This document shows positions 1-64,000 of a DNA stretch of 64,000 nucleotides, piece after piece. The notes beneath the pieces are model-generated. The model did not search any database, had not been told where the DNA came from, and saw only the letters and a list, made by a program, of their open reading frames with translations. Positions within the stretch are counted from its first letter, which is position 1. The number at the start of each line of letters is the position of its first letter. This DNA comes from Streptomyces sp. NRRL F-5135 (lineage in GTDB: Bacteria; Actinomycetota; Actinomycetes; Streptomycetales; Streptomycetaceae). The translations under genes were made by a program, and so were the position numbers. The stretch lies in contig NZ_JOHR01000007.1 in NCBI RefSeq assembly GCF_000719775.1, positions 1 to 64,000 of the forward strand, given 5' to 3'.

Positions 1-47
1 GTCCGGCAAGGCGGAGGAGGGAGGCGACGCAGGAGCGGAAGGGGCCT

Positions 48-78
48 CCCCTGGTCGAGCGAAGCCGAGACCTTGGGG
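48..78. repeat. Streptomyces-type intergenic hairpin repeat
   Basis: An imperfect inverted repeat with a GAAG-like loop: a CCCCTGGTCGAGC arm faces CCGAGACCTTGGGG. I recognise this as resembling a short palindromic element scattered through Streptomyces intergenic DNA; that is from memory. It lies just downstream of the PAC2 gene on that gene's strand and could act as a terminator. The rest of positions 1-170 shows no convincing gene. Confidence 0.5.
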
Positions 79-170
79 ATGACCGACGACAACGCCGCCA
101 GGCGCCGCCCATCGGCACGCGACGCCGCCCCACCTATCCGCGCGACCTCTAAGGTCCGCCGCCATGCGCC

Positions 171-1115
171 TCAGGCGCCGCCCTCGCCTTCCCGCTCCGC
201 CAGGAACCGCTCGAATTCACGGCCGATCTCATCGGCCGACGGCAGCTCCGCCGGCTCCGCGACCAGGTTGCCCCGCGTCTCCGCACCCGCGACGGCGTCG
301 TACTGATGCTCGAGCCCCTGCACCATCGACACCAGTTCCTCGTCGCCCTCGCCCAGTTGCCGCTCGATCTCGGTCTGGGTGCGCTGCGCCTGGGTGCGCA
401 GCGCGTGCGCGACGGTCGGCAGCACCAGGCCCGTCGCGGCGGTGATCGCCTCCAGGGCCGTCAGCGCCGCGTCGGGGTAGGCGGACCGGGCGACGTAGTG
501 CGGAACGTGCGCCGCGACACCGAGGACGTCGTGGTCCGACTCCATCAGCCGGTACTCCACGAGCGACTCAGCGCTGCCCGGGACCTGCGCCTCGTCGAAG
601 GGGCTGCGGTGGCCCGGCATCAGGTCGGTGCGGTTGCCGTGCGGGGTGACGCCGACCGGGCGAGTGTGCGGGACCCCCATCGGAATGCCGTGGAAATTGA
701 CCGAAAGGCGCACTCCCAGACGCTCCACGATCTGCCGGACGGCGAGCGCGAAGCGCTCCCACTCCACGTCCGGCTCGGGCCCCGACAGCAGCAGGAACGG
801 CGCGCCCGTGGCGTCCTGTACGAGCCGTACGTCGAGCGTCGGCGTCTCGTACCCGGCCCAGCGGTCACGCCGGAACGTCAACAGGGGGCGGCGGGCGCGG
901 TAGTCCACCAGTCTGTCGTGGTCGAAACGGGCCACCACCTGGTGGGGCAGCGACTCCAGCAGGTTCTCGACGATCTGATCGCCGGTCTCGCCCGCGTCGA
1001 TGTAGCCGTCGAAGTGGTACAGCATGACCAGGCCCGCCGACTCCTGCGCCAGAGCCATGTCGACAACGGCGAGGCCCTTGGGCTCCCATTCGTACAAACC
1101 CTGCGGATCAAGCAC
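171..1115 (-). CDS. PAC2 (proteasome assembly chaperone) family protein
   Basis: A 314-residue protein of the actinobacterial PAC2/DUF75 family, related to archaeal and eukaryotic proteasome-assembly chaperones; the role in actinomycetes is not settled. The N-terminus ([12 protein letters not shown]) and central segments such as [15 protein letters not shown] and [15 protein letters not shown] are typical of the family, and the C-terminal quarter is acidic and helical. I chose the GTG at 1115 because GAGGAG lies just upstream. The frame stays open about 41 codons further without a better ribosome site. It lies downstream of rpsA in the same orientation, separated by a strong terminator, so it is probably transcribed separately. 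No membrane segment or signal peptide is visible. Family assignment is fairly firm; function is unknown. Confidence 0.8.
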
Positions 1116-1239
1116 GGTTACCGCTCCTCCTCGATGTTCCTCTGGAGAACGCACCACGAGGCGCAAGCATTCCCCACGCACCGCGTATAGACGCGTGTCG
1201 TGGGGAGTGGGCCCGACAGGTCCCACGGGTAATCCCATG

Positions 1240-1276
1240 GGTAAGGCCCGCTCCCCCGAGGGGAACGGGCCTTACC
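1240..1276 (-). terminator. Terminator downstream of rpsA
   Basis: A perfect 17-bp inverted repeat (GGTAAGGCCCGCTCCCC and its complement) encloses a 3-nt loop, about 60 nt past the rpsA stop codon. There is no long U-tract, which is usual for Streptomyces terminators. Confidence 0.8.
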
Positions 1277-1336
1277 TTGAGGGCCATCAGCTCCGTCGGA
1301 TCCAAGGGGATCCGGGGAACTCCCGGGGCCTGAGCG

Positions 1337-2842
1337 TCAGCTCTGGCCGCCGGCCAGCTTCTCACGCAGCGCGGCGAGCGCCTCGTCCGACGCCAGGGCG
1401 CCGGAGTTGTCCGCCGACTCCGAGGAGTACGAACCACCCGAGGCGGCCGGAGCGCTGCCACCGCCGGCGGGCGCGCCCGCACCCTCGGCAGCGGCGGCCT
1501 CGTCGGCCTCGCGGGACTTGATGACCTGGGCCTGGTGCTGCTCGAAGCGCTGCTGCGCCTCCGCGTACTGGCCCTCCCACGCCTCGCGCTGGCTCTCGTA
1601 GCCCGGCAGCCAGTCGTTGGTCTCGGGGTCGAAGCCCTCGGGGTAGATGTAGTTGCCCTGGTCGTCGTAGGACGCGGCCATGCCGTAGAGCGTCGGGTCG
1701 AACTCGACCGAGGCCGGGTCGCTGCCGAAGGACTCGTTGGCCTGCTTCAGCGAGAGGCTGATGCGGCGGCGCTCCAGGTCGATGTCGATGACCTTGACGA
1801 AGATCTCGTCGTTGACCTGGACGACCTGCTCCGGGATCTCCACGTGGCGCTCGGCCAGCTCGGAGATGTGGACCAGGCCCTCGATGCCCTCGTCGACGCG
1901 GACGAACGCACCGAACGGAACGAGCTTGGTGACCTTGCCCGGGACGACCTGACCGATCTGGTGCGTGCGGGCGAACTGCTGCCACGGGTCTTCCTGCGTC
2001 GCCTTCAGCGACAGGGAGACACGCTCGCGGTCCATGTCGACGTCCAGGACCTCGACCGTGACCTCCTGGCCGACCTCGACGACCTCGGAGGGGTGGTCGA
2101 TGTGCTTCCAGGACAGCTCCGAGACGTGCACCAGACCGTCGACGCCGCCGAGGTCCACGAACGCACCGAAGTTGACGATCGAGGAGACGACGCCGGACCG
2201 GACCTGACCCTTCTGGAGGGTCGTGAGGAAGGTCTGGCGGACCTCGGACTGGGTCTGCTCCAGCCAGGCACGGCGGGACAGGACCACGTTGTTGCGGTTC
2301 TTGTCCAGCTCGATGATCTTGGCCTCGAGCTCCTTGCCCACGTAGGGCTGGAGGTCGCGGACACGACGCATCTCGACCAGCGAGGCCGGCAGGAAGCCAC
2401 GGAGGCCGATGTCGAGGATGAGACCACCCTTGACGACCTCGATGACCGTACCGGTGACGATCCCGTCCTCTTCCTTGATCTTCTCGATCGTGCCCCAGGC
2501 GCGCTCGTACTGGGCGCGCTTCTTGGAGAGGATGAGACGGCCTTCCTTGTCCTCCTTCTGGAGAACCAGGGCCTCGATCTCATCGCCCACGGCGACGACC
2601 TCGTTGGGGTCGACGTCGTGCTTGATCGACAGCTCGCGGGAAGGGATGACGCCTTCGGTCTTGTAACCGATGTCGAGCAGGACCTCGTCCCGGTCGACCT
2701 TCACGATGACGCCGTCGACGATGTCGCCGTCGTTGAAGTACTTGATCGTCTCGTCGATCGCGGCGAGGAAGGCTTCCTCGTTACCGATGTCGTTGACCGC
2801 AACCTGCGGGGTGGTGGCGGTGGTCTCGGTGCTGCTCGTCAT
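1337..2842 (-). CDS. rpsA: 30S ribosomal protein S1
   Basis: Ribosomal protein S1, 501 residues, binds mRNA on the small ribosomal subunit and helps initiation. Four S1/OB-fold RNA-binding domains run in tandem over roughly residues 35-365, visible as repeated blocks such as GAFVDLGGVDGLVHVSELSW and FGAFVRVDEGIEGLVHISE, each followed by V.V.VIDID/LDVD and RISLSLK strands. The protein is shorter than the six-domain E. coli S1, as usual in actinomycetes, and ends in an Ala/Gly/Ser-rich tail. I chose the ATG at 2842 (MTSSTETTATTPQVAV), the conserved Streptomyces N-terminus, with GGAG about 11 nt upstream. The gene has its own terminator and diverges from a methyltransferase gene. High expression is expected. 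Confidence 0.97.
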   Translation of the reverse strand: MTSSTETTATTPQVAVNDIGNEEAFLAAIDETIKYFNDGDIVDGVIVKVDRDEVLLDIGYKTEGVIPSRELSIKHDVDPNEVVAVGDEIEALVLQKEDKEGRLILSKKRAQYERAWGTIEKIKEEDGIVTGTVIEVVKGGLILDIGLRGFLPASLVEMRRVRDLQPYVGKELEAKIIELDKNRNNVVLSRRAWLEQTQSEVRQTFLTTLQKGQVRSGVVSSIVNFGAFVDLGGVDGLVHVSELSWKHIDHPSEVVEVGQEVTVEVLDVDMDRERVSLSLKATQEDPWQQFARTHQIGQVVPGKVTKLVPFGAFVRVDEGIEGLVHISELAERHVEIPEQVVQVNDEIFVKVIDIDLERRRISLSLKQANESFGSDPASVEFDPTLYGMAASYDDQGNYIYPEGFDPETNDWLPGYESQREAWEGQYAEAQQRFEQHQAQVIKSREADEAAAAEGAGAPAGGGSAPAASGGSYSSESADNSGALASDEALAALREKLAGGQS

Positions 2843-3198
2843 GTGGGAAAGGGCTCCGGTTACGGACATTGAGTCGTAGGTACTGCTACGCCGTGAGCCC
2901 GTATCGCCTCTGCAGAAACCGGACAGCCTAGGAAGCACCGGCCCAACGTGGTGGGGAGTGGCGCCTCGACAACCGAGGGGTCTTACATACAGATGCGAGC
3001 GCGGCTGCTACGTCTGAGGCGCGCAAGCCCGCAGCGCAACCTTTAGCATACGGGGGCAGCCGGGCACGGTCAATGCGCGAAGGCGCACACCCGGGGCGGA
3101 ACCTCACATAACCGGCACAATCCGCGTTCGATGAGGCCACGGCAGAGCTCTGCCGCGCCGTCACCGGCGCTCCCGATTCAACCACCTGCCAGCAGACT
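2843..3198. promoter_or_regulatory. Divergent intergenic region, rpsA / methyltransferase
   Basis: 356 nt between two divergent genes must hold promoters for both. It includes the least GC-rich stretch nearby, around 2985-3055. I see no confident -35/-10 pair, no RNA gene and no small coding sequence with a ribosome site. Confidence 0.4.
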
Positions 3199-4176
3199 AT
3201 GACGACGGAAACAATGATCCAAGAGCACGAATCCGCCGCGTCCGCGGCCCTCCCGACCGACGGCGCGACCGGCCCCGGAGCCGACCCCGCAGAGGCGCGG
3301 ACGGCGCCCGGCCCGCGTCATCCGACAGCGCACTCCCCGGCACTCGGCGCGGAGGCCGGCCCGGAAACCGACGCGGAACCCGAGGCGACCCGGCGCGCCA
3401 GCGGCACCGCGGAGAGCAGCCGGGCCAACCGGGGCTGGTGGGACAGGAACGCGGACGACTACCAGATCGAACACGGCACCTTCCTCGGTGACGACCGCTT
3501 CGTCTGGGGACCGGAGGGCCTCGACGAAGTCGAGGCCGGCCTGCTCGGCGACCCGGACTCCCTGCGCGGACGGGACGTCCTGGAGATCGGGGCGGGCGCG
3601 GCACAGTGCTCGCGCTGGCTAGCCGCGCAGGGCGCCCGGCCGGTGGCACTGGACCTCTCCCACCGCCAGCTCCAGCACGCGCTGCGGATAGCCGAGGGCC
3701 ACTCCCTGGCGTTCCCGCTGGTCGAGGCGGACGCGGGCGCGCTGCCCTTCCGGGACGGGTCGTTCGACCTCGCGTGCTCCGCATATGGCGCGATTCCGTT
3801 CGTCGCCGACCCCGTGGCCGTCTTCCGCGAGGTGCGGCGGGTCCTGCGGCCGGGCGGTCGCTGGGTGTTCTCCGTGACGCATCCCGTCCGCTGGGCGTTC
3901 CCGGACGAGCCCGGGCCCGAAGGCCTCCAGGTGGCCGCCTCGTACTTCGACCGCACTCCCTATGTCGAGCAGGACGAGGCGGGACACGCCGTGTACGTGG
4001 AACACCACAGGACGCTCGGCGACCGGGTGCGGGACGTGGTGGCGGCCGGCTTCCGGCTGGTCGACCTGGTCGAGCCGGAGTGGCCGTCCTGGAACACCCA
4101 GGAATGGGGCGGCTGGTCCCCGCTGCGGGGAAACCTGATCCCCGGCACGGCGATCTTCGTCTGCGAACGGGACTGA
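3199..4176 (+). CDS. Class I SAM-dependent methyltransferase
   Basis: A 325-residue putative methyltransferase. The first 75 residues or so are low-complexity (Ala/Gly/Pro/Glu-rich) and probably disordered. The folded part begins at RGWWDRNADDYQIEHG and has the SAM motif VLEIGAGAAQCSRWLA (motif I), the acidic strand end ALDLSHRQL, then PFRDGSFDLACSAYG (motif post-I/II) and the RVLRPGGRWVFSVTHP strand of UbiE-like enzymes. The substrate cannot be read from sequence. The ATG at 3199 is taken as start; a second in-frame ATG at 3214 is an alternative. The hrpB gene begins only 4 nt after the stop, so the two are almost certainly co-transcribed and translationally coupled. Confidence 0.85.
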   Translation: MTTETMIQEHESAASAALPTDGATGPGADPAEARTAPGPRHPTAHSPALGAEAGPETDAEPEATRRASGTAESSRANRGWWDRNADDYQIEHGTFLGDDRFVWGPEGLDEVEAGLLGDPDSLRGRDVLEIGAGAAQCSRWLAAQGARPVALDLSHRQLQHALRIAEGHSLAFPLVEADAGALPFRDGSFDLACSAYGAIPFVADPVAVFREVRRVLRPGGRWVFSVTHPVRWAFPDEPGPEGLQVAASYFDRTPYVEQDEAGHAVYVEHHRTLGDRVRDVVAAGFRLVDLVEPEWPSWNTQEWGGWSPLRGNLIPGTAIFVCERD

Positions 4177-4180
4177 GCGG

Positions 4181-6958
4181 GTGATCCGTACCGACGCCCT
4201 CGGGGGGCTGCCCGTGCGCACCGCCCTGCCCGCGCTCGCCCGGGCCCTCGACGACCATGGCTGCGCGGTGCTGTGCGCGCCTCCGGGAACGGGCAAGACG
4301 ACGCTCGTGCCGCCCGCGCTGGCGGGGCTGCTGGACGGGCCACAGGACGGAACGCCGGTCGGGGCGCCGGGGCCGGGGGCGGCGCCGGGCGGGCTGTCGC
4401 ACGGTGGTCCCGTACGGCGCGTGGTCGTGGCCGAGCCCCGGCGCATCGCGGCGCGCGCGGCGGCGCGCCGGATGGCCTGGCTGCTCGGGGAGCGCGTCGG
4501 GGAGCGCGTGGGATTCACCGTGCGCGGGGAGCGGGTGGTGGGGCGCGACACGGTGGTGGAGGTGGTGACCACCGGTGTGCTGCTCCAGCGGCTGCAGCGC
4601 GACCAGGAGCTCGCCGGGGTCGATGTGGTGATCCTGGACGAGTGCCACGAGCGGCATCTGGACGCGGACACGGTCGCCGCCTTCCTGCTGGACATACGCG
4701 CCACGCTGCGGCCCGGGCTGCGGATCGTGGCGGCCTCGGCGACGACCGACGTGGCCGGGTGGTCGCGTCTGCTGGACGGCGCGCCGGTGGTGCAGGCGGC
4801 GGGCGCCACGCATCCGGTGGAGGTGATCCACGCGCCGCCCTCGCGGCCCGTACGGCCGCCGCACGGCATGCGGGTGGATCCTGCGCTGCTGACCCACGTG
4901 GCCTCGGTCGTCCGGCGGGCGCTCGCCGAACGGGACGGTGACGTGCTCTGCTTCCTGCCGGGTGTCGGGGAGATCGGCCGGGTGGCGAGCCTGCTGGACG
5001 GGCTGGACGCCGAGGTGTTCCAGGTGCACGGGCGGGCTCCGGCCGCGACGCAGGACGCGGTTCTGGCGGGTGCCGCGCCGGCCGGGGACGGTGGCCCCGG
5101 CCGGCGCCGGGTGGTGCTGGCCACGTCCGTGGCCGAGTCGAGTCTGACGGTGCCGGGCGTCCGGATCGTGGTGGACGCGGGGCTCGCCCGGGAGCCCCGT
5201 ACCGACCACGCGCGGGGGCTCGGCGCGCTCACGACCGTGCGGGTCTCCCGGGCAGGCGCCCGGCAGCGGGCCGGACGTGCCGGGCGCGAGGCCCCCGGGA
5301 CGGTGTACCGCTGCTGGTCGGAGGCCGAGGACACGCGGCTGGTGCCCTTCCCCGCCCCGGAGATCAAGGTCGCGGACCTGACGGCGTTCGCGCTCCAGGC
5401 CGCGTGCTGGGGCGATCCCACCGCGCGGGGACTCGCCCTGCTGGACCCGCCGCCGGCCGGGGCCCTGGCGGCGGCGCGCTCGGTCCTGACGGCGATCGGC
5501 GCGGTGGAACCCGCCGGGAGTTCCGAGAGCGCGACGGACGGCGGCCGGGTCACGGACCGGGGGGCGCGGATGGCCGGGCTCGGGCTGCATCCACGGCTCG
5601 CGCGGGCGCTGATCGACGGCGCGCGGCAGGTGGGCGTGCACCGGGCGGCGGAGGTGGTGGCGCTGCTGAGCGAGGAGCCCCCGAGGTCCTACGGGGACGA
5701 CGTGGCGGCGGTCTGGCGCGCGGTGCGACGGGGCGGGGACGCCTACGCGGCACGCTGGCGGCAGGAGGTACGACGGCTGTCCGCGGCGGTGTCGTCGCGG
5801 GTGGAGCGGGGCGAGCGGCCGGACGGAGCGCCCTATGGCGGTGCGACCGAAGGCGGAGCGGCTGTCGGCGGGAGAGCCGACGCGGCGACGGCCGACGCCG
5901 GCACGGCCGACGCCGGGGGGCACGTCGGCGGAAGGCGCGGCACCGAAGCGCACGGCGGCGAGGCGGCCGGCGCCGGGGCGGCGGGGCTGTCGGACGACGC
6001 GGTCGCCGGGCTGGTGGTGGCGCTGGCGTTCCCCGAGCGGGTGGCACGGGCCCGGGGCGAGGGCGCGTACCTGATGGTTTCCGGCACCGCCGCCGAGCCG
6101 GCCGGGGCATCGCGGCTGCGCGGCGTGCCGTGGCTGGCGGTGGCGGTCGCGGACCGGCCCGCGACGGCCGCGACGGCCCGGATCCGGCTCGCGGCCGTCA
6201 TCGACGAGGACACCGCCCGGTCGGCCGCCGGACGGCTGCGGGTGACGGGCGAGGAGGTGCGCTGGGAGGACGGCGACGTCGTCGCGCGGGAGGCCGAACG
6301 CCTCGGCGCGGTCGACCTGTCCGTACGCCCTCTGAACACGCCGGAGCCGCGCCTGGTGCGCGCGGCCCTGCTGGAGGGGCTACGCCGTGAGGGGCTCGGC
6401 CTGCTGCGCTGGTCGCGGGAGGCGCGGGGGCTGCGCGAGCGGCTCGCCTTCCTGCACCGGGAGCTGGGCGCGCCCTGGCCGGACGTGTCGGACGGGGCGC
6501 TGCTGGCACGCGCGGGCGAGTGGCTGGAGCCCGAACTGTCCGCGGCCCGCCGTCGAGCCGATCTGGCCGCGGTCGACGGGGGCCAGGCGCTGCGCCGGCT
6601 GCTGCCGTGGGCGAGCGGGGAGGCGGCTCGCCTGGACGAACTGGCGCCGGAACGCATCGAGGTGCCCAGCGGCTCACGGGTCCGGGTGGAGTACGGCGGA
6701 CCGCAGCCCGTACTGGCCGTGAAGCTCCAGGAGTTGTTCGGACTGCGCCGGACGCCGGAGGTCGCGGGCGTGCCGGTGCTGGTGCACCTGCTCTCCCCCG
6801 CGGGCCGCCCGGCGGCGGTGACGGCGGACCTGGCATCGTTCTGGCGGGAGGGCTACCGGGCCGTGCGGGCGGAGCTGCGCGGCCGGTACCCCCGCCACCC
6901 CTGGCCGGAGGATCCGACCACGGCCACGGCGACCCGTCGCACGAACAACCGCCGCTGA
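4181..6958 (+). CDS. hrpB: ATP-dependent RNA helicase HrpB
   Basis: A DEAH-type helicase of the HrpB family, 925 residues from a GTG start. Motif I is APPGTGKTT, motif II is DECHER (a DExH box), motif III is ASATT, and motif VI is QRAGRAGREAPGTVYR. The C-terminal half carries the HrpB-specific domains, including PWLAVAVADR and the final FWREGYRAVRAELRGRYPRHPWPEDP signature. A Gly/Ala/Asp-rich low-complexity insertion at about residues 545-605 is absent from enterobacterial HrpB and is probably a flexible linker. The cellular role of HrpB is poorly known. It is coupled to the upstream methyltransferase gene. Confidence 0.93.
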   Translation: MIRTDALGGLPVRTALPALARALDDHGCAVLCAPPGTGKTTLVPPALAGLLDGPQDGTPVGAPGPGAAPGGLSHGGPVRRVVVAEPRRIAARAAARRMAWLLGERVGERVGFTVRGERVVGRDTVVEVVTTGVLLQRLQRDQELAGVDVVILDECHERHLDADTVAAFLLDIRATLRPGLRIVAASATTDVAGWSRLLDGAPVVQAAGATHPVEVIHAPPSRPVRPPHGMRVDPALLTHVASVVRRALAERDGDVLCFLPGVGEIGRVASLLDGLDAEVFQVHGRAPAATQDAVLAGAAPAGDGGPGRRRVVLATSVAESSLTVPGVRIVVDAGLAREPRTDHARGLGALTTVRVSRAGARQRAGRAGREAPGTVYRCWSEAEDTRLVPFPAPEIKVADLTAFALQAACWGDPTARGLALLDPPPAGALAAARSVLTAIGAVEPAGSSESATDGGRVTDRGARMAGLGLHPRLARALIDGARQVGVHRAAEVVALLSEEPPRSYGDDVAAVWRAVRRGGDAYAARWRQEVRRLSAAVSSRVERGERPDGAPYGGATEGGAAVGGRADAATADAGTADAGGHVGGRRGTEAHGGEAAGAGAAGLSDDAVAGLVVALAFPERVARARGEGAYLMVSGTAAEPAGASRLRGVPWLAVAVADRPATAATARIRLAAVIDEDTARSAAGRLRVTGEEVRWEDGDVVAREAERLGAVDLSVRPLNTPEPRLVRAALLEGLRREGLGLLRWSREARGLRERLAFLHRELGAPWPDVSDGALLARAGEWLEPELSAARRRADLAAVDGGQALRRLLPWASGEAARLDELAPERIEVPSGSRVRVEYGGPQPVLAVKLQELFGLRRTPEVAGVPVLVHLLSPAGRPAAVTADLASFWREGYRAVRAELRGRYPRHPWPEDPTTATATRRTNNRR

Positions 6959-7006
6959 GGCGCCGGCGCGGGCGTCCCGTACGCCACCGGCCTGCCGTAC
7001 CCGTAC

Positions 7007-7046
7007 GTACCGGGCGGGCGCCCACGCTCGTCGGCCCGCCCGGTAC
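7007..7046. terminator. Bidirectional terminator between hrpB and lytic transglycosylase genes
   Basis: A perfect 13-bp inverted repeat, GTACCGGGCGGGC and its complement, with a 14-nt loop. It lies between two convergent genes and can serve both strands. Confidence 0.7.
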
Positions 7047-7134
7047 GGCGCCTGGCGTCGCCCGGCGCCGCGGCGTCTCCCGCTGCCGGCCGGACGGCGC
7101 TGCTTCTCCAGCACCGCCCTGGCCCGACGGGCCG

Positions 7135-8934
7135 TCAGGCGGCCGGTTCCCCGGTCGGCTCCTCGGACGGACCGCCGGCCGGTTCGCCGGCGACCTTCAG
7201 CTCGATGGTCAGCGTCCCGCCGCCCTCGGTCTCCAGGCGCAGCAGGAACGTGCCCGTCGTGGTGTCGGCGAAGATCTCCGGAAGCCGCAGGACACCGTTC
7301 TCGTCGGTCGTGAGGCCGGTCAGCTCGCGGGTCGGACTGCCGTCGGCGCCCTTGAAGTAGGGGCCCTTGTCCAGCGGGGCAGCACCGCCTTCGGAGGTGA
7401 TCACCGCGGTCGCCGCCACCTTCGGCGCGGCGGCCTGCCGGTACGTGGCCGTGGCCTCGACCCGGTCGGTGAACGCCGTGCCGGGCGCGGCCGTCAGAGC
7501 CGTGTCACCGTCGGCGGTCAGGGCGTCGGCCTGGCGGGCGGTGACGGTCGCCGTCTGGTCCAGGACCGCGACGTCCTTGACCGCGGCCGTGGCCCGTACG
7601 GTGAACTTCCCCGTCCGCTCGCCCGCTTGGAGGGTCAGCGCGGTCGCCACTCCGTCCTTGCCGGTGGGGACGAGGACCTGGAGCTTGCCGCCGGTGAACC
7701 GCGTGTCCGTGTCACCCACGATCTGGAAGCGCACCGGCACACCGGCGACGGGGCGGCCGTCCGCGTCCACGGCACGCACGGCGGCGCGCTCGGTGAACTG
7801 GCCTCCGGCCATGGCGGTGAGCGCGGCCTTACCGGCCTTCTCGATGCGCTTGACGACGGGCGTCTCGGGCGTCTCGGGCTTTTCGGGTGTGCTGGGCGGG
7901 GTGGGCGTCTGGGAACCGCCGCCCGGAGGCGGCGTGGTCGGGCCGCCGCCGGGGGTGGACGGGCCGGTGCTCCCGCCGCCCGGCTCGGGTGACGACGGGC
8001 CGGGGGCGCTGGGCGTGCCGGGGCTCGGCGAGGCGCCCGGCGTCGTGGCGCCGGTGGCCGGGCCCGCGCCGGTACCGGGGCTCGGCGACGGCGACGCCGA
8101 CGGGCCGGGGTCGGCGGGGCCGGTGCCCACGGGCAGCACGCCCGTGCCGTCCGGTACCTCGTGCGTGCCCTTCTTGTAGTACTCGAACCAGGTCAGGACC
8201 GTGTTCAGGTACTCCTGCGAGTGGTTGTAGCTGAGGATGGCCCGGTCGAGGTCGGCCTGGACCGACAGGTCGCGGCTCCCGGCACACAGGTAGTTCGCCG
8301 CCGCGAGCGCCGCGTCGTAGATGTTGTTGGGATCCCTGCGACCGTCGCCGTTCGCGTCCTGGCCCCACTTGTCCCACGTGGACGGGATGAACTGCATCGG
8401 CCCGACCGCGCGGTCGTGCGTGGAGTCGCCGTCGAACTCCCCGTTGTCGGTGTCGGGGATGTTCGCGAATCCGTTGCCGTTGAGCACCGGGCCGAGAATT
8501 GGCGAGATCGTGGTGCCGCCCGCGTCCACCCGGCCGCCGCGCGCCTGGCCCGACTCGACCTTTCCGATGGCGGCGAGGAGTTGCCAGGGGAGGTTGCAGC
8601 CCGGCTTGGACTTCGCGAGTTCCTTCTCCGCCTGCTTGTACGCGGCGAGAACCGTGGCCGGGATGCCCGCTTCCGCCGGCCCGGTGACCGGCAGGTCCGT
8701 CGAGGTGCCCGGCTTGTCGGGCGTGGTGAGCGGCGGAAGCTCCGTGTAGTACGGGGAGTTGCCGGTGGCGGACGAGTCGGGCGGCGGGGTGTCGTCGGCC
8801 GACTGTGTGCCGCCGCCCGCGCCGGTGGGGAGGGCGCCGGGGGCCTGGGAGGCGGAGAGCGCCGCGATGGCGGCCGCGGCCACCGCCGTGGTCGTAGCGG
8901 TCCTGCGCAGTCGGCGGCCGAATTGAGCTGCCAT
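7135..8934 (-). CDS. Secreted lytic transglycosylase with C-terminal Ig-like region
   Basis: A 599-residue exported peptidoglycan hydrolase. Residues 1-35 are a signal peptide (RRLRR, then an Ala-rich hydrophobic core). Residues about 90-265 form an MltB/SLT-like transglycosylase domain: PWQLLAAIGKVESGQA holds the probable catalytic Glu127, followed by GPMQFIPSTWDKWG and NIYDAALAAANYLC. A long Pro/Ser/Gly/Thr linker (about 275-365) suited to spanning cell wall leads to a region of about 200 residues (VDADGRPVAGVPVRFQIVG) resembling bacterial Ig-like folds. Such enzymes cleave the MurNAc-GlcNAc bond to give anhydromuropeptides. GGGAGG precedes the ATG at a good distance. No c-di-AMP riboswitch was recognised in the short upstream region. 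Confidence 0.88.
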   Translation of the reverse strand: MAAQFGRRLRRTATTTAVAAAAIAALSASQAPGALPTGAGGGTQSADDTPPPDSSATGNSPYYTELPPLTTPDKPGTSTDLPVTGPAEAGIPATVLAAYKQAEKELAKSKPGCNLPWQLLAAIGKVESGQARGGRVDAGGTTISPILGPVLNGNGFANIPDTDNGEFDGDSTHDRAVGPMQFIPSTWDKWGQDANGDGRRDPNNIYDAALAAANYLCAGSRDLSVQADLDRAILSYNHSQEYLNTVLTWFEYYKKGTHEVPDGTGVLPVGTGPADPGPSASPSPSPGTGAGPATGATTPGASPSPGTPSAPGPSSPEPGGGSTGPSTPGGGPTTPPPGGGSQTPTPPSTPEKPETPETPVVKRIEKAGKAALTAMAGGQFTERAAVRAVDADGRPVAGVPVRFQIVGDTDTRFTGGKLQVLVPTGKDGVATALTLQAGERTGKFTVRATAAVKDVAVLDQTATVTARQADALTADGDTALTAAPGTAFTDRVEATATYRQAAAPKVAATAVITSEGGAAPLDKGPYFKGADGSPTRELTGLTTDENGVLRLPEIFADTTTGTFLLRLETEGGGTLTIELKVAGEPAGGPSEEPTGEPAA

Positions 8935-9016
8935 GTGTCTGGTCCCTCCCTTGGCCGGCTGTTCGCGCTCCCCGCGCGAGACTCAGGCGACCCTACGTCA
9001 ACTCCCGGCGCCGGCA

Positions 9017-9028
9017 CACCGATCGGTG
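9017..9028. promoter_or_regulatory. 12-bp palindrome upstream of the lytic transglycosylase gene
   Basis: The perfect palindrome CACCGATCGGTG lies about 85 nt upstream of the start codon. A TAGGGT hexamer, a possible -10 element on the minus strand, lies between it and the gene near 8990. Candidate operator only. Confidence 0.3.
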
Positions 9029-9183
9029 ACGGGTTTTCACCACTTCGCCACCGGGCCGTCCTCCGTGTGCCGCGCGCCCCTCGCGCCGCCCTCCGCGCGA
9101 GGGCGTCCCGGTAGCGGCGCGCACACCCCGGCCCGGCGGTCGTCGGTACGGCCGCCTCGATACGGCGGTCCGGGTACGACCCG

Positions 9184-11892
9184 TCAGTGCGCCGCCGACT
9201 CCCAGGTGTCCCCCACGCCGATGGAGACGTCGAGCGGCGCGCGCAGGTCGGCGGCCGCCGACATCTCGCGGCGCAGCAGCTCCTCGACGCGCTCCCGCTC
9301 GCCCGCCGCGATCTCCAGGACGATTTCGTCATGGACCTGGAGCAGCATCCGTGAGGTGAGCCCTGCCTCGGTCAGCGCGCGGTCGACCCTGAGCATCGCG
9401 ACCTTGACGATGTCCGCGGCGGTGCCCTGGATGGGCGCGTTGAGCGCCATCCGCTCGGCCATCTCGCGGCGCTGCCGGTTGTCGCTGTTCAGGTCGGGCA
9501 GATAGCGGCGGCGCCCCAGCATCGTCTCCGTGTAGCCCGTGGCCCTGGCCTCCGCCACCGCCCGGTGCAGGTAGTCCCGTACGCCGCCGAAGCGCTCGAA
9601 GAACGTGTCCATCAGCGCGCGTGCCTCGGCCGCCTCGATGTTCAGCTGCTGGGAGAGCCCGAACGCCGAGAGTCCGTAGGCCAGTCCGTATGACATCGCC
9701 TTGATCTTCCGGCGCATCTCGGGGTCGACGGCGTCCTTGCCCACGCCGAACACCTGGGAGGCGACGGTGGTGTGCAGGTCCTCACCGGAAGTGAAGGCGT
9801 CGATGAGCCCCTCGTCCTCGGAGAGGTGTGCCATCACCCGCAGCTCGATCTGGCTGTAGTCGGCCGTCATCAGCGACTCGTAGCCCTCGCCGACGACGAA
9901 GCCGCGGCGGATGGCCCGGCCCTCGTCCGTGCGCACCGGGATGTTCTGCAGGTTGGGATCGGTGGAGGAGAGCCGGCCGGTCGCCGCCACCGTCTGGTTG
10001 AAGGTCGTGTGGATGCGGCCGTCGGCGGCGACCGTCTTGATCAGCCCCTCGACCGTGACCCGCAGCTTCGCCTGTTCGCGGTGGCGCAGCATGATGACCG
10101 GCAGTTCGTGCTCGGTCTGCCCGGCGAGCCAGGCCAGCGCGTCCGCGTCCGTGGTGTAGCCGGTCTTCGTCTTCTTCGTCTTCGGCAGGCCCAGCTCGCC
10201 GAAGAGGACTTCCTGGAGCTGCTTGGGCGAGCCCAGGTTGAACTCGCGGCCGACGGCTCCGTGGGCCTCCTTGACGGCCTGTTGCACGGCGCCCGCGAAC
10301 TGCTGCTCCATCGCCTCCAGGTGCGGCCGGTCGGCGGCGATGCCGTGCCGCTCCAGGCGGGCCAGCAGCGCGGAGGTGGGCAGCTCCACGTCCTGGAGCA
10401 GTCCGGTGGCACCGACCTCCTCCAGCCGCTGCGCGAACGCGTCCCCCAGGTCCAGAACGGCGCGGGCCTGTGCCATCAGGGCGTCCGCCTCGGCCTGCTC
10501 GTCGGCGCCGAAGGCGAGCTGTCCGTCGGCGGCCGGCGGGGCGAGCTCACGGCCCAGGTATTCGATGGCGAGGGCGTCCAGGTCGAAGGAGCGGCGGCCC
10601 GGCTTGACCAGGTAGGCGGCCAGGCCCGTGTCCATCGTCACGCCGTCGAGCCGCCAGCCGTGTTCCGGGGCGACCCGCATCAGCCCCTTCGCGTTGTGCA
10701 CGACCTTGGGCCGGCCTGCGTCGGCCAGCCACGCGGCGAAGGCCCGCTCGTCCGCCTCGTCCAGCTGCGTCGTGTCGAACCAGGCCGCCGCCCCGTCGGC
10801 CGCGGCGAGCGCGACCTCGCTGACGCTGCCCGTGCCCAGCGCCCAGGCGTCGACCGTACCGACACCGAGCGGCCGCGTCCCGTGCTCGGCCAGCCAGGGC
10901 GCCAGCTCACCGGAGCCCAGCACCGCGCCGTCCAGCTCGACGCCCGCGGCCGGCGCCGGGGCCTCGTCCTCGGCGGCGCCCGGGTCCACGGCGAACAGCC
11001 GCTCGCGCAGGCTCGGATTGCGGATCTCCAGGACGTCCAGGACGCCCTTCACGGCCGCCCGGTCGTAGGGGAGACGCGCCAGCTCCCGCGCGCTCTTGGG
11101 CAGCTCGACGTCCCGCGCGAGCTCGGTCAGCCGGCGGTTGAGCCGGACCGACTCCAGGTGGTCCCGGAAGTTCTGCCCCGCCTTGCCCTTGACCTCCTCG
11201 GCGCGCGCCACCAGCTCGTCGAACGAGCCGAACTGGTTGATCCACTTCGCGGCGGTCTTCTCACCGACGCCGGGGATACCGGGCAGATTGTCGGACGGGT
11301 CGCCCCGCAGCGCCGCGAAGTCGGGGTACTGGGTCGGTGACAGCCCGTACTTCTCCCGCACCTTCTCCGGGGTGAAGCGCGTCAGCTCGGAGACGCCCTT
11401 CGTCGGGTACAGCACCGTCGTGTGCTCGCTGATGAGCTGGAAGGAGTCCCGGTCGCCGGTGACGATCAGCACCTCGAAGCCCTCGGCCTCGGCCTGGGTG
11501 GCGAGCGTCGCGATCACGTCGTCCGCCTCGAACCCCTCGACCGCGAACCGGTCCGCGCGCATCGCGTCCAGCAGCTCGCCGATCAGCTCGACCTGGCCCT
11601 TGAACTCGTCCGGGGTCTTCGAGCGGTTCGCCTTGTACTCGGGGAACTCCGCGGAGCGCCAGGTCACGCGGGAGACGTCGAAGGCCACCGCGAAATGCGT
11701 GGGCGACTCGTCACGCAGGGTGTTCGCCAGCATCGACGCGAAGCCGTAGATGGCGTTGGTCGGCTGACCGGTCGCCGTCGTGAAGTTCTCCGCGGGCAGC
11801 GCGAAGAACGCCCGGTACGCCAAGGAGTGCCCGTCCATGAGGAGCAGGCGCGGACGGTTTTCTGCGGTCTTCTTCGATGCTGTCTCGGCCAC
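9184..11892 (-). CDS. polA: DNA polymerase I
   Basis: DNA polymerase I, 902 residues, for Okazaki-fragment processing and repair. The N-terminal 5'-3' exonuclease domain starts LLLMDGHSLAYRAFFALP and contains EGFEADDVIATLA and DNLPGIPGVGEKTAAKW. The middle 3'-5' exonuclease-like domain lacks the catalytic Asp-x-Glu motif, as in other actinobacteria. The polymerase domain has motif A (DYSQIELRVMAHLS), the O-helix block (RRKIKAMSYGLAYGLS) and motif C (QVHDEIVLE). I chose the GTG at 11892 (VAETASKK) because it is the conserved Streptomyces start and has AGGAT upstream. The minus-strand frame stays open to 15213, but that extension is antisense to two real genes and is an artefact of GC bias. Confidence 0.96.
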   Translation of the reverse strand: MAETASKKTAENRPRLLLMDGHSLAYRAFFALPAENFTTATGQPTNAIYGFASMLANTLRDESPTHFAVAFDVSRVTWRSAEFPEYKANRSKTPDEFKGQVELIGELLDAMRADRFAVEGFEADDVIATLATQAEAEGFEVLIVTGDRDSFQLISEHTTVLYPTKGVSELTRFTPEKVREKYGLSPTQYPDFAALRGDPSDNLPGIPGVGEKTAAKWINQFGSFDELVARAEEVKGKAGQNFRDHLESVRLNRRLTELARDVELPKSARELARLPYDRAAVKGVLDVLEIRNPSLRERLFAVDPGAAEDEAPAPAAGVELDGAVLGSGELAPWLAEHGTRPLGVGTVDAWALGTGSVSEVALAAADGAAAWFDTTQLDEADERAFAAWLADAGRPKVVHNAKGLMRVAPEHGWRLDGVTMDTGLAAYLVKPGRRSFDLDALAIEYLGRELAPPAADGQLAFGADEQAEADALMAQARAVLDLGDAFAQRLEEVGATGLLQDVELPTSALLARLERHGIAADRPHLEAMEQQFAGAVQQAVKEAHGAVGREFNLGSPKQLQEVLFGELGLPKTKKTKTGYTTDADALAWLAGQTEHELPVIMLRHREQAKLRVTVEGLIKTVAADGRIHTTFNQTVAATGRLSSTDPNLQNIPVRTDEGRAIRRGFVVGEGYESLMTADYSQIELRVMAHLSEDEGLIDAFTSGEDLHTTVASQVFGVGKDAVDPEMRRKIKAMSYGLAYGLSAFGLSQQLNIEAAEARALMDTFFERFGGVRDYLHRAVAEARATGYTETMLGRRRYLPDLNSDNRQRREMAERMALNAPIQGTAADIVKVAMLRVDRALTEAGLTSRMLLQVHDEIVLEIAAGERERVEELLRREMSAAADLRAPLDVSIGVGDTWESAAH

Positions 11893-11955
11893 GCACCCGA
11901 TCCTGCCACGCGCCACTGACAATCCCGACCACGGCGGCCCGCCCCGGTACGCACC

Positions 11956-12039
11956 GGATCCTCCCGGTGCGGCGGACGGAATCCTCCCCGCGGCGGACGG
12001 CGTCCTCCCGGGTGCGGGAACGTCTTCCGGGTACGGCCC
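11956..12039. repeat. Degenerate 20-24-bp tandem repeat upstream of polA
   Basis: Four successive variants of a unit built on TCCTCCCGGTGCGGCGGACGG begin at about 11956, 11980, 12001 and 12021 in the divergent promoter region of polA and the oxidoreductase gene. The last copy is strongly degenerate. Confidence 0.5.
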
Positions 12040-12135
12040 GCCCGTTTGTCGGTGACGCGTGACAGGATCGGATACGTCGGTTACGCACGCGACGCGACGC
12101 ACGGCGCGCGCACGCACAGCCCGAGGGAGAGCGTG

Positions 12136-14424
12136 ATGGCCAGCAAGCCGCCCACCAGTGACCCGGTGCAGGACGCTCCGCGGGTCTCGCCCCCGAAGCA
12201 CGCGGCGGCCGGGATCCCCGCCGTCGCCCACTCGTTGCGCATCGCCCAGCAGCAGATGGGCGCGCGGCGCACGGCCCGCACCCTGCTCAAGGTCAACCAG
12301 AAGAACGGCTTCGACTGCCCCGGCTGCGCCTGGCCCGAGGGCGACCACCGGCACACGGCCGAGTTCTGCGAGAACGGCGCGAAGGCCGTCGCGGAAGAGG
12401 CCACCGTGCGCCGCGTCACCCCCGAGTTCTTCGCCGCCCACTCCCTGCCCGACCTGGCCACCCGCAGCGGCTACTGGCTGGGACAGCAGGGCCGGATCAC
12501 CCAGCCGATGCTCCTGGAGCGCGACGCCGGGGGCGAGGCGGGCGACCACTACCGGCCGGTCAGCTGGGAGCGGGCCTTCGCGATCATCGCCGAGGAGCTG
12601 ACCGCGCTCGACTCCCCCGACGAGGCTCTCTTCTACACCTCGGGCCGCACGAGCAACGAGGCGGCGTTCCTGCTCCAGCTCTTCGCCCGCGAATTCGGCA
12701 CGAACAACCTGCCGGACTGCTCCAACATGTGCCACGAGTCCTCCGGCTCCGCGCTCTCGGAGACCATCGGCATCGGCAAGGGCAGCGTCTCGCTGGAGGA
12801 CCTGCACCAGGCCGACCTGATCATCGTGGCCGGGCAGAACCCCGGCACGAACCACCCCCGGATGCTGTCCGCGCTGGAGAAGGCCAAGGCGTCGGGGGCG
12901 AAGATCATTTCGGTGAACCCGCTGCCCGAGGCCGGCCTGGAACGGTTCAAGAACCCGCAGACCCCGCAGGGCCTGCTCAAGGGAACCTCCCTCACCGACC
13001 TCTTCCTCCAGATCCGTATCGGCGGCGACCAGGCTCTCTTCCGCCTGCTGAACAAGCTGATCCTGAACACACCGGGCGCGGTCGACGAGACGTTCGTCCG
13101 TGACCACACCCACGGCTACGAGGAGTTCGCCGCCGCCGCCGAGGCCGCCGACTGGGACGAGACCCTGGCCGCCACCGGCCTGGAGCGCGCCGAGATCGAA
13201 CGGACCCTCGCCATGGTCCTGGCCTCCCGGCGCACCATCGTCTGCTGGGCCATGGGCCTGACCCAGCACAAGCACTCCGTGCCCACCATCCGCGAAGTCG
13301 TCAACTTCCTCCTCCTGCGCGGCAACATCGGTCGCCCCGGCGCCGGCGTCTGCCCCGTACGCGGCCACTCCAACGTCCAGGGCGACCGCACCATGGGCAT
13401 CTTCGAACGGCCCGCCCCCGCCTTCCTCGACGCACTCGACCGCGAATTCGGCATCACCTCGCCGCGTCACCACGGTTACGACGTCGTCCGGTCCATCGAG
13501 GCGCTGCGGGACGGCAAGGCCAAGGTCTTCTTCGCGATGGGCGGCAACTTCGTCGCCGCGACCCCCGACACGGACGTCACCGAGGCCGCGATGCGCCGCG
13601 CCCGCCTCACCGTCCACGTCTCGACCAAACTCAACCGCTCGCACGCCGTCACGGGCGCCCGGGCGCTGATCCTGCCCACCCTCGGCCGCACCGACAAGGA
13701 CGTCCAGGCCGGCGTCCGGCAGATCGTCACCGTCGAGGACTCCATGGGCATGGTGCACGCCTCCCGGGGCAACCTCCCGCCCGCGAGCCCCCACCTGCTG
13801 TCGGAACCGGCCATCGTCGCCCGCATGGCCCGCGCCACTCTCGGCCCCGGCTCGGCCACCCCCTGGGAGGACTTCGAGAAGGACTACGCGCGCATCCGTG
13901 ACCGGATCGCCCGCGTCGTCCCAGGATTCGAGGACTTCAACGCGCGCGTCGCCCGCCCCGGCGGCTTCCAGCTGCCGCACGCCCCCCGCGACGAACGCCG
14001 CTTCCCCACGGCCACCGGCAAGGCCAACTTCACCGCCGCGCCCGTCGAGTACCCCGCGCTGCCCGCGGGCCGGCTGCTGCTCCAGACCCTGCGCTCCCAC
14101 GACCAGTACAACACCACGATCTACGGTCTGGACGACCGCTACCGCGGTATCGAGGACGGGCGCCGCGTGGTCCTCGTGAACGCCGAGGACGCGGCCGAAC
14201 TGGGCCTGGCCGACGGCTCGTACACCGATCTGGTCAGCGAGTGGAAGGACGGCGTGGAGCGGCGCGCCCCCGGCTTCCGGGTCGTGCACTACCCCACGGC
14301 GCGCGGCTGCGCCGCCGCCTACTACCCGGAGACCAATGTGCTGGTCCCGCTCGGTTCCACCGCCGACACGAGCAACACCCCGGCGAGCAAGTCCGTCGTC
14401 GTGCGCTTCGAGGCGGTGGGCTGA
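12136..14424 (+). CDS. FdhF/YdeP-family molybdopterin oxidoreductase
   Basis: A 762-residue cytoplasmic oxidoreductase of the molybdopterin (bis-MGD) superfamily, FdhF/YdeP branch. N-terminal cysteines in CPGCAWPEGDHRHTAEFC are typical of the branch and may hold a cluster. ALFYTSGRTSNEAAFL, NMCHESSGSALSETIGIGKG and IIVAGQNPGTNHPRML form the cofactor-binding core. The C-terminal domain (RLLLQTLRSHDQYNTTIYG, ADGSYTDLVSEW) is the usual molydopterin-dinucleotide-binding beta barrel. E. coli YdeP is linked to acid resistance; the substrate here is unknown. I chose the ATG at 12136 (MASKPPTSD), preceded by GAGGGAGA. No fdhD gene or electron-transfer subunit is adjacent. A hairpin terminator follows. 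Confidence 0.9.
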   Translation: MASKPPTSDPVQDAPRVSPPKHAAAGIPAVAHSLRIAQQQMGARRTARTLLKVNQKNGFDCPGCAWPEGDHRHTAEFCENGAKAVAEEATVRRVTPEFFAAHSLPDLATRSGYWLGQQGRITQPMLLERDAGGEAGDHYRPVSWERAFAIIAEELTALDSPDEALFYTSGRTSNEAAFLLQLFAREFGTNNLPDCSNMCHESSGSALSETIGIGKGSVSLEDLHQADLIIVAGQNPGTNHPRMLSALEKAKASGAKIISVNPLPEAGLERFKNPQTPQGLLKGTSLTDLFLQIRIGGDQALFRLLNKLILNTPGAVDETFVRDHTHGYEEFAAAAEAADWDETLAATGLERAEIERTLAMVLASRRTIVCWAMGLTQHKHSVPTIREVVNFLLLRGNIGRPGAGVCPVRGHSNVQGDRTMGIFERPAPAFLDALDREFGITSPRHHGYDVVRSIEALRDGKAKVFFAMGGNFVAATPDTDVTEAAMRRARLTVHVSTKLNRSHAVTGARALILPTLGRTDKDVQAGVRQIVTVEDSMGMVHASRGNLPPASPHLLSEPAIVARMARATLGPGSATPWEDFEKDYARIRDRIARVVPGFEDFNARVARPGGFQLPHAPRDERRFPTATGKANFTAAPVEYPALPAGRLLLQTLRSHDQYNTTIYGLDDRYRGIEDGRRVVLVNAEDAAELGLADGSYTDLVSEWKDGVERRAPGFRVVHYPTARGCAAAYYPETNVLVPLGSTADTSNTPASKSVVVRFEAVG

Positions 14425-14464
14425 CGGGGCCGGCCGGCCCGCCGGTCGCGGGGAGCGCGGCCGC

Positions 14465-14492
14465 CTCCGCCCGGGGACGCCCCCGGGCGGAG
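14465..14492 (+). terminator. Terminator after the YdeP-type oxidoreductase gene
   Basis: A perfect 12-bp inverted repeat (CTCCGCCCGGGG / CCCCGGGCGGAG) with a 4-nt loop, 41 nt past the stop codon. Confidence 0.75.
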
Positions 14493-14644
14493 CCACGCCC
14501 GGCCGGCCGACCGCGTGCCGCGCCGGTGCGCGGGTAGGCCTCGCGCGTCCGCCCGGACCGCCGGGGACGCGACGGAACGCCGTGACACGAAACGCGTGCC
14601 ACGGAACGAACGGCATGACGAGCTGACGATCGGAGCCCGGGCCC

Positions 14645-15223
14645 ATGGGCGAGCACACCACCACCACGCTGCCGCAGGACATCGTCGACGAGTTCTCCGC
14701 GCTGGGCGTCGACCTGCCCGCGCTCTTCTCCGCCGGGCACCTCGGCACGCGGATGGGCGTGGAGATCGTCGAGGCGTCCGCCGAGCGCGTCGTCGGCACC
14801 ATGCCCGTGGAGGGCAACACCCAGCCGTACGGCCTGCTGCACGGCGGTGCCTCCGCGGTCCTCGCGGAGACCCTCGGTTCCGTGGGCGCCATGCTGCACG
14901 GCCGCAGCACCAAGATCGCCGTGGGCGTGGACCTCAACTGCACGCACCACCGCGGCGTGCGCGGCGGCACCGTCACGGGCGTGGCGACCCCGCTCCACCT
15001 GGGCCGCACCACGGCGACGTACGAGATCGTCATCTCCGACGAGCGGGACAGGCGGATCTGCACCGCCCGCCTCACCTGCCTGCTGCGCGACGCCGCCCCG
15101 GACGCCGGCGGCGACGCGGGCGCCGCCCCGCCCCCGGGCCGTGGCACCGCCCCGTCCCCGGACGACGGGACCGGCCGGGACCTGGACGGCGACGTGGCCG
15201 CGGGCGGCGGCACGCGCCTCTGA
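14645..15223 (+). CDS. PaaI-family hotdog thioesterase
   Basis: A 192-residue protein with a hotdog-fold acyl-CoA thioesterase domain over residues 1-140. LLHGGASAVLAETLGS is the characteristic HGG helix motif of the PaaI/YbgC-like family, and VGVDLNCTHHRGVRGG and GRTTATYEIVISDE are the following strands. Such enzymes hydrolyse aromatic or short acyl-CoA esters; the substrate here is not predictable. The last 45 residues are Gly/Ala/Pro/Asp-rich and probably disordered. GGAG precedes the ATG. The gene stands alone, isolated by a terminator upstream and a long intergenic region downstream. Confidence 0.87.
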   Translation: MGEHTTTTLPQDIVDEFSALGVDLPALFSAGHLGTRMGVEIVEASAERVVGTMPVEGNTQPYGLLHGGASAVLAETLGSVGAMLHGRSTKIAVGVDLNCTHHRGVRGGTVTGVATPLHLGRTTATYEIVISDERDRRICTARLTCLLRDAAPDAGGDAGAAPPPGRGTAPSPDDGTGRDLDGDVAAGGGTRL

Positions 15224-15983
15224 CGCGCTCCTCCCTCTCGTACGCGACACCCCCGCCGGGGGCATCCCGCGCCCGGTCACCGGCCCCGTAGCAGGCATCC
15301 CGCGCCCGATCTGAGGGCTTCGGGCACGGCCGCCGGGCCGTCCGGTACGGCAAACGGGCGCGCGTACGCCGCGAATGGGGCAGGTCCCCAGCGGCTTACG
15401 GGCAGTCCCGCCGGGGCTCCATCCCCGTGCCACCGCCGGCCCCGCCCCGCACCACACGCCAACCCATTACTTTACGTAATGCTTACCCCAGGGGTCCCCG
15501 CGCACCGTACGGTCCGGGCCTCCCCGCGCCACCACTCGTAAAACGCCCATCACGGCGCATGTGCGCGATTGCGGAAAAGTGCTGCGGAATGCCGGATTCC
15601 CTTTCCCGTTCGTAACACTGCGTAATATAGATGCAATACGAAAAAGGAGGGGCGACTTCCCCCGTCACACTCCACCAGCCCATCCTTTTCGGACACGGAT
15701 TCCGGCCAGGAAGGGCGTTCACCGCGCACGCCGCCTTCACCGCCCGTCCTGCTGGTTCTCACCATCCGGAATGCACGAACAACCCAAACCCCCCTTTCCG
15801 TCTCGTGCAAACCCGAGTGTCATAACAAGAGCGTCACAGCATGCCCTGGACCACTCCTCCATTCCCGCGACCGCGCTTAGAGTCACCGCCAGTCACCGCG
15901 CCACCGGATTTCTCTCGGTCCGGCTTCCGGCGCGCGACCGGCGCCCCCGGGGAGGGAGCGCCCGTGCCCGGAAAGGACAGATC
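15224..15983. promoter_or_regulatory. Long intergenic region upstream of the liv operon
   Basis: 760 nt with no convincing gene. Visible structure: two copies of GGCATCCCGCGCCCG at 15261-15275 and 15294-15308; an interrupted palindrome CATTAC-TTTAC-GTAATG at 15465-15481; a GGAAT-GCCGG-ATTCC inverted repeat at 15586-15600; and an unusually AT-rich stretch at 15608-15650 with TAATAT and AAAAAGGAGG. This AT-rich patch is the likeliest promoter or leader zone. A 64-codon frame at 15631 follows it on the plus strand, but its composition does not look coding. Confidence 0.4.
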
Positions 15984-17219
15984 GTGCGGCACCGTTCCTT
16001 GTTCATGATCACCACCGCGGTCACCGCAGGGGCCCTCACCCTGTCGGCCTGCGGCTCCCGCGACGACAGCGGCTCGGACAGCGGTGGCGGCGGCACGACC
16101 GTTGTCATCGGCCTCGACGCGCCCCTCACCGGAGACCTCTCCGCGATGGGTCAGGGCATCAAGAACTCCGCTGACCTGGCAGTCAAGATCGCCAACAAGA
16201 ACAAAGAAGTCGAGGGCGTCACCTTCAAGCTCGAGGCGCTCGACGACGTGGCCCAGGCCGCCACCGGCCAGCAGAACGCCACGAAACTCGTCGGCAACAA
16301 CGAGGTCATGGGCGTCGTCGGCCCCCTGAACTCCGACGTCGGCCAGTCCATGCAGAAGGTCTTCGCCAACGCCAACCTGGTCCAGGTCTCCCCCGCCAAC
16401 ACCAACCCCGAGCTCACCCAGGGCAAGGACTGGCAGAGCGGCAAGAAGGTCCGCGGCTTCAAGACCTACTTCCGCACGTCGACCACCGACGCCATCCAGG
16501 GCCCGTTCGCGGCGCGGTACATGGTCAACGAGAAGAAGTTCAAGAAGGTCTACGTCATCGACGACAAGAAGACCTACGGCGCCGGCCTCGCCGCCACCTT
16601 CGCGGCCGAGTTCAAGAAGCTCGGCGGCGAAGTCGTCGGCACCGACCACATCAACCCCGACGACAAGGACTTCTCGGCCGTCGCCAGCAAGGTCGCGCAG
16701 GCCAAGCCCGACGTCGTCTACTACGGCGGCGAGTACCCCGCCGGCGCCCCCCTCGCCAGCCAGATCAAGAACGCCGGCGCCAAGGTCCCCACGGTCGGCG
16801 GTGACGCGCTCTTCAGCCCCGAGTACGTCAACCTCGCCAAGCAGAACGCCGAGGGCGACTTCGCCAGCTCCGTCGGCGCCCCGCTGGAAACCCTCGACAC
16901 CGCCAAGCAGTTCATAGCCGACTACAAGGCCGGCGGGTACAAGGGCGGCTACGAGGCGTACGGAGGCTACTCCTACGACTCCACCTGGGCCATCATCCAG
17001 GCCGTCAAGGCCGTCGTCGAGAAGAACGACGGCAAGCTCCCCGAGAGCAGCGAGGCCCGCAAGCAGATCACCGAGGCCATGCAGAACGTCAGCTTCGAAG
17101 GAGTCACCGGCAAGGTCGGCTTCGACGAGTTCGGCGACACCACCAACAGGCAGCTCTCCCTCTACGAGGTCAAGAGCGGCAAGCACGTCTCCGTCTCCAC
17201 CGGCGAGTTCGACGGCTGA
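15984..17219 (+). CDS. Branched-chain amino-acid ABC transporter, substrate-binding lipoprotein
   Basis: A 411-residue periplasmic-binding-protein homologue of the LivJ/LivK type, the receptor of the ABC importer encoded by the next four genes. The GTG start follows GGAAAGGAC. Residues 1-22 are a lipoprotein signal with lipobox LSAC (Cys23), so the protein should be anchored outside the membrane. The mature part begins GGTTVVIGLDAPLTGDLSAMGQG and continues with VVGPLNSDVGQSMQK, VYVIDDKKTYGAGLAATF and DVVYYGGEYPAGAPLA, all typical of Leu/Ile/Val-binding proteins. Its actual ligand may be another amino acid or amide. A strong hairpin separates it from the permease genes. Confidence 0.92.
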   Translation: MRHRSLFMITTAVTAGALTLSACGSRDDSGSDSGGGGTTVVIGLDAPLTGDLSAMGQGIKNSADLAVKIANKNKEVEGVTFKLEALDDVAQAATGQQNATKLVGNNEVMGVVGPLNSDVGQSMQKVFANANLVQVSPANTNPELTQGKDWQSGKKVRGFKTYFRTSTTDAIQGPFAARYMVNEKKFKKVYVIDDKKTYGAGLAATFAAEFKKLGGEVVGTDHINPDDKDFSAVASKVAQAKPDVVYYGGEYPAGAPLASQIKNAGAKVPTVGGDALFSPEYVNLAKQNAEGDFASSVGAPLETLDTAKQFIADYKAGGYKGGYEAYGGYSYDSTWAIIQAVKAVVEKNDGKLPESSEARKQITEAMQNVSFEGVTGKVGFDEFGDTTNRQLSLYEVKSGKHVSVSTGEFDG

Positions 17220-17258
17220 TCCCGGGCCCACAGCCAGGCCCACCCTGTAGCACCAACA

Positions 17259-17290
17259 CCGCGCGGGGGCGCCACAGCGCCCCCGCGCGG
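17259..17290 (+). terminator. Intra-operon hairpin after the binding-protein gene
   Basis: A perfect 14-bp stem (CCGCGCGGGGGCGC and its complement) around a CACA loop lies between the receptor gene and the first permease gene. There is no U-tract. It probably acts as a partial terminator or 3'-end mRNA stabiliser, giving more receptor than transporter. Confidence 0.75.
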
Positions 17291-17324
17291 CCGTATCTGA
17301 CCACACCCCTTCGGAGGCCCCGCG

Positions 17325-18254
17325 GTGAACGATCTGCCGCAGCAACTTGCCAACGGCCTGCTACTCGGCGCGCTGTACGGACTCATCGCGATCGGTTACA
17401 CGATGGTCTATGGCATCGTCCAGCTCATCAACTTCGCGCACGGCGAAATATTCATGATCGGCGGCTTCGGCGCGCTGACCGCCTACCTGTGGCTGCCGGC
17501 CGGCACCAGCCTGCTGTTCGCACTGCCCCTCATGATCCTCATGGCCATGGCGTGCTCCGTACTCGTCGCCATGGGCGCCGAACGGTTCGCCTACCGCCCC
17601 CTGCGCGGCGCACCCCGGCTCGCCCCGCTCATCACCGCGATCGGCCTCTCCATCGCACTGCAGCAAGCCATCTGGGCGTTCTACCCCGACGCCACCAAGT
17701 CCCGCCCCTTCCCCGAGTTCGAAGGCGGCCGGATCGACCTCGGCGCCTTCGCCATCGGACGCGGCGACCTCTTTCTCGTCATCGCCGCCCCCCTCTGCAT
17801 GATCGCCCTCGGCTTCTTCGTCTCCAAGACCCGCACCGGCCGCGCCATGCAGGCCACCTCGCAGGACCCCGACACCGCGAAGCTGATGGGCATCAACACC
17901 GACCGCATCATCGTCACCGCCTTCGCCATCGGCGCCGCGTTCGCCGCCATCGCCGCCATCGCCCACGGCGTCAAGTACGGCGAAGTGAACTTCAAGATGG
18001 GCTTCATCGCCGGCCTCAAGGCCTTCACCGCCGCCGTCCTCGGCGGCATCGGCAACATCTACGGCGCGATGATCGGCGGCCTCGTCCTGGGCCTCGCCGA
18101 AGCCCTCGCCACCGCCTACATCGAGAACATCCCCGGCATGTCCCAACTGGGCGGCGGCGCCTGGAAGGACGTCTGGGCCTTCGTCCTCCTCATCCTCGTA
18201 CTGCTGCTGAGGCCCCAGGGCCTCCTCGGACAACGCGTCGCGGATCGGGCGTGA
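17325..18254 (+). CDS. livH: Branched-chain amino-acid ABC transporter permease (LivH-type)
   Basis: An inner-membrane permease of 309 residues, LivH family. It starts with GTG, GGAGG 9 nt upstream. The N-terminus LANGLLLGALYGLIAIGYTMVYGIVQLINFAHGEIFMIGGF is diagnostic, and about eight hydrophobic segments follow. DPDTAKLMGINTDRIIVTAFAIGA is the cytoplasmic coupling (EAA-like) loop, and GFIAGLKAFTAAVLGGIGNIYGAMIGG is the conserved C-terminal signature. It pairs with the LivM-type permease gene, which starts within 6 nt of its stop. Confidence 0.94.
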   Translation: MNDLPQQLANGLLLGALYGLIAIGYTMVYGIVQLINFAHGEIFMIGGFGALTAYLWLPAGTSLLFALPLMILMAMACSVLVAMGAERFAYRPLRGAPRLAPLITAIGLSIALQQAIWAFYPDATKSRPFPEFEGGRIDLGAFAIGRGDLFLVIAAPLCMIALGFFVSKTRTGRAMQATSQDPDTAKLMGINTDRIIVTAFAIGAAFAAIAAIAHGVKYGEVNFKMGFIAGLKAFTAAVLGGIGNIYGAMIGGLVLGLAEALATAYIENIPGMSQLGGGAWKDVWAFVLLILVLLLRPQGLLGQRVADRA

Positions 18255-18259
18255 TACCC

Positions 18260-20032
18260 ATGACCACCAACCAGACCCACACCATCGCCCCCGTCCTCCC
18301 CGTGCCCGCCACGGCAGCCCGGCTCACCGCCCTCGTCGGTGCCCTCGCCACGCTCGGCAGCACCTTCCTCGCCTGGACCTGGACCGCCGAATTCCCCGGC
18401 GACCTCACCGTCACCGGCTACCCCGGCGGCCTCCAGGTCCTCACCCTCACCGGCGCGCTCCTCACCGCCCTGTTCGCCCTCGCCGGCCACGGCGTCCGCG
18501 GCCTCGGCTGGCTCGTACCCGGCGGCAAGAACAGCCCCGTGCGGCTGCTCGCCCTCGGCACCTTCACCACCACCTGGTACGCCGTCCTCGCCATCACCGT
18601 CGAACTCGGCGGCCTCGTCAACCTCGAACCCGGCGGCTGGATCGCCGCCGTGGCCTCACTCGTCACCCTCGTCGGCGCCCTCGGCCTCCCCGCCGACGTA
18701 CCCGCCGAAAACCCGGGCCCCGCGTCCGGGTGGCAGCGCTTCACGCACGCCTTCAAAGCGCCCGCCCCCGGCAAGGCCGCGCCCCTGCCCTCCTGGGCCG
18801 AAATCCTGATCATCGCCGCCGCCTTCGGCATCGGCCTGTTCATCTTCACCTACGGCATCGACACGGAGTACGCCGAACTCTTCATCGGCTTCCTCCTCCT
18901 CATCGGCTTCGGCGCCCCCGCCGTCGCCCGCGCGGGACTCAACCGCCGCCTCGGCGCACTCACCGCCACCCACAAGAACGTCACCGTCACCGCGGCCTTC
19001 GTCGCCGCCTTCGCGTTCCCCTTCACCCAGAGCAACGACGCCTACGCCACCATCGGCGCCAACATCCTCATCTTCGCGACCGTCGCCCTCGGCCTGAACG
19101 TCGTCGTCGGCCTCGCCGGTCTCCTCGACCTCGGATACGTCGCCTTCCTCGGCGTCGGCGCCTACACCGCCGCCCTCTTCTCCGGCTCCCCCTCCTCCAC
19201 CATCGGCATCCAACTCCCCTTCTGGGCCGCCGTCCTGGCCGGAGCCGCCGCGTCCCTCATCTTCGGCGTCGTCATCGGCGCCCCCACCCTGCGGCTGCAC
19301 GGCGACTACCTCGCCATCGTCACCCTCGGGTTCGGCGAGATCTTCCGCATCGCCATGCAGAACATGGACGGCGCCTCCGGACCGGACATCACCAACGGTC
19401 CCAACGGCATCCCCAACATCCCCGACCTCGAACTCTTCGGGTTCAATTTCGGGGAACCCCACAACGTCCTCGGCGTCGAACTCGGCAGGTTCTCCAACTA
19501 CTACCTGCTGATGCTCTTCTTCACGATCATCGTCGTGACCGTCTTCCGCCGCTCCGACCAGTCCCGCATCGGCCGCGCCTGGGTCGCCATCCGCGAAGAC
19601 GAGACCGCCGCACGCGCCATGGGCATCAACGCCTTCCGGCTCAAGCTCCTCGCCTTCGCGCTCGGCGCCACCCTCGCCGGAATGGCCGGCACCGTACAGG
19701 CACACGTGACCTTCACCGTCACCCCCGCCCAGTACAAGTTCGTCGAAGCCGTGCCCCCCAACTCCGCGTTCCTCCTCGCCGCCGTCATCCTCGGCGGCAT
19801 GGGCACCGTCAGCGGACCCCTCATCGGCGCCGCACTCCTCTACCTCATCCCCGCCAAGCTCCAGTTCATGAGCGACTACCAGCTGCTCCTCTTCGGCATC
19901 GCGCTCATCCTCCTCATGCGCTTCCGCCCCGAAGGGCTCATCGCCGACCGCAGGAAGCAGCTCGAATTCCACGAGACCGGCCAACTCGACGCCCCCAAAG
20001 GCGATATCGGCCTGAGCAAAGCAGGGGTGTGA
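18260..20032 (+). CDS. livM: Branched-chain amino-acid ABC transporter permease (LivM-type), extended N-terminus
   Basis: A second permease of 590 residues. The C-terminal 350 residues are a typical LivM (ANILIFATVALGLNVVVGLAGLLDLGYVAFLGVGAYTAALF, then LRLHGDYLAIVTLGFGEIFRI and the coupling loop RIGRAWVAIREDETAARAMGIN). The first 230 residues or so add several extra hydrophobic segments separated by short loops, making it much longer than E. coli LivM. A start at the GTG of GTGATACCCATG would overlap the livH stop by 4 nt; I prefer the ATG at 18260. The frame is open further upstream but only antisense-like sequence lies there. Confidence 0.9.
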   Translation: MTTNQTHTIAPVLPVPATAARLTALVGALATLGSTFLAWTWTAEFPGDLTVTGYPGGLQVLTLTGALLTALFALAGHGVRGLGWLVPGGKNSPVRLLALGTFTTTWYAVLAITVELGGLVNLEPGGWIAAVASLVTLVGALGLPADVPAENPGPASGWQRFTHAFKAPAPGKAAPLPSWAEILIIAAAFGIGLFIFTYGIDTEYAELFIGFLLLIGFGAPAVARAGLNRRLGALTATHKNVTVTAAFVAAFAFPFTQSNDAYATIGANILIFATVALGLNVVVGLAGLLDLGYVAFLGVGAYTAALFSGSPSSTIGIQLPFWAAVLAGAAASLIFGVVIGAPTLRLHGDYLAIVTLGFGEIFRIAMQNMDGASGPDITNGPNGIPNIPDLELFGFNFGEPHNVLGVELGRFSNYYLLMLFFTIIVVTVFRRSDQSRIGRAWVAIREDETAARAMGINAFRLKLLAFALGATLAGMAGTVQAHVTFTVTPAQYKFVEAVPPNSAFLLAAVILGGMGTVSGPLIGAALLYLIPAKLQFMSDYQLLLFGIALILLMRFRPEGLIADRRKQLEFHETGQLDAPKGDIGLSKAGV

Positions 20033-20037
20033 CCCAC

Positions 20038-20970
20038 ATGACCACCGACACCGTGACCCCCGCCGGCACCGGCACCCCCGTACTGCACGCCTCCGGCGTC
20101 ACCATGCGCTTCGGCGGCCTCACCGCCGTCCGCAACGTCGAACTCACCGTCAACAGCGGCGAGATCGTCGGCCTCATAGGCCCCAACGGCGCAGGCAAAA
20201 CCACCTTCTTCAACTGCCTCACCGGCCTCTACATACCTACCGAAGGAACGGTCTCCTACAAAGGAAAAGTCCTCCCCCACCGCTCCCACCTGGTCACCCA
20301 GGCCGGCATAGCCCGCACCTTCCAGAACATCCGGCTCTTCGCCAACATGACCGTCCTGGAAAACGTCCTCGTCGGCCGGCACACCCGCACCAAAGAAGGA
20401 CTCTGGAGCGCCCTCCTGCGCGGCCCCGGATTCAAAAAAGCAGAACGCGAATCCGAAGCACGCGCCATGGAACTCCTCGAATTCACCGGCCTCGCCGCCA
20501 AACGGGACCACCTCGCCCGCAACCTCCCCTACGGCGAACAGCGCAAGCTCGAGATCGCCCGCGCCCTCGCCAGCGAACCCGGGCTCCTCCTGCTCGACGA
20601 GCCCACCGCGGGCATGAATCCCCAGGAGACCCGCGCCACCGAAGAACTCGTCTTCGCCATCCGCGACCAGGGCATCGCCGTCCTCGTCATCGAGCACGAC
20701 ATGCGGTTCATCTTCAACCTCTGCGACCGCGTCGCCTGCCTCGTCCAGGGCGAAAAACTCGTCGAAGGCACCGCCGAAGTCGTCCAGGGCGACGAACGCG
20801 TCGTCGCCGCCTACCTCGGCACCCCCTTCGAAGACGCGCCCGGCGCCGAAGAAGTCGCCGAGGTCGAAGCGGCCGAAGCGCACGCCACGGACCGCGCCCC
20901 CGGCCCGGACAGCACCACCGGCGCAACTGGCACCACCAGCACCACCGGCCCGGAAGGGGACCCGAAGTGA
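20038..20970 (+). CDS. livG: Branched-chain amino-acid ABC transporter ATPase (LivG-type)
   Basis: A 310-residue cytoplasmic ATPase. Walker A is GPNGAGKTT, the Q-loop region is ARTFQNIRLFANMTV, the signature region is LPYGEQRKLEIARALA (a LivG-like variant of LSGGQ), Walker B is LLLLDEPTAGMNPQE, and the switch His is in VIEHDMRFIF. The last 50 residues or so are Ala/Glu/Thr-rich and non-conserved. The ATG at 20038 has AGGGG 10 nt upstream; a GTG at 20029 overlaps the previous stop in a GTGA context but is too close to that ribosome site. It forms a heterodimer with the next gene product. Confidence 0.94.
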   Translation: MTTDTVTPAGTGTPVLHASGVTMRFGGLTAVRNVELTVNSGEIVGLIGPNGAGKTTFFNCLTGLYIPTEGTVSYKGKVLPHRSHLVTQAGIARTFQNIRLFANMTVLENVLVGRHTRTKEGLWSALLRGPGFKKAERESEARAMELLEFTGLAAKRDHLARNLPYGEQRKLEIARALASEPGLLLLDEPTAGMNPQETRATEELVFAIRDQGIAVLVIEHDMRFIFNLCDRVACLVQGEKLVEGTAEVVQGDERVVAAYLGTPFEDAPGAEEVAEVEAAEAHATDRAPGPDSTTGATGTTSTTGPEGDPK

Positions 20971-21683
20971 CCGCACTCCTCGAGGTCGAAGACCTCAAGG
21001 TCGCCTACGGCAAAATCGAGGCCGTCAAAGGCATCTCCTTCACCGTCGACGCCGGCGAGATCGTCACCCTCATCGGGACCAACGGCGCGGGAAAGACCAC
21101 CACCCTTCGCACCCTCTCCGGACTCCTCAAGCCCGCGGCCGGCCGCATCACCTTCGACGGCAAGCCGCTCGGCACCGTGCCCGCCCACAAAATCGTCGCC
21201 CTCGGACTCGCCCACTCCCCCGAGGGCCGGCACATCTTCCCCCGGCTCACCATCACCGAGAACCTTCAACTCGGAGCCTTCCTGCGCACCGACAAAGCCG
21301 GCATCGAAAAAGACATCCAGCGCGCCTACGACCTCTTCCCCATCCTCGGGGAACGCCAGAAGCAGCCGGCGGGCACCCTCTCCGGCGGCGAACAGCAAAT
21401 GCTCGCCATGGGCCGCGCCCTCATGTCCCAGCCCAAACTGCTCATGCTGGACGAACCCTCCATGGGACTCTCCCCCATCATGATGCAGAAGATCATGAAG
21501 ACCATCGCCGAACTCAAATCCGAGGGAATGACCATCCTTCTCGTCGAGCAGAACGCCCAAGCCGCGCTCTCCCTCGCCGACCACGGCCACGTCATGGAAA
21601 TCGGCAAGATCGTCCTCTCCGGCAGCGGACAGGACCTGCTCCACGACGAATCCGTACGCAAGGCATACCTCGGCGAAGACTGA
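20967..21683 (+). CDS. livF: Branched-chain amino-acid ABC transporter ATPase (LivF-type)
   Basis: A 238-residue ATPase of the LivF family. Walker A is GTNGAGKTT, the signature is LSGGEQQMLAMGRAL, Walker B is LLMLDEPSMGLSPIM, and the switch region is LLVEQNAQAAL. The GTG start overlaps the livG stop by 4 nt (GTGA) with GGAAGGGGA upstream, so translation is coupled. It ends the liv operon and is followed by a bidirectional terminator. Confidence 0.95.
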   Translation: MTALLEVEDLKVAYGKIEAVKGISFTVDAGEIVTLIGTNGAGKTTTLRTLSGLLKPAAGRITFDGKPLGTVPAHKIVALGLAHSPEGRHIFPRLTITENLQLGAFLRTDKAGIEKDIQRAYDLFPILGERQKQPAGTLSGGEQQMLAMGRALMSQPKLLMLDEPSMGLSPIMMQKIMKTIAELKSEGMTILLVEQNAQAALSLADHGHVMEIGKIVLSGSGQDLLHDESVRKAYLGED

Positions 21684-21702
21684 CCTCGAGCCGCGCACAC
21701 GA

Positions 21703-21738
21703 GAGGGCCCGCCCCGGAACACCCCGGGACGGGCCCTC
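21703..21738. terminator. Bidirectional terminator, liv operon / response regulator
   Basis: A 14-bp stem with one mismatch (GAGGGCCCG-C-CCCGG / CCGGG-A-CGGGCCCTC) and a 6-nt loop sits between two convergent genes, 19 nt past the livF stop. Confidence 0.85.
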
Positions 21739-21740
21739 AC

Positions 21741-21813
21741 ACGTACGGAACGAGGACTCCTACCTCAACCTCAACCTCTACCTCTAGCCCTGGCCCTGGC
21801 CCTGGCCCTTGGC
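21741..21813. repeat. Hexanucleotide repeats flanking a stop codon
   Basis: Two adjacent microsatellites meet at the stop of the response-regulator gene. On the coding side, repeats of GGCCAG (three copies) encode the Gly-Gln tail. Directly after the TAG stop, on the same strand, are repeats of AGGTAG/AGGTTG (four copies). Slippage here would change the C-terminal tail by Gly-Gln pairs. Confidence 0.7.
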
Positions 21814-22452
21814 AGCCTTCTTCTCGTTCGCGTCCTCGATGACCGCCTCGGCCACCTGCTGCATCGACATCCGCCGGTCCATCGACGTCTTCTGGATCCA
21901 CCGGAACGCCGCCGGCTCCGACAGCCCGTACTGCGTCTGCAACACCGACTTCGCCCGGTCCACCAGCTTCCGCGTCTCCAGCCGCTGCGCGAGGTCCGCG
22001 ACCTCCTTCTCCAGCGTCCGCAGCTCCGCGAACCGCGACACCGCCATCTCGATGGCCGGCACCACATCGCTCTTGCTGAACGGCTTCACCAGGTACGCCA
22101 TCGCCCCCGCGTCCCGCGCCCGCTCCACCAGGTCCCGCTGCGAGAAGGCGGTCAGCATCAGCACCGGCGCGATGGACTCCTCCGCGATCTTCTCCGCGGC
22201 GGAGATCCCGTCCAGCACGGGCATCTTCACATCGAGGATCACCAGGTCCGGCCGGAGCTCCCGAGCCAGCTCCACGGCCCGCTCCCCGTCCCCGGCCTCA
22301 CCGACGACCGCGTAGCCCTCCTCCTCGAGCATCTCCTTGAGATCGAGCCGGATCAGAGCCTCGTCCTCCGCGATGACGACACGCGTCGTCAGCGGCGGAA
22401 CGTGGGACTTGTCGTCATCGTCGGCGGGCTGGTGCGACTCGGGGGCGGTCAC
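21784..22452 (-). CDS. pdtaR: ANTAR-domain response regulator (PdtaR-like)
   Basis: A 222-residue response regulator whose output domain binds RNA rather than DNA. The receiver domain (about residues 22-140) has the acidic pair EDE, phospho-acceptor Asp74 in LVILDVKMPVLDG, the Thr/Ser switch in MLTAFSQ and Lys in VKPFSKSDV. A short coiled coil (RFAELRTLEKEVADLAQRLE) leads to an ANTAR domain (TRKLVDRAKSVLQTQYGLSEPAAFRWIQ, then MQQVAEAVI), as in M. tuberculosis PdtaR, which acts by antitermination. I chose the GTG at 22452 because GAGGAG lies 8 nt upstream; the ATG at 22488 has no ribosome site. The partner kinase gene is not adjacent. Confidence 0.93.
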   Translation of the reverse strand: MTAPESHQPADDDDKSHVPPLTTRVVIAEDEALIRLDLKEMLEEEGYAVVGEAGDGERAVELARELRPDLVILDVKMPVLDGISAAEKIAEESIAPVLMLTAFSQRDLVERARDAGAMAYLVKPFSKSDVVPAIEMAVSRFAELRTLEKEVADLAQRLETRKLVDRAKSVLQTQYGLSEPAAFRWIQKTSMDRRMSMQQVAEAVIEDANEKKAAKGQGQGQG

Positions 22453-22506
22453 GGGGGCTCCTCGTTCAGACAGGGTGCTGCTTCCCATGAGCGTACCGAG
22501 CTGCGG

Positions 22507-22512
22507 TAAAGT
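22507..22512 (+). promoter_or_regulatory. Possible -10 element for the tRNA gene
   Basis: TAAAGT lies 39 nt before the tRNA gene and fits a vegetative -10 hexamer. A matching -35 is not clear. Confidence 0.3.
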
Positions 22513-22550
22513 AAGCCCGAGCGGGGGACCCCAATCCCTTGCTTTCGGAG

Positions 22551-22625
22551 GCCCCAGTACTCCAATTGGTTAGAGAGGCCGCTCTCAAACAGCGGACAGT
22601 GTGGGTTCGAATCCCACCTGGGGCA
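22551..22625 (+). tRNA. Atypical tRNA, anticodon CAA (Leu-type), class I variable loop
   Basis: A 75-nt cloverleaf. The acceptor stem GCCCCAG pairs perfectly with CTGGGGC, with discriminator A. The anticodon stem CCGCT/AGCGG is perfect with loop CTCAAAC, giving anticodon CAA at 22586-22588 with U33. The T stem GTGGG/CCCAC is perfect with loop TTCGAAT. The D arm has G18G19 but only about three good pairs (CTC/GAG), and A15 with T48 preserves the Levitt pair. The variable loop is 5 nt (ACAGT). CCA is not encoded. The anticodon predicts Leu (UUG), but bacterial tRNA-Leu normally has a long class II variable arm, so the identity is uncertain. A LAGLIDADG-domain gene follows. Confidence 0.8.
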
Positions 22626-22734
22626 CTTTCCTTCGTTTCGAAGGTCGCAAAGCTACTGTACGGCTGTCACTGAATCGGGTGAATCTGCCTCGGTTTACCC
22701 GTCTCAGGAGGCGCCTTCGATCAAGGTCGGCTTT

Positions 22735-23517
22735 GTGTACGACCTCCACACGCGCCAACGAGTGCTTGCCCTGGTCGCCCAGGGGCGCAGCCTCAATGCC
22801 GTGAGCAAGGAAACCGGAATATCGCGGGCGGCCATCCGCTCGTGGCAGATCCGTCCGGAACCCCTCCCGCGCGCTGTCGGCCGCTCGGCCCCGTGCCCAA
22901 GGTGCCGCCCCGAGCCTGGGGCGCCGGCCGCTACCGCGTCGTACTCCTACCTACTGGGCCTCTATCTGGGCGACGGCTGTATCAGCCCGCACCCTCATGG
23001 AGGCGCGTACCTGCGCATCGCCTGCGCGGACGCCTGGCCCGGCCTCATCGACCGATGCCGGGAGGCCGTCGCGGCCGTCCGCCCGGGGGCCCAGGTATCC
23101 GTCGTACCAAAACAGGGGTGCGTGATGGTGACCAGTTACGGGCGCCACTGGCCGTGCCTGTTCCCGCAGGACGGGCCGGGCAGAAAACACACTCGGCCCA
23201 TCGCTCTCGAGCCCTGGCAGCAGACCGTCGTGCAGGCGCACCCGTGGGAGCTGCTGCGTGGCCTGGTCCACTCCGACGGTTGCCGCAGCATGAACTGGAC
23301 CACGCGCGTCGTGCGCGGCGAGAAGAAGCGTTATGAGTACGCGCGCTACTGGTTCACCAACGTCTCCGACGACATTCGGCGGCTGTACACCGACACCCTC
23401 GACGCGGTCGGTGTCGAGTGGACGCAGTGCACCCGTGCGGGCAGGCCTTACAACGTCTCCGTCGCCAAGCGCGCCTCCGTCGCCCTCATGGACGCCCACA
23501 TCGGCCCCAAGCACTGA
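22735..23517 (+). CDS. HTH-LAGLIDADG protein (homing-endonuclease-like or WhiA-like regulator)
   Basis: A 260-residue protein. Residues 8-40 form a helix-turn-helix resembling resolvase/transposase-type HTH (RSLNAVSKETGISRAAIRSW). One CPRC motif lies at 54-57. The rest looks like a LAGLIDADG fold with two motifs: LLGLYLGDG (74-81, Asp80) and LRGLVHSDG (174-182, Asp181). Both keep the acidic residue that binds the catalytic metal in homing endonucleases. WhiA joins the same two domains in the opposite order. GTG 22735 is the first standard start, but GGAGG lies 23 nt away; an in-frame ATC at 22720 has ideal 8-nt spacing. Rare codons (ATA, CTA) suggest transfer. It lies 110 nt downstream of an atypical tRNA gene. 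Nuclease versus regulator cannot be decided from sequence. Confidence 0.75.
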   Translation: MYDLHTRQRVLALVAQGRSLNAVSKETGISRAAIRSWQIRPEPLPRAVGRSAPCPRCRPEPGAPAATASYSYLLGLYLGDGCISPHPHGGAYLRIACADAWPGLIDRCREAVAAVRPGAQVSVVPKQGCVMVTSYGRHWPCLFPQDGPGRKHTRPIALEPWQQTVVQAHPWELLRGLVHSDGCRSMNWTTRVVRGEKKRYEYARYWFTNVSDDIRRLYTDTLDAVGVEWTQCTRAGRPYNVSVAKRASVALMDAHIGPKH

Positions 23518-23627
23518 CCTCCGCGCCTCCACCTGGTCACCGCGGACTGTCGGCCTCGCGGACCACCCCAGGGGAGGGAGACGGCGGACCGTGTCGCCGG
23601 ACGGCGGCCTGGCCTCGGCCGCGGACG

Positions 23628-24416
23628 TCATGCGCCGAGGTCGGGTGGAGTCATCGTGAAGCGCGCGTTCACCTGCGCGTAGACCGTCTGCCGCTGCGGT
23701 TCGAGGTCGAGTGCGGGCGCGGCGCCGCCTGGTTCGGCGGGACCTCCGTATCCCCTGGTGCGCAGTCCTCCGGGGGCGGGCGGGAGGCCGTACCCCTCGT
23801 TGTTCTCGGCTCCGAGGTCGGCGAGTTCGACCAGGGCGGCGAGGCGGGCGCCGAGGGCCGCGGCGTATTCGCGGGCGCGCTGGACGGCTTCCTGTACGGC
23901 TTGGCGGCGGGCTTCGCCGTGGGCGGGGGAGTCGGGGCGCAGCGCCCACCAGGGTCCGTTGACGCGGGTGAGGTCGAGGTCGGCGAGGCGGGTGGTGAGT
24001 TCGCCGAGGGCGGTGAAGTCGGTGAGTACGGCGGTGACGTGGACGGTGCCGTGGTAGGCGCGGACGCGCTCGTTCCGGCCGTGCCTGGTGAGTTCCGGGC
24101 TGATGGAGAAGGCTCCGGTCTCCAGTTTCTCGACGGCCGTTCCGTAGGACTTGACGAGGTCGAGGACGAAGGCGTTGCGCCGGGTGAGGTCGTCGAGGGC
24201 GGTGCGCCGGTCGGTGCCCCGGGCGCTGACGGTGATGCCGATCCTGGCGATTTCCGGATCGGCTTCGAAACGTGCGTGGCCGCGGACGGCGACCCTGGGC
24301 GCGTCGGGGGTGCCGTAGGGGACGTACGGGGAGGTGCTCGTCGTCGTGTGTGTCGTCGCGGGCGTCCCGTCCAGCGGCATGCCGGCGGTCGGTCCCGTGC
24401 TCTCGTCGGTGGTCAC
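23628..24416 (-). CDS. SIMPL-domain (DUF541) protein
   Basis: A 262-residue protein of the SIMPL/DUF541 family (YggE-like; function poorly defined, linked elsewhere to outer-surface assembly or oxidative stress). The domain spans from VAVRGHARFEADPEIARIGITVSA through NAFVLDLVKSYGTAVEKLETGAFSISPE to RRQAVQEAVQRAREYAAALGARL and ends in a YAQVNARFTM strand. No signal peptide is visible, unlike periplasmic members, so it is probably cytoplasmic. I chose the GTG at 24416 because GAGGGAG lies upstream; the open frame beyond it reads through a tandem repeat. It is divergent from the 5'-nucleotidase gene. Confidence 0.85.
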   Translation of the reverse strand: MTTDESTGPTAGMPLDGTPATTHTTTSTSPYVPYGTPDAPRVAVRGHARFEADPEIARIGITVSARGTDRRTALDDLTRRNAFVLDLVKSYGTAVEKLETGAFSISPELTRHGRNERVRAYHGTVHVTAVLTDFTALGELTTRLADLDLTRVNGPWWALRPDSPAHGEARRQAVQEAVQRAREYAAALGARLAALVELADLGAENNEGYGLPPAPGGLRTRGYGGPAEPGGAAPALDLEPQRQTVYAQVNARFTMTPPDLGA

Positions 24417-24782
24417 GGGCGGCTCCCTCGTTCGGGGTCGGTGTGACGGTCGCTTCCGCGGACGTCCGTGTGTTCTGTGCGGGTTCCACTCTCGCACCCG
24501 GGTCGGACAGTCCGGTCCGGGTGCGGTCCGGCCCCGGTCCGGTCGGCCCCAGTCCGGTCGGCCCCAGTCCGGTCGGCCCCAGTCCGGTCGGCCCCGGTCC
24601 TGTCGGGTCCGGTGCATGGCCGTCGCCTCGTACCGGAGCCTCGTACCGGCGTCGCGGCAGCCGGCCCGCCCCCGGCGTCCGTGTCACCTGATCGAAACCG
24701 AGCAAGGGTGTTGCCGTCCCCCGTGCCTGCGCCAGAATCTACGCGCGTTGTGCATCGATATGAGGACTTGAGGAGCTAAGAG
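24417..24782. promoter_or_regulatory. Divergent intergenic region, SIMPL / 5'-nucleotidase
   Basis: 366 nt between divergent genes. It contains a 15-bp tandem repeat (listed separately) and a less GC-rich stretch near 24730-24780 that ends in the GAGGAG ribosome site of the nucleotidase gene. No confident promoter hexamers or RNA gene seen. Confidence 0.4.
24541..24600. repeat. Four-copy 15-bp tandem repeat
   Basis: GGTCGGCCCCAGTCC repeats four times in direct, gap-free register; the fourth copy has one change (A to G). A partial fifth copy precedes it. It lies between divergent genes and is not coding. Confidence 0.9.
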
Positions 24783-26597
24783 ATGCCGCTGAACCGTAGG
24801 ACGTTCCTGGGGAGTACGGCTGTGGCCGGTGCCGGCGCGGCGCTGGCCGGGGGTACGGCCGCGCCGGTCCAGGCCGCCACCGCCGAGTTCATCGGCGCTG
24901 GTCGGGGGCGTCCGGACAAGCGGTACGCGTTCACCGTCATGGGGACGACCGATCTGCACGGCAACGTCTTCAACTGGGACTACTTCACGGACAAGGAGTT
25001 CGACGACGCGGCGCACAACGACGTCGGTCTGGCGAAGATCTCCACGCTGGTGGAGCGGATCCGGCGCGAGAAGGGCCGGCACAACACACTCCTGATCGAC
25101 GCCGGGGACACGATCCAGGGCACCCCGCTGTCGTACTACTACGCCAAGGTGGACCCGATCACCGCGCGGCGGGGGCCGGTGCATCCGATGGCGCGTGCGA
25201 TGAACGCGATCGGTTATGACGCGGCGGCACTCGGCAATCACGAGTTCAACTACGGCATTCCGTTGCTGCGGAAGTTCGAGGAGCAGTGTGATTTCCCGCT
25301 GCTCGGCGCGAACGCGCTGGACGCGAAGACGCTGCGGCCCGCGTTCGCGCCGTACGTCATCAAGAAGCTGCGGACGCCGTTCGGCCGGGAGGTGCGGGTG
25401 GCGGTTCTGGGGCTGACGAACCCGGGGATCGCGGTCTGGGACAAGGCGAACGTGCAGGGGAAGATGACGTTCCCGGGGCTCGAGGAGCAGGCGGCGCGGT
25501 GGGTGCCGAAGCTGCGGTCCATGGGGGCGGACGTGGTGTTCGTGGCGGCGCACTCGGGCACGAGCGGCACGTCTTCGTACGGTGACCAGATCCCGCACGT
25601 GGAGAACGCGGCGGCGCTGGTGGCGGAGCGGGTGCCCGGCATCGACGCGATCCTCGTGGGGCACGCGCACGCGGAGGTGGCGGAGCGTCGGGTGGTCAAC
25701 AAGGAGTCGGGCAGGGAGGTCGTGCTGTCCGAGCCGTTGAAGTGGGGGCAGCGGCTGACGGTGTTCGATGTGGAGCTGGTGTGGGAGCGGGGCCGCTGGT
25801 CGGTGGAGTCGCTGGGCTCGCGGGTGCTGAACTCGAACACGGTGGAGGAGGACCGGAAGGTCACGCGGCTGCTCGCGGAGGAGCACCGCGAGGTGGTGGC
25901 GTATGTGAACCAGGTGATCGGGACGTCCACGGCGGCGATGTCCACGGCGGACGCGCCGTGGCGGGACGAGCCGGTCATCGATCTGATCAACCATGTGCAG
26001 ACGGAGACGGTGAAGGCCGCGCTGGCGGGCGGCGAGTGGGCGGCGCTGCCGGTGCTGTCGCAGGCGTCGTGCTTCTCGCGCACGGCGGGGGTGCCGGCCG
26101 GCGAGGTGACGATCAGGGATGCGGCGGCGCTGTATCCGTTCGAGAACACCCTGGAGGCACGGCTGCTGACGGGGGCCCAGGTCGCCGCGTATCTGGAGTT
26201 CTCCGCGCGCTACTACGTGACGACGGCGGCGGGTGCGCCGGTGGACACGGCGAAGCTGACGAACGCGGACGGCATTCCGGACTACAACTACGACGCGGTG
26301 TCGGGTCTGACGTATGAGATCGACATCGCTCGGCCGGCCGGGTCGCGGATCGTGAATCTGCGGTTCGAGGGCAAGGAGGTGGATCCGGCGGCGAGGTTCG
26401 TGCTGGCGGTGAACAACTACCGGGCGAGCGGCGGCGGCAACTTCCCGCATGTGGCCGCGGCTCAGCAGGTGTGGGCCAACTCCGAGGAGATCCGCAACAC
26501 GATCATCGCGTGGGTGCGGGAGGCGGGCTCGGTGGATCCCGGGACGTTCGCCTCGGTGGACTGGAAGCTGACGCGCGAGGGTACGCCGGTGTTCTGA
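24783..26597 (+). CDS. TAT-exported bifunctional 5'-nucleotidase / cyclic phosphodiesterase (UshA family)
   Basis: A 604-residue extracytoplasmic nucleotidase. The N-terminus has a twin-arginine signal (NRRTFLGSTAVAGAGAALAGG), cleaved near VQA-AT. The metallophosphoesterase domain (about 45-330) has TTDLHGN, DAGDTIQG, LGNHEFNYG, and VGHAHAEV, which supply the two-metal ligands. The C-terminal substrate-specificity domain (about 360-590) has the INHVQTET, SQASCFSRT and ALYPFENTL strands and VNNYRASGGGNFPH. The family releases nucleosides and phosphate from external nucleotides or 2',3'-cyclic nucleotides. GAGGAG precedes the ATG by 8 nt. It is convergent with the N-hydroxylase gene downstream. 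Confidence 0.93.
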   Translation: MPLNRRTFLGSTAVAGAGAALAGGTAAPVQAATAEFIGAGRGRPDKRYAFTVMGTTDLHGNVFNWDYFTDKEFDDAAHNDVGLAKISTLVERIRREKGRHNTLLIDAGDTIQGTPLSYYYAKVDPITARRGPVHPMARAMNAIGYDAAALGNHEFNYGIPLLRKFEEQCDFPLLGANALDAKTLRPAFAPYVIKKLRTPFGREVRVAVLGLTNPGIAVWDKANVQGKMTFPGLEEQAARWVPKLRSMGADVVFVAAHSGTSGTSSYGDQIPHVENAAALVAERVPGIDAILVGHAHAEVAERRVVNKESGREVVLSEPLKWGQRLTVFDVELVWERGRWSVESLGSRVLNSNTVEEDRKVTRLLAEEHREVVAYVNQVIGTSTAAMSTADAPWRDEPVIDLINHVQTETVKAALAGGEWAALPVLSQASCFSRTAGVPAGEVTIRDAAALYPFENTLEARLLTGAQVAAYLEFSARYYVTTAAGAPVDTAKLTNADGIPDYNYDAVSGLTYEIDIARPAGSRIVNLRFEGKEVDPAARFVLAVNNYRASGGGNFPHVAAAQQVWANSEEIRNTIIAWVREAGSVDPGTFASVDWKLTREGTPVF

Positions 26598-26663
26598 CCG
26601 TCCGTCGAGGTGGCTCGGGCCGGCCGGGCGGTTTCCCGTTCCGGCCGCCGGCTGTTTCCCGGG

Positions 26664-28073
26664 TCAGCGTGCTTCCGTGAGCGGGACCATGCCCCTCGGT
26701 GTGGGCATCGAGGGGTTCCTGGTCCGCCCGTCCAGTCCGAAGCTGGTGAAGGCGGTGCGCCGGGGAAGGGGGTAGGGCTCCTTGCCGGTGAGGTGGTTGA
26801 GGATGGTGGCGCTGCGCCAGGCCGCGAGTCCGAGGTCGGGGGCGCCCACGCCGTGGCTGTGCCGTTCTGCGTTCTGTACGTAGACGGAGCCGGTGACGCT
26901 CTCGTCGAGCATGATCCGGTAGTGCTCGTCGATCCGGGGGCGTTCCGCGTGGTCGCGGCGCATGTACGGGTCGAGTCCGGCGAGGATCCGGTCGAGCGGG
27001 CGTTCGCGGTAGCCGGTGGCGAGGACGACGGCGTCGGTGGTGAGGCGGGTGCGGGCGGCCTGCTGGGCGTGTTCCAGGTGGAGTTCGACGCGCGTGACGG
27101 CGACGCGTCCGGCGGTGCGGACGGAGACTCCGGGGGTGAGGACGGCGTCGGGCCAGCCGCCGTGGAGGGACCGCCGGTAGAGCTCGTCGTGGATGGCGGT
27201 GAGGGTCGTGTTGTCGATGCCCTTGTGGAGCTGCCACTGGCGGGGCACGAGGCCGTCCCGCACCTGCTGGGGCAGGGCGTGGAAGTACCGCGCGTAGTCG
27301 GGGGTGAAGTGTTCGAGGCCGAGCTTGGAGTACTCCATGGGCGCGAAGGCCTCGGTACGGGCCAGCCAGTGGATCCGCTCCGCTCCGACGGGCCTGGCCC
27401 GCAGCAGGTCGAGGAAGATCTCGGCACCGGACTGTCCCGATCCGATGACGGTGATGTGCCCGGCCTTGAGCAGCCGGTCGCGGTGTTCGAGGTAGTCGCC
27501 GGAGTGGATGACGGGTGCGGCGGGCGTGGCGACGAGGGGCCTGAGCGGGTCGGGGACGTAGGGCTCGGTGCCGATGCCGAGGACGACGTTACGGGTGTAG
27601 GCCCGGCCGAGGGCTTCGGCTTCTCCTTCGGGGTCGAGCCGGGTGAAGTCGACCTCGAAGAGGCCGTGCTCGGGGTTCCAGCGGACGGCGTCGGCCTGGT
27701 GCCCGAAGTGGAGTCCGGGGAGTTGCCGGCTGACCCAGCGGCAGTACGCGTCGTATTCGGCGCGCTGGATGTGGAAGCGCTCGGAGAAGTAGAAGGGGAA
27801 GAGCCGGTCGCGGGCCTTGAGGTAGTTGAGGAAGGTCCAGGGGCTGGCGGGGTCGGCGAGGGTGACGAGGTCGGCGAGGAACGGCACCTGGAGGGTGGTG
27901 CCGTCGATGAGCAGTCCGGGGTGCCAGCTGAAGGCGTTGTTCCGGTCGTAGAAGGCGCTGTCGATACCGTCGTGGAGGCCGTCGGCGAGGGCGGCGAGGG
28001 AAAGGTTGAACGGACCGATGCCGATGCCCACCAGGTCGTGGGGCCGGTCGACGTCTGTGGGGTGGACGGTCAT
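26664..28073 (-). CDS. L-lysine/L-ornithine N-hydroxylase (siderophore-type flavin monooxygenase)
   Basis: A 469-residue NADPH- and FAD-dependent amine hydroxylase of the IucD/PvdA/DesB family, which makes the hydroxamate of siderophores. The FAD motif is GIGIGPFNLSLAAL near the N-terminus, the NADPH motif is VIGSGQSGAEIF, and the closing ATGYRER motif is present. WHPGLLIDGTTLQVPFLADLVT is typical of lysine/ornithine hydroxylases; Lys versus Orn cannot be decided by eye. The gene is an orphan: no lysine decarboxylase, acyltransferase or NIS synthetase lies in the window. I found no IdeR/DmdR-type iron box in its upstream region. GGAAGG precedes the ATG by about 11 nt. Confidence 0.9.
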   Translation of the reverse strand: MTVHPTDVDRPHDLVGIGIGPFNLSLAALADGLHDGIDSAFYDRNNAFSWHPGLLIDGTTLQVPFLADLVTLADPASPWTFLNYLKARDRLFPFYFSERFHIQRAEYDAYCRWVSRQLPGLHFGHQADAVRWNPEHGLFEVDFTRLDPEGEAEALGRAYTRNVVLGIGTEPYVPDPLRPLVATPAAPVIHSGDYLEHRDRLLKAGHITVIGSGQSGAEIFLDLLRARPVGAERIHWLARTEAFAPMEYSKLGLEHFTPDYARYFHALPQQVRDGLVPRQWQLHKGIDNTTLTAIHDELYRRSLHGGWPDAVLTPGVSVRTAGRVAVTRVELHLEHAQQAARTRLTTDAVVLATGYRERPLDRILAGLDPYMRRDHAERPRIDEHYRIMLDESVTGSVYVQNAERHSHGVGAPDLGLAAWRSATILNHLTGKEPYPLPRRTAFTSFGLDGRTRNPSMPTPRGMVPLTEAR

Positions 28074-28669
28074 CGGCGGGGCTGCCTTCCGCGAGGTGGG
28101 GTCAGTGCTGCCGGCGTGTCGCGCGTCGTGCGGCCCCCGGGGGCCGAGGGGCGGGGCCGGTGAGTGAGTCGGGGGGCGGTTGTCCGTACCGGTACAACGA
28201 CCCGACTCGGTCAGCGGTACGGCCGCGGGGTGAAGGACGCGTGAAAATGGGCCACTTGGCCGTGTCGGCGCCGGGCGGAGGGGGCTGTGTGGGGTACGGC
28301 GCGCGGCGGGACGGCGGGTCCGGTACCGGTCGTAGGGGGGCGTAGGCGCGTGCGGATCGCCCAGGAGCGTGCGTTCACGCCCGGCGCGCCCGGGTGGGCG
28401 CCGTCGCGCGACAGTGAGCCGCGTGCACGCCGGTGCGTGCTGCCGGGTCTACGGCGGGCTCACCGACGGGCGGCCCGTACCCGTGCCCGACGCAGACGGG
28501 TACGGGCACGGGTATGGGGACGGGGACGGGCTCGGGTACCCGTACGTGTACGGACACGGTCGCGGGGCGGCCGACGCCGCCCGGCGACCGTACGCGCCCT
28601 TTCGTCGGACGCGCCGACGGCCGGTGTCAGGCGCCCGGTGTCAGGCGTACCGCCGTCAAGCGTCCCGTG
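28074..28669. other. Intergenic region between pepN and N-hydroxylase genes
   Basis: 596 nt without a convincing gene. It contains a low-complexity run of GGGNAC hexamers at about 28497-28560, and three copies of GTGTCAGGCG plus a degenerate one at 28624-28674, running into the pepN stop codon. The promoter of the N-hydroxylase gene should lie near 28100-28260. Confidence 0.5.
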
Positions 28670-31237
28670 TCAGGCGGCGGCCGTCCGTACCCGCAGCGCG
28701 CGGCTGAGGTCGTCCAGCTGGTCCGCGAGCTTGCGGCGCAGCGCCGGGATCATCTCCGTACCGTCGAGGCATTCCCGCCCGAGGCGCAGCGAGGCGTCGT
28801 CGACGGCGTGCACCGGGAAGGCGTGGCGTCCGGCGGCCTCGGCGATGGCGGGGCCGCGCCGGCCGGCCAGGGCCACGGCGGCCGGGTAGAACCGGGGCAC
28901 GTACTCCTTGACGAGGTCGGCCTGTTCGGGCTGCCAGAAGCCTTGGGCGGTGGCGGTGAACAGGTAGTTGGACAGGTCGTCGGAGTCGAACATGCGGGCC
29001 CACGCGCGGGCCTTGGCGTCCGCGTCGGGCAGGGCGGCGCGGCAGTGCGCGGCGCCTTCCTCGCCGGTGGCGCTGGGGTCGCGGGCCAGTTCCGCGTCGA
29101 TGGTGGCGTTGTCGAGCGCGCCGAGGGCGGCGAGGCGGGTGAGGACGCGCCAGCGCAGTTCGGGGTCGAGTTCGGGGCCGCCGGGGACACTGCCGGTGTC
29201 GAGCCATTCCTGGATGGCGTCGGGCTGGGTGGCGGCGTCGATGAAGTGGCGCACGGCGGTCAGCCGCAGCCCGGGGTGGTTGCCGTCCTCGGTGCGGCGG
29301 ATCAGGTCGCGGCAGAGGGAGGTGAGGGTGGCGAGCGCGGCCGGCCGGTGGTCGGGGCGGAGGTAGCGGTCGGTGATCTGGCCTGCGGCGAAGGCGAGGA
29401 CACCCTGGACGACGGCGAGGTCGGTCTCGTGCGGCAGGTGGGTGCGGGCGGCGTCCAGGTAGGTGGTGGGGGCGAGGTCGCCGTCGCGGACCATGTCACG
29501 GGCGGCGTTCCAGATGACCGCGCGGGTGAGGGGGCCGGGGATGCCGGACAGGGCGCGGAGCGCGGTGTCCCAGGACGGGCCGTCGAGGCGGACCTTGGCG
29601 TAGGTGAGGTCGTCGTCGTTGAGGACGACGAGGGCGGGGCGGCGGCCGGAGCCCTCAAGGGTGCCGCCGGCGGCCACCGGGGCGCCGGCGGTCGCGTTGC
29701 CGGTGGCCTCGGCGGTCGCGTCGGCGGTCGAGTCAGCGGTCGCGGGCAGGTCGAGTTCGAACCTCTCGCGCGGGACGAGCCGCCCGGAGTCGACGACGTC
29801 GAGGTCGTACGTCCCCACGGCGACACGGTGCGGCCTGCCGCCGTCCCGTACGACGTCCAGCGACCACCGGGTGCCGCCGTCGGTGACGCGGGGGGTGAGG
29901 GTGTCGACGCCGGTGGTGCGCAGCCAGCGGTCGGCCCAGGCGTGAACATCGCGGTCGGTGGCCGTGGCGAGGGAGTCGACGAAGTCGGCGAGGGTGGCGT
30001 TGCCGAACTTGTGCCGGGCGAAGTGGATGTTGATGCCGGCGAGGAAGTCCTTCTCCCCGAGCCAGGTGACGAGCTGGCGGAGGGCGGAGGCGCCCTTGGC
30101 GTAGGAGATGCCGTCGAAGTTGAGCATCGCGGACGCGGTGTCGGGGACGGCGGCCGGATCGGGGGCGACGGGGTGGGTGGACGGGCGCTGGTCGGCGTCG
30201 TAGCCCCACGCCTTGCGGCCGATGCCGAAGTCGACCCAGGTGTCGGTGAAGCGGGTGGCCTCGGTGAGGATCTGGTAGCCCATGTACTCGGCGAAGGACT
30301 CGTTGAGCCAGATGTCGTCCCACCAGGTGAGGGTGACGAGGTCACCGAACCACATGTGGGCCATCTCGTGCGCGATGGTGACGGCGCGGGTCTGCCGTTC
30401 GGTGTCGGTGACGGCGGAGCGGTAGACGTACTCGTCGCGGAAGGTGACGAGTCCTGGGTTCTCCATGGCGCCCGCGTTGAACTCGGGGACGAACGCCTGG
30501 TCGTAGGAGTCGAAGGGGTACGGCTCCTCGAACTTCTCGTGGTAGCGGTCGTAGCAGGCTCGGGTGATGCCGAGGATTTCGTCGGCGTCGGCGTCGAGAT
30601 GGGGCGCGAGGGAGCGCCGGCAGTGGATGCCGAAGGGCAGCCCGGCGTGCTCGGTGCGGACGGAGTGCCAGGGGCCGGCGGCGACCGCGACGAGGTACGT
30701 GGAGATGAGGGGCGTGGGCGCGAGGGTCCAGCTCCGTGCGGCGGTCTGCCGGGCCGTGCCGTTGCCGAGGACGGTCCAGCCGTCGGGCGCGGTGACGCCG
30801 ATCTCGAAGACGGATTTGAGGTCGGGCTGGTCGAACGCGGCGAAGACGCGCTGGACGTCCTCCATGAACATCTGGGTGTAGACGTAGGTTTCACCGTCGG
30901 CGGGGTCGGTGAAGCGGTGCATGCCCTCGCCGGTACGGGAGTAGCGCATGTCGGCCTCGACACGGAGTTCGTGCTCGCCCGCGTCGAGTCCGGTGAGCGG
31001 GAACCGGTTCTCGGTGAGCGCGGCGGGGTCGAGGGCCTGTCCGTCGAGTATGACGGAGCGAAGTGCGGCGGGCTTGAGCTCGACGAAGGTGTCCCCGGCG
31101 GACCGTGCCGTGAAGTCGATGACGGTACGGGAGTCGAAAGTGTCGTCGCCGGTGGTCAGGTCGAGGGCGATCGAGTACCGGTGGACTTCGAGGAACTGGG
31201 CACGGGCCTGCGCTTCGTCGCGCGTCAGTACGGACAT
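28670..31237 (-). CDS. pepN: Aminopeptidase N (M1 family)
   Basis: A zinc aminopeptidase of 855 residues. The substrate-binding motif GAMENPGLVTFRDEYVY and the zinc site HEMAHMWFGDLVT followed by Glu 18 residues on (NESFAEYMGY) define family M1. The catalytic Tyr should be in the SYAKGASALRQLV region. The ERAP1-like C-terminal helical domain fills the last 300 residues. An unusual Ala/Thr-rich stretch (ADSTADATAEATGNATAG) between the beta domain and the helical domain looks like an inserted linker. I chose ATG 31237 (MSVLTRDEAQARAQF), which aligns with other Streptomyces PepN; an ATG at 31252 is also possible. No signal peptide, so cytoplasmic. Confidence 0.93.
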   Translation of the reverse strand: MSVLTRDEAQARAQFLEVHRYSIALDLTTGDDTFDSRTVIDFTARSAGDTFVELKPAALRSVILDGQALDPAALTENRFPLTGLDAGEHELRVEADMRYSRTGEGMHRFTDPADGETYVYTQMFMEDVQRVFAAFDQPDLKSVFEIGVTAPDGWTVLGNGTARQTAARSWTLAPTPLISTYLVAVAAGPWHSVRTEHAGLPFGIHCRRSLAPHLDADADEILGITRACYDRYHEKFEEPYPFDSYDQAFVPEFNAGAMENPGLVTFRDEYVYRSAVTDTERQTRAVTIAHEMAHMWFGDLVTLTWWDDIWLNESFAEYMGYQILTEATRFTDTWVDFGIGRKAWGYDADQRPSTHPVAPDPAAVPDTASAMLNFDGISYAKGASALRQLVTWLGEKDFLAGINIHFARHKFGNATLADFVDSLATATDRDVHAWADRWLRTTGVDTLTPRVTDGGTRWSLDVVRDGGRPHRVAVGTYDLDVVDSGRLVPRERFELDLPATADSTADATAEATGNATAGAPVAAGGTLEGSGRRPALVVLNDDDLTYAKVRLDGPSWDTALRALSGIPGPLTRAVIWNAARDMVRDGDLAPTTYLDAARTHLPHETDLAVVQGVLAFAAGQITDRYLRPDHRPAALATLTSLCRDLIRRTEDGNHPGLRLTAVRHFIDAATQPDAIQEWLDTGSVPGGPELDPELRWRVLTRLAALGALDNATIDAELARDPSATGEEGAAHCRAALPDADAKARAWARMFDSDDLSNYLFTATAQGFWQPEQADLVKEYVPRFYPAAVALAGRRGPAIAEAAGRHAFPVHAVDDASLRLGRECLDGTEMIPALRRKLADQLDDLSRALRVRTAAA

Positions 31238-31359
31238 GGAGCCATGCTGCCTCATGGGCCCTGGGGTACGCAGTCGGGTTCTGCCAGTCGGCACCCGGGT
31301 CCACGGCCCGCCTACGCCGGGGTCCACCGCCGGCCGGCGCCGGGGACCGGTCCCGGTCA

Positions 31360-31514
31360 TTCGTCCCGGCCCCGTCGGCGTTCGCCCGGGTCCTGTCGGC
31401 GAGCGACCGGCCCGTCGCCCGGGTCCCGCCGATGTTCGCGCCGATGTTCGCGCCGGCGTCCGGCGGCCAGCGCCCCGTGCCGTCCGGCCGCCAGTGCCCC
31501 GAGCCGCCCGCCGG
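31360..31514. repeat. Degenerate GC-rich repeats 3' of the chorismate mutase gene
   Basis: A direct GATGTTCGCGCC duplication at about 31432-31455 is followed by three variants of a CAGCGCCCCGTGCCG unit at about 31470-31535, the last entering the 3' end of the chorismate mutase gene. No gene is seen between 31238 and 31514. Confidence 0.5.
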
Positions 31515-31895
31515 TCAGCGCCCCGTGCCGTTCGCCGTCCTGTCCGCCGTCCCCCTCCCCGCCCCCTTCGCCGTACCGTTCCTCGTCTCGTCCGCGATCG
31601 TCTCGTGGTGGCGGATCACCTCCGCCACGATGAAGTTGAGCAGCTTCTCCGCGAAGGCGGGGTCGAGTCTGGCGCTCTCCGCGAGCTGCCTGAGCCGGGC
31701 GATCTGGCGGGTCTCGCGGGCCGGGTCGGCCGGGGGGAGGTGGTGTATGGCCTTGAGCCGGCCGACCTGCTGGGTGCATTTGAAGCGTTCCGCGAGCATG
31801 TGGACGACGGCCGCGTCGATGTTGTCGATGCTTTCGCGCAGGCGTTCCAGTTCGGCGCGCACGGAGTCGTCGGGGCCGGGCTCACTCGTGGTCAT
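31515..31895 (-). CDS. Chorismate mutase family protein (AroQ type)
   Basis: A 126-residue all-helical AroQ-type protein. The pattern RAELERLRESIDNIDAAVVHMLAERF, then QVGRLKAIHHLPPADPARE, then ARLRQLAESARLDPAFAEKLLNFIVAEVIRHH matches stand-alone chorismate mutases, with Arg, Lys, Asp and Arg residues at the expected active-site places. Chorismate mutases convert chorismate to prephenate; some relatives act in specialised metabolism (salicylate or aminoshikimate-type reactions). The C-terminal 20 residues are low-complexity and overlap a repeat. Its start lies inside the AraC-family gene (14-nt overlap), so it is translationally coupled to that regulator. Confidence 0.85.
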   Translation of the reverse strand: MTTSEPGPDDSVRAELERLRESIDNIDAAVVHMLAERFKCTQQVGRLKAIHHLPPADPARETRQIARLRQLAESARLDPAFAEKLLNFIVAEVIRHHETIADETRNGTAKGAGRGTADRTANGTGR

Positions 31896-32820
31896 GGTGC
31901 GGCAGCTTAGACGGGGCGGGTCGGGGCGGCGGCGGGTGCTCAGGATGCGGGACGTCGCCCCCGGCCGCGCCGCCGGTGCCGGTCCCCGCGACCCCGCCGG
32001 GGACCGCCCGTGCCTGCTGCGCCCGGAAGCGTACGGGCGGCATGCCCACCCGGCGCGCGAACAGCCGGGAGAAATAGGCCGGGTCGTCGTACCCGACGCG
32101 GCGGGCGACCGCCGCGACCGGCAGTTCCGTCGCCGCCAGCAGTTCCTTCGCCCGGCCCAGCCGGATGCTCAGCAGGTAGTCCTTGGGGCTGCGTCCGGCG
32201 GCCCGCCGTACCACCGTCCGCAGGGCGGCCGGTGTCATCCCGTGCCGGGCCGCGTGCTCCGCCACCGACATCGGCCGGCAGGCGTCGCGCGCCAGCGCGT
32301 TCAGCACCGGATCGCCCTCCGCGTCGGTGTCGGCGCGGGACCTGCGCAGGACGACGAGCAGTTCGTGCACGGCCGCGCCCGTCTCCACCTCCAACAGTGG
32401 ATTGCCGCGCCGGGCGGCGCCCGCGATACGGGCCACGACGGCCCGCGCGCCGGCCGCGTCGGAGAGCGGGACGACGGGCCGGTCCGGCTCGATGTAGCCG
32501 AGTTCGGTGTACGTGGCGGTGGCGGGGCCCGCGAAGTCGACGAAGCTCTCGTCCCAGCCGGTGCGCGGATCGGGGCCGTAGTGATGGGTGACACCGGGGG
32601 TGAGCCAGAGCAGCGCCGGGGCGTTGACGGTGGTGCGCCGTCCGTCGGCCGTACGGAACCAGCCGCCGCCCGCGCTGATGACCACGGCCACATGGTGGTC
32701 GAGGGTGCGCGGGCCGACGGTCGGCAGGCAGCCGTGCTGGAGTCCGACGCCGAGGCAGACGAGGCCGAGCCGGTGGTGGGCCGGGCCGGGGGTGAGGTAC
32801 CGCATCCAGGTGTCGTACAT
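31882..32820 (-). CDS. AraC-family transcriptional regulator
   Basis: A 312-residue regulator. The N-terminal half (about 10-165) is a cupin-like sugar-binding domain of the AraC type (HHVAVVISAGGGWFRTADG, LTPGVTHHYGPD). The C-terminal 100 residues contain two HTHs (MSVAEHAARHGMTPAALRTVVRRAAG and LPVAAVARRVGYDDPAYFSRLFARRVGMPPVRFR). GGAGG precedes the ATG by 7 nt. A Pro-rich tail follows the DNA-binding domain. It diverges from a GH35 beta-galactosidase gene across a short region with a 9-bp tandem repeat, so it probably controls that gene in response to a sugar; this is inference. Confidence 0.9.
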   Translation of the reverse strand: MYDTWMRYLTPGPAHHRLGLVCLGVGLQHGCLPTVGPRTLDHHVAVVISAGGGWFRTADGRRTTVNAPALLWLTPGVTHHYGPDPRTGWDESFVDFAGPATATYTELGYIEPDRPVVPLSDAAGARAVVARIAGAARRGNPLLEVETGAAVHELLVVLRRSRADTDAEGDPVLNALARDACRPMSVAEHAARHGMTPAALRTVVRRAAGRSPKDYLLSIRLGRAKELLAATELPVAAVARRVGYDDPAYFSRLFARRVGMPPVRFRAQQARAVPGGVAGTGTGGAAGGDVPHPEHPPPPRPAPSKLPHHDHE

Positions 32821-33041
32821 ACACGTCCTCCGTCCCCGCCCCGAAGGCTGCCCGCTCGTGGTGCCCGCTCGTGGTGCCCGCCCGTGGTCCCTCGCGCGGC
32901 GTCCGGTCCGCGCAGAATCCAAACAGAGCCGATCTTTGTCCATGGACCGTCTTCCCGCCAGGGGGAAGGCTGGAGGGCGCCACGGCGCACCGCGCGGTGC
33001 GCGGGACGAAGGGCGTCACTGATGTCGCGGACACGACGCGA

Positions 33042-33095
33042 CGTCACGGACGTCACGGACGTCACGGATGTCACGGACGTCACGGACGTCACGGA
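33042..33095. repeat. Six-copy 9-bp tandem repeat upstream of the beta-galactosidase gene
   Basis: CGTCACGGA occurs six times without gaps (the fourth copy starts with T), ending about 35 nt before the beta-galactosidase start, then grading into two GACCGACGG units. The array lies between the AraC-type regulator and the gene it probably controls. The remainder of 32821-33130 shows no gene. Confidence 0.9.
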
Positions 33096-33130
33096 CGGGG
33101 ACCGACGGGACCGACGGGAGCGCGAAGACG

Positions 33131-34984
33131 GTGACTGACTTCACGGTGGGGGACAAGGATTTTCTGCTCGACGGCCGGCCGGTCCGGCTGTTGTCGGGCG
33201 CGTTGCACTATTTCCGGGTGCACGAGGCGCAGTGGGACCACCGGCTCGCGATGCTGCGTGCCATGGGGCTCAACTGTGTGGAGACCTACGTGCCGTGGAA
33301 CCTGCACGAGCCGGGCCCCGGCCGGTTCCACGACGTGGGCGCGCTCGGCCGGTTCCTGGACGCGGCGCACGAGGCCGGCCTGTGGGCGATCGTGCGGCCC
33401 GGCCCGTACATCTGCGCCGAGTGGGAGAACGGCGGGCTGCCCCATTGGCTGACCGGCCCCTTGGGTGCGCGGGTACGGACCGGGGACCCGGAGTTCCTGG
33501 CTCCGGTGGAGCGCTGGTTCCGCGAGCTGCTGCCCCAGGTGGTGGCGCGCCAGTGCGACCGGGGCGCCCCCGGCGAGCGCGGCGCCCCCGGCGAGCGCGG
33601 CGGCCCGGTGATCATGGTGCAGATCGAGAACGAGTACGGCAGTTACGGCTCCGACCAGGGGTATCTGCGCCGGCTGACCGAGCTGGTAAGGGAGTGCGGG
33701 GTCACGGTCCCGCTGTTCACCTCGGACGGTCCCGAGGACCACATGCTCAGCGGCGGGTCCGTGCCCGGGCTGCTCGCGACGGTCAACTTCGACAGGCACG
33801 CGCGGGACGCCTTCGACGTGCTGCGCCGGCACCGGCCGACGGGTCCGCTGATGTGCATGGAGTTCTGGTGCGGATGGTTCGAACACTGGGGTGGTGAGCG
33901 CGAGGCACGGGATCCGGCGGAGGCGGCGGACGCGCTCCGCGAGGTCCTGGAATCGGGTGCGTCGGTCAACATCTACATGGCGCACGGCGGTACGAGCTTC
34001 GGCGGCTGGGCGGGCGCCAACCGCGCCGGTGAACTGAGGCTCGGCGCGCTGGAGCCGGACGTCACCTCGTACGACTACGACGCGCCGATCGACGAGGCGG
34101 GCCGGCCGACGGAGAAGTTCCGGCTGTTCCGGGAGGTGCTGGCGCGGTACGCGGACGAGCGGGACGGCCCGCTGCCTCCGGTTCCCGACGCGCCGCCCGC
34201 GCTGGCCGCTCCCGTGGAGGCGGCGTTCACGGAGTGGGCCCCGCTGGACGATGTCGTGAACACGCTGGGCGGGCCCGAGACGGAGAGCGTGGCGCCACCG
34301 TCGTTCGAGGACCTGGATGTCGACCGGGGGCTGGTGCGCCATCGGCTGCGCGTCCCGGGCCCTCGCCGGCCCGGTCCGCTGACGCTGCTGGGGCTGCGCG
34401 ACCGGGCGGTGGTGTACGTGGACGGCGTGCGCGCGGCCTCGCCGGCCGACGTGAGCACGGGCGGGCGGGCCCGGACCGAGGACGATGTGTCCCTGCCGGA
34501 CGGGGTGGCCGGTCCGGCGGACGTGGAGATCTGGGTCGAGTCGCTGGGCCGGGTCAACTACGGGCCGCGCCTGGGCGAGCCCAAGGGCGTCACGGGCGGT
34601 GTGCTGCACGAGGGACAGTTCCTGCACGGCGTACGGTCCCGCGGTCTGCGGCTCGACGCCTTCGACGACGCGGAGGCGGTGGGCCGGGTCCCGTACAAGC
34701 CGCTGCCGGCGGGGCTGCCGGAGGGCGAGCCGCTGACGGACCGTGGACTGTACCGGGGGCGGTTCACGGTGCGGGGCGCGGGTGACGCCTCGCTCACCCT
34801 GCCCGCGTGGACCCGGGGCTTCGTGTGGGTGAACGGTTTCTGCCTGGGCCGCTACTGGTCGGTGGGGCCGCAGCGGTCGTTGCGGGTGCCGGGGCCCGTG
34901 TTGCGCGAGGGCGACGGGAATGAGCTGTGGGTGCTGGAGCTGGACGGCGCGGGCGAGGCGCGCGGGCGCCTCACGCCCGCGTAG
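33131..34984 (+). CDS. Beta-galactosidase, glycoside hydrolase family 35
   Basis: A 617-residue intracellular GH35 enzyme that hydrolyses terminal beta-galactosides. It opens with DFLLDGRPVRLLSGALHYFRVH, followed by GLNCVETYVPWNLHEP and VRPGPYICAEWENGGLPHWL. The acid/base Glu is in QIENEYGSYG and the nucleophile Glu in MCMEFWCGWF; two jelly-roll-like domains fill the C-terminus (RGLYRGRFTV, GFVWVNGFCLGRYWSVGPQ). Just before the acid/base strand there is a collagen-like GAPGERGAPGER insertion produced by an exact 18-bp duplication at 33563-33598. No signal peptide. GTG 33131 is chosen with GGGAG upstream; the frame extends upstream only into the tandem repeat. Confidence 0.94.
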   Translation: MTDFTVGDKDFLLDGRPVRLLSGALHYFRVHEAQWDHRLAMLRAMGLNCVETYVPWNLHEPGPGRFHDVGALGRFLDAAHEAGLWAIVRPGPYICAEWENGGLPHWLTGPLGARVRTGDPEFLAPVERWFRELLPQVVARQCDRGAPGERGAPGERGGPVIMVQIENEYGSYGSDQGYLRRLTELVRECGVTVPLFTSDGPEDHMLSGGSVPGLLATVNFDRHARDAFDVLRRHRPTGPLMCMEFWCGWFEHWGGEREARDPAEAADALREVLESGASVNIYMAHGGTSFGGWAGANRAGELRLGALEPDVTSYDYDAPIDEAGRPTEKFRLFREVLARYADERDGPLPPVPDAPPALAAPVEAAFTEWAPLDDVVNTLGGPETESVAPPSFEDLDVDRGLVRHRLRVPGPRRPGPLTLLGLRDRAVVYVDGVRAASPADVSTGGRARTEDDVSLPDGVAGPADVEIWVESLGRVNYGPRLGEPKGVTGGVLHEGQFLHGVRSRGLRLDAFDDAEAVGRVPYKPLPAGLPEGEPLTDRGLYRGRFTVRGAGDASLTLPAWTRGFVWVNGFCLGRYWSVGPQRSLRVPGPVLREGDGNELWVLELDGAGEARGRLTPA

Positions 34985-35005
34985 AAAAGCGGTACGCCTG
35001 ACACG

Positions 35006-35043
35006 GTGTGGGGTGCGGGGCCGACGGGCCCCGCACCCCACAC
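35006..35043. terminator. Strong terminator after the beta-galactosidase gene
   Basis: A perfect 17-bp stem (GTGTGGGGTGCGGGGCC and its complement) with a GACG loop, 21 nt past the stop and between convergent genes. Confidence 0.88.
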
Positions 35044-35140
35044 GTTCACGCCGCTACGAGCCCGCGCCTCGGTGACGTCGCGCCTCCGTGACTCAGCGCC
35101 TCGCCGGGTGCGGCGGTGTGCGCGTGGGTCGCGGCCCTCG

Positions 35141-36114
<974 letters not shown>

Positions 36115-36132
36115 TCATGGGCCCGACAAAAA

Positions 36133-36162
36133 GCTGATCCGGATTATCCGGAGAAGATCAGC
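36133..36162. promoter_or_regulatory. Nested inverted repeats upstream of the protease gene
   Basis: Outer arms GCTGATC and GATCAGC (36133-36139, 36156-36162) enclose the 13-bp palindrome CCGGAT-T-ATCCGG (36139-36151). This is the most AT-rich and most symmetric part of the 348-nt gap between the protease and metalloprotease-like genes, so it is a candidate operator. Nothing else is recognised in 36031-36378. Confidence 0.45.
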
Positions 36163-36378
36163 GGAGCCACAAGAACCGACTTTCAGCCACCCGAAGGGCG
36201 CATCCGCCAGCCATGGTCCGCTCATCGGACGGTTCTTCCTGGGCTGTCACGCGGCCGCCCCGACACGCTCCGCCGAGGCTCCCGACGACCCCCGTATGGT
36301 GGGCGACGGTGCGCGCCCGGCCGCCGTCGCGGGACGGACGGAGGGAGAACGAGCCGCCGTTACGGAGGGGGCGAGGAC

Positions 36379-37410
36379 GTGAGCGGGGACGCCGGCGGGA
36401 AGACGAACGGCGGGGAAGTCGTCCACGGCTATCCGCACCTCGACACCGTCCGCTCCGCGATCACCGCGCTCTACCGGCGGCTCTCCCCCGACGGCATCCG
36501 CTCGTACGCGCCCAGCGTGGCCCCGGCCGATGTCGCCTTCTCCGACGCGGACGACCTCCACCTGGGCACCCAGCGCGTGGCCCACGCCCTGGTCCAGCAA
36601 CTCCGGCTGCCGGACGCGCGCGTGATCGTGAGCTTTCACGAGATGCGGCACGCGGCCCATGTGGAACTGACCGCGGGTCCCGAGTACTTCATCGAGCTGA
36701 ACAACCGCTTCCGCACCCACCGCAGAGACATCGGCGCCGCCCTCGCCCACGAGATCACTCATGTCCTGCTGCACCGGCTGGGGCTGTCCTTCCCGGGCAC
36801 GCGCGACAACGAGATCCTCACCGACACCGCGACGACCTACCTGGGCGCGGGCTGGCTGCTGCTCGACGCCTTCCGCCAGGACCGCGACTCCAGCCAGAAG
36901 CTCGGCTATCTGACACCCGAGGAGTTCGGTTACGTCCTCGCCAAGCGCGCGCTGGTCTTCGACGAGGACCCGAGGATCTGGTTCACCAGCCCGCAGGGCT
37001 ACACGTCGTACACGAAAGGCCGGACCCGTGCCCTGCACGACGAACAGCAGCCGCCGCTGACCACGGCCGGCCGGACGGGCCGGCACCGCTACGCCAGGGA
37101 CCGCCGGCACGCGCTCGACCAGCCCGGCCGGCCGGCCGCGGGAGAGGCTCCGGCCCGCCCGGGCGCGCGCGAGACCGTGCGGGGGCTGGCACGCGATCTG
37201 GCCCGGGACATGACACGGGATGCGACGCGAGGCGCGGGCCGGGACGCCGGGCAGGACGCGGCGCCGCCCTACACCTTCGAGCGGCTGCCGGACGGGCTGC
37301 GCGTCTCGTTCCCGTGCCCGACGTGCCATCAGCGGATCCGGGTCGCGGTACGGGGGCGGGTACGGGTCCGGTGCGGACTGTGCAGGACGGTCCTGGACTG
37401 CGACACGTGA
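36379..37410 (+). CDS. HExxH zinc-metalloprotease-like protein with C-terminal zinc ribbon
   Basis: A 343-residue protein I do not recognise by name. Residues 15-235 form a conserved domain with a zinc-protease motif, HEITH at 124-128, followed by NEILTD whose Glu145 is a plausible third ligand (17 residues on); a possible substrate strand YFIELNNRF precedes it. Residues 235-290 are basic and low-complexity. The last 50 residues form a zinc ribbon with CPTCHQR and CGLCRTVLDC. No signal or membrane segment, so it is probably cytoplasmic. I chose GTG 36379 with GAGGAC and GGAGG upstream. The ankyrin/HEAT gene follows 135 nt later on the same strand. Proteolysis is inferred only from the motif. 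Confidence 0.7.
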   Translation: MSGDAGGKTNGGEVVHGYPHLDTVRSAITALYRRLSPDGIRSYAPSVAPADVAFSDADDLHLGTQRVAHALVQQLRLPDARVIVSFHEMRHAAHVELTAGPEYFIELNNRFRTHRRDIGAALAHEITHVLLHRLGLSFPGTRDNEILTDTATTYLGAGWLLLDAFRQDRDSSQKLGYLTPEEFGYVLAKRALVFDEDPRIWFTSPQGYTSYTKGRTRALHDEQQPPLTTAGRTGRHRYARDRRHALDQPGRPAAGEAPARPGARETVRGLARDLARDMTRDATRGAGRDAGQDAAPPYTFERLPDGLRVSFPCPTCHQRIRVAVRGRVRVRCGLCRTVLDCDT

Positions 37411-37545
37411 CGACCGCGCACACGGCCGTCCGCGGCGCGTCCGGCACGCGGCACTCCCCCACCGGGCGTCCCCGCGGGCGCCTCCGCCGATCGCCCCCCT
37501 CGGACGCCTCCGCCGGACGTCGGCGGGCGAACGTAGGCTCGACGC

Positions 37546-39186
37546 ATGCACAACGAGCCGACACCGGGGACCGGGGAACTGATCGAGGCGGTGTACGGGG
37601 GTGACAAGGACGCCGTCGTACGCCTGCTCCGCGCCGGGGTTCCCGTCGAGGCGGCCGACGCGGAGGGCCGGACCGCGCTCTACCTGGCCGCGGTCAGCGA
37701 CGAGGCCGGACTGGTGCGGCTGCTCCTGGCGGCCGGCGCCGACCCCGGCCGTCCGAGCGGTCCCGACGGCGGGGACCTGCCGCTGTGCGGAGCCGCCTGC
37801 GGCGGGCACACCGAGGTCGTACGGGCCCTGCTCGCGGCGGGCGCCCCGCCCGACGGCCGGGAGGAGTTCGGTTTCACCGCCGTTTCCTGGGCCGTCGTCC
37901 AGGGTTTCGCGGACACGCTGGAGACGCTGCTGGAGTACGGCGCCGATCCCGCCCTGCCGGGCCCGAACGGTGAGGCCCCCCTGCTGCTCGCCGCCCGCCG
38001 GGGCTCCACACCGTGCGTACGGGTCCTGCTGCGGTACGGCGCCGGCTCGGCCGAGGGCGCGCGGGAGGCGGCACTCGCGGAGGCGCTGCGCTGGACGGAG
38101 CTCGACGTGGAGCGGGAGCTGCGGGCCGGACTGCTGGACGCGTACGGCGACGGCTACGAGACGGTGGTGCGCCGGGTCGGGAAGGAGGACACGGAGACCG
38201 TCGTCGTGGAGCTGCTGCGGGGCGACGTGATCGTCGCGGGACGCGAGCAGGACACCGGGCACGCGGCCGTCGCGACGATCCTGGAGTCCGAACTGGGCAT
38301 CCCGACCGCGTTCGAGGCACTGGCGGCACGGGCACTGGCCTGCGGAGACCCGGGCCGCGACGACTGGCGCGAGCCGGTGGGGGTGCTCTCGCGGCGCGGG
38401 GACGAGGAGACCTGCCGCGCGGCGGCCGCGTGGTGCGCGAGCGAGGAACCACTGCGGCAGACGTTCGCGGTGGAGGTGCTGGGGCGGCTGGGCCCGGGCC
38501 GGGACGAGGGAACGAACGGTCCGGGCGCACCGGCCGGGGAACGGGCCGCGCCGGACTCGCCGGGCGCATCGAGCGCGCCGGACGCACCGGACGCGGAGGA
38601 CGGGACGGGCGGGACGCCCGGCCGGGCCGGTGCGGGGAATCCGTTCACGGCACGGGTGGTGCCACTGCTGCGGGAGTTGTCCCGCCGGGCCGTGGAGCCG
38701 GAGCTGGTCCGCGCGGTGGTGGCGGGCCTGGGCCGGCACGGCGATCCCGCCTCGCTGCCGGAGATCCTGCGGCACCGCGCCCATCCGGACCCGGGCGTCC
38801 GGCGCGCGGTCGCGCTGGCGCTGACCGGGCCGCTGCCGGGCGAGGACCGGGAGGCGGTGCGCGCGCTGACCGTACTGAGCAGGGACGCGGACGGGTCGGT
38901 ACGGGACCGGGCGGTCCTGGCGCTGGCGGAGGTGGCCGCGGACACCTACGAGATCCGCGAGGCGCTGGCGGCCCGGCTCAACGATCCGGACCCGGACACG
39001 GCCGCCGAGGCCGCCGGGGGCCTGGCGGCCCGGCGGGATCCACGGGCGGTGGAGGCGCTGGCCCGGATCCTCGCGGACGAGGACCCGGACGGCACCGCGC
39101 GGCGGACGGCGCTGGCGGCCGTACGGCACGTACCGGACGGACCTGAGCGCCGGCGGCTGGAGCGGACGCCGCCGAGGCGCCGTTGA
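37546..39186 (+). CDS. Ankyrin-repeat / HEAT-repeat protein
   Basis: A 546-residue scaffold-type protein. Residues 1-175 hold about five ankyrin repeats (ALYLAAVSDEAGLVRLLLAAGADP, AACGGHTEVVRALLAAGAPP, AVVQGFADTLETLLEYGADP). The middle is a helical region of unknown type. After a low-complexity linker (about 320-360), residues 365-535 hold four or five HEAT repeats (ALAEVAADTYEIREALAARLNDPDPDTAAEAAGGLAARR). There is no enzymatic motif. The ATG at 37546 has no strong ribosome site; start confidence is moderate. It is convergent with the barstar-like gene. Confidence 0.82.
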   Translation: MHNEPTPGTGELIEAVYGGDKDAVVRLLRAGVPVEAADAEGRTALYLAAVSDEAGLVRLLLAAGADPGRPSGPDGGDLPLCGAACGGHTEVVRALLAAGAPPDGREEFGFTAVSWAVVQGFADTLETLLEYGADPALPGPNGEAPLLLAARRGSTPCVRVLLRYGAGSAEGAREAALAEALRWTELDVERELRAGLLDAYGDGYETVVRRVGKEDTETVVVELLRGDVIVAGREQDTGHAAVATILESELGIPTAFEALAARALACGDPGRDDWREPVGVLSRRGDEETCRAAAAWCASEEPLRQTFAVEVLGRLGPGRDEGTNGPGAPAGERAAPDSPGASSAPDAPDAEDGTGGTPGRAGAGNPFTARVVPLLRELSRRAVEPELVRAVVAGLGRHGDPASLPEILRHRAHPDPGVRRAVALALTGPLPGEDREAVRALTVLSRDADGSVRDRAVLALAEVAADTYEIREALAARLNDPDPDTAAEAAGGLAARRDPRAVEALARILADEDPDGTARRTALAAVRHVPDGPERRRLERTPPRRR

Positions 39187-39187
39187 C

Positions 39188-39270
39188 GGAAAGCGCCATG
39201 GCCCTGCCCGCGACGGGAAGGGCCGGGAACCTGTCCGTGCCGGAAAAGCCATGGCCCTGCCCGTGACCGG
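39188..39270. repeat. Pair of about 29-bp direct repeats between convergent genes
   Basis: GCCATGGCCCTGCCCG followed by YGACSGG occurs at 39195-39217 and 39248-39270, with matching GGAAAG-like sequence before each. The region separates the ankyrin/HEAT gene from the barstar-like gene. Confidence 0.6.
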
Positions 39271-39290
39271 ACCCGCCGGGGCCCGCCCGG

Positions 39291-39677
39291 TCAGAGCAGC
39301 CTGAGCACCCCGGGGGCCTTGTCCTCGATGAGCGCGACGAGTTCGTCGAAGACGGTGGGGCCCCGGCCGGCCCGTACCTCCTCCAGCCGGGCCCGGATGG
39401 CCGGCCGGTTGGTGGGGTGCGCGCTCTCCAGCCGCCGCTGGAGCACGCGCACGGTCTCGTCGCGGCCGAGCGCCCGCCGGGAGAGTTCGTGCCGGCGCCA
39501 CTCGATGACGAAGTCGCCGTCGTCGGGCGTGCCGTAGCCGCCGCCCAGGCAGTCGGCGAGCGCGTCGAGGTTGCTCCCGAAATATCCGCCGGGGCCGTTC
39601 ACCGCCTCGCCGATCACCTGCCAGAAGCGGTCCAGCCCGGTGACCTCCGCCCCGTCGATCACAAATGTCACCGTCAT
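39291..39677 (-). CDS. Barstar-family RNase inhibitor
   Basis: A 128-residue barstar-like protein. VTFVIDGAEVTGLDRFWQVIGEAVNGPGGYFGSNLDALADCL is the conserved strand, helix and NLDAL motif that contacts the RNase active site. It lies 30 nt downstream of a secreted guanyl RNase gene on the same strand, exactly the arrangement expected for a self-protecting inhibitor. It has no signal peptide, so it would neutralise RNase that fails to leave the cell. The C-terminal half (GPTVFDELVALIEDKAPGVLRLL) is longer than in B. amyloliquefaciens barstar. Confidence 0.88.
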   Translation of the reverse strand: MTVTFVIDGAEVTGLDRFWQVIGEAVNGPGGYFGSNLDALADCLGGGYGTPDDGDFVIEWRRHELSRRALGRDETVRVLQRRLESAHPTNRPAIRARLEEVRAGRGPTVFDELVALIEDKAPGVLRLL

Positions 39678-39707
39678 GGGACGGAGGCTACCTTCCGGTC
39701 GGTGCGG

Positions 39708-40097
39708 TCAGCAGCCGTACTTGACGAGCGAGAAGGACGCGTAGTGGTCCGAGGTGTAGTAGTCCTCGTTCGTCTTGTTGCCCGTGACGATGCGGCGGGC
39801 GCCACGGGTGGAGGAGCCGGGGGTCTTCACGGTGTACTCGTGGTAGTAGCCGGTGGACTGGCTGGGCAGGATGCCTTCCCGGTTCTGGAAGACGCCACCG
39901 TCCTGGGGGTACGGGAACGGCCCGCCGGCGTCGATCAGGTCGAGCGTGTCGTGTGCCTGGGACGGCAGGTTGGAGTAGCAGATGCTGCCGACCGCGCTGG
40001 GGGCCGCGGTGGCGGTGGCGGAGACTCCGCCGACCAGGAGCGTGGACACGAGCGCGGCGACGCCACCGAGGGTGGCGAAACGTGGGGGAATTCGCAT
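39708..40097 (-). CDS. Secreted guanyl-specific ribonuclease (RNase Sa family)
   Basis: A 129-residue preprotein. Residues 1-32 are a signal peptide (FATLGGVAALVSTLLVGGVSATATA). The mature enzyme of about 97 residues matches RNase Sa along its length: PFPYPQDGGVFQNRE, YYHEYTV (catalytic Glu87), RGARRIV (Arg101/102), and SDHYASFSL (His118). Cys40 and Cys129 form the family disulfide. It cleaves RNA after guanosine outside the cell. The inhibitor gene follows immediately. No clear ribosome site precedes the ATG; a 14-bp palindrome lies 22 nt upstream. Confidence 0.93.
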   Translation of the reverse strand: MRIPPRFATLGGVAALVSTLLVGGVSATATAAPSAVGSICYSNLPSQAHDTLDLIDAGGPFPYPQDGGVFQNREGILPSQSTGYYHEYTVKTPGSSTRGARRIVTGNKTNEDYYTSDHYASFSLVKYGC

Positions 40098-40118
40098 GCG
40101 TTCATGATGACGCGCGTA

Positions 40119-40132
40119 GACGTGTACACGTC
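40119..40132. promoter_or_regulatory. 14-bp palindrome upstream of the RNase gene
   Basis: GACGTGTACACGTC is a perfect palindrome 22-35 nt before the RNase start codon, overlapping a TTGACG hexamer on the minus strand that could be a -35 box. Candidate operator for the RNase/inhibitor pair. Just beyond, GGTCAACCGGC is directly duplicated at about 40160-40183. Confidence 0.5.
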
Positions 40133-40268
40133 AATGTCGGTCCCGTAAATTTTCCGTCGGTCAACCGGCGGTCAACCGGCGGACGCCGGTCCGCAGGACT
40201 CCGGACACCGGGCTCCGGAGCGGGCCTGCTCCCCCGCGCCGACGCGGTCGGCACAGGGAACCGGGCCC

Positions 40269-40300
40269 GTGACAGCGGGCCCGAACAGGCCCGCTGTCAC
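40269..40300 (-). terminator. Terminator of the DEAD-box helicase gene
   Basis: A perfect 13-bp stem GTGACAGCGGGCC/GGCCCGCTGTCAC with loop CGAACA, 18 nt past the helicase stop codon on its strand. Confidence 0.82.
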
Positions 40301-40317
40301 AGTCTTCTGACCGGGCG

Positions 40318-41868
40318 TCAGGCCGCGGTGCGGCGCCCGCCCTCCGCGCCCCGGCCTCCGCGCCCCCGGCGCCGACGGCCACCGCGGCTGCCACGACCGC
40401 CGCGGGAGTTCGCGCTCGCGCCGTCACCGGCCTCGCCGTTCGCCGAGCCCGCCGGCCGCGACGGGCGGGTGCGCTTCTGCGGGGCGGGCGGCTGCGGCAC
40501 CTCGATGATGACGGGCACACCGGAGGGCTCCCGCGCCCCGGTGAGCCGCGTCAGTTCGTCGTCCGTCGACGTCACGCGGGCCGACTTGGGCGCGATGCCC
40601 GCGTCCGACATCAGCCGGCTGATCTCCCGCCGCTGCTCGGGCAGCACCAGCGTGACCACACTGCCGGACTCCCCCGCCCTGGCGGTGCGCCCGCCGCGGT
40701 GCAGATAGTCCTTGTGGTCCATGGGCGGGTCCACGTTCACGACCAGGTCGAGATCGTCCACGTGGATGCCCCGGGCCGCCACGTTCGTCGCGACCAACGC
40801 GGTGACCTGGCCGTTCTTGAACTGGTCGAGCGTCCTGTTGCGCTGCGGCTGAGAACGCCCGCCGTGCAGGCCCGCCGCCCGTACCCCGCTCGCCAGCAGC
40901 CGCTTGACCAGCCGGTCCACCGAGCGCTTGGTGTCCAGGAAGAGCAGCACCCGGCCGTCGCGGGCCGCGATCCGGCGGGTGACCTCCTTCTTGTCCGTCT
41001 CGTCCAGGAGGTACAGCACGTGGTGCTCCATCGTCGTCACCGCCCCCTGGGACGGATCGACGGAGTGGACCACGGGATCGTGCAGGTACTCCCGTACGAG
41101 GCGGTCGATGTTGCGGTCCAGGGTCGCCGAGAACAGCATCCGCTGCCCGTCCGGCTCGACCTGCTTGAGCAACGCCGTGACCTGCGGCATGAAGCCCATG
41201 TCGGCCATCTGGTCCGCCTCGTCCAGCACCGTGACGGACACCTGGTCGAGCCGGCAGTCGCCACGGTCGATGAGGTCCTTGAGACGGCCGGGCGTCGCGA
41301 CGAGCACTTCGCTGCCACGCCGCAGCGCGGCGGCCTGCTTGCCGATGGAGAGCCCGCCCACGACGGTGGTCAGCCGCAGGCCGACGGCGGTCGCGTACGG
41401 CGTCAGCGCGTCGGTCACCTGCTGCGCCAGCTCGCGCGTGGGCACCAGCACCAGCGCCAGGGGCGCGTGCGGCTGGGCACGCCGGCCCGCCGTGCGCGCG
41501 AGGAGCGCCAGGCCGAAGGCGAGGGTCTTGCCGGATCCGGTGCGGCCCCGGCCGAGTATGTCGCGGCCCGCGAGGGAGTTCGGGAGGGTCGCGCCCTGGA
41601 TCGGGAACGGCTCGGTCACTCCCTGCTCGGCCAGCGCCTTCAGCAGCCCTTCGGCCATGTCCAGCTCGTCGAACGCGGTGACGGCGGGCAAGGCGGGGGT
41701 GAGCGTCTCGGGCAGCGCGAACTCCTGCGGGCGCGCCGGCACGGCACGGCGGGCGGACGCTTTCGTGCCGCCCTTCGCACCTCCCTTCGCGGCTCCCCTG
41801 GCGCGAGGGGTCGCCGGACGCTTGCCGGCGGGGCGGGCAGGGCGGTCCTGCCGTTCGGATCGAGTCAT
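40318..41868 (-). CDS. DEAD-box RNA helicase
   Basis: A 516-residue RhlE/DeaD-type ATP-dependent RNA helicase. After a basic Ala/Lys/Arg N-terminus come the Q motif (PFPIQGATLP), Walker A (GRTGSGKT), PTRELAQ, VLDEADQM (the DEAD box), SATLDRN, VATNVAARGIHVDDLD and HRGGRTARAG. The last 60 residues are Arg/Gly-rich (GGRGSRGGRRRRGRGGRG) and should bind RNA non-specifically. It lies downstream of a cold-shock gene in the same direction, separated by a 16-bp hairpin, so partial read-through could raise it in the cold; this is inference. Confidence 0.93.
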   Translation of the reverse strand: MTRSERQDRPARPAGKRPATPRARGAAKGGAKGGTKASARRAVPARPQEFALPETLTPALPAVTAFDELDMAEGLLKALAEQGVTEPFPIQGATLPNSLAGRDILGRGRTGSGKTLAFGLALLARTAGRRAQPHAPLALVLVPTRELAQQVTDALTPYATAVGLRLTTVVGGLSIGKQAAALRRGSEVLVATPGRLKDLIDRGDCRLDQVSVTVLDEADQMADMGFMPQVTALLKQVEPDGQRMLFSATLDRNIDRLVREYLHDPVVHSVDPSQGAVTTMEHHVLYLLDETDKKEVTRRIAARDGRVLLFLDTKRSVDRLVKRLLASGVRAAGLHGGRSQPQRNRTLDQFKNGQVTALVATNVAARGIHVDDLDLVVNVDPPMDHKDYLHRGGRTARAGESGSVVTLVLPEQRREISRLMSDAGIAPKSARVTSTDDELTRLTGAREPSGVPVIIEVPQPPAPQKRTRPSRPAGSANGEAGDGASANSRGGRGSRGGRRRRGRGGRGAEGGRRTAA

Positions 41869-41899
41869 GCGGGGCCTCCCTGGGCCTGTGGACAGCGCG

Positions 41900-41936
41900 A
41901 GCCGGGGCCCGCACCACGCAGGTGCGGGCCCCGGCT
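41900..41936 (-). terminator. Terminator/attenuator between cold-shock and helicase genes
   Basis: A perfect 16-bp stem AGCCGGGGCCCGCACC and its complement with loop ACGCA, 24 nt past the cold-shock stop codon. Confidence 0.85.
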
Positions 41937-41959
41937 GCGGGGTACTACACGTCCCGAAA

Positions 41960-42163
41960 TCAGGCCGGGAGGATGTTCTCCGCCTGCGGGCCCTTCTGGC
42001 CCTGGGTGACGTCGAACGTGACCTTCTGGCCCTCCTGGAGCTCGCGGAAGCCCGAGGTGGCGATGTTCGAGTAGTGGGCGAAGACGTCGGGGCCGCCGCC
42101 CTCCTGCTCGATGAAGCCGAAGCCCTTTTCCGAGTTGAACCACTTCACGGTGCCGTTAGCCAT
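41960..42163 (-). CDS. Cold-shock protein (CspA family)
   Basis: A 67-residue single cold-shock domain. [22 protein letters not shown] carries RNP1 (KGFGFI) and [10 protein letters not shown] carries RNP2 (VFAHY), the nucleic-acid-binding aromatic patch. It acts as an RNA chaperone or single-stranded nucleic-acid binder. AGGAG lies 6-7 nt before the ATG. The upstream region contains a stem-loop followed by a U-rich stretch, suggesting a structured leader. Confidence 0.95.
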
Positions 42164-42251
42164 GTCATTCTCCTGAAACAGGTAGCAGAGCCGGAAATCC
42201 GCACCTCACGGATTCCTCGTCGCCGCGTTGAGCCCCATCCGGAGAAGCCGG

Positions 42252-42294
42252 CGCAAACAATAATGCGCCTGACGAACATGTTCCGTCAGGCGCA
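42252..42294 (-). promoter_or_regulatory. Terminator-like hairpin in the cold-shock gene leader
   Basis: On the minus strand, arms TGCGCCTGACG and CGTCAGGCGCA (42294-42284 and 42274-42264) form an 11-bp stem with a 9-nt loop GAACATGTT, directly followed by TTATTGTTTG. This looks like an intrinsic terminator, but it lies about 100 nt before the cold-shock start codon. It may be a leader attenuator or temperature-responsive element. A TAGAGT hexamer near 42335 could be the -10 of the leader promoter. Confidence 0.55.
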
Positions 42295-42375
42295 CATAAA
42301 GTTCATGGGTACCAAAACTGCAACGCGCCCACTCTAACACGGCCCGCCCCGAGAGGGACGGCCCGCACTGGATCC

Positions 42376-42645
42376 ACCCGTCCGCGCGGGGCGCGCCGTC
42401 GTCGTTCCCGCGACGCAGAGTACGCACCGGCTGCCCCGGCCGCCACATCCGCACGACCAGTTCGCCGCCCTCCACGCCGACCCGCACGACCTCGGTCAGC
42501 TCGGTCCGGAAGAGGTGGGCAGACGCGGAGACCCGTCCTTCCGGAGGGTCGCCAGCACATGGTGCGTGTACGCCCCGAAGCGCCTCTCGACGACGCCGGC
42601 GAACTCGGGCTCGGCCGCCGCGAAATCCGACCAGCTGTGTGACGC
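42376..42645 (-). pseudogene. Decayed PPOX (pyridoxamine 5'-phosphate oxidase family) gene with internal deletion
   Basis: Two pieces of one PPOX/F420-type flavin-split-barrel protein survive in different frames. From about 42642, the frame reads SHSWSDFAAAEPEFAGVV and HHVLATLRKDGSPRL, the N-terminal part of such proteins. At about 42522 the frame shifts by one, and AHLFRTELTEVVRVGVEGG, ELVVRMWRPGQPVRTLRRGN follows, which matches their C-terminal strand region. The central 70 residues or so of the barrel are missing, and no start codon precedes the first piece. The first piece meets a stop a few codons after the junction. I recognised the family from memory; an alignment should confirm it. 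Confidence 0.72.
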
Positions 42646-42663
42646 GACCGGCCCGGCGCCGCG

Positions 42664-43407
42664 TCACCGTACGATGCCCAGGGCGCGCGCCTCCCGCAGC
42701 CAGTGGGGGAATTCGGCGACCAGCCGGTCGTACAGGTCCGCGTCGCTCATCCGGCGGGGGTCCTGGCCCGCGTGGAAGAAGCCCGCGTTGTCGACGGGGC
42801 GTTTCCGGGGGACCGCCAGGTCATCCAGTCTGCGCAGGAAGTCGAACTGGCGGCTCGCCGGGTCCCCGAAGCCGATGAACTGCCAGAACAGCGGCAGCCT
42901 GGCCGCCTTGCAGAGGTGGCGTTCGGCGGCGGGCTTGCTGATCGGGCCGCCGTCCGTCTGGAAGACCACCAGCGCCGGGGCCGTGGAGCCGCTGTCCAGG
43001 TAGTGGTCGATCACCGCGTCCATGCCCAGGTGGTAGCTGGTTTTGCCCATGTGGCCGAGACCGGCGACGATCTCCTCGATGCGGCCCCGGTGGTTGGCGA
43101 GGGAGATGTCGCTCTCGGCGTCGATGTCGGTCGAGAAGAACACGACGGGGACGATGCCGTCGTCGTCGAGGTTCGCGGCGAGGCCGAGCACGCGGTCGGC
43201 GAGCGCCTGGACCGTGCCGTCCCGGTAGTACTCCCGCATGGAGCCCGAGTAGTCCAGGACCAGGTAGACAGCGGCGCGTTGACCGCTCAGTCCGTTCTTC
43301 GCCAGGGAGACACCGGCGCTCTTGTAGAGGCTGACGAGCGCGGGCGCGGTCTCCTCCACCTTGCGCAGGCTGACGGCCGGGCCGGAGGGCGGGGGCACGG
43401 TGACCAC
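42664..43407 (-). CDS. von Willebrand factor A domain protein (TerF/TerY-like)
   Basis: A 247-residue cytoplasmic vWA protein. The MIDAS metal site is LVLDYSGSMREYY (DxSxS), with a supporting Thr in MGKTSYHLGM and Asp in FQTDGGP. The C-terminal part (LPLFWQFIGFGDPASRQFDFLRRLDDL, VDNAGFFHAG) is typical of the TerF/TerY-like vWA proteins often encoded near tellurite-resistance genes. No ter gene is present here, so it stands alone. The GTG at 43407 has AAGGGGA upstream. It presumably mediates protein-protein contacts; the partner is unknown. The pseudogene directly follows it. Confidence 0.86.
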   Translation of the reverse strand: MVTVPPPSGPAVSLRKVEETAPALVSLYKSAGVSLAKNGLSGQRAAVYLVLDYSGSMREYYRDGTVQALADRVLGLAANLDDDGIVPVVFFSTDIDAESDISLANHRGRIEEIVAGLGHMGKTSYHLGMDAVIDHYLDSGSTAPALVVFQTDGGPISKPAAERHLCKAARLPLFWQFIGFGDPASRQFDFLRRLDDLAVPRKRPVDNAGFFHAGQDPRRMSDADLYDRLVAEFPHWLREARALGIVR

Positions 43408-43517
43408 TCTCGGTCCCCTTCTGATCAGCCCGGCAGCGAGCAGGCAAGCGCGCGAGCGGGCAAGCGTACGGGCGGGCGACTGGACCCGTGATTATTCCAC
43501 CGCCGCCACACGCGCAA

Positions 43518-43561
43518 CGGCGCCTGCCGTCGGTCCGGTCGGGGACTGGGGGCAGGCGCCG
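43518..43561. terminator. Inverted repeat between gltD and vWA genes
   Basis: An 11-bp perfect inverted repeat (CGGCGCCTGCC / GGCAGGCGCCG) separated by 22 nt, followed on the plus strand by CTTTTC. It lies in the 300-nt gap between gltD (upstream on the minus strand) and the vWA gene and may end gltBD transcription. Nothing else is seen in this gap. Confidence 0.45.
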
Positions 43562-43707
43562 CTTTTCTCGCGGAGGCCCGGGAGACGCTCCCCGGGCCGA
43601 CACCGCCCGTACGCCGTTGTACGGGAGTCTGCGATGTTCTCAGTTGTCTCGCGCCGCGGATCGGCGCGGACTTCGCGGGACCGGTCGGCGTCCCATGCGC
43701 AAGGGTC

Positions 43708-45168
43708 TCAGACCGTCAGCGCCCGGTCCGTCGGCCTGATCGGCGCCGGCAGGTCGCTCGCCCCGCTCAGGTACCGGTCCACGCCCCGCGCCGCCGAGCG
43801 GCCCTCGGCGATCGCCCAGACGATCAGGGACTGGCCGCGCCCCGCGTCGCCCGCGACGTACACCCCGGGCACGTTGGTCGCGAAGTCCGCGTCCCGCGCG
43901 ACGTTGCCGCGCTCGTCCAGCTCCAGGCCGAACTGCTCGACCAGGCCGTTGGACCGGTCGGTGCCCGTGAAGCCCATGGCGAGCGTGACCAGCTGGGCCG
44001 GGAGCACCCGCTCGGTGCCCGTCTTCTGCTCCAGCTTGCCGTCCTTGAACTCGACCTCGATCATGTGCAGCGACTGGACGTTGCCCTCCTCGTCGCCCTC
44101 GAAGTGGGTGGTGGAGACGGAGTAGACCCGCTCGCCGCCCTCCTCGTGCGCGGAGGTGACCTTGTAGAGCATGGGGAACGTCGGCCAGGGCTGGTGCGGG
44201 GCCCGCTCCTCGCCCGGCTTCGGCATGATCTCCAGCTGGGTGACGGAGGCGGCGCCCTGCCGGTGTGCCGTACCCACGCAGTCGGCGCCGGTGTCGCCAC
44301 CGCCGATGACCACGACGTGCTTGCCCTCGGCGCTGATCGGGGAGACCGTCAGGTCGCCCTCGCGCACCTTGTTGGACAGGGGCAGGTACTCCATCGCGAA
44401 GTGGACGCCCTTCAGCTCCCGCCCCGGTACGGGCAGGTCGCGCGAGACGGTGGCGCCGGCCGCGACGACGACCGCGTCGTACCGCTTGCGCAGCGTCGCC
44501 GCGTTGATGTCCCGGCCGATCTCCGTCTCCGTACGGAACTTGGTGCCCTCCGCGCGCATCTGCTCGATGCGGCGGTTGATGTGCACCTTCTCCATCTTGA
44601 ACTCGGGGATGCCGTACCGCAGCAGGCCGCCGATGCGGTCGGCCCGCTCGTAGACCACGACGGTGTGGCCGGCCCGCGTGAGCTGCTGGGCGGCCGCCAG
44701 GCCGGCCGGGCCCGAGCCGATGACGGCGACGGTCTTGCCGGACAGGCGCTCGGGGGGCTGCGGGGTGACGTCGCCGCTGTCCCACGCCTTGTCGATGATC
44801 GAGACCTCGACGTTCTTGATCGTGACGGCGGGCTGGTTGATGGACAGCACGCACGCGGCCTCGCACGGCGCCGGGCACAGCCGCCCGGTGAACTCCGGGA
44901 AGTTGTTGGTGGCGTGCAGCCGCTCGCTCGCCGCCGTCCAGTCCTCGCGGTAGGCGTAGTCGTTCCACTCGGGGATCAGGTTCCCCAGCGGACAGCCGTT
45001 GTGACAGAACGGGATGCCGCAGTCCATGCAGCGCCCGGCCTGCTTGCTGATGATCGGGAGCAGCGAGCCCGGAACGTAGACCTCGTTCCAGTCCTTGACG
45101 CGCTCCTCGACCGGGCGGGTCCTGGCGACTTCGCGCCCGGTGGTGAGGAAGCCCTTCGGGTCAGCCAT
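43708..45168 (-). CDS. gltD: Glutamate synthase, small subunit
   Basis: The beta subunit of NADPH-dependent glutamate synthase, 486 residues. It passes electrons from NADPH via FAD and iron-sulfur clusters to the large subunit. Cysteines in [18 protein letters not shown] and [10 protein letters not shown] hold two 4Fe-4S clusters. The FAD motif is [15 protein letters not shown], the NADPH motif is [11 protein letters not shown], and the C-terminal FAD contact is [14 protein letters not shown]. Its ATG lies within the gltB end (8-nt overlap, ATGGCTGA), so translation is coupled and stoichiometric. Confidence 0.97.
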
Positions 45169-48100
45169 TGGTCGCCGCCTCCATCATCTTCTCCGTGGTC
45201 TCGGTCTCCGAGAGACCGGCCAGCTCGGCGGCGTCCTTGGCGGCGAGCACTGCCTTGTACGTGGTGGGGATGATCCTGCTGAACCGCTCCACCGCGGTGT
45301 CCCACTCGGCGAGGAGCTTGTCCGCGACGGTGGAACCGGTCTCCTCGTGGTGGCGGCGCACCACGTCGTGCAGCCACCGCTTGTCGGTGTCGTCGAGGGG
45401 TTCGACGGCGGACAGGTTGCCGGCGTTGACGTTGTCCGGGTCGAGGTCGATGACGTACGCGATGCCGCCGGACATGCCGGCCGCGAAGTTGCGTCCCGTC
45501 TCGCCGAGGACGACGGCGTGGCCGCCGGTCATGTACTCGCAGCCGTGGTCGCCGACGCCTTCGGAGACGACCGTGGCTCCGGAGTTGCGGACGCAGAAGC
45601 GCTCGCCGGTGCGGCCGCGCAGGAACAGTTCGCCGCCGGTCGCGCCGTAGGCGATGGTGTTGCCCGCGATGGTCGAGTACTCGGCGAGGTGGTCGGCGCC
45701 CCGGTCGGGGCGGACCACGATCCGGCCACCGGACAGGCCCTTGCCGACGTAGTCGTTGGCGTCGCCCTCCAGGCGCAGGGTCACGCCGCGCGGCAGGAAC
45801 GCGCCGAAGGACTGGCCGGCCGAGCCGGTGAAGGTGATGTCGATGGTGTCGTCGGGCAGGCCGGCGCCGCCGAACTTCCTCGTCACCCGGTTGCCGAGCA
45901 TGGTGCCGACGGTCCGGTTGATGTTCCGTATGGCGATCTGGGCGCGTACGGGCTGGGCGGCCTCGGCGCTGTCGGCTCCGAGGGCGTCGGCGGCGAGCTT
46001 GATCAGCTCGTTGTCGAGGGCCTTCGCCAGTCCGTGGTCCTGCTCGACCGCCTGGTGGCGGACCGCTCCCTCGGGCAGCTGGGGTACGTGGAAGAGGGGC
46101 GCGAGGTCGAGCCCCTGAGCCTTCCAGTGGTTCACGGCCCGCTCGGTGTCGAGCAGTTCGGCGTGGCCGACGGCCTCGTCGAGGGAGCGGAAGCCGAGTT
46201 CGGCGAGCAGTTCGCGGACCTCTTCGGCGATGAACTCGAAGAAGTTGACGATGTACTCGGCCTTGCCGGAGAACCGCTCGCGCAGCACCGGGTTCTGGGT
46301 GGCGATGCCGACCGGGCAGGTGTCCAGGTGGCAGACGCGCATCATGACGCAGCCGGAGACGACGAGCGGCGCGGTCGCGAAGCCGAACTCCTCGGCGCCG
46401 AGGAGCGCGGCGATGACGACGTCGCGGCCGGTCTTGAGCTGGCCGTCGGTCTGCACGACGATCCGGTCGCGCAACCCGTTGAGCAGCAGCGTCTGCTGGG
46501 TCTCGGCGAGGCCGAGCTCCCAGGGGCCGCCCGCGTGCTTGAGGCTGGTGAGCGGCGAGGCGCCCGTACCGCCGTCGTGGCCGGAGATCAGGACCACGTC
46601 GGCGTGGGCCTTGGACACACCGGCGGCGACGGTGCCGACGCCGACCTCGGAGACCAGCTTCACGTGGATGCGGGCCTGCGGGTTGGCGTTCTTGAGGTCG
46701 TGGATCAGCTGGGCGAGATCCTCGATGGAGTAGATGTCGTGGTGCGGCGGCGGGGAGATCAGCCCGACCCCGGGGGTGGAGTGCCGGGTCTTGGCGACCC
46801 ACGGGTAGACCTTGTGGCCGGGCAGCTGGCCGCCCTCGCCGGGCTTGGCTCCCTGCGCCATCTTGATCTGGATGTCGTCCGCGTTGACCAGGTACTCGCT
46901 GGTGACGCCGAAGCGGCCGGAGGCGACCTGCTTGATGGCGGAGCGGCGGGCCGGGTCGTAGAGCCGCTCCGCGTCCTCGCCGCCCTCGCCGGTGTTGGAC
47001 TTGCCGCCGAGCTGGTTCATGGCGATGGCGAGCGTCTCGTGCGCCTCGCTCGAGATCGAGCCGTACGACATGGCGCCGGTGGAGAAGCGCTTGACGATCT
47101 CGGAGGCCGGCTCGACCTCGTCCAGCGGGACGGGCGCGCGGTCCGAGGTGACGTTGAACAGACCGCGCAGCGTCATCAGCCGCTCGGACTGCTCGTTCAC
47201 GCGCTCGGTGTACTTCTTGAAGATGTCGTAGCGGCGCGAGCGGGTGGCGTGCTGGAGCCGGAAGACGGTCTCGGGGTCGAACAGGTGCGGCTCGCCCTCG
47301 CGCCGCCACTGGTACTCGCCGCCGATCTCCAGCTTGCGGTGGCTCGCGGAGATGCCGGAGGCGGGGTAGCCCTTGGCGTGCCGGGCGGCGACCTCCTGGG
47401 CGACGATGTCGAGCCCGGCGCCGCCGATCTTGGTGGCGGTGCCGTTGAAGTACTTGTCGACGAACGCCTGGTCCAGGCCGACGGCCTCGAAGACCTGTGC
47501 GCCCCGGTAGGAGGCGACGGTGGAGATGCCCATCTTGGACATGACCTTCAGCACGCCCTTGCCGAGCGCGTAGATCAGGTTGCGGATGGCCTGCTCGGGC
47601 TCCAGGCCCTCGATGAACGTGCCGGCGCGGACGAGGTCCTCGACGGATTCCATGGCGAGGTACGGGTTGACGGCGGCGGCGCCGTAGCCGATCAGCAGGG
47701 CGACGTGGTGCACCTCGCGTACGTCACCGGCCTCGACCAGCAGTCCCACCTGGGTGCGCTGCTTGGTGCGGATGAGGTGGTGGTGGACGGCCGCGGTGAG
47801 CAGCAGGGAGGGGATCGGGGCCTGCTCGGCGTCGGAGTGCCGGTCGGAGAGCACGATGATCCGGGCGCCGCCGTCGATGGCGGCGTCGGTCTCGGCGCAG
47901 ATCTCCTCGATGCGGGCGGCGAGCGCCTCGCCGCCGCCGGACACCCGGTAGAGGCCGGAGAGCGTGGCGGCCTTCATGCCGGGCATGTCGCCGTCGGCGT
48001 TGATGTGGACGAGCTTGGCCAGTTCGTCGTTGTCGATGACGGGGAAGGGCAGGGTGACGCTGCGGCAGGACGCGGCGGTCGGCTCCAGCAGGTTGCCCTG

Positions 48101-49720
48101 CGGGCCGAGCGAGGAGCGCAGCGAGGTGACCAGCTCTTCCCGGATGGCGTCCAGCGGCGGGTTGGTGACCTGCGCGAACAGCTGGGTGAAGTAGTCGAAG
48201 AGCAGCCGGGGCCGGGCGGAGAGCGCGGCGATCGGCGAGTCGGTGCCCATGGAGCCGATGGGTTCGGCGCCGGTCCGTGCCATCGGCGCGAGCAGGACGC
48301 GCAGTTCCTCCTCGGTGTAGCCGAAGGTCTGCTGGCGGCGGGTGACCGAGGCGTGCGTGTGCACGATGTGCTCACGCTCGGGCAGGTCCTCCAGCTCGAT
48401 CTCGCCGGACTCCAGCCACTCCTGGTAGGGGTGTTCGGCGGCCAGGGACGCCTTGATCTCGTCGTCCTCGATGATGCGGTGCTCGGCGGTGTCCACGAGG
48501 AACATCCGGCCGGGCTGGAGGCGGCCCTTGCGGACGACCTTGGCGGGGTCGATGTCGAGGACGCCGACCTCGGAGGAGAGGACGACGAGTCCCTCGTCGG
48601 TGACCCAGTAGCGGCCGGGGCGCAGGCCGTTGCGGTCGAGGACCGCGCCGACCTGCGTGCCGTCGGTGAAGGTGACGCACGCCGGACCGTCCCAGGGCTC
48701 CATCATCGTGGCGTGGTACTGGTAGAACGCCCGCCGGGCCGGGTCCATGGAGTCGTGGTTCTCCCACGCCTCGGGGACCATCATCAGCACCGAGTGCGGC
48801 AGCGACCGGCCGCCGAGGTGGAGCAGTTCCAGGACCTCGTCGAAGGAGGCGGAGTCGGAGGCGCCGGGCGTACAGAGCGGGAAGATCCGCTCCAGCCTGT
48901 CCGCCCCGAAGAGCTCCGAGGCGAGCTGGGACTCGCGGGCGCGCATCCAGTTGCGGTTGCCCTGAACGGTGTTGATCTCGCCGTTGTGCGCGACGAAGCG
49001 GTACGGGTGGGCGAGCGGCCAGCTCGGGAAGGTGTTGGTGGAGAACCGGGAGTGGACCAGGGCGACGGCCGTCGCGAAGCGGCGGTCGGACAGGTCGGGG
49101 AAGAACGGCTCCAGCTGACCGGTGGTGAGCATGCCCTTGTAGACGAGGGTCCGCGCGGAGAGGGAGGGGAAGTACACCCCGGCCTCCCGCTCGGCGCGCT
49201 TGCGCAGCACGAACGCCTTGCGGTCGAGGGCGATGCCCGTGCTCGTGCCGTCCGCGACGAACAGCTGACGGAAGACGGGCATGGTGGCCCGGGCGGTGGC
49301 GCCGAGCAGCTGCGGGGCTACGGGGACCTCGCGCCAGCCGAGGACGTCCAGGCCCTCCTCGACCGCGATCGTCTCGATGCGTGAGACGGCCTCGGTCGGG
49401 TCGGAGGCCGGCAGGAAGCCGGTGCCGACGGCGTACGAGCCGGCCTCGGGGAGGGCGAATCCGGCGACCTCGCGCAGGAACGCGTCGGGCACCTGGAGCA
49501 GGATTCCGGCGCCGTCGCCGGAGTCGGGCTCGGATCCGGTGGCGCCGCGGTGTTCGAGATTGCGCAGTACGGTCAGCGCCTGCTCCACCAGCACGTGGCT
49601 GGCAACACCGGTGAGGGTGGCCACGAACCCGACGCCGCACGCGTCGTGTTCGTTACGGGGGTCGTACATCCCCTGGGGGGCGGGGCGACCGTCCATGGGC
49701 GACCAGGCGTCGGAACGCAT
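45161..49720 (-). CDS. gltB: Glutamate synthase, large subunit
   Basis: The alpha subunit of glutamate synthase, 1519 residues, converting glutamine and 2-oxoglutarate to two glutamates. A short propeptide precedes Cys28 in [10 protein letters not shown], the N-terminal nucleophile of the class II amidotransferase domain. The FMN-binding synthase domain contains [12 protein letters not shown] and [11 protein letters not shown], and the 3Fe-4S cysteines are in [21 protein letters not shown]. The C-terminal GXGXG beta-helix domain includes [35 protein letters not shown] precedes the ATG at 49720. A GlnR-like site lies about 80 nt upstream. Confidence 0.97.
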
Positions 49721-49795
49721 CGGCTCTCCCGTCGTCGTCGTGGCATATGCGATAAACCGAGGGACGACGTTGGCCCTCCGAGAAATTTCACGCAG

Positions 49796-49811
49796 GTTAC
49801 ATGATGGAAAG
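49796..49811. promoter_or_regulatory. Candidate GlnR box upstream of gltB
   Basis: GTTAC-ATGATG-GAAAG fits the actinobacterial GlnR consensus half (GTnAC, 6-nt spacer, GaAAc), about 80 nt upstream of the gltB start codon. A second half-box pair is not convincing. Nitrogen control of glutamate synthase would be biologically sensible; binding is inferred. Confidence 0.45.
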
Positions 49812-50267
49812 CTGCTCGAAAAGCGGATAGCTCAGTCCAGCATGCGGACACCGCGGTGGCGGTGAACTGGGGGGCGCAGACAGACGGACCGTCATTCGTC
49901 GTCCGGTCGGCAGCGGGGTAGGCGCGGAGCGGGCTTCGTTGCCCGCAGCGCCTACGGCTCATGCCCGGCGATTGCGGATTCGAAACCGCCGGGTAACGGG
50001 AAGATGTGGCGCCAGACGCAAGTGTCGCACCCCGGCGGTCGAAACGCGTCGGGACGTATGTCACAGGGTGGGCGCTTCGCCCGGTGACCGCAAGGCTTGA
50101 CACGGGCACGGACCGGGCCTCGCGGGTTTCGCCAGGTCCTGGGCGCGGCCGGTGCGGGAGAGGGCTTCGTATGCCCCGTGCACAGCACCGGCACACACCT
50201 CCCCCGCGCACATCATCCGAAACACGTGCCGCCGGAAACACACCGCACACTGCCGAACACACCGCGT

Positions 50268-50294
50268 GGCCCGCCCGTGCGAGCCGGGCGGGCC
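50268..50294 (-). terminator. Terminator of the VIT/CCC1-type gene
   Basis: A perfect 10-bp stem GGCCCGCCCG/CGGGCGGGCC with a 7-nt loop, 44 nt past the stop codon. Confidence 0.7.
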
Positions 50295-50337
50295 ATGCGG
50301 TGCGGGGTCGGCGGAAGGCGGAGACGGGCCCCGGGGC

Positions 50338-51066
50338 TCAGACCGCGGCGCCGAACAACGCGCCCAGACCGTATGTGATCGCGGCGGCCGTACCGCCGAG
50401 GGCCAGCTGGCGCAGCCCGCTGTACCACCAGCTGCGCGCGGTCACCCGCGCCACCAGCGCGCCGCAGGCGAACAGCCCGACCAGCGCGAGCAGCACCGCG
50501 GGCCACAGCGCCGTGGCACCGAGCAGGTACGGCAGTACGGGCAGCAGCGCGCCCAGGGCGAAGGAGCCGAACGACGACACCGCGGCGACCAGCGGGGACG
50601 GCAGGTCGTCGGGGTCGATGCCCAGTTCCTCCCGGGCGTGGATCTCCAGTGCCTGCGCGGGATCCTTCGACAGCTGCGCGGCGACCTCGCGCGCGAGGTC
50701 CGGTTCCACCCCGCGCGAGACATAGAGAGCGGCCAGCTCCGCCATCTCGTCGGCGGGGTGTTTACGCAGCTCATGGCGTTCCACATCCAGCTCGGCCTGG
50801 ACCAGCTCGCGCTGCGAGGCGACCGAGGTGTACTCGCCCGCGGCCATCGAGAAGGCACCGGCCGCGAGCCCGGCGAGCCCGGTGATCACGATCGTCTGCT
50901 GGGACACCGCGCCGCCGGCGACCCCGGTCATCAGCGCCAGGTTGGAGACCAGCCCGTCCATCGCGCCGAACACCGCCGGGCGCAGCCAGCCGCCGTTCAC
51001 ATCGCGGTGCGTGTGATTGTCGCGGTGCGCCTCGTGAAGCGTCGCCTCGGTCTCGATGATGGCCAT
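50338..51066 (-). CDS. VIT1/CCC1-family membrane protein (metal transporter type)
   Basis: A 242-residue integral membrane protein of the VIT1/CCC1 family, members of which move Fe2+ or Mn2+. The N-terminus is His-rich (EAHRDNHTHRD). The first membrane pair carries the signature GAMDGLVSNLALMTGVAGG, then AGAFSMAAGEYTSVASQRE, a cytoplasmic helical metal-binding-like domain with many Glu residues (about 85-160), and three hydrophobic segments at the C-terminus. GGAGGGAGA precedes the ATG. It is divergent from the ADP-ribosylglycohydrolase operon across 264 nt, in which I see no RNA gene. Confidence 0.92.
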   Translation of the reverse strand: MAIIETEATLHEAHRDNHTHRDVNGGWLRPAVFGAMDGLVSNLALMTGVAGGAVSQQTIVITGLAGLAAGAFSMAAGEYTSVASQRELVQAELDVERHELRKHPADEMAELAALYVSRGVEPDLAREVAAQLSKDPAQALEIHAREELGIDPDDLPSPLVAAVSSFGSFALGALLPVLPYLLGATALWPAVLLALVGLFACGALVARVTARSWWYSGLRQLALGGTAAAITYGLGALFGAAV

Positions 51067-51330
51067 GTCTCTCCCTCCGCGAGCGGGGGCACGAAGCCCG
51101 CTCCGAGCCGGTTCCCGCCACTCCCAACGCTTCGAAAATACGCACGGAAAATCGCTCTCGCCAGCAAGGAAGGCCGTACTTACCAGGCCTGACACGGCGC
51201 CGACCGCACGGTCCACGGCACCGCGCGGCGGCCATGCCGACCGGGTGACGGGGGTGACTCCCCGGACTCCTCGCCCCGCGCGCGGGGCACAGATCGGGGG
51301 AAGGACAGGCTCGCGCGAAAGGGCCGCACG

Positions 51331-53835
51331 ATGGAGCTGACCGCACGCGCCTCGGGCGTCGGAGCCGATGCCGCCGAGGGCGACAGGGCGAGCGGCCGGG
51401 CCGGGGCCCGCTCCGTGGCCGTACGCCGGGACCGGGCCCGTGGCGCGCTGCTCGGCCTGGCCGTCGGCGACGCGCTCGGGGCCCCCGCCGAGAACATGCG
51501 CCCGTCCGAGATCCGCCGCCGCTGGGGCCGGATCGAGGGGTTCGTGGCCGAGCGTCCGGCGGGCACGGACGACACCGAGTACGCGATCTTCTCCGGGCTG
51601 CTGCTCGCGCGGCACGGCTCGGCGCTGACCGTCGCGCATGTCGAGAAGGCGTGGCACCACTGGCTGGCCGACCTGGACGAGGGCCCGTTCCGCGGGGCGG
51701 GCTTCAGCGAACGCGGCACGCTGGAGAACCTCAGACGGGGCCTGGCCGCGCCCATCACGGCCCAGCACCGGCACGCCTGGAGCGACGGGCTGGCGATGCG
51801 CGCCGCCCCGTTCGGCGTGTTCGCCGCGGGGCGGCCCCGGGAGGCCGCGCGGCTGGTGACGGTGGACGGCGGCGTGAGCCACGACGGCGAGGGCATCTAC
51901 GGCGGCCGGGCGGTCGCGGCGGGGGTGGCCGCCGCGATGACGGGCGCCGGGCCGGACGCGGTGGCCGCGGCGGCCCTGTCGGTGGTGCCGATGGACTCCT
52001 GGACGTCCCGTTCGCTCCGCCGCGCGGTCGTGGCCGCACGCCACGAGTACCCGGACCCGCTCACGGCGGAACGCGCGGTGCGCTCGGCGGTGGTGATCGG
52101 CGGCTATCCCTGGACCGATCTGGCGCCGGAGGCGGTGGGCCTGGCCTTCGGCGCCTTCGCGGTGGCGCGTGGCGACTTCCGTACGTCCGTGCTCACGGCC
52201 GTCAACATGGGCCGCGACGCCGACACCACGGCGGCCGTCGCGGGTGCGCTGGCGGGCGCGCTGGCGGGCGCCCGGGCGATCCCGCAGGAGTGGTCCTCGG
52301 TCATCGGTCCGGCACGGGGCAGCTGTCTCCCCTCGATGCGGGGCTACCACGTCCTGGACATCGCGGACCTGCTGACGCCGGACGACGACGATGACGCGGG
52401 CGACGGCACGGACGATGACCCGGACCACGACGCGGGCGATGACGCGGCCGAGCGCGGGGAGGCGCCCGCCGGACCGGCCGCCCGGCCGCCGCTCACCTCC
52501 CCCGCGGCCGCCCCCGGCCCGGATGTGGCCGACGCGGGCGGCCGGGGGGCGCGGAACCGTACGCGCCCGCCCCAGCCCCCGTCGAGCGCCCTCGGCGTGC
52601 CGTTCGCTCCTGGCGCGGGCGTCGACTCCCACGTCACACCGGTCGCCAGGACCGATACCCGCACCGCGTCGGCCACCACCCCCGCCCCGGCCACCGTGCC
52701 CGACGGCCGGCGGGTCGAGGGGCTGCTCCTCGGGCTCGCCGCCGGGGACGCGGCGGGATGGCCCGCCGCGCGGCACCGGGCCGCCCGGATGCCCGAGTGG
52801 ACCCGTCGGCTCACCCGTGAGCTGGACACCTTCGCCGAGCAGAACGCGACCACCACCCTCCCCGTCCCCATCGCCCTGAACCAGCCCCCCGAGCCTCTTC
52901 GACTGGGGCCCGCCGACGACGCCGAATGGGCCGCGTTCACCGCCCGGTCCGTGCTCGCCGCCGCGGCGGAGCGCTTCGCCGGTCTGCCCGCCGGCCACCG
53001 GCTGCGGGCCGCCGTCGACCTCGCCTGGCACGCGCTGGCCGCCGAGATCGCGGCCGCCGCCGCGCGGGCGCCCGAGGTCGAGTCCGCCGTGCTGCCCCTG
53101 CGCGCCCGGATCTCCGTACGCGCGGGCCTCGGCAACCTGGCCACCGGCCTGCGCCCGCCGGCCACCGGCCACGACAATCCGCACTACTTCGACGACGCCG
53201 CCTGCGTCCGGGCCGCCGTCCTCGCCGTCGTCCACCCCGGCGACCCGGCGGCGGCGGCCGAACTCGCCGAGTTCGACGCCCGCTACACCCAGGACGGCGA
53301 CGGGGTGCACGGCGCCCGGGCCATGGCCGCCGCCGTGGCCGCCGCGCTCGGCGGCGCGGGCGCGGAGTCCGCCGTCGGCGCCGCTCTCGCCCAACTGCCC
53401 GGCACGACCGAGATCGGCCGCAACGCCCGCCACGCCATCGCGCTCGCCGAGGGCCGTACCGCCGGGCACGCACCGGGGCCCGGCGCGGCCTTCGCCCTCG
53501 TACCGCTGCTGGAGCACCAGATCGTGGACCACGTCTACAGCTACGGCATCGCCGCCGCGGAGACCGTCCCCGTCGCTCTCGCCCTGGCCCTCGCCTCCGG
53601 CGGCAGCGTCTCGGGGGCCGTCCCCGCCGCCGCGTGTCTGTCCCGGGTCGCCGATTCCGCGCCCGCCCTCGCCGGCGCCCTGACCGGCGCCCTCGGCGGC
53701 GGCGACTCCGTACCCACGGCCTGGCGGGACGCCTGCCGCACCCTTGCGGGCTGTGCGCTCCCCCGACTCGCCGGCACCGACCTGGTGGAACTCGCCGGGC
53801 TCCTGACGGCGGGGGAACCGGCCACCCTAATGTGA
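51331..53835 (+). CDS. Two-domain ADP-ribosylglycohydrolase-family protein
   Basis: An 834-residue fusion of two DraG/ARH-like domains. Domain 1 (about 35-345) has GALLGLAVGDALGAP, the metal motifs GTDDTEYA and SHDGEGIYG, and NMGRDADTTAAVAGALAGAL, all needed for a two-Mg2+ site. An Asp-rich then Pro-rich linker of about 100 residues follows. Domain 2 (about 455-834) starts EGLLLGLAAGDAAGWP and keeps DDAEWAAF and TQDGDGVHGARA, but the C-terminal NxGxDxD motif is replaced by CLSRVADSAPALAGAL, so it is probably inactive or regulatory. The family removes ADP-ribose from proteins or small molecules. First gene of a four-gene operon. Confidence 0.88.
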   Translation: MELTARASGVGADAAEGDRASGRAGARSVAVRRDRARGALLGLAVGDALGAPAENMRPSEIRRRWGRIEGFVAERPAGTDDTEYAIFSGLLLARHGSALTVAHVEKAWHHWLADLDEGPFRGAGFSERGTLENLRRGLAAPITAQHRHAWSDGLAMRAAPFGVFAAGRPREAARLVTVDGGVSHDGEGIYGGRAVAAGVAAAMTGAGPDAVAAAALSVVPMDSWTSRSLRRAVVAARHEYPDPLTAERAVRSAVVIGGYPWTDLAPEAVGLAFGAFAVARGDFRTSVLTAVNMGRDADTTAAVAGALAGALAGARAIPQEWSSVIGPARGSCLPSMRGYHVLDIADLLTPDDDDDAGDGTDDDPDHDAGDDAAERGEAPAGPAARPPLTSPAAAPGPDVADAGGRGARNRTRPPQPPSSALGVPFAPGAGVDSHVTPVARTDTRTASATTPAPATVPDGRRVEGLLLGLAAGDAAGWPAARHRAARMPEWTRRLTRELDTFAEQNATTTLPVPIALNQPPEPLRLGPADDAEWAAFTARSVLAAAAERFAGLPAGHRLRAAVDLAWHALAAEIAAAAARAPEVESAVLPLRARISVRAGLGNLATGLRPPATGHDNPHYFDDAACVRAAVLAVVHPGDPAAAAELAEFDARYTQDGDGVHGARAMAAAVAAALGGAGAESAVGAALAQLPGTTEIGRNARHAIALAEGRTAGHAPGPGAAFALVPLLEHQIVDHVYSYGIAAAETVPVALALALASGGSVSGAVPAAACLSRVADSAPALAGALTGALGGGDSVPTAWRDACRTLAGCALPRLAGTDLVELAGLLTAGEPATLM

Positions 53836-53845
53836 CAATTCGGGC

Positions 53846-55234
53846 ATGACGCTGATCAGTCCGCCACCGGCTCCCGAACCGCCTCCTCCCCCGACGAGCA
53901 GCCCGGCCAAAGCCCCCGCGCACAGCCACGCGACCGGCTCCGTGACCGACCCGGCGGGCGGCTCCGCGACCGGCCCCTCGGCCATGCCGTCGCTCGCCGA
54001 CCGCATCGCCGGCTGTCTGACCGGCGCGGCCGTCGGCGACGCGCTCGGCGGCCCCGTCGAGGGCTACTCCCCCGAGCAGATCGTCGAACGCCACGGCGGA
54101 CGGGTCACCGGCATCGTCGGACCGTGGCACGAGGACTGGCGCACCGCCCGCCCCCTCGCCCCGTACCACAAGGGCGACGGCCACGTCACCGACGACACGT
54201 TGATGACGCATGCGCTGATCCGGATGTACGAGAAGGTGCGCGACCACCTCGACGCGCACGCCGTCGCCGCCCACCTGGTCCCCGACCTGATCTCCACGCC
54301 CCGCTGGATCCCCGAGCTGGAGGCCGAGGCGCTGCCCCTCCAGCGACTGTTCCTCGCCGAGAAGTGGCTGGTCACGCGGTTGCACTACGGGCACGTCGAC
54401 CCGCGCGAGGCAGGCACGGGAAACATCGTCAACTGCGGCGCGGCCATGTACATGGCTCCGGTCGGCCTGGTCAACGCCGCCGATCCGGCCGCCGCGTACG
54501 CCGAGGCCCTCGACATCGCGGGCGCGCACCAGTCCTCGTACGGCCGCGAGGCCGCCGGGGTGTTCGCGGCCGCGGTCGCCGCCGCGTGCCTGCCCGGCGC
54601 CACCCCGGCCGGCGTGGTCGAGACGTGCCTGTCGTTCGCGAAGGACGGTACGCGCGCCGCGATCGAGGCGGTGTGCGACGTCGCCGCCCGGCACCGCGAC
54701 GCCGAGTCCGCGCAGCGCGGACTGCGAGCGGCCATCGCGCCGTTCGACACCGTGGGACCGCGCTACCGCAGCCCGTCCCTGGGCGCCCGCCGCCCCTCCC
54801 GGCTGCACTCCATCGAGGAACTGCCCATCGCGCTCGGCATGCTGCTGATCGGTGCGGGAGATGTCCGCCGCACGGTGCTCGGCTCGGTCAACTACGGGCG
54901 CGACTGCGACTCGATCGCCACGATGAGCGGCGCGCTCGCGGGGGCGCTGGGCGGCGAGGACGCCGTTCCCGAGGAGTGGGCGCGGGCCGTCGCCGAGGCC
55001 AGCCGTCTCGATCTGCGCGGCCCGGCGCGGGCGCTGACGGAGGTGGCGTACGAGGTCTTCGCCCGGGACACGCGACGGCGCCGGGCGCACGAGGACGCGT
55101 TCGCCCGGCTCGTGGCCGCCGGCCGGCCCGACCGGTCCGGCCCGGATGCCACCGCCCCCTCCGCCACACCGGACAGCGCGCCACCGGCCCCCGGCACGGC
55201 GGCCGGACACCGGGACGAGGCTCCTCGCGCATGA
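53846..55234 (+). CDS. ADP-ribosylglycohydrolase-family protein
   Basis: A 462-residue single-domain relative. After a Pro/Ala/Ser-rich N-terminus of about 45 residues, the fold starts DRIAGCLTGAAVGDALGGPVEG. Metal motifs are HVTDDTLMT and NYGRDCDSIATMSGALAGALGG. A middle SYGREAAGVFAAAVAAACLP helix also matches the family. The start may be the ATG at 53846 (10 nt after the previous gene) or at 53984 (MPSLADRIAG), which removes the disordered extension. The last 35 residues are low-complexity. The ribokinase gene overlaps its stop (ATGA). Confidence 0.88.
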   Translation: MTLISPPPAPEPPPPPTSSPAKAPAHSHATGSVTDPAGGSATGPSAMPSLADRIAGCLTGAAVGDALGGPVEGYSPEQIVERHGGRVTGIVGPWHEDWRTARPLAPYHKGDGHVTDDTLMTHALIRMYEKVRDHLDAHAVAAHLVPDLISTPRWIPELEAEALPLQRLFLAEKWLVTRLHYGHVDPREAGTGNIVNCGAAMYMAPVGLVNAADPAAAYAEALDIAGAHQSSYGREAAGVFAAAVAAACLPGATPAGVVETCLSFAKDGTRAAIEAVCDVAARHRDAESAQRGLRAAIAPFDTVGPRYRSPSLGARRPSRLHSIEELPIALGMLLIGAGDVRRTVLGSVNYGRDCDSIATMSGALAGALGGEDAVPEEWARAVAEASRLDLRGPARALTEVAYEVFARDTRRRRAHEDAFARLVAAGRPDRSGPDATAPSATPDSAPPAPGTAAGHRDEAPRA

Positions 55235-56115
55235 CCGGCATCGTGGTGCTCGGCAGCACCAACATGGACCTCGTCGTGTACGCCGCGCGCACCCCGAAGC
55301 TCGGGGAGACCGTCACGGGCCGCGAGTTCCGCACGGTCCCCGGCGGCAAGGGCGCCAACCAGGCCGTCGCCGCCGCCCGCGCCGGCGGGGAGGTCGCGAT
55401 GATCGGCGCGGTCGGGGCGGACGGCTACGGCGAACGGCTACGGCACACCCTCGAGGCCTCCGGCGTCGACACGGATCTGCTGCGTACCGCGGAGGGCCCC
55501 TCGGGCACCGCCCATATCGTCGTCGACGACGAGGGCGGCAACGCCAAGGTCGTCATCCCCGGCGCGAACGGGACGGTCACCGAGCTGGGCCCCGGCGACG
55601 AAGCCCTCATCGAGACCGCAGGCACCCTGCTCCTCCAGCTCGAACTGCCCCTGAGCGCCGTGCAGTCCGGCGCGGACGCGGCCCGGCGGCACGCCGTGCG
55701 CACGGTCCTCACCCCGTCCCCGGCCCAGCCCCTGCCGCCCGAACTCCTCGCCGCCGTCGACCTGCTGGTTCCCAACGAACACGAGGCGGCCACGCTCACC
55801 GGGGTCGCCGACCCCCGGTCGGCGGCGGAGTCCCTGCTGCGGCAGGTCCCGGAGGTCGTGATCACCCTGGGGGCGGCGGGCAGCCTGTACGTCGCGCGGG
55901 ACGCGGAACCCGTCCGCGTACCCGCACCCGGGGTCATCCCGGTCGACAGGACGGGCACGGGCGACACCTTCGTGGGCGCGCTCGCCGTCGCGCTCGGCGA
56001 GGGACGCCCGATGCCCGAGGCCATGCGGTGGGCGACGGCGGCCGCGGCGCTCTGCGTCACGCGTCCCGGCGCCTCCACATCCATGCCGTACCGGCCCGAG
56101 ATCGAGGACGCGTGA
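55231..56115 (+). CDS. rbsK: PfkB-family sugar kinase (ribokinase-like)
   Basis: A 294-residue PfkB kinase most like ribokinase. The N-terminus VVLGSTNMDLVVYAARTPKLGETVTG and GGKGANQAVAAARAGGEVAMIG form the first PfkB signature; VDRTGTGDTFVGALAVALGEG is the second, with the catalytic Asp. LVPNEHEAATLTG is also typical. It phosphorylates ribose or a related sugar, plausibly the ribose moiety released from ADP-ribose breakdown by the upstream gene products; this is inference. It overlaps both neighbours by 4 nt (ATGA, GTGA), showing tight coupling. Confidence 0.9.
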   Translation: MTGIVVLGSTNMDLVVYAARTPKLGETVTGREFRTVPGGKGANQAVAAARAGGEVAMIGAVGADGYGERLRHTLEASGVDTDLLRTAEGPSGTAHIVVDDEGGNAKVVIPGANGTVTELGPGDEALIETAGTLLLQLELPLSAVQSGADAARRHAVRTVLTPSPAQPLPPELLAAVDLLVPNEHEAATLTGVADPRSAAESLLRQVPEVVITLGAAGSLYVARDAEPVRVPAPGVIPVDRTGTGDTFVGALAVALGEGRPMPEAMRWATAAAALCVTRPGASTSMPYRPEIEDA

Positions 56116-56912
56116 CCGTCAAGACGCCGCTGACCTGGCTGTACGTGCCCGGAGACCGCCCGGACGTGGTGACGAAGGCGCTGTCCAGCGGCGCGGACGT
56201 GGTGATCGTGGACCTGGAGGACGCGGTGGCGCCGGAGCGCAAGGAGTACGCGCGGCGGGCCACCGCCGAGTTCCTCGGCGAGCCGCACCCGGTGCCGGTG
56301 CACGTCCGGATCACCGACGAGCGCGACGTACCGCCACTGGCCGCCCTGCCCGGGCTGGCGGGACTGCGGCTGGCCAAGGTCACCCACGCGTCCGACATCC
56401 ACCGGGTGGCGGTGCGCGCGCCCGACGTCGCGCTGTACGCCCTGCTCGAATCGGCGCTGGCCGTCGAGCACGCCCACGCGATCGCCACCGCGCACCAGGC
56501 GGTCCGCGGCATCGCCCTGGGCGAGGCGGACCTGCGGGCGGACCTGGGGGTACGGGACGACTCCGGGCTCGACTGGGCGCGCGGCCGGGCCGTGGTCGCC
56601 GCCCGCGCGGCGGGCCTCGCGCCCCCGGTCCAGTCGGTGTACCCGGACGTGCGCGACCTGGACGGCCTGGCCGCCTCCTGTGTCCGGGGCCGCGCCCTCG
56701 GACTCCTGGGCCGCGCGGCGATCCACCCCCGCCAGCTCCCGGTGATCGAGGACGCCTACCGCCCCACCCCCAGGGAGGTGGCGGAGGCGGAGGAGGTCGT
56801 CGAGGCGGCGGCCTCGGACGGCGGCGCGCTGGTGATGAGGGACGGCCGCTTCGTGGACGCGGCGATCGTGGCGGCGGCGAGGAGGACGCTGGCGCTGGCG
56901 AAGCGGGACTGA
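56112..56912 (+). CDS. CitE-like HpcH/HpaI-family lyase
   Basis: A 266-residue protein of the HpcH/HpaI aldolase / citrate-lyase beta family. LYVPGDRPDVVTKALSSGADVVIVDLEDAV is the diagnostic N-terminus; RLAKVTHASDIHRV, LYALLESALAVEHAHAIA and IALGEADLRADLGV carry the Arg, Glu and Asp residues of the Mg2+/CoA-ester active site; GRAAIHPRQLPVIEDAY closes it. Free-standing CitE-like proteins often act on malyl- or citramalyl-CoA; the substrate here is unknown. The GTG overlaps the kinase stop. Last gene of the operon. Confidence 0.87.
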   Translation: MTVKTPLTWLYVPGDRPDVVTKALSSGADVVIVDLEDAVAPERKEYARRATAEFLGEPHPVPVHVRITDERDVPPLAALPGLAGLRLAKVTHASDIHRVAVRAPDVALYALLESALAVEHAHAIATAHQAVRGIALGEADLRADLGVRDDSGLDWARGRAVVAARAAGLAPPVQSVYPDVRDLDGLAASCVRGRALGLLGRAAIHPRQLPVIEDAYRPTPREVAEAEEVVEAAASDGGALVMRDGRFVDAAIVAAARRTLALAKRD

Positions 56913-56983
56913 GGTCGTCCGTCCCGACACGCCGGGCACACCGGGCAGGGGGACGGCCTGCGCCGGTGCGGGACCACGCGCGA

Positions 56984-57014
56984 GGGCCGCCGGACCGGAA
57001 CGGTCCGACGGCCC
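56984..57014. terminator. Bidirectional terminator, CitE-like gene / lgt
   Basis: A 14-bp stem with one mismatch (GGGCCGCCGGACCG / CGGTCCGACGGCCC) and a GAA loop between convergent genes. Confidence 0.85.
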
Positions 57015-57035
57015 CATGACGCCATCAGTTCGGTG

Positions 57036-58034
57036 TCAGCTCTTCTCCGCCGTCTCGGCCCCCGCGGGGACACCGTCGCCCTTGCCACCGGCCTTGCCGG
57101 CCGCCTTGCCGTCCTTGCCTGCCTCGTCGGCCGTGCCGGTCTTCGCGGCGGCCTTCGTGCCCGCCGTGTCGTCCTCGGCCTCACCGTCGGCCACCGGCCC
57201 GGCGGCCCCCTCGGCCGTGCCCGTCTCCGGTTCCACGACCTCCTCGCGCCCCGGCCGCACCCGCGCCGAGATCACGATGTAGGTGACCGCCAGCAGGAAG
57301 ACCAGCGCCGCCGTCCAGACGTTCAGCCGCAGGCCGAGGATGTGGTGCGCCTCGTCGACCCGCATGTACTCGATCCAGCCCCGGCCCACGCAGTACGCCG
57401 CGACGTAGAGCGCGAAGACCCGGCCGTGACCCAGCGTGAAGCGGCGGTCGGCCCAGACGACCAGCAGCGCGACGCCCACGCACCACAGCGACTCGTACAG
57501 GAACGTCGGGTGGTACAGGCCCGCCTCGCGGTTCGGGGCCGCGCTGATCTCCAGCGCCCACGGCAGGTCCGTCGGCTTGCCGTAGAGCTCCTGGTTGAAC
57601 CAGTTGCCCCACCGCCCGATCGCCTGCGCCAGGACGATCCCGGGCGCGATGGCGTCCGCGTAGGCGGGGAGCGGGATCCCGCGCCGGCGGCAGCCGATCC
57701 AGGCACCGACCGCGCCCAGCGCGATCGCGCCCCAGATGCCGAGGCCGCCCTCCCAGATCTTGAAGGCGTCGACCCAGTTCTGACCTTCGCTGAAGTACAG
57801 CTGGTAGTCGGTGATCACATGGTAGAGACGGCCGCCGATCAGGCCGAAGGGCACCGCCCAGACGGCGATGTCGGCCACCGTGCCGACTTTGCCGCCTCTG
57901 GCGACCCACCGCTTGCCGCCGTACCAGACGGCGACGAAGACACCGATGATGATGCAGAACGCGTAGCCACGCAGCGGGAGCGGTCCGAGGTGGAGGACTC
58001 CGGTCGACGGGCTGGGAATGTAGGCAAGGTACAT
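57036..58034 (-). CDS. lgt: Prolipoprotein diacylglyceryl transferase
   Basis: The 332-residue inner-membrane enzyme that transfers diacylglycerol to the lipobox Cys of prolipoproteins. It has seven hydrophobic segments. GGRLYHVITDY carries the conserved His, GRWGNWFNQELYG is the Lgt signature, and GRGWIEYMRVDEAHHILGLRLN is the C-terminal one. After the last membrane segment there is a cytoplasmic tail of about 65 residues rich in Ala, Gly, Lys, Glu and Thr, common in Streptomyces Lgt. The ATG at 58034 (MYLAYIPSPSTG) is the conserved start. Confidence 0.95.
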   Translation of the reverse strand: MYLAYIPSPSTGVLHLGPLPLRGYAFCIIIGVFVAVWYGGKRWVARGGKVGTVADIAVWAVPFGLIGGRLYHVITDYQLYFSEGQNWVDAFKIWEGGLGIWGAIALGAVGAWIGCRRRGIPLPAYADAIAPGIVLAQAIGRWGNWFNQELYGKPTDLPWALEISAAPNREAGLYHPTFLYESLWCVGVALLVVWADRRFTLGHGRVFALYVAAYCVGRGWIEYMRVDEAHHILGLRLNVWTAALVFLLAVTYIVISARVRPGREEVVEPETGTAEGAAGPVADGEAEDDTAGTKAAAKTGTADEAGKDGKAAGKAGGKGDGVPAGAETAEKS

Positions 58035-58168
58035 GGCAGGACCGACGCTACAGTGCCGGACGGGCCCCGGGGCAACCCGTCCGGCAACTTCTGCGTAACG
58101 GGCCGTGCGTGTCGGCCGTGCGCGCCAGCACGCCGGTGGTCCCGTCCGTGGGCCCCGCGGTCCCCGGG

Positions 58169-59014
58169 CTACGACGCCTCGGGCGCCGCCGGCCCCGCCG
58201 CGCCCGGGGTCCCCCGCTTCTTCCCCTCGTTCGCCCGGGCGACCCACTTCTTCAGATTGGCCGGCGTGATGTTCTCGTTCCCCTTCTTCGGGAACACCGC
58301 CTCCCCGTTCAGCAGCACCGTCGGCGTCCCCGAGAAGTCGCCCTTCCGGAACGCCTCGGCCGACGTGTCCACCCAGTCGTCGTGCGTGCCGTCCTTCACG
58401 CACCTCTCGAATCCGGGCGCCGCCCGGAGCCCGTCCACCTTGTCCGCCAGCTCCAGCAGCCGGCCGTTCCTGGCGAAGGCGTCGTCCGTCTCCGGCGGCT
58501 GGTTCGCGTACAGCAGGTCGTGGTACGGCGCGAACTTGCCGGCGTCCTGGGCGCAGGCCGCGGCGTTGGCGGCGCGCAGGGAGCCGCTGCCGCCCATGTT
58601 GCCGTCGATGAGCGTGGCCAGGTGGTACTCGACCTTCAGCTCGCCGGACTTCTCCAGCTCGTGGATCGTGCTCCGGTACGCGTTCTCGAACTGGGCGCAG
58701 GCCGGGCAGCGGAAGTCCTCCCAGACCGTGAGCGTGGACGGCGCGTCCTGGGCACCCACGGTGATCGCCAGGTTGTCGTCGCCGTTCGCCCCCGAGGGCG
58801 CGCTCACCGGGCCCGCCGCGCCGGCCTCGCTCCGCTCGCCGATCTCGGCGGCGACCAGCCCGCCGGCCCCGACCAGCCCGAGCACACCGGCCACCACCGC
58901 GCCGGCGACCAACGCGCGCCGGCGCTTCTCGCGCGCCTTGTCCGCCACTCGTTCCCGCTGGAGCCGCTCTCGCGCGCTCCTCTTGCCCTCACGCTTGTTG
59001 TCGCTCACGCCCAC
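58169..59014 (-). CDS. Membrane-anchored DsbA-like thioredoxin-fold protein
   Basis: A 281-residue protein with a highly charged cytoplasmic N-terminus, one membrane anchor (RRALVAGAVVAGVLGLVGAGGLVAAEI), and an extracytoplasmic DsbA/DsbG-like domain. The active-site motif is FRCPACAQFE (CPAC), followed by a helical insertion and the cis-Pro loop GTPTVLLNG. Cys in CAQDAG and ERCV may add a second disulfide. It should act in disulfide formation or isomerisation outside the membrane. The GTG at 59014 or 59008 is the start; neither has a strong ribosome site. Confidence 0.9.
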   Translation of the reverse strand: MGVSDNKREGKRSARERLQRERVADKAREKRRRALVAGAVVAGVLGLVGAGGLVAAEIGERSEAGAAGPVSAPSGANGDDNLAITVGAQDAPSTLTVWEDFRCPACAQFENAYRSTIHELEKSGELKVEYHLATLIDGNMGGSGSLRAANAAACAQDAGKFAPYHDLLYANQPPETDDAFARNGRLLELADKVDGLRAAPGFERCVKDGTHDDWVDTSAEAFRKGDFSGTPTVLLNGEAVFPKKGNENITPANLKKWVARANEGKKRGTPGAAGPAAPEAS

Positions 59015-59084
59015 AGCAACGAACCGGGGAGGTGCCTGCGCACCTCCCCGGTCCCAGGTCCACCCGTACGGGTGATGCCGCCCG

Positions 59085-59897
59085 TCAGCGCTTACGAACG
59101 CCCTCGGCCAGCTCGCCCGCCAGCTCCCGTACGGCCTCGATGCCGGCCGCCGCGTCGGGCGCGTCCAGGATCCGCTTCACGAACGCCGAGCCGACGATCA
59201 CGCCGTCGGAGAACCCGGCGACCTCCGCGGCCTGCGTCGCGTTGGACACCCCGAGCCCCACGCACACCGGCAGCTCCGTGGTCGCGCGGGTGCGTTCCAC
59301 CAGGTTCCGGGCCTGCTCGCCGACCGAATCGCGGGTGCCGGTGACGCCCATCAGGGAGGCCGCGTACACGAAGCCGGTGCCCACGGCCGTGATCTTCGCC
59401 AGCCGCTCGTCCCGGCTGCTGGGAGCCACCACGAAGACGGTCGCCAGACCGTGCTTCTCGGCGTGTTCGCGCCAGCCCGCGGACTCCTGGACGGGCAGGT
59501 CCGGCAGGATGCATCCGGCGCCGCCCGCCTCGGCCAGCTCGGCGGTGAAGCGTTCGACGCCGTACCGGTCGATCGGATTCCAGTACGTCATCACGAGGAC
59601 CGGCTTCCCGGTCGCCTCGTACGCCTCCCGGACCGTCCGCATCACGTCCGCGATCTTCACCCCGCCCTTGAGCGCGATGTCGTCGGCGGTCTGGATGACG
59701 GGCCCGTCGAGCACCGGGTCGCTGTGCGGCAGCCCGACCTCGACGACGTCCGCGCCGCCCGCGAAGGCGGCCTTCACGGCCTCGATCCCCCCGTCGACGG
59801 TCGGGAAGCCGGCCGGCAGGTACGCGATCAGCGCGGCCCGGTCCGCCGCCTTGGCACCCGCCAGTGTGTCGTTCAGCAGCTGGATGTTCCCGCTCAC
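59085..59897 (-). CDS. trpA: Tryptophan synthase, alpha subunit
   Basis: A 270-residue TIM-barrel enzyme that cleaves indole-3-glycerol phosphate to indole. The catalytic Glu and Asp are in [29 protein letters not shown] and the phosphate-binding [29 protein letters not shown] also match. The GTG start overlaps the trpB stop by 4 nt (GTGA), as expected for the alpha2-beta2 complex. Confidence 0.97.
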
Positions 59898-61147
59898 TTC
59901 GTGCCCTCCCCCGACGCGCCCTCGGCGTCGTACAGCCCGAAGTAGCGGGCGGCCGTGTCCATGTCCTTGTCGCCGCGCCCGGAGAGGTTGACGACGATCA
60001 GGCCGTCACCGCCGAGTTCCTGGCCGATCTCCAGCGCGCCGGCCAGCGCGTGCGCGCTCTCGATGGCCGGGATGATGCCCTCGGTGCGGGACAGCAGCAG
60101 CAGCGCCCGCATCGCGGCGTCGTCCGTCACCGCCCTGTACTCGCCCCGCCCGCTGTCCTTGAGGTAGGCGTGCTCGGGGCCGATGCCCGGGTAGTCGAGG
60201 CCCGCCGAGATCGAGTACGGCTCGGTGATCTGGCCTTCCTCGTCCTGGAGGACGTACGACCGGGAGCCGTGCAGGATGCCGGGCTCGCCGGCGGTCAGCG
60301 TGGCGGCGTGCTCGCCGCTGTCGATGCCGTGTCCGGCCGGCTCGCAGCCCACCAGCCGCACGTCCGGGTCGGGGAGGAACGCGTGGAACAGCCCGATCGC
60401 GTTCGACCCGCCGCCGACACAGGCGACGGCCGCGTCGGGCAGCCGGCCGGCGCGCTCCAGGACCTGGCGCCTGGCCTCCACGCCGATGACCCGGTGGAAG
60501 TCCCGCACCATCGCCGGGAACGGGTGCGGTCCCGCGACGGTCCCGAACAGGTAGTGCGTGTGGTCCACATTGGCGACCCAGTCGCGGAACGCCTCGTTGA
60601 TGGCGTCCTTCAAGGTGCGGCTGCCGGACTTCACGGCCACGACCTCGGCGCCGAGCATCCGCATCCGGGCGACGTTGAGGGCCTGGCGCTCGGTGTCGAT
60701 CTCGCCCATGTAGATCGTGCAGTCGAGCCCGAACAGGGCGCACGCGGTCGCGGTCGCGACCCCGTGCTGCCCGGCGCCGGTCTCGGCGATGACCCGGGTC
60801 TTGCCCATGCGCCTGGTCAGCAGTGCCTGGCCCAGCACATTGTTGATCTTGTGCGAGCCGGTGTGGTTGAGGTCCTCCCGCTTGAGGAAGACCCGGGCGC
60901 CGCCGGCGTGCTCGGCGAACCGCGGCACCTCGGTGAGCGGGCTGGGCCGGCCGGTGTAGTGGACCATGAGGTCGTTCAGCTCGGCGGCGAACGCCGGGTC
61001 TGCCTTGGCCTTCTCGAACTCGACGGCGACCTCGTCGACGGCGGCGACGAGCGCCTCGGGGATGAACTTGCCGCCGAATGCGCCGAAGTACCCCTCGGCG
61101 CTGGGGGTCCGACCCTCTGGATCGGGCAGGAAAAACTCGCTGGACAC
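59894..61147 (-). CDS. trpB: Tryptophan synthase, beta subunit
   Basis: A 417-residue PLP enzyme that condenses indole with serine. The PLP lysine is in [20 protein letters not shown], with [13 protein letters not shown] and the phosphate-binding [16 protein letters not shown] chose GTG 61147 ([28 protein letters not shown]) because GAGGAG lies 8 nt upstream and this is the usual Streptomyces N-terminus. The frame is open upstream to 61348, but that part is not conserved-looking. I saw no TGG-rich leader peptide in the gap to trpM. Confidence 0.97.
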
Positions 61148-61376
61148 GCCAGATCTCCTCGAAAAGCAACAGATCAACGGATCAGGGACGACGGTGTGCG
61201 CCATCGGCGCGACGCCCCCGGTACGAGGGCGGGTGAGCGGAGCGGCGGGCGGGGCGGTCGTCCACAGGACATCGGTGCGCCCGTGTCCTTCCGGCCTCGT
61301 CGGCCGGCCGGTGGCGCGGCCCCCGGGCCCGACCGGGCGCGGCGTCACGCCTCGGCGACGCCGTCCGCCCCCGCTC

Positions 61377-61613
61377 TCACGCCGGGACGCTGCGACGCCA
61401 TCGCATTCCGTTGACCTGACCGGGCTCGTCCCCGATCACGTACCGCACCCGGCGGCCGTGCACGCGGCGCGCGGGGGCGCGGCAGCCGCGCGGCCTGCAA
61501 CCGCGGGCGAGCGGTGCGTGCGGCAGCGGCGCGAGCGCCGGCGGTACGCACCCCGAGGCGCCCGGCCGTACGGATACGGCGGGCAGGGAGCGCACGGCGA
61601 CGGCACGGGCCAC
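61377..61613 (-). CDS. trpM: Small tryptophan biosynthesis modulator TrpM
   Basis: A small Arg-rich protein between trpC and trpB. The C-terminal part ([40 protein letters not shown]) matches, from memory, TrpM of S. coelicolor, a protein of about 63 residues reported to modulate tryptophan synthesis. The first GTG (61613) gives 78 residues and lies 8 nt after the trpC stop; another GTG at 61595 gives 72. The start is uncertain. Confidence 0.7.
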
Positions 61614-61620
61614 GGCGGAG

Positions 61621-62430
61621 TCAGTCCCTCCCCTGCCGCAGCGCGGGGTGCGCGCCCGCCGCGACCAGGTCGGCCACCGCCGCCTTCGGGTCGCGGCCGG
61701 TGACCAGCGACTCGCCGACGAGCACCGCGTCGGCCCCGGCGTTGGCGTAGGCGATCAGGTCGTGCGGCCCGCGCACGCCGGACTCGGCGACCTTCACGAT
61801 GCCCGCGGGGATCTCGGGCGCGACCCGCTCGAACGTGGAGCGGTCGACCTTCAGCGTCTTCAGGTTCCGCGCGTTCACCCCGATGACCCGCGCCCCGGCG
61901 GCCACGGCGCGCTCGGTCTCCTCCTCGTCGTGCACCTCGACGAGCGGGGTGAGCCCGATCGACTCGGCCCGCTCGATCAGGGACACCAGCGCGGGCTGCT
62001 CCAGCGCGGCGACGATCAGCAGGACCACGTCCGCCCCGTACGCCCGCGCCTCCCACAGCTGGTAGGAGGTGACGATGAAGTCCTTGCGCAGGACCGGGAT
62101 GTCGACCTTGGCCCGTACGGCCTCCAGGTCGGCGAGCGAGCCGCCGAAGCGCCGCTGCTCGGTGAGTACGGAGATGACGGCGGCGCCGCCCGCCTCGTAG
62201 TCGGCGGCGAGACCCGCCGGGTCGGCGATCGCCGCGAGCGCGCCCTTGGACGGGCTTGAGCGCTTGACCTCGCAGATCACCTGGACGCCCTCGCCGCTCA
62301 GCGCCGCGGCCCCGTCCTTGGCCCGGGGGGCCTTGGCCGCGCGGTCCTTGAGCTCGTCGAGGCCCACGCGTGCCTGCCGCTCTGCGAGGTCGGCGCGGAC
62401 GCCTTCGATGATCTCGTCGAGCACACTCAC
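61621..62430 (-). CDS. trpC: Indole-3-glycerol phosphate synthase
   Basis: A 269-residue TIM-barrel enzyme making indole-3-glycerol phosphate. The N-terminus [21 protein letters not shown], the catalytic Lys in [11 protein letters not shown], Lys in [22 protein letters not shown], Glu in [10 protein letters not shown], the VIGVNARNL motif and the phosphate loop [11 protein letters not shown] are all present. GTG 62430 has GGAAGGGGG upstream. It lies just before trpM, trpB and trpA, forming a typical Streptomyces trpCMBA run. Confidence 0.96.
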
Positions 62431-62627
62431 GCGAGGGGCCCCCTTCCGGGACGGTGCTGTGGACGCGGCGCCGGCCCGGCCGGGGCGCGGATCCGCATCG
62501 GGTACGGAGGTGGTCAGGTCGGCCACGGGAATTTCGGCCACGGGGCCGGGACCAGCCATGTCGATGCTAGCCGGAAGCGGCCGAAGGACTCGCATCCGGT
62601 GCGCCGAGCATGCCATGACCTGGTGCT

Positions 62628-63179
62628 TCAGGGCGCGAGCGACGAGCCGAAGGGGAGATTTCTGACCACCGTGAAGAGCAGGATCACCCCGCCGAGCGTC
62701 CACCACCAGACCGGCTTCTGGGGCACGCGCACGGGCAGCCGCCGCCAGGCCCGCACCAGCCAGAGGACCCAGAAGACGGCGAAGACGGCGTACCCGACGA
62801 CGGCCAGCGCGTTGTCGCCGAGGGCGGTGACGAGGTCGCCGTGCGCGACGGCGTGGGCGCTGCGCAGCCCGCCGCAGCCGGGGCAGTACAGGCCGGTCAG
62901 GGAGTAGAGGGGGCAGACGGGGTAGTGGCCGGGCTCGTTCGGATCGACCTGGCCGACATACGTCCAGGCGGCGGCGATCCCGGCGAGGGTGGCGACCGGC
63001 GCGGCCAGTCGCCGGGCCCGCGAGGCCGCGGGGCGCGGCCCGGACCGGGGCACCGGGGGACCCGCCGGCCGGCCGTGCGGCGGGTCCGGCACGTCGGGCG
63101 GGGCGCTCGGGTCGCCGACGGCCGCACGGCGGCCCGGACCGGGGCCGCCGTCGGGAACCGGCGCGGTGGGGTCTGGCAT
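62628..63179 (-). CDS. DUF2752 membrane protein
   Basis: A 183-residue membrane protein. The first 60 residues are Pro/Gly/Arg-rich and disordered; three hydrophobic segments follow. The DUF2752 signature [28 protein letters not shown] is clear, with the CPGCGG motif at a membrane edge. Function unknown. The ATG at 63179 is preceded by GGGTGGA; a GTG at 63188 is an alternative. Confidence 0.87.
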
Positions 63180-63253
63180 GGCGTCCACCCGGTGATTGTC
63201 GCTGCTGGTGCGGGGCGGCGCGGCCGGCTTCGCCGGGAAGCGTCCGCCGCCGG

Positions 63254-63571
63254 TCAGACCGCCTGGGAGGCCGCGGCCTCGGCCGCGGGGGCCTCGGCCT
63301 TCGGGGCGCCGCCCCGGGCGGACCGCTCGACCTGCGCGCGGGTGGCCTCGGCCCTGGCGCGGACGACCGCCTCGGACTCCTTCGGCATGCCCAGGCCGGC
63401 GGCCTTCATCGCCAGTCCGACGACACCACCGGCCACCGCGATCGCCATGCCGGCCCAGAACCCGAGCGTGTTCGCCGCCACCATGAAGACTCCCGCGACG
63501 CAGAAACCGACGAAGGAGATGATGACACCGGTCCAGGCCGCCGGGGTGTGTCCGTGGCTGCTGCCCGCCAT
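63254..63571 (-). CDS. HGxxPAAW-family small membrane protein
   Basis: A 105-residue actinobacterial protein of the trp neighbourhood. [50 protein letters not shown] contains the HGxxPAAW motif and two membrane helices. The C-terminal third is an Ala/Glu/Arg-rich cytoplasmic tail. AGGAG lies 6 nt before the ATG. Function unknown. Confidence 0.9.
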
Positions 63572-63681
63572 GAGTTGCTCCTTGATGCTGTAGCGCTGTG
63601 TGAGTCGGACGCTCACGGCACATTGTCCCGCATGGTTCACCCGTACAGACCCGCGGGTCCGGGTGACGCGACCCACAGCAC

Positions 63682-63717
63682 CACGCCGCACGCCCATGGC
63701 CGGGTGCGTGCGGCGTG
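63682..63717 (-). terminator. Terminator after the Trp-associated membrane-protein gene
   Basis: A perfect 12-bp stem CACGCCGCACGC/GCGTGCGGCGTG with a 12-nt loop, 17 nt past the stop codon. Confidence 0.75.
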
Positions 63718-63734
63718 AGGTGTGGCCCGCGGCC

Positions 63735-64000
63735 CTATCGCGTGGTGTCCGTGGTGTTCGTGGGGCCCGCCGGGTCCGTCGGGGCAGTCGGGTCTTCGCC
63801 TCGGTCGAGCGCCTTCCACAGGTCCTCCGGGCGGTCCGGGTCCACGGCGGGGGCCCGGCGGCCGGGGCCGCCACGGCGCCCGGCCCGGCCCGTCGCGCCC
63901 GCCGCCGTGCCGCCGGTCCGCTCGTAGCGGCCGGACATGGCGGGCCAGCGCGGGCCGAAGCGCAGGGCGAGCAGGCCGGCGAGGAGGATCAGCGCGCCGC
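63735..64000 (-). CDS. Trp-biosynthesis-associated membrane protein, C-terminal part
   Basis: Only the last 88 codons lie in the window; the gene continues past position 64000. It ends a membrane helix (ALILLAGLLALRFGPRWPAM) and has a basic, then acidic tail (RYERTGG, DLWKALDRGEDPT). This matches the C-terminus of the TIGR02234-type membrane protein commonly found in actinobacterial trp clusters, consistent with the neighbouring trp genes. The DLWKALDRGEDPT tail is typical. Confidence 0.75.
   Translation of the reverse strand, partial: GALILLAGLLALRFGPRWPAMSGRYERTGGTAAGATGRAGRRGGPGRRAPAVDPDRPEDLWKALDRGEDPTAPTDPAGPTNTTDTTR

What the first reader, a model, noticed from the sequence alone, without database searches (positions are those of the whole stretch)
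22735..23517. HTH-LAGLIDADG protein with both catalytic acids intact, next to the odd tRNA
The protein has an N-terminal HTH and two LAGLIDADG-type motifs (LLGLYLGDG and LRGLVHSDG), the reverse of WhiA, the Streptomyces sporulation regulator. Asp80 and Asp181 occupy the metal-ligand positions of active homing endonucleases, whereas WhiA is a regulator. Rare codons (ATA, CTA) differ from neighbours. A free-standing endonuclease or a regulator that targets the tRNA locus are both possible.
Basis: partly seen in the sequence, partly recalled or inferred. Interest (0 to 1): 0.72.

Follow-up and report, generated by a model that had tools for sequence, protein, structure and literature searches.

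The report
Homing endonuclease cassette at tRNA-Leu
A DNA-cutting-type protein in Streptomyces turns out to sit beside a leucine tRNA gene in nearly every relative we looked at, and protein and tRNA are swapped between species as one block, as if a selfish gene carries its own version of an essential tRNA.

Summary

The tRNA link is far stronger than suggested. In 209 of 210 fetched loci (sets overlap; the other is at a contig end) the nearest tRNA is tRNA-Leu: 205 CAA, 4 UAG. All five clear viral relatives also adjoin or overlap a tRNA-Leu gene.

The 76-nt tRNA is the genome's only CAA tRNA and lacks the long variable arm. That form is common in the class even without the protein (48 of 60 loci), so the tRNA alone is not the oddity.

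New: between close species, tRNA and protein gene are often swapped as a ~1-kb block between similar flanks, sometimes long-arm for short-arm tRNA. Arm type tracks the protein-gene tree, not the host tree. Lineages with the protein show unusually diverse tRNA-Leu(CAA).

Best reading: a free-standing homing endonuclease spreading by intronless homing with its linked tRNA allele. Cleavage and target are untested.

The parts
22735..23517 (+). HTH-LAGLIDADG protein (260 aa), putative free-standing homing endonuclease
22744..22851 (+). N-terminal three-helix HTH (residues 4-39)
   Evidence: secondary structure of the model; Pfam HTH matches
22972..22974 (+). codon of Asp80, first LAGLIDADG motif
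   Evidence: sequence; conserved 86/87 and 70/70
23275..23277 (+). codon of Asp181, second LAGLIDADG motif
   Evidence: sequence; conserved 87/87 and 70/70
22551..22626 (+). tRNA-Leu(CAA) without long variable arm; the only CAA tRNA found in the genome
   Evidence: ARAGORN; Rfam; own-genome tRNA set
22630..22644 (+). trailer motif CCTTCGTTTCGAAGG after the tRNA; the CCTT-N6-8-AAGG form is present after 130 of 171 short-arm and 0 of 40 long-arm Streptomyces tRNA-Leu(CAA); role unknown
21784..22488 (-). ANTAR response regulator (called pdtaR here by recall); conserved left neighbour, near whose start the swapped block usually begins
   Evidence: Pfam
23628..24392 (-). SIMPL-domain protein; right-hand neighbour in many of the loci
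   Evidence: Pfam

Best explanation
The protein is a free-standing LAGLIDADG homing endonuclease with an N-terminal HTH, from a family tied to tRNA-Leu genes. Shown: the fold, the conserved acids, the fixed position beside tRNA-Leu, purifying selection on the gene, absence or decay of the gene in many genomes while the tRNA is kept, and exchange of tRNA plus gene as one ~1-kb block between close species at a fixed chromosomal address. Inferred: the enzyme cuts chromosomes that carry another allele (or no copy) in or near the tRNA-Leu gene; repair from the donor copies the endonuclease gene together with the donor's own tRNA-Leu. The linked tRNA differs in sequence, so it is not cut, yet it still serves UUG (leucine), so the recipient survives. 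Repeated rounds would explain why tRNA-Leu(CAA) is unusually diverse in lineages that carry the enzyme.
Against: No cleavage activity or target site shown. Within short-arm loci, tRNA distance is uncorrelated with the protein gene (rho about 0) as well as with the host (0.03), so the fine coupling of tRNA allele to enzyme that is expected if the linked tRNA must be immune is not seen. The long-arm fraction is not clearly higher with the protein (13/35 other families, 20/90 Streptomyces) than without it (12/60 other families, 7/35 Streptomyces). The close pairs without the protein probably come from few genera. On 39 genomes polA distance correlates with the protein gene at 0.28, not far below polA with livF at 0.37. 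Ordinary homologous recombination could also move a 1-kb block.
Confidence: 0.6

Rival explanations
1. Passenger at a hot locus: tRNA-Leu(CAA) alleles are under diversifying or balancing selection for another reason, such as escape from tRNA-cleaving toxins or phage defences. Ordinary recombination swaps the block, and the LAGLIDADG gene only rides along.
For: Within short-arm loci tRNA allele and protein gene are uncorrelated. Genomes without the protein also hold both arm types (48 short, 12 long of 60 in other families). Short-arm tRNA-Leu genes occur in phages, so horizontal sources exist.
Against: tRNA diversity among close relatives is lower in lineages without the protein. Conserved acids and dN/dS 0.18 argue for selection on the protein's activity. 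The link to tRNA-Leu genes extends to phage relatives at about 30% identity and to UAA and UAG tRNAs.
Confidence: 0.2
2. WhiA-like regulator or tRNA-Leu-specific factor: the protein binds the tRNA locus, or the tRNA itself, and controls its expression or maturation as a host function.
Against: No match in 53 of 199 Streptomyces genomes and in 301 of 394 genomes of the class, with the tRNA kept where it was looked at. Acids conserved in 70 of 70. The trailer motif is absent from the 40 long-arm Streptomyces tRNAs and from 35 tRNAs of other families, although the protein is beside many or all of them.
Confidence: 0.14
3. RNA-level enzyme: the LAGLIDADG protein acts on RNA, as a maturase or as a nuclease of tRNA-Leu.
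For: LAGLIDADG maturases share the fold (bI3 maturase and bifunctional I-AniI); the link is to one tRNA species.
Against: No intron in the tRNA: ARAGORN reads it whole. HTH and both metal-site acids fit a DNA enzyme better. Genomes without the protein keep tRNA-Leu(CAA).
Confidence: 0.05

Closest known systems
SegB of phages T4/T6 (intronless homing at a tRNA gene cluster)
   Same: Free-standing endonuclease beside tRNA genes that cuts within tRNA genes and drives preferred inheritance of that region (PMC13096335, passages seen; the 2008 SegB paper seen only as a reference title there).
   Different: SegB is GIY-YIG (recalled) and sits in a phage tRNA array; ours is HTH-LAGLIDADG, chromosomal in most cases, beside one tRNA-Leu gene, which is the only CAA tRNA of the window's genome. 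Cutting by ours is not shown.
I-DmoI / I-Tsp061I (monomeric LAGLIDADG endonucleases)
   Same: Two-domain LAGLIDADG fold, acids at the equivalent places.
   Different: Those are intron-encoded and target rRNA genes (partly recalled); ours has an added HTH and no intron.
WhiA
   Different: Order of domains reversed; WhiA is a regulator without the catalytic acids (recalled); ours keeps them, is tied to tRNA-Leu and is absent from many genomes.
Mycobacterial tRNA clusters with HNH homing endonucleases
   Same: Homing endonuclease genes among horizontally acquired tRNA genes in actinobacteria, with a short-loop tRNA-Leu(TAG) (PMC6582537, passages seen).
   Different: Extra tRNA clusters with HNH enzymes; ours is a core-genome tRNA-Leu locus with a LAGLIDADG enzyme.
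Synthetic cleave-and-rescue gene drives
   Same: Principle of the bold reading: cut an essential gene, carry an uncuttable version (principle recalled; papers seen only as listings).
   Different: Synthetic and Cas9-based (recalled); the natural cutting and immunity steps are not shown here.

Membership tests
LAGLIDADG endonuclease superfamily | Two LAGLIDADG helices in an alpha-beta-beta fold | tested here: met
LAGLIDADG endonuclease superfamily | Acidic residue at the end of each motif | tested here: met
   Asp80 70/70, Asp181 70/70
Homing endonuclease | Site-specific double-strand DNA cleavage | not testable with these tools
   needs purified protein
Homing endonuclease | Gene found at one kind of site across relatives, with sites that lack it | tested here: met
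   209 of 210 loci at tRNA-Leu; sites without it
Homing endonuclease | Spread that does not follow the host tree, with decay after fixation | tested here: met
   arm type 13 against 2 changes; distance rho 0.07 and 0.17; remnants in 6 of 36 sites and fragmentary matches
Homing endonuclease | Carrier chromosome protected from its own enzyme | tested here: inconclusive
   arm type goes with protein clade (64/1/6/19), but within short-arm loci allele and gene are uncorrelated
WhiA | LAGLIDADG domain followed by C-terminal HTH | tested here: not met
   HTH at residues 4-39, LAGLIDADG from 67
Group I intron or intein endonuclease | Encoded inside an intron or intein | tested here: not met
   stand-alone ORF with its own start, 108 bp after an uninterrupted tRNA; only the tRNA matches Rfam at its gathering scores in the window
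Natural cleave-and-rescue element | Cuts an essential gene and carries a functional uncuttable version | not testable with these tools
   linked tRNA is structurally sound and the genome's only CAA tRNA; cutting not tested

The most novel reading that the evidence does not exclude
A natural cleave-and-rescue element: the endonuclease cuts an essential tRNA-Leu gene and carries a recoded, uncuttable but functional tRNA-Leu in the same block. It spreads between species and drives rapid evolution, including exchange of long-arm and short-arm forms, of a tRNA that is otherwise more conserved. Viral contig L516 may show the logic most plainly: a 5' tRNA-Leu fragment, then the HTH, then a complete tRNA-Leu(CAA) inside the open frame, then the LAGLIDADG domain.
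Probability: 0.35. Interest if true: 0.92.

Novelty: new variant of a known kind. Interest (0 to 1): 0.78.

Why it matters
If right, this is a homing endonuclease family that lives on tRNA-Leu genes of bacterial chromosomes without an intron or intein and that shapes tRNA evolution in a large part of a bacterial class. It offers a concrete case in which tRNA alleles behave like exchangeable cassettes, and makes testable whether selfish DNA can drive tRNA structural change. It also bears on two working assumptions. Streptomyces copies are mostly labelled 'transcriptional regulator' or 'helix-turn-helix protein', sometimes 'transposase', while some mycobacterial copies are already named LAGLIDADG homing endonucleases. 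And tRNA-Leu without a long variable arm is common in actinomycetes.

Tried and rejected
UUG reassignment by the short-arm tRNA: rejected. Among TTG codons in columns at least 80% conserved, 65 of 75 are Leu columns in short-arm loci and 22 of 27 in long-arm loci. In a second gene set 31 of 50 and 20 of 42 TTG codons lie in such Leu columns, the rest in mixed columns.

A second, normal tRNA-Leu(CAA) elsewhere in the genome: not found among 68 RF00005 matches; the assembly has 116 contigs.

Short arm created by the endonuclease as an escape form: rejected as origin. Short-arm tRNA-Leu(CAA) sits beside the ANTAR regulator in 48 of 60 loci without the protein. An earlier sample without the protein (L420-L449) was dropped for this comparison because it had been picked by model score.

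Flank motif CCTT...AAGG: after 130 of 171 short-arm and 0 of 40 long-arm Streptomyces tRNAs, 0 of 35 in other families. Leader and trailer copies are no more alike within a genome than between genomes (10.58 against 10.57 of 15 matches; shuffled 7.83). Role unresolved.

A fixed 3' breakpoint 60 bp before the stop looked exact in 4 pairs, but a strict step was met in only 6 of 15, so it is not claimed.

The protein on public phage records or plasmids: no match. Two weak viral LAGLIDADG hits (L518, L519, 26% identity) have no tRNA in the fetched stretch and are not counted as clear relatives.

Full report

The tRNA. The only tRNA found in the window is tRNA-Leu(CAA) at 22551-22626. It is 76 nt, without a long variable arm. 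The genome has 68 RF00005 matches; its other Leu tRNAs (UAA, GAG, CAG, UAG) are 85-88 nt, and this is the only CAA tRNA found. Over 39 short-arm sequences from several families, 98.5% of stem cells pair and 14 of 20 pairs show changes on both sides; anticodon, A14 and A73 are invariant. So the form is under selection as a tRNA. [quoted passage not shown] coli leucine identity rests on A73 and not on the arm or anticodon, with tertiary contacts important (PMC9976931, passages seen).

The link. The protein matches in 146 of 199 Streptomyces genomes and, with a profile, in 93 of 394 genomes of the class, 29 of 137 genera. In four overlapping sets of loci (30, 60, 40 and 80) the nearest tRNA was tRNA-Leu in 209 of 210, the other being a contig end: 205 CAA (168 short-arm, 37 long-arm) and 4 UAG. 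The gene is 27-188 bp from the tRNA, on the same strand in 202 of 209. The UAG cases are one family, whose close homologues are named as Mycolicibacterium. In viral contigs the clear relatives (30-34% identity) are also at tRNA-Leu: L510-L512 (two distinct tRNA alleles) at UAA, L517 at CAA, L516 overlapping CAA. In L510 and L512 the proteins are 95% identical and the leader beyond 40 bases 98% identical, but the tRNA between them only 61%.

The locus without the protein. Of 53 Streptomyces genomes with no match, sites were fetched for 35, plus one weakly matching genome. Of these 36 sites, 35 keep tRNA-Leu(CAA) (28 short-arm, 7 long-arm), and 6 show C-terminal remnants. Six more were seen as loci, each with tRNA-Leu(CAA); 12 were not fetched. 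In other families, all 60 fetched pdtaR loci without the protein have tRNA-Leu(CAA) in the fetched stretch (48 short-arm, 12 long-arm). The 60 are those best matching the window's PdtaR out of 132 genomes with a match. So tRNA and regulator are an old neighbourhood, and the protein gene comes and goes within it.

Exchange. Over 134 loci, protein-gene distance correlates poorly with host markers (0.07 and 0.17; marker against marker 0.47). The N-terminal 140 residues show almost none (-0.07 to 0.08), the C-terminal half up to 0.27. On 39 genomes polA distance correlates 0.80 with pdtaR, 0.37 with livF and 0.28 with the protein gene, so the contrast with livF alone is small. Arm type is clearer: 21 changes on the pdtaR+livF tree of 133 loci (shuffle mean 20.7) but 4 on the protein-gene tree; on a 39-genome polA tree 13 (shuffle mean 12.2), on a polA+livM+livK tree 12 (13.5), against 2 on the protein-gene tree (0 of 1000 shuffles as low). 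Two protein clades go with arm type: 64 short and 1 long for clade 1, 6 short and 19 long for clade 2 (genomes are related, so its Fisher p is only indicative). Aligning close pairs shows the block directly. L086 and L100 are mostly 0.95-0.99 identical in flanking 150-bp windows but 0.45-0.55 over the tRNA and the first part of the gene, one with a 76-nt and one with an 87-nt tRNA. Means over 15 disjoint pairs, chosen for close hosts and protein genes over 15% apart (44 of 53 close pairs qualify), show the same edges. Some genomes hold two tandem copies.

tRNA diversity. At PdtaR identity 0.80-0.90 and 0.90-0.97, short-arm tRNA identity averages 0.92 and 0.95 without the protein (30 and 68 pairs), 0.80 and 0.81 with it in other families (44 and 27 pairs), and 0.83 in both bins in Streptomyces with it. 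With the protein, tRNA identity is flat against host distance, as expected if alleles are exchanged. At PdtaR identity below 0.80 the groups do not differ (0.77-0.78 without, 0.79-0.81 with). Pairs are not independent, and the close pairs without the protein probably come from few genera.

Against the reading. No cutting was or could be tested. Within short-arm loci tRNA allele and protein gene are uncorrelated, so a tight enzyme-tRNA match is not shown. The short arm is not a product of the endonuclease, and the long arm is not clearly commoner where the protein is present.

Known relatives. SegB of phages T4 and T6 lies in a phage tRNA cluster and cuts within tRNA genes (PMC13096335, passages seen; its GIY-YIG class is recalled; the 2008 SegB paper on preferred inheritance seen only as a reference title). 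Mycobacterial tRNA clusters with HNH homing endonucleases and a short-loop tRNA-Leu(TAG), thought phage-derived, are described (PMC6582537, passages seen). WhiA shares the LAGLIDADG fold. Homing genes that decay after invasion are documented (PMC13405050, abstract and outline seen). The listings showed no description of this tRNA-Leu-bound family; they cover open-licence PMC papers only and were ranked, capped lists.

Noticed in passing
L516: 2380-2405, 2447-3184, 2573-2646: Viral contig whose HTH-LAGLIDADG frame reads straight through a complete short-arm tRNA-Leu(CAA) gene (R1 63.3 bits), with a 5' tRNA-Leu-like fragment just upstream (19 of 26 matches to the own tRNA and to a neighbouring tRNA-Leu).
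   Followed up: partly
L359 211-288, L360 601-676, L362 1189-1263, L363 574-650: Phages of cyanobacteria and Streptomyces carry tRNA-Leu genes (UAG, GAG, CAA) without a long variable arm; three of the four score 67-72 bits with the short-arm model, above the other own-genome tRNAs tested (up to 61.6).
   Followed up: partly
L407, L413 (CAA) and L406, L408-L411, L414-L416 (UAA); L412, L417, L419 (GAG, UAG, CAG): Several actinomycete genomes have short-arm tRNA-Leu for UAA as well as CAA; genome G384 has short-arm GAG, UAG and CAG.
   Followed up: no
window 22537-22550 and 22630-22644: Short similar motifs (CCTT..TTTCG.AGG type) flank the tRNA; conserved around short-arm tRNAs in Streptomyces, absent after long-arm ones.
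   Followed up: partly
G036:C1:2578967-2580538, G048:C50:6964-8542, L240, L242: Two tandem copies of the protein gene; in G036 and G048 the copy next to the tRNA is the one less like the window protein.
   Followed up: no
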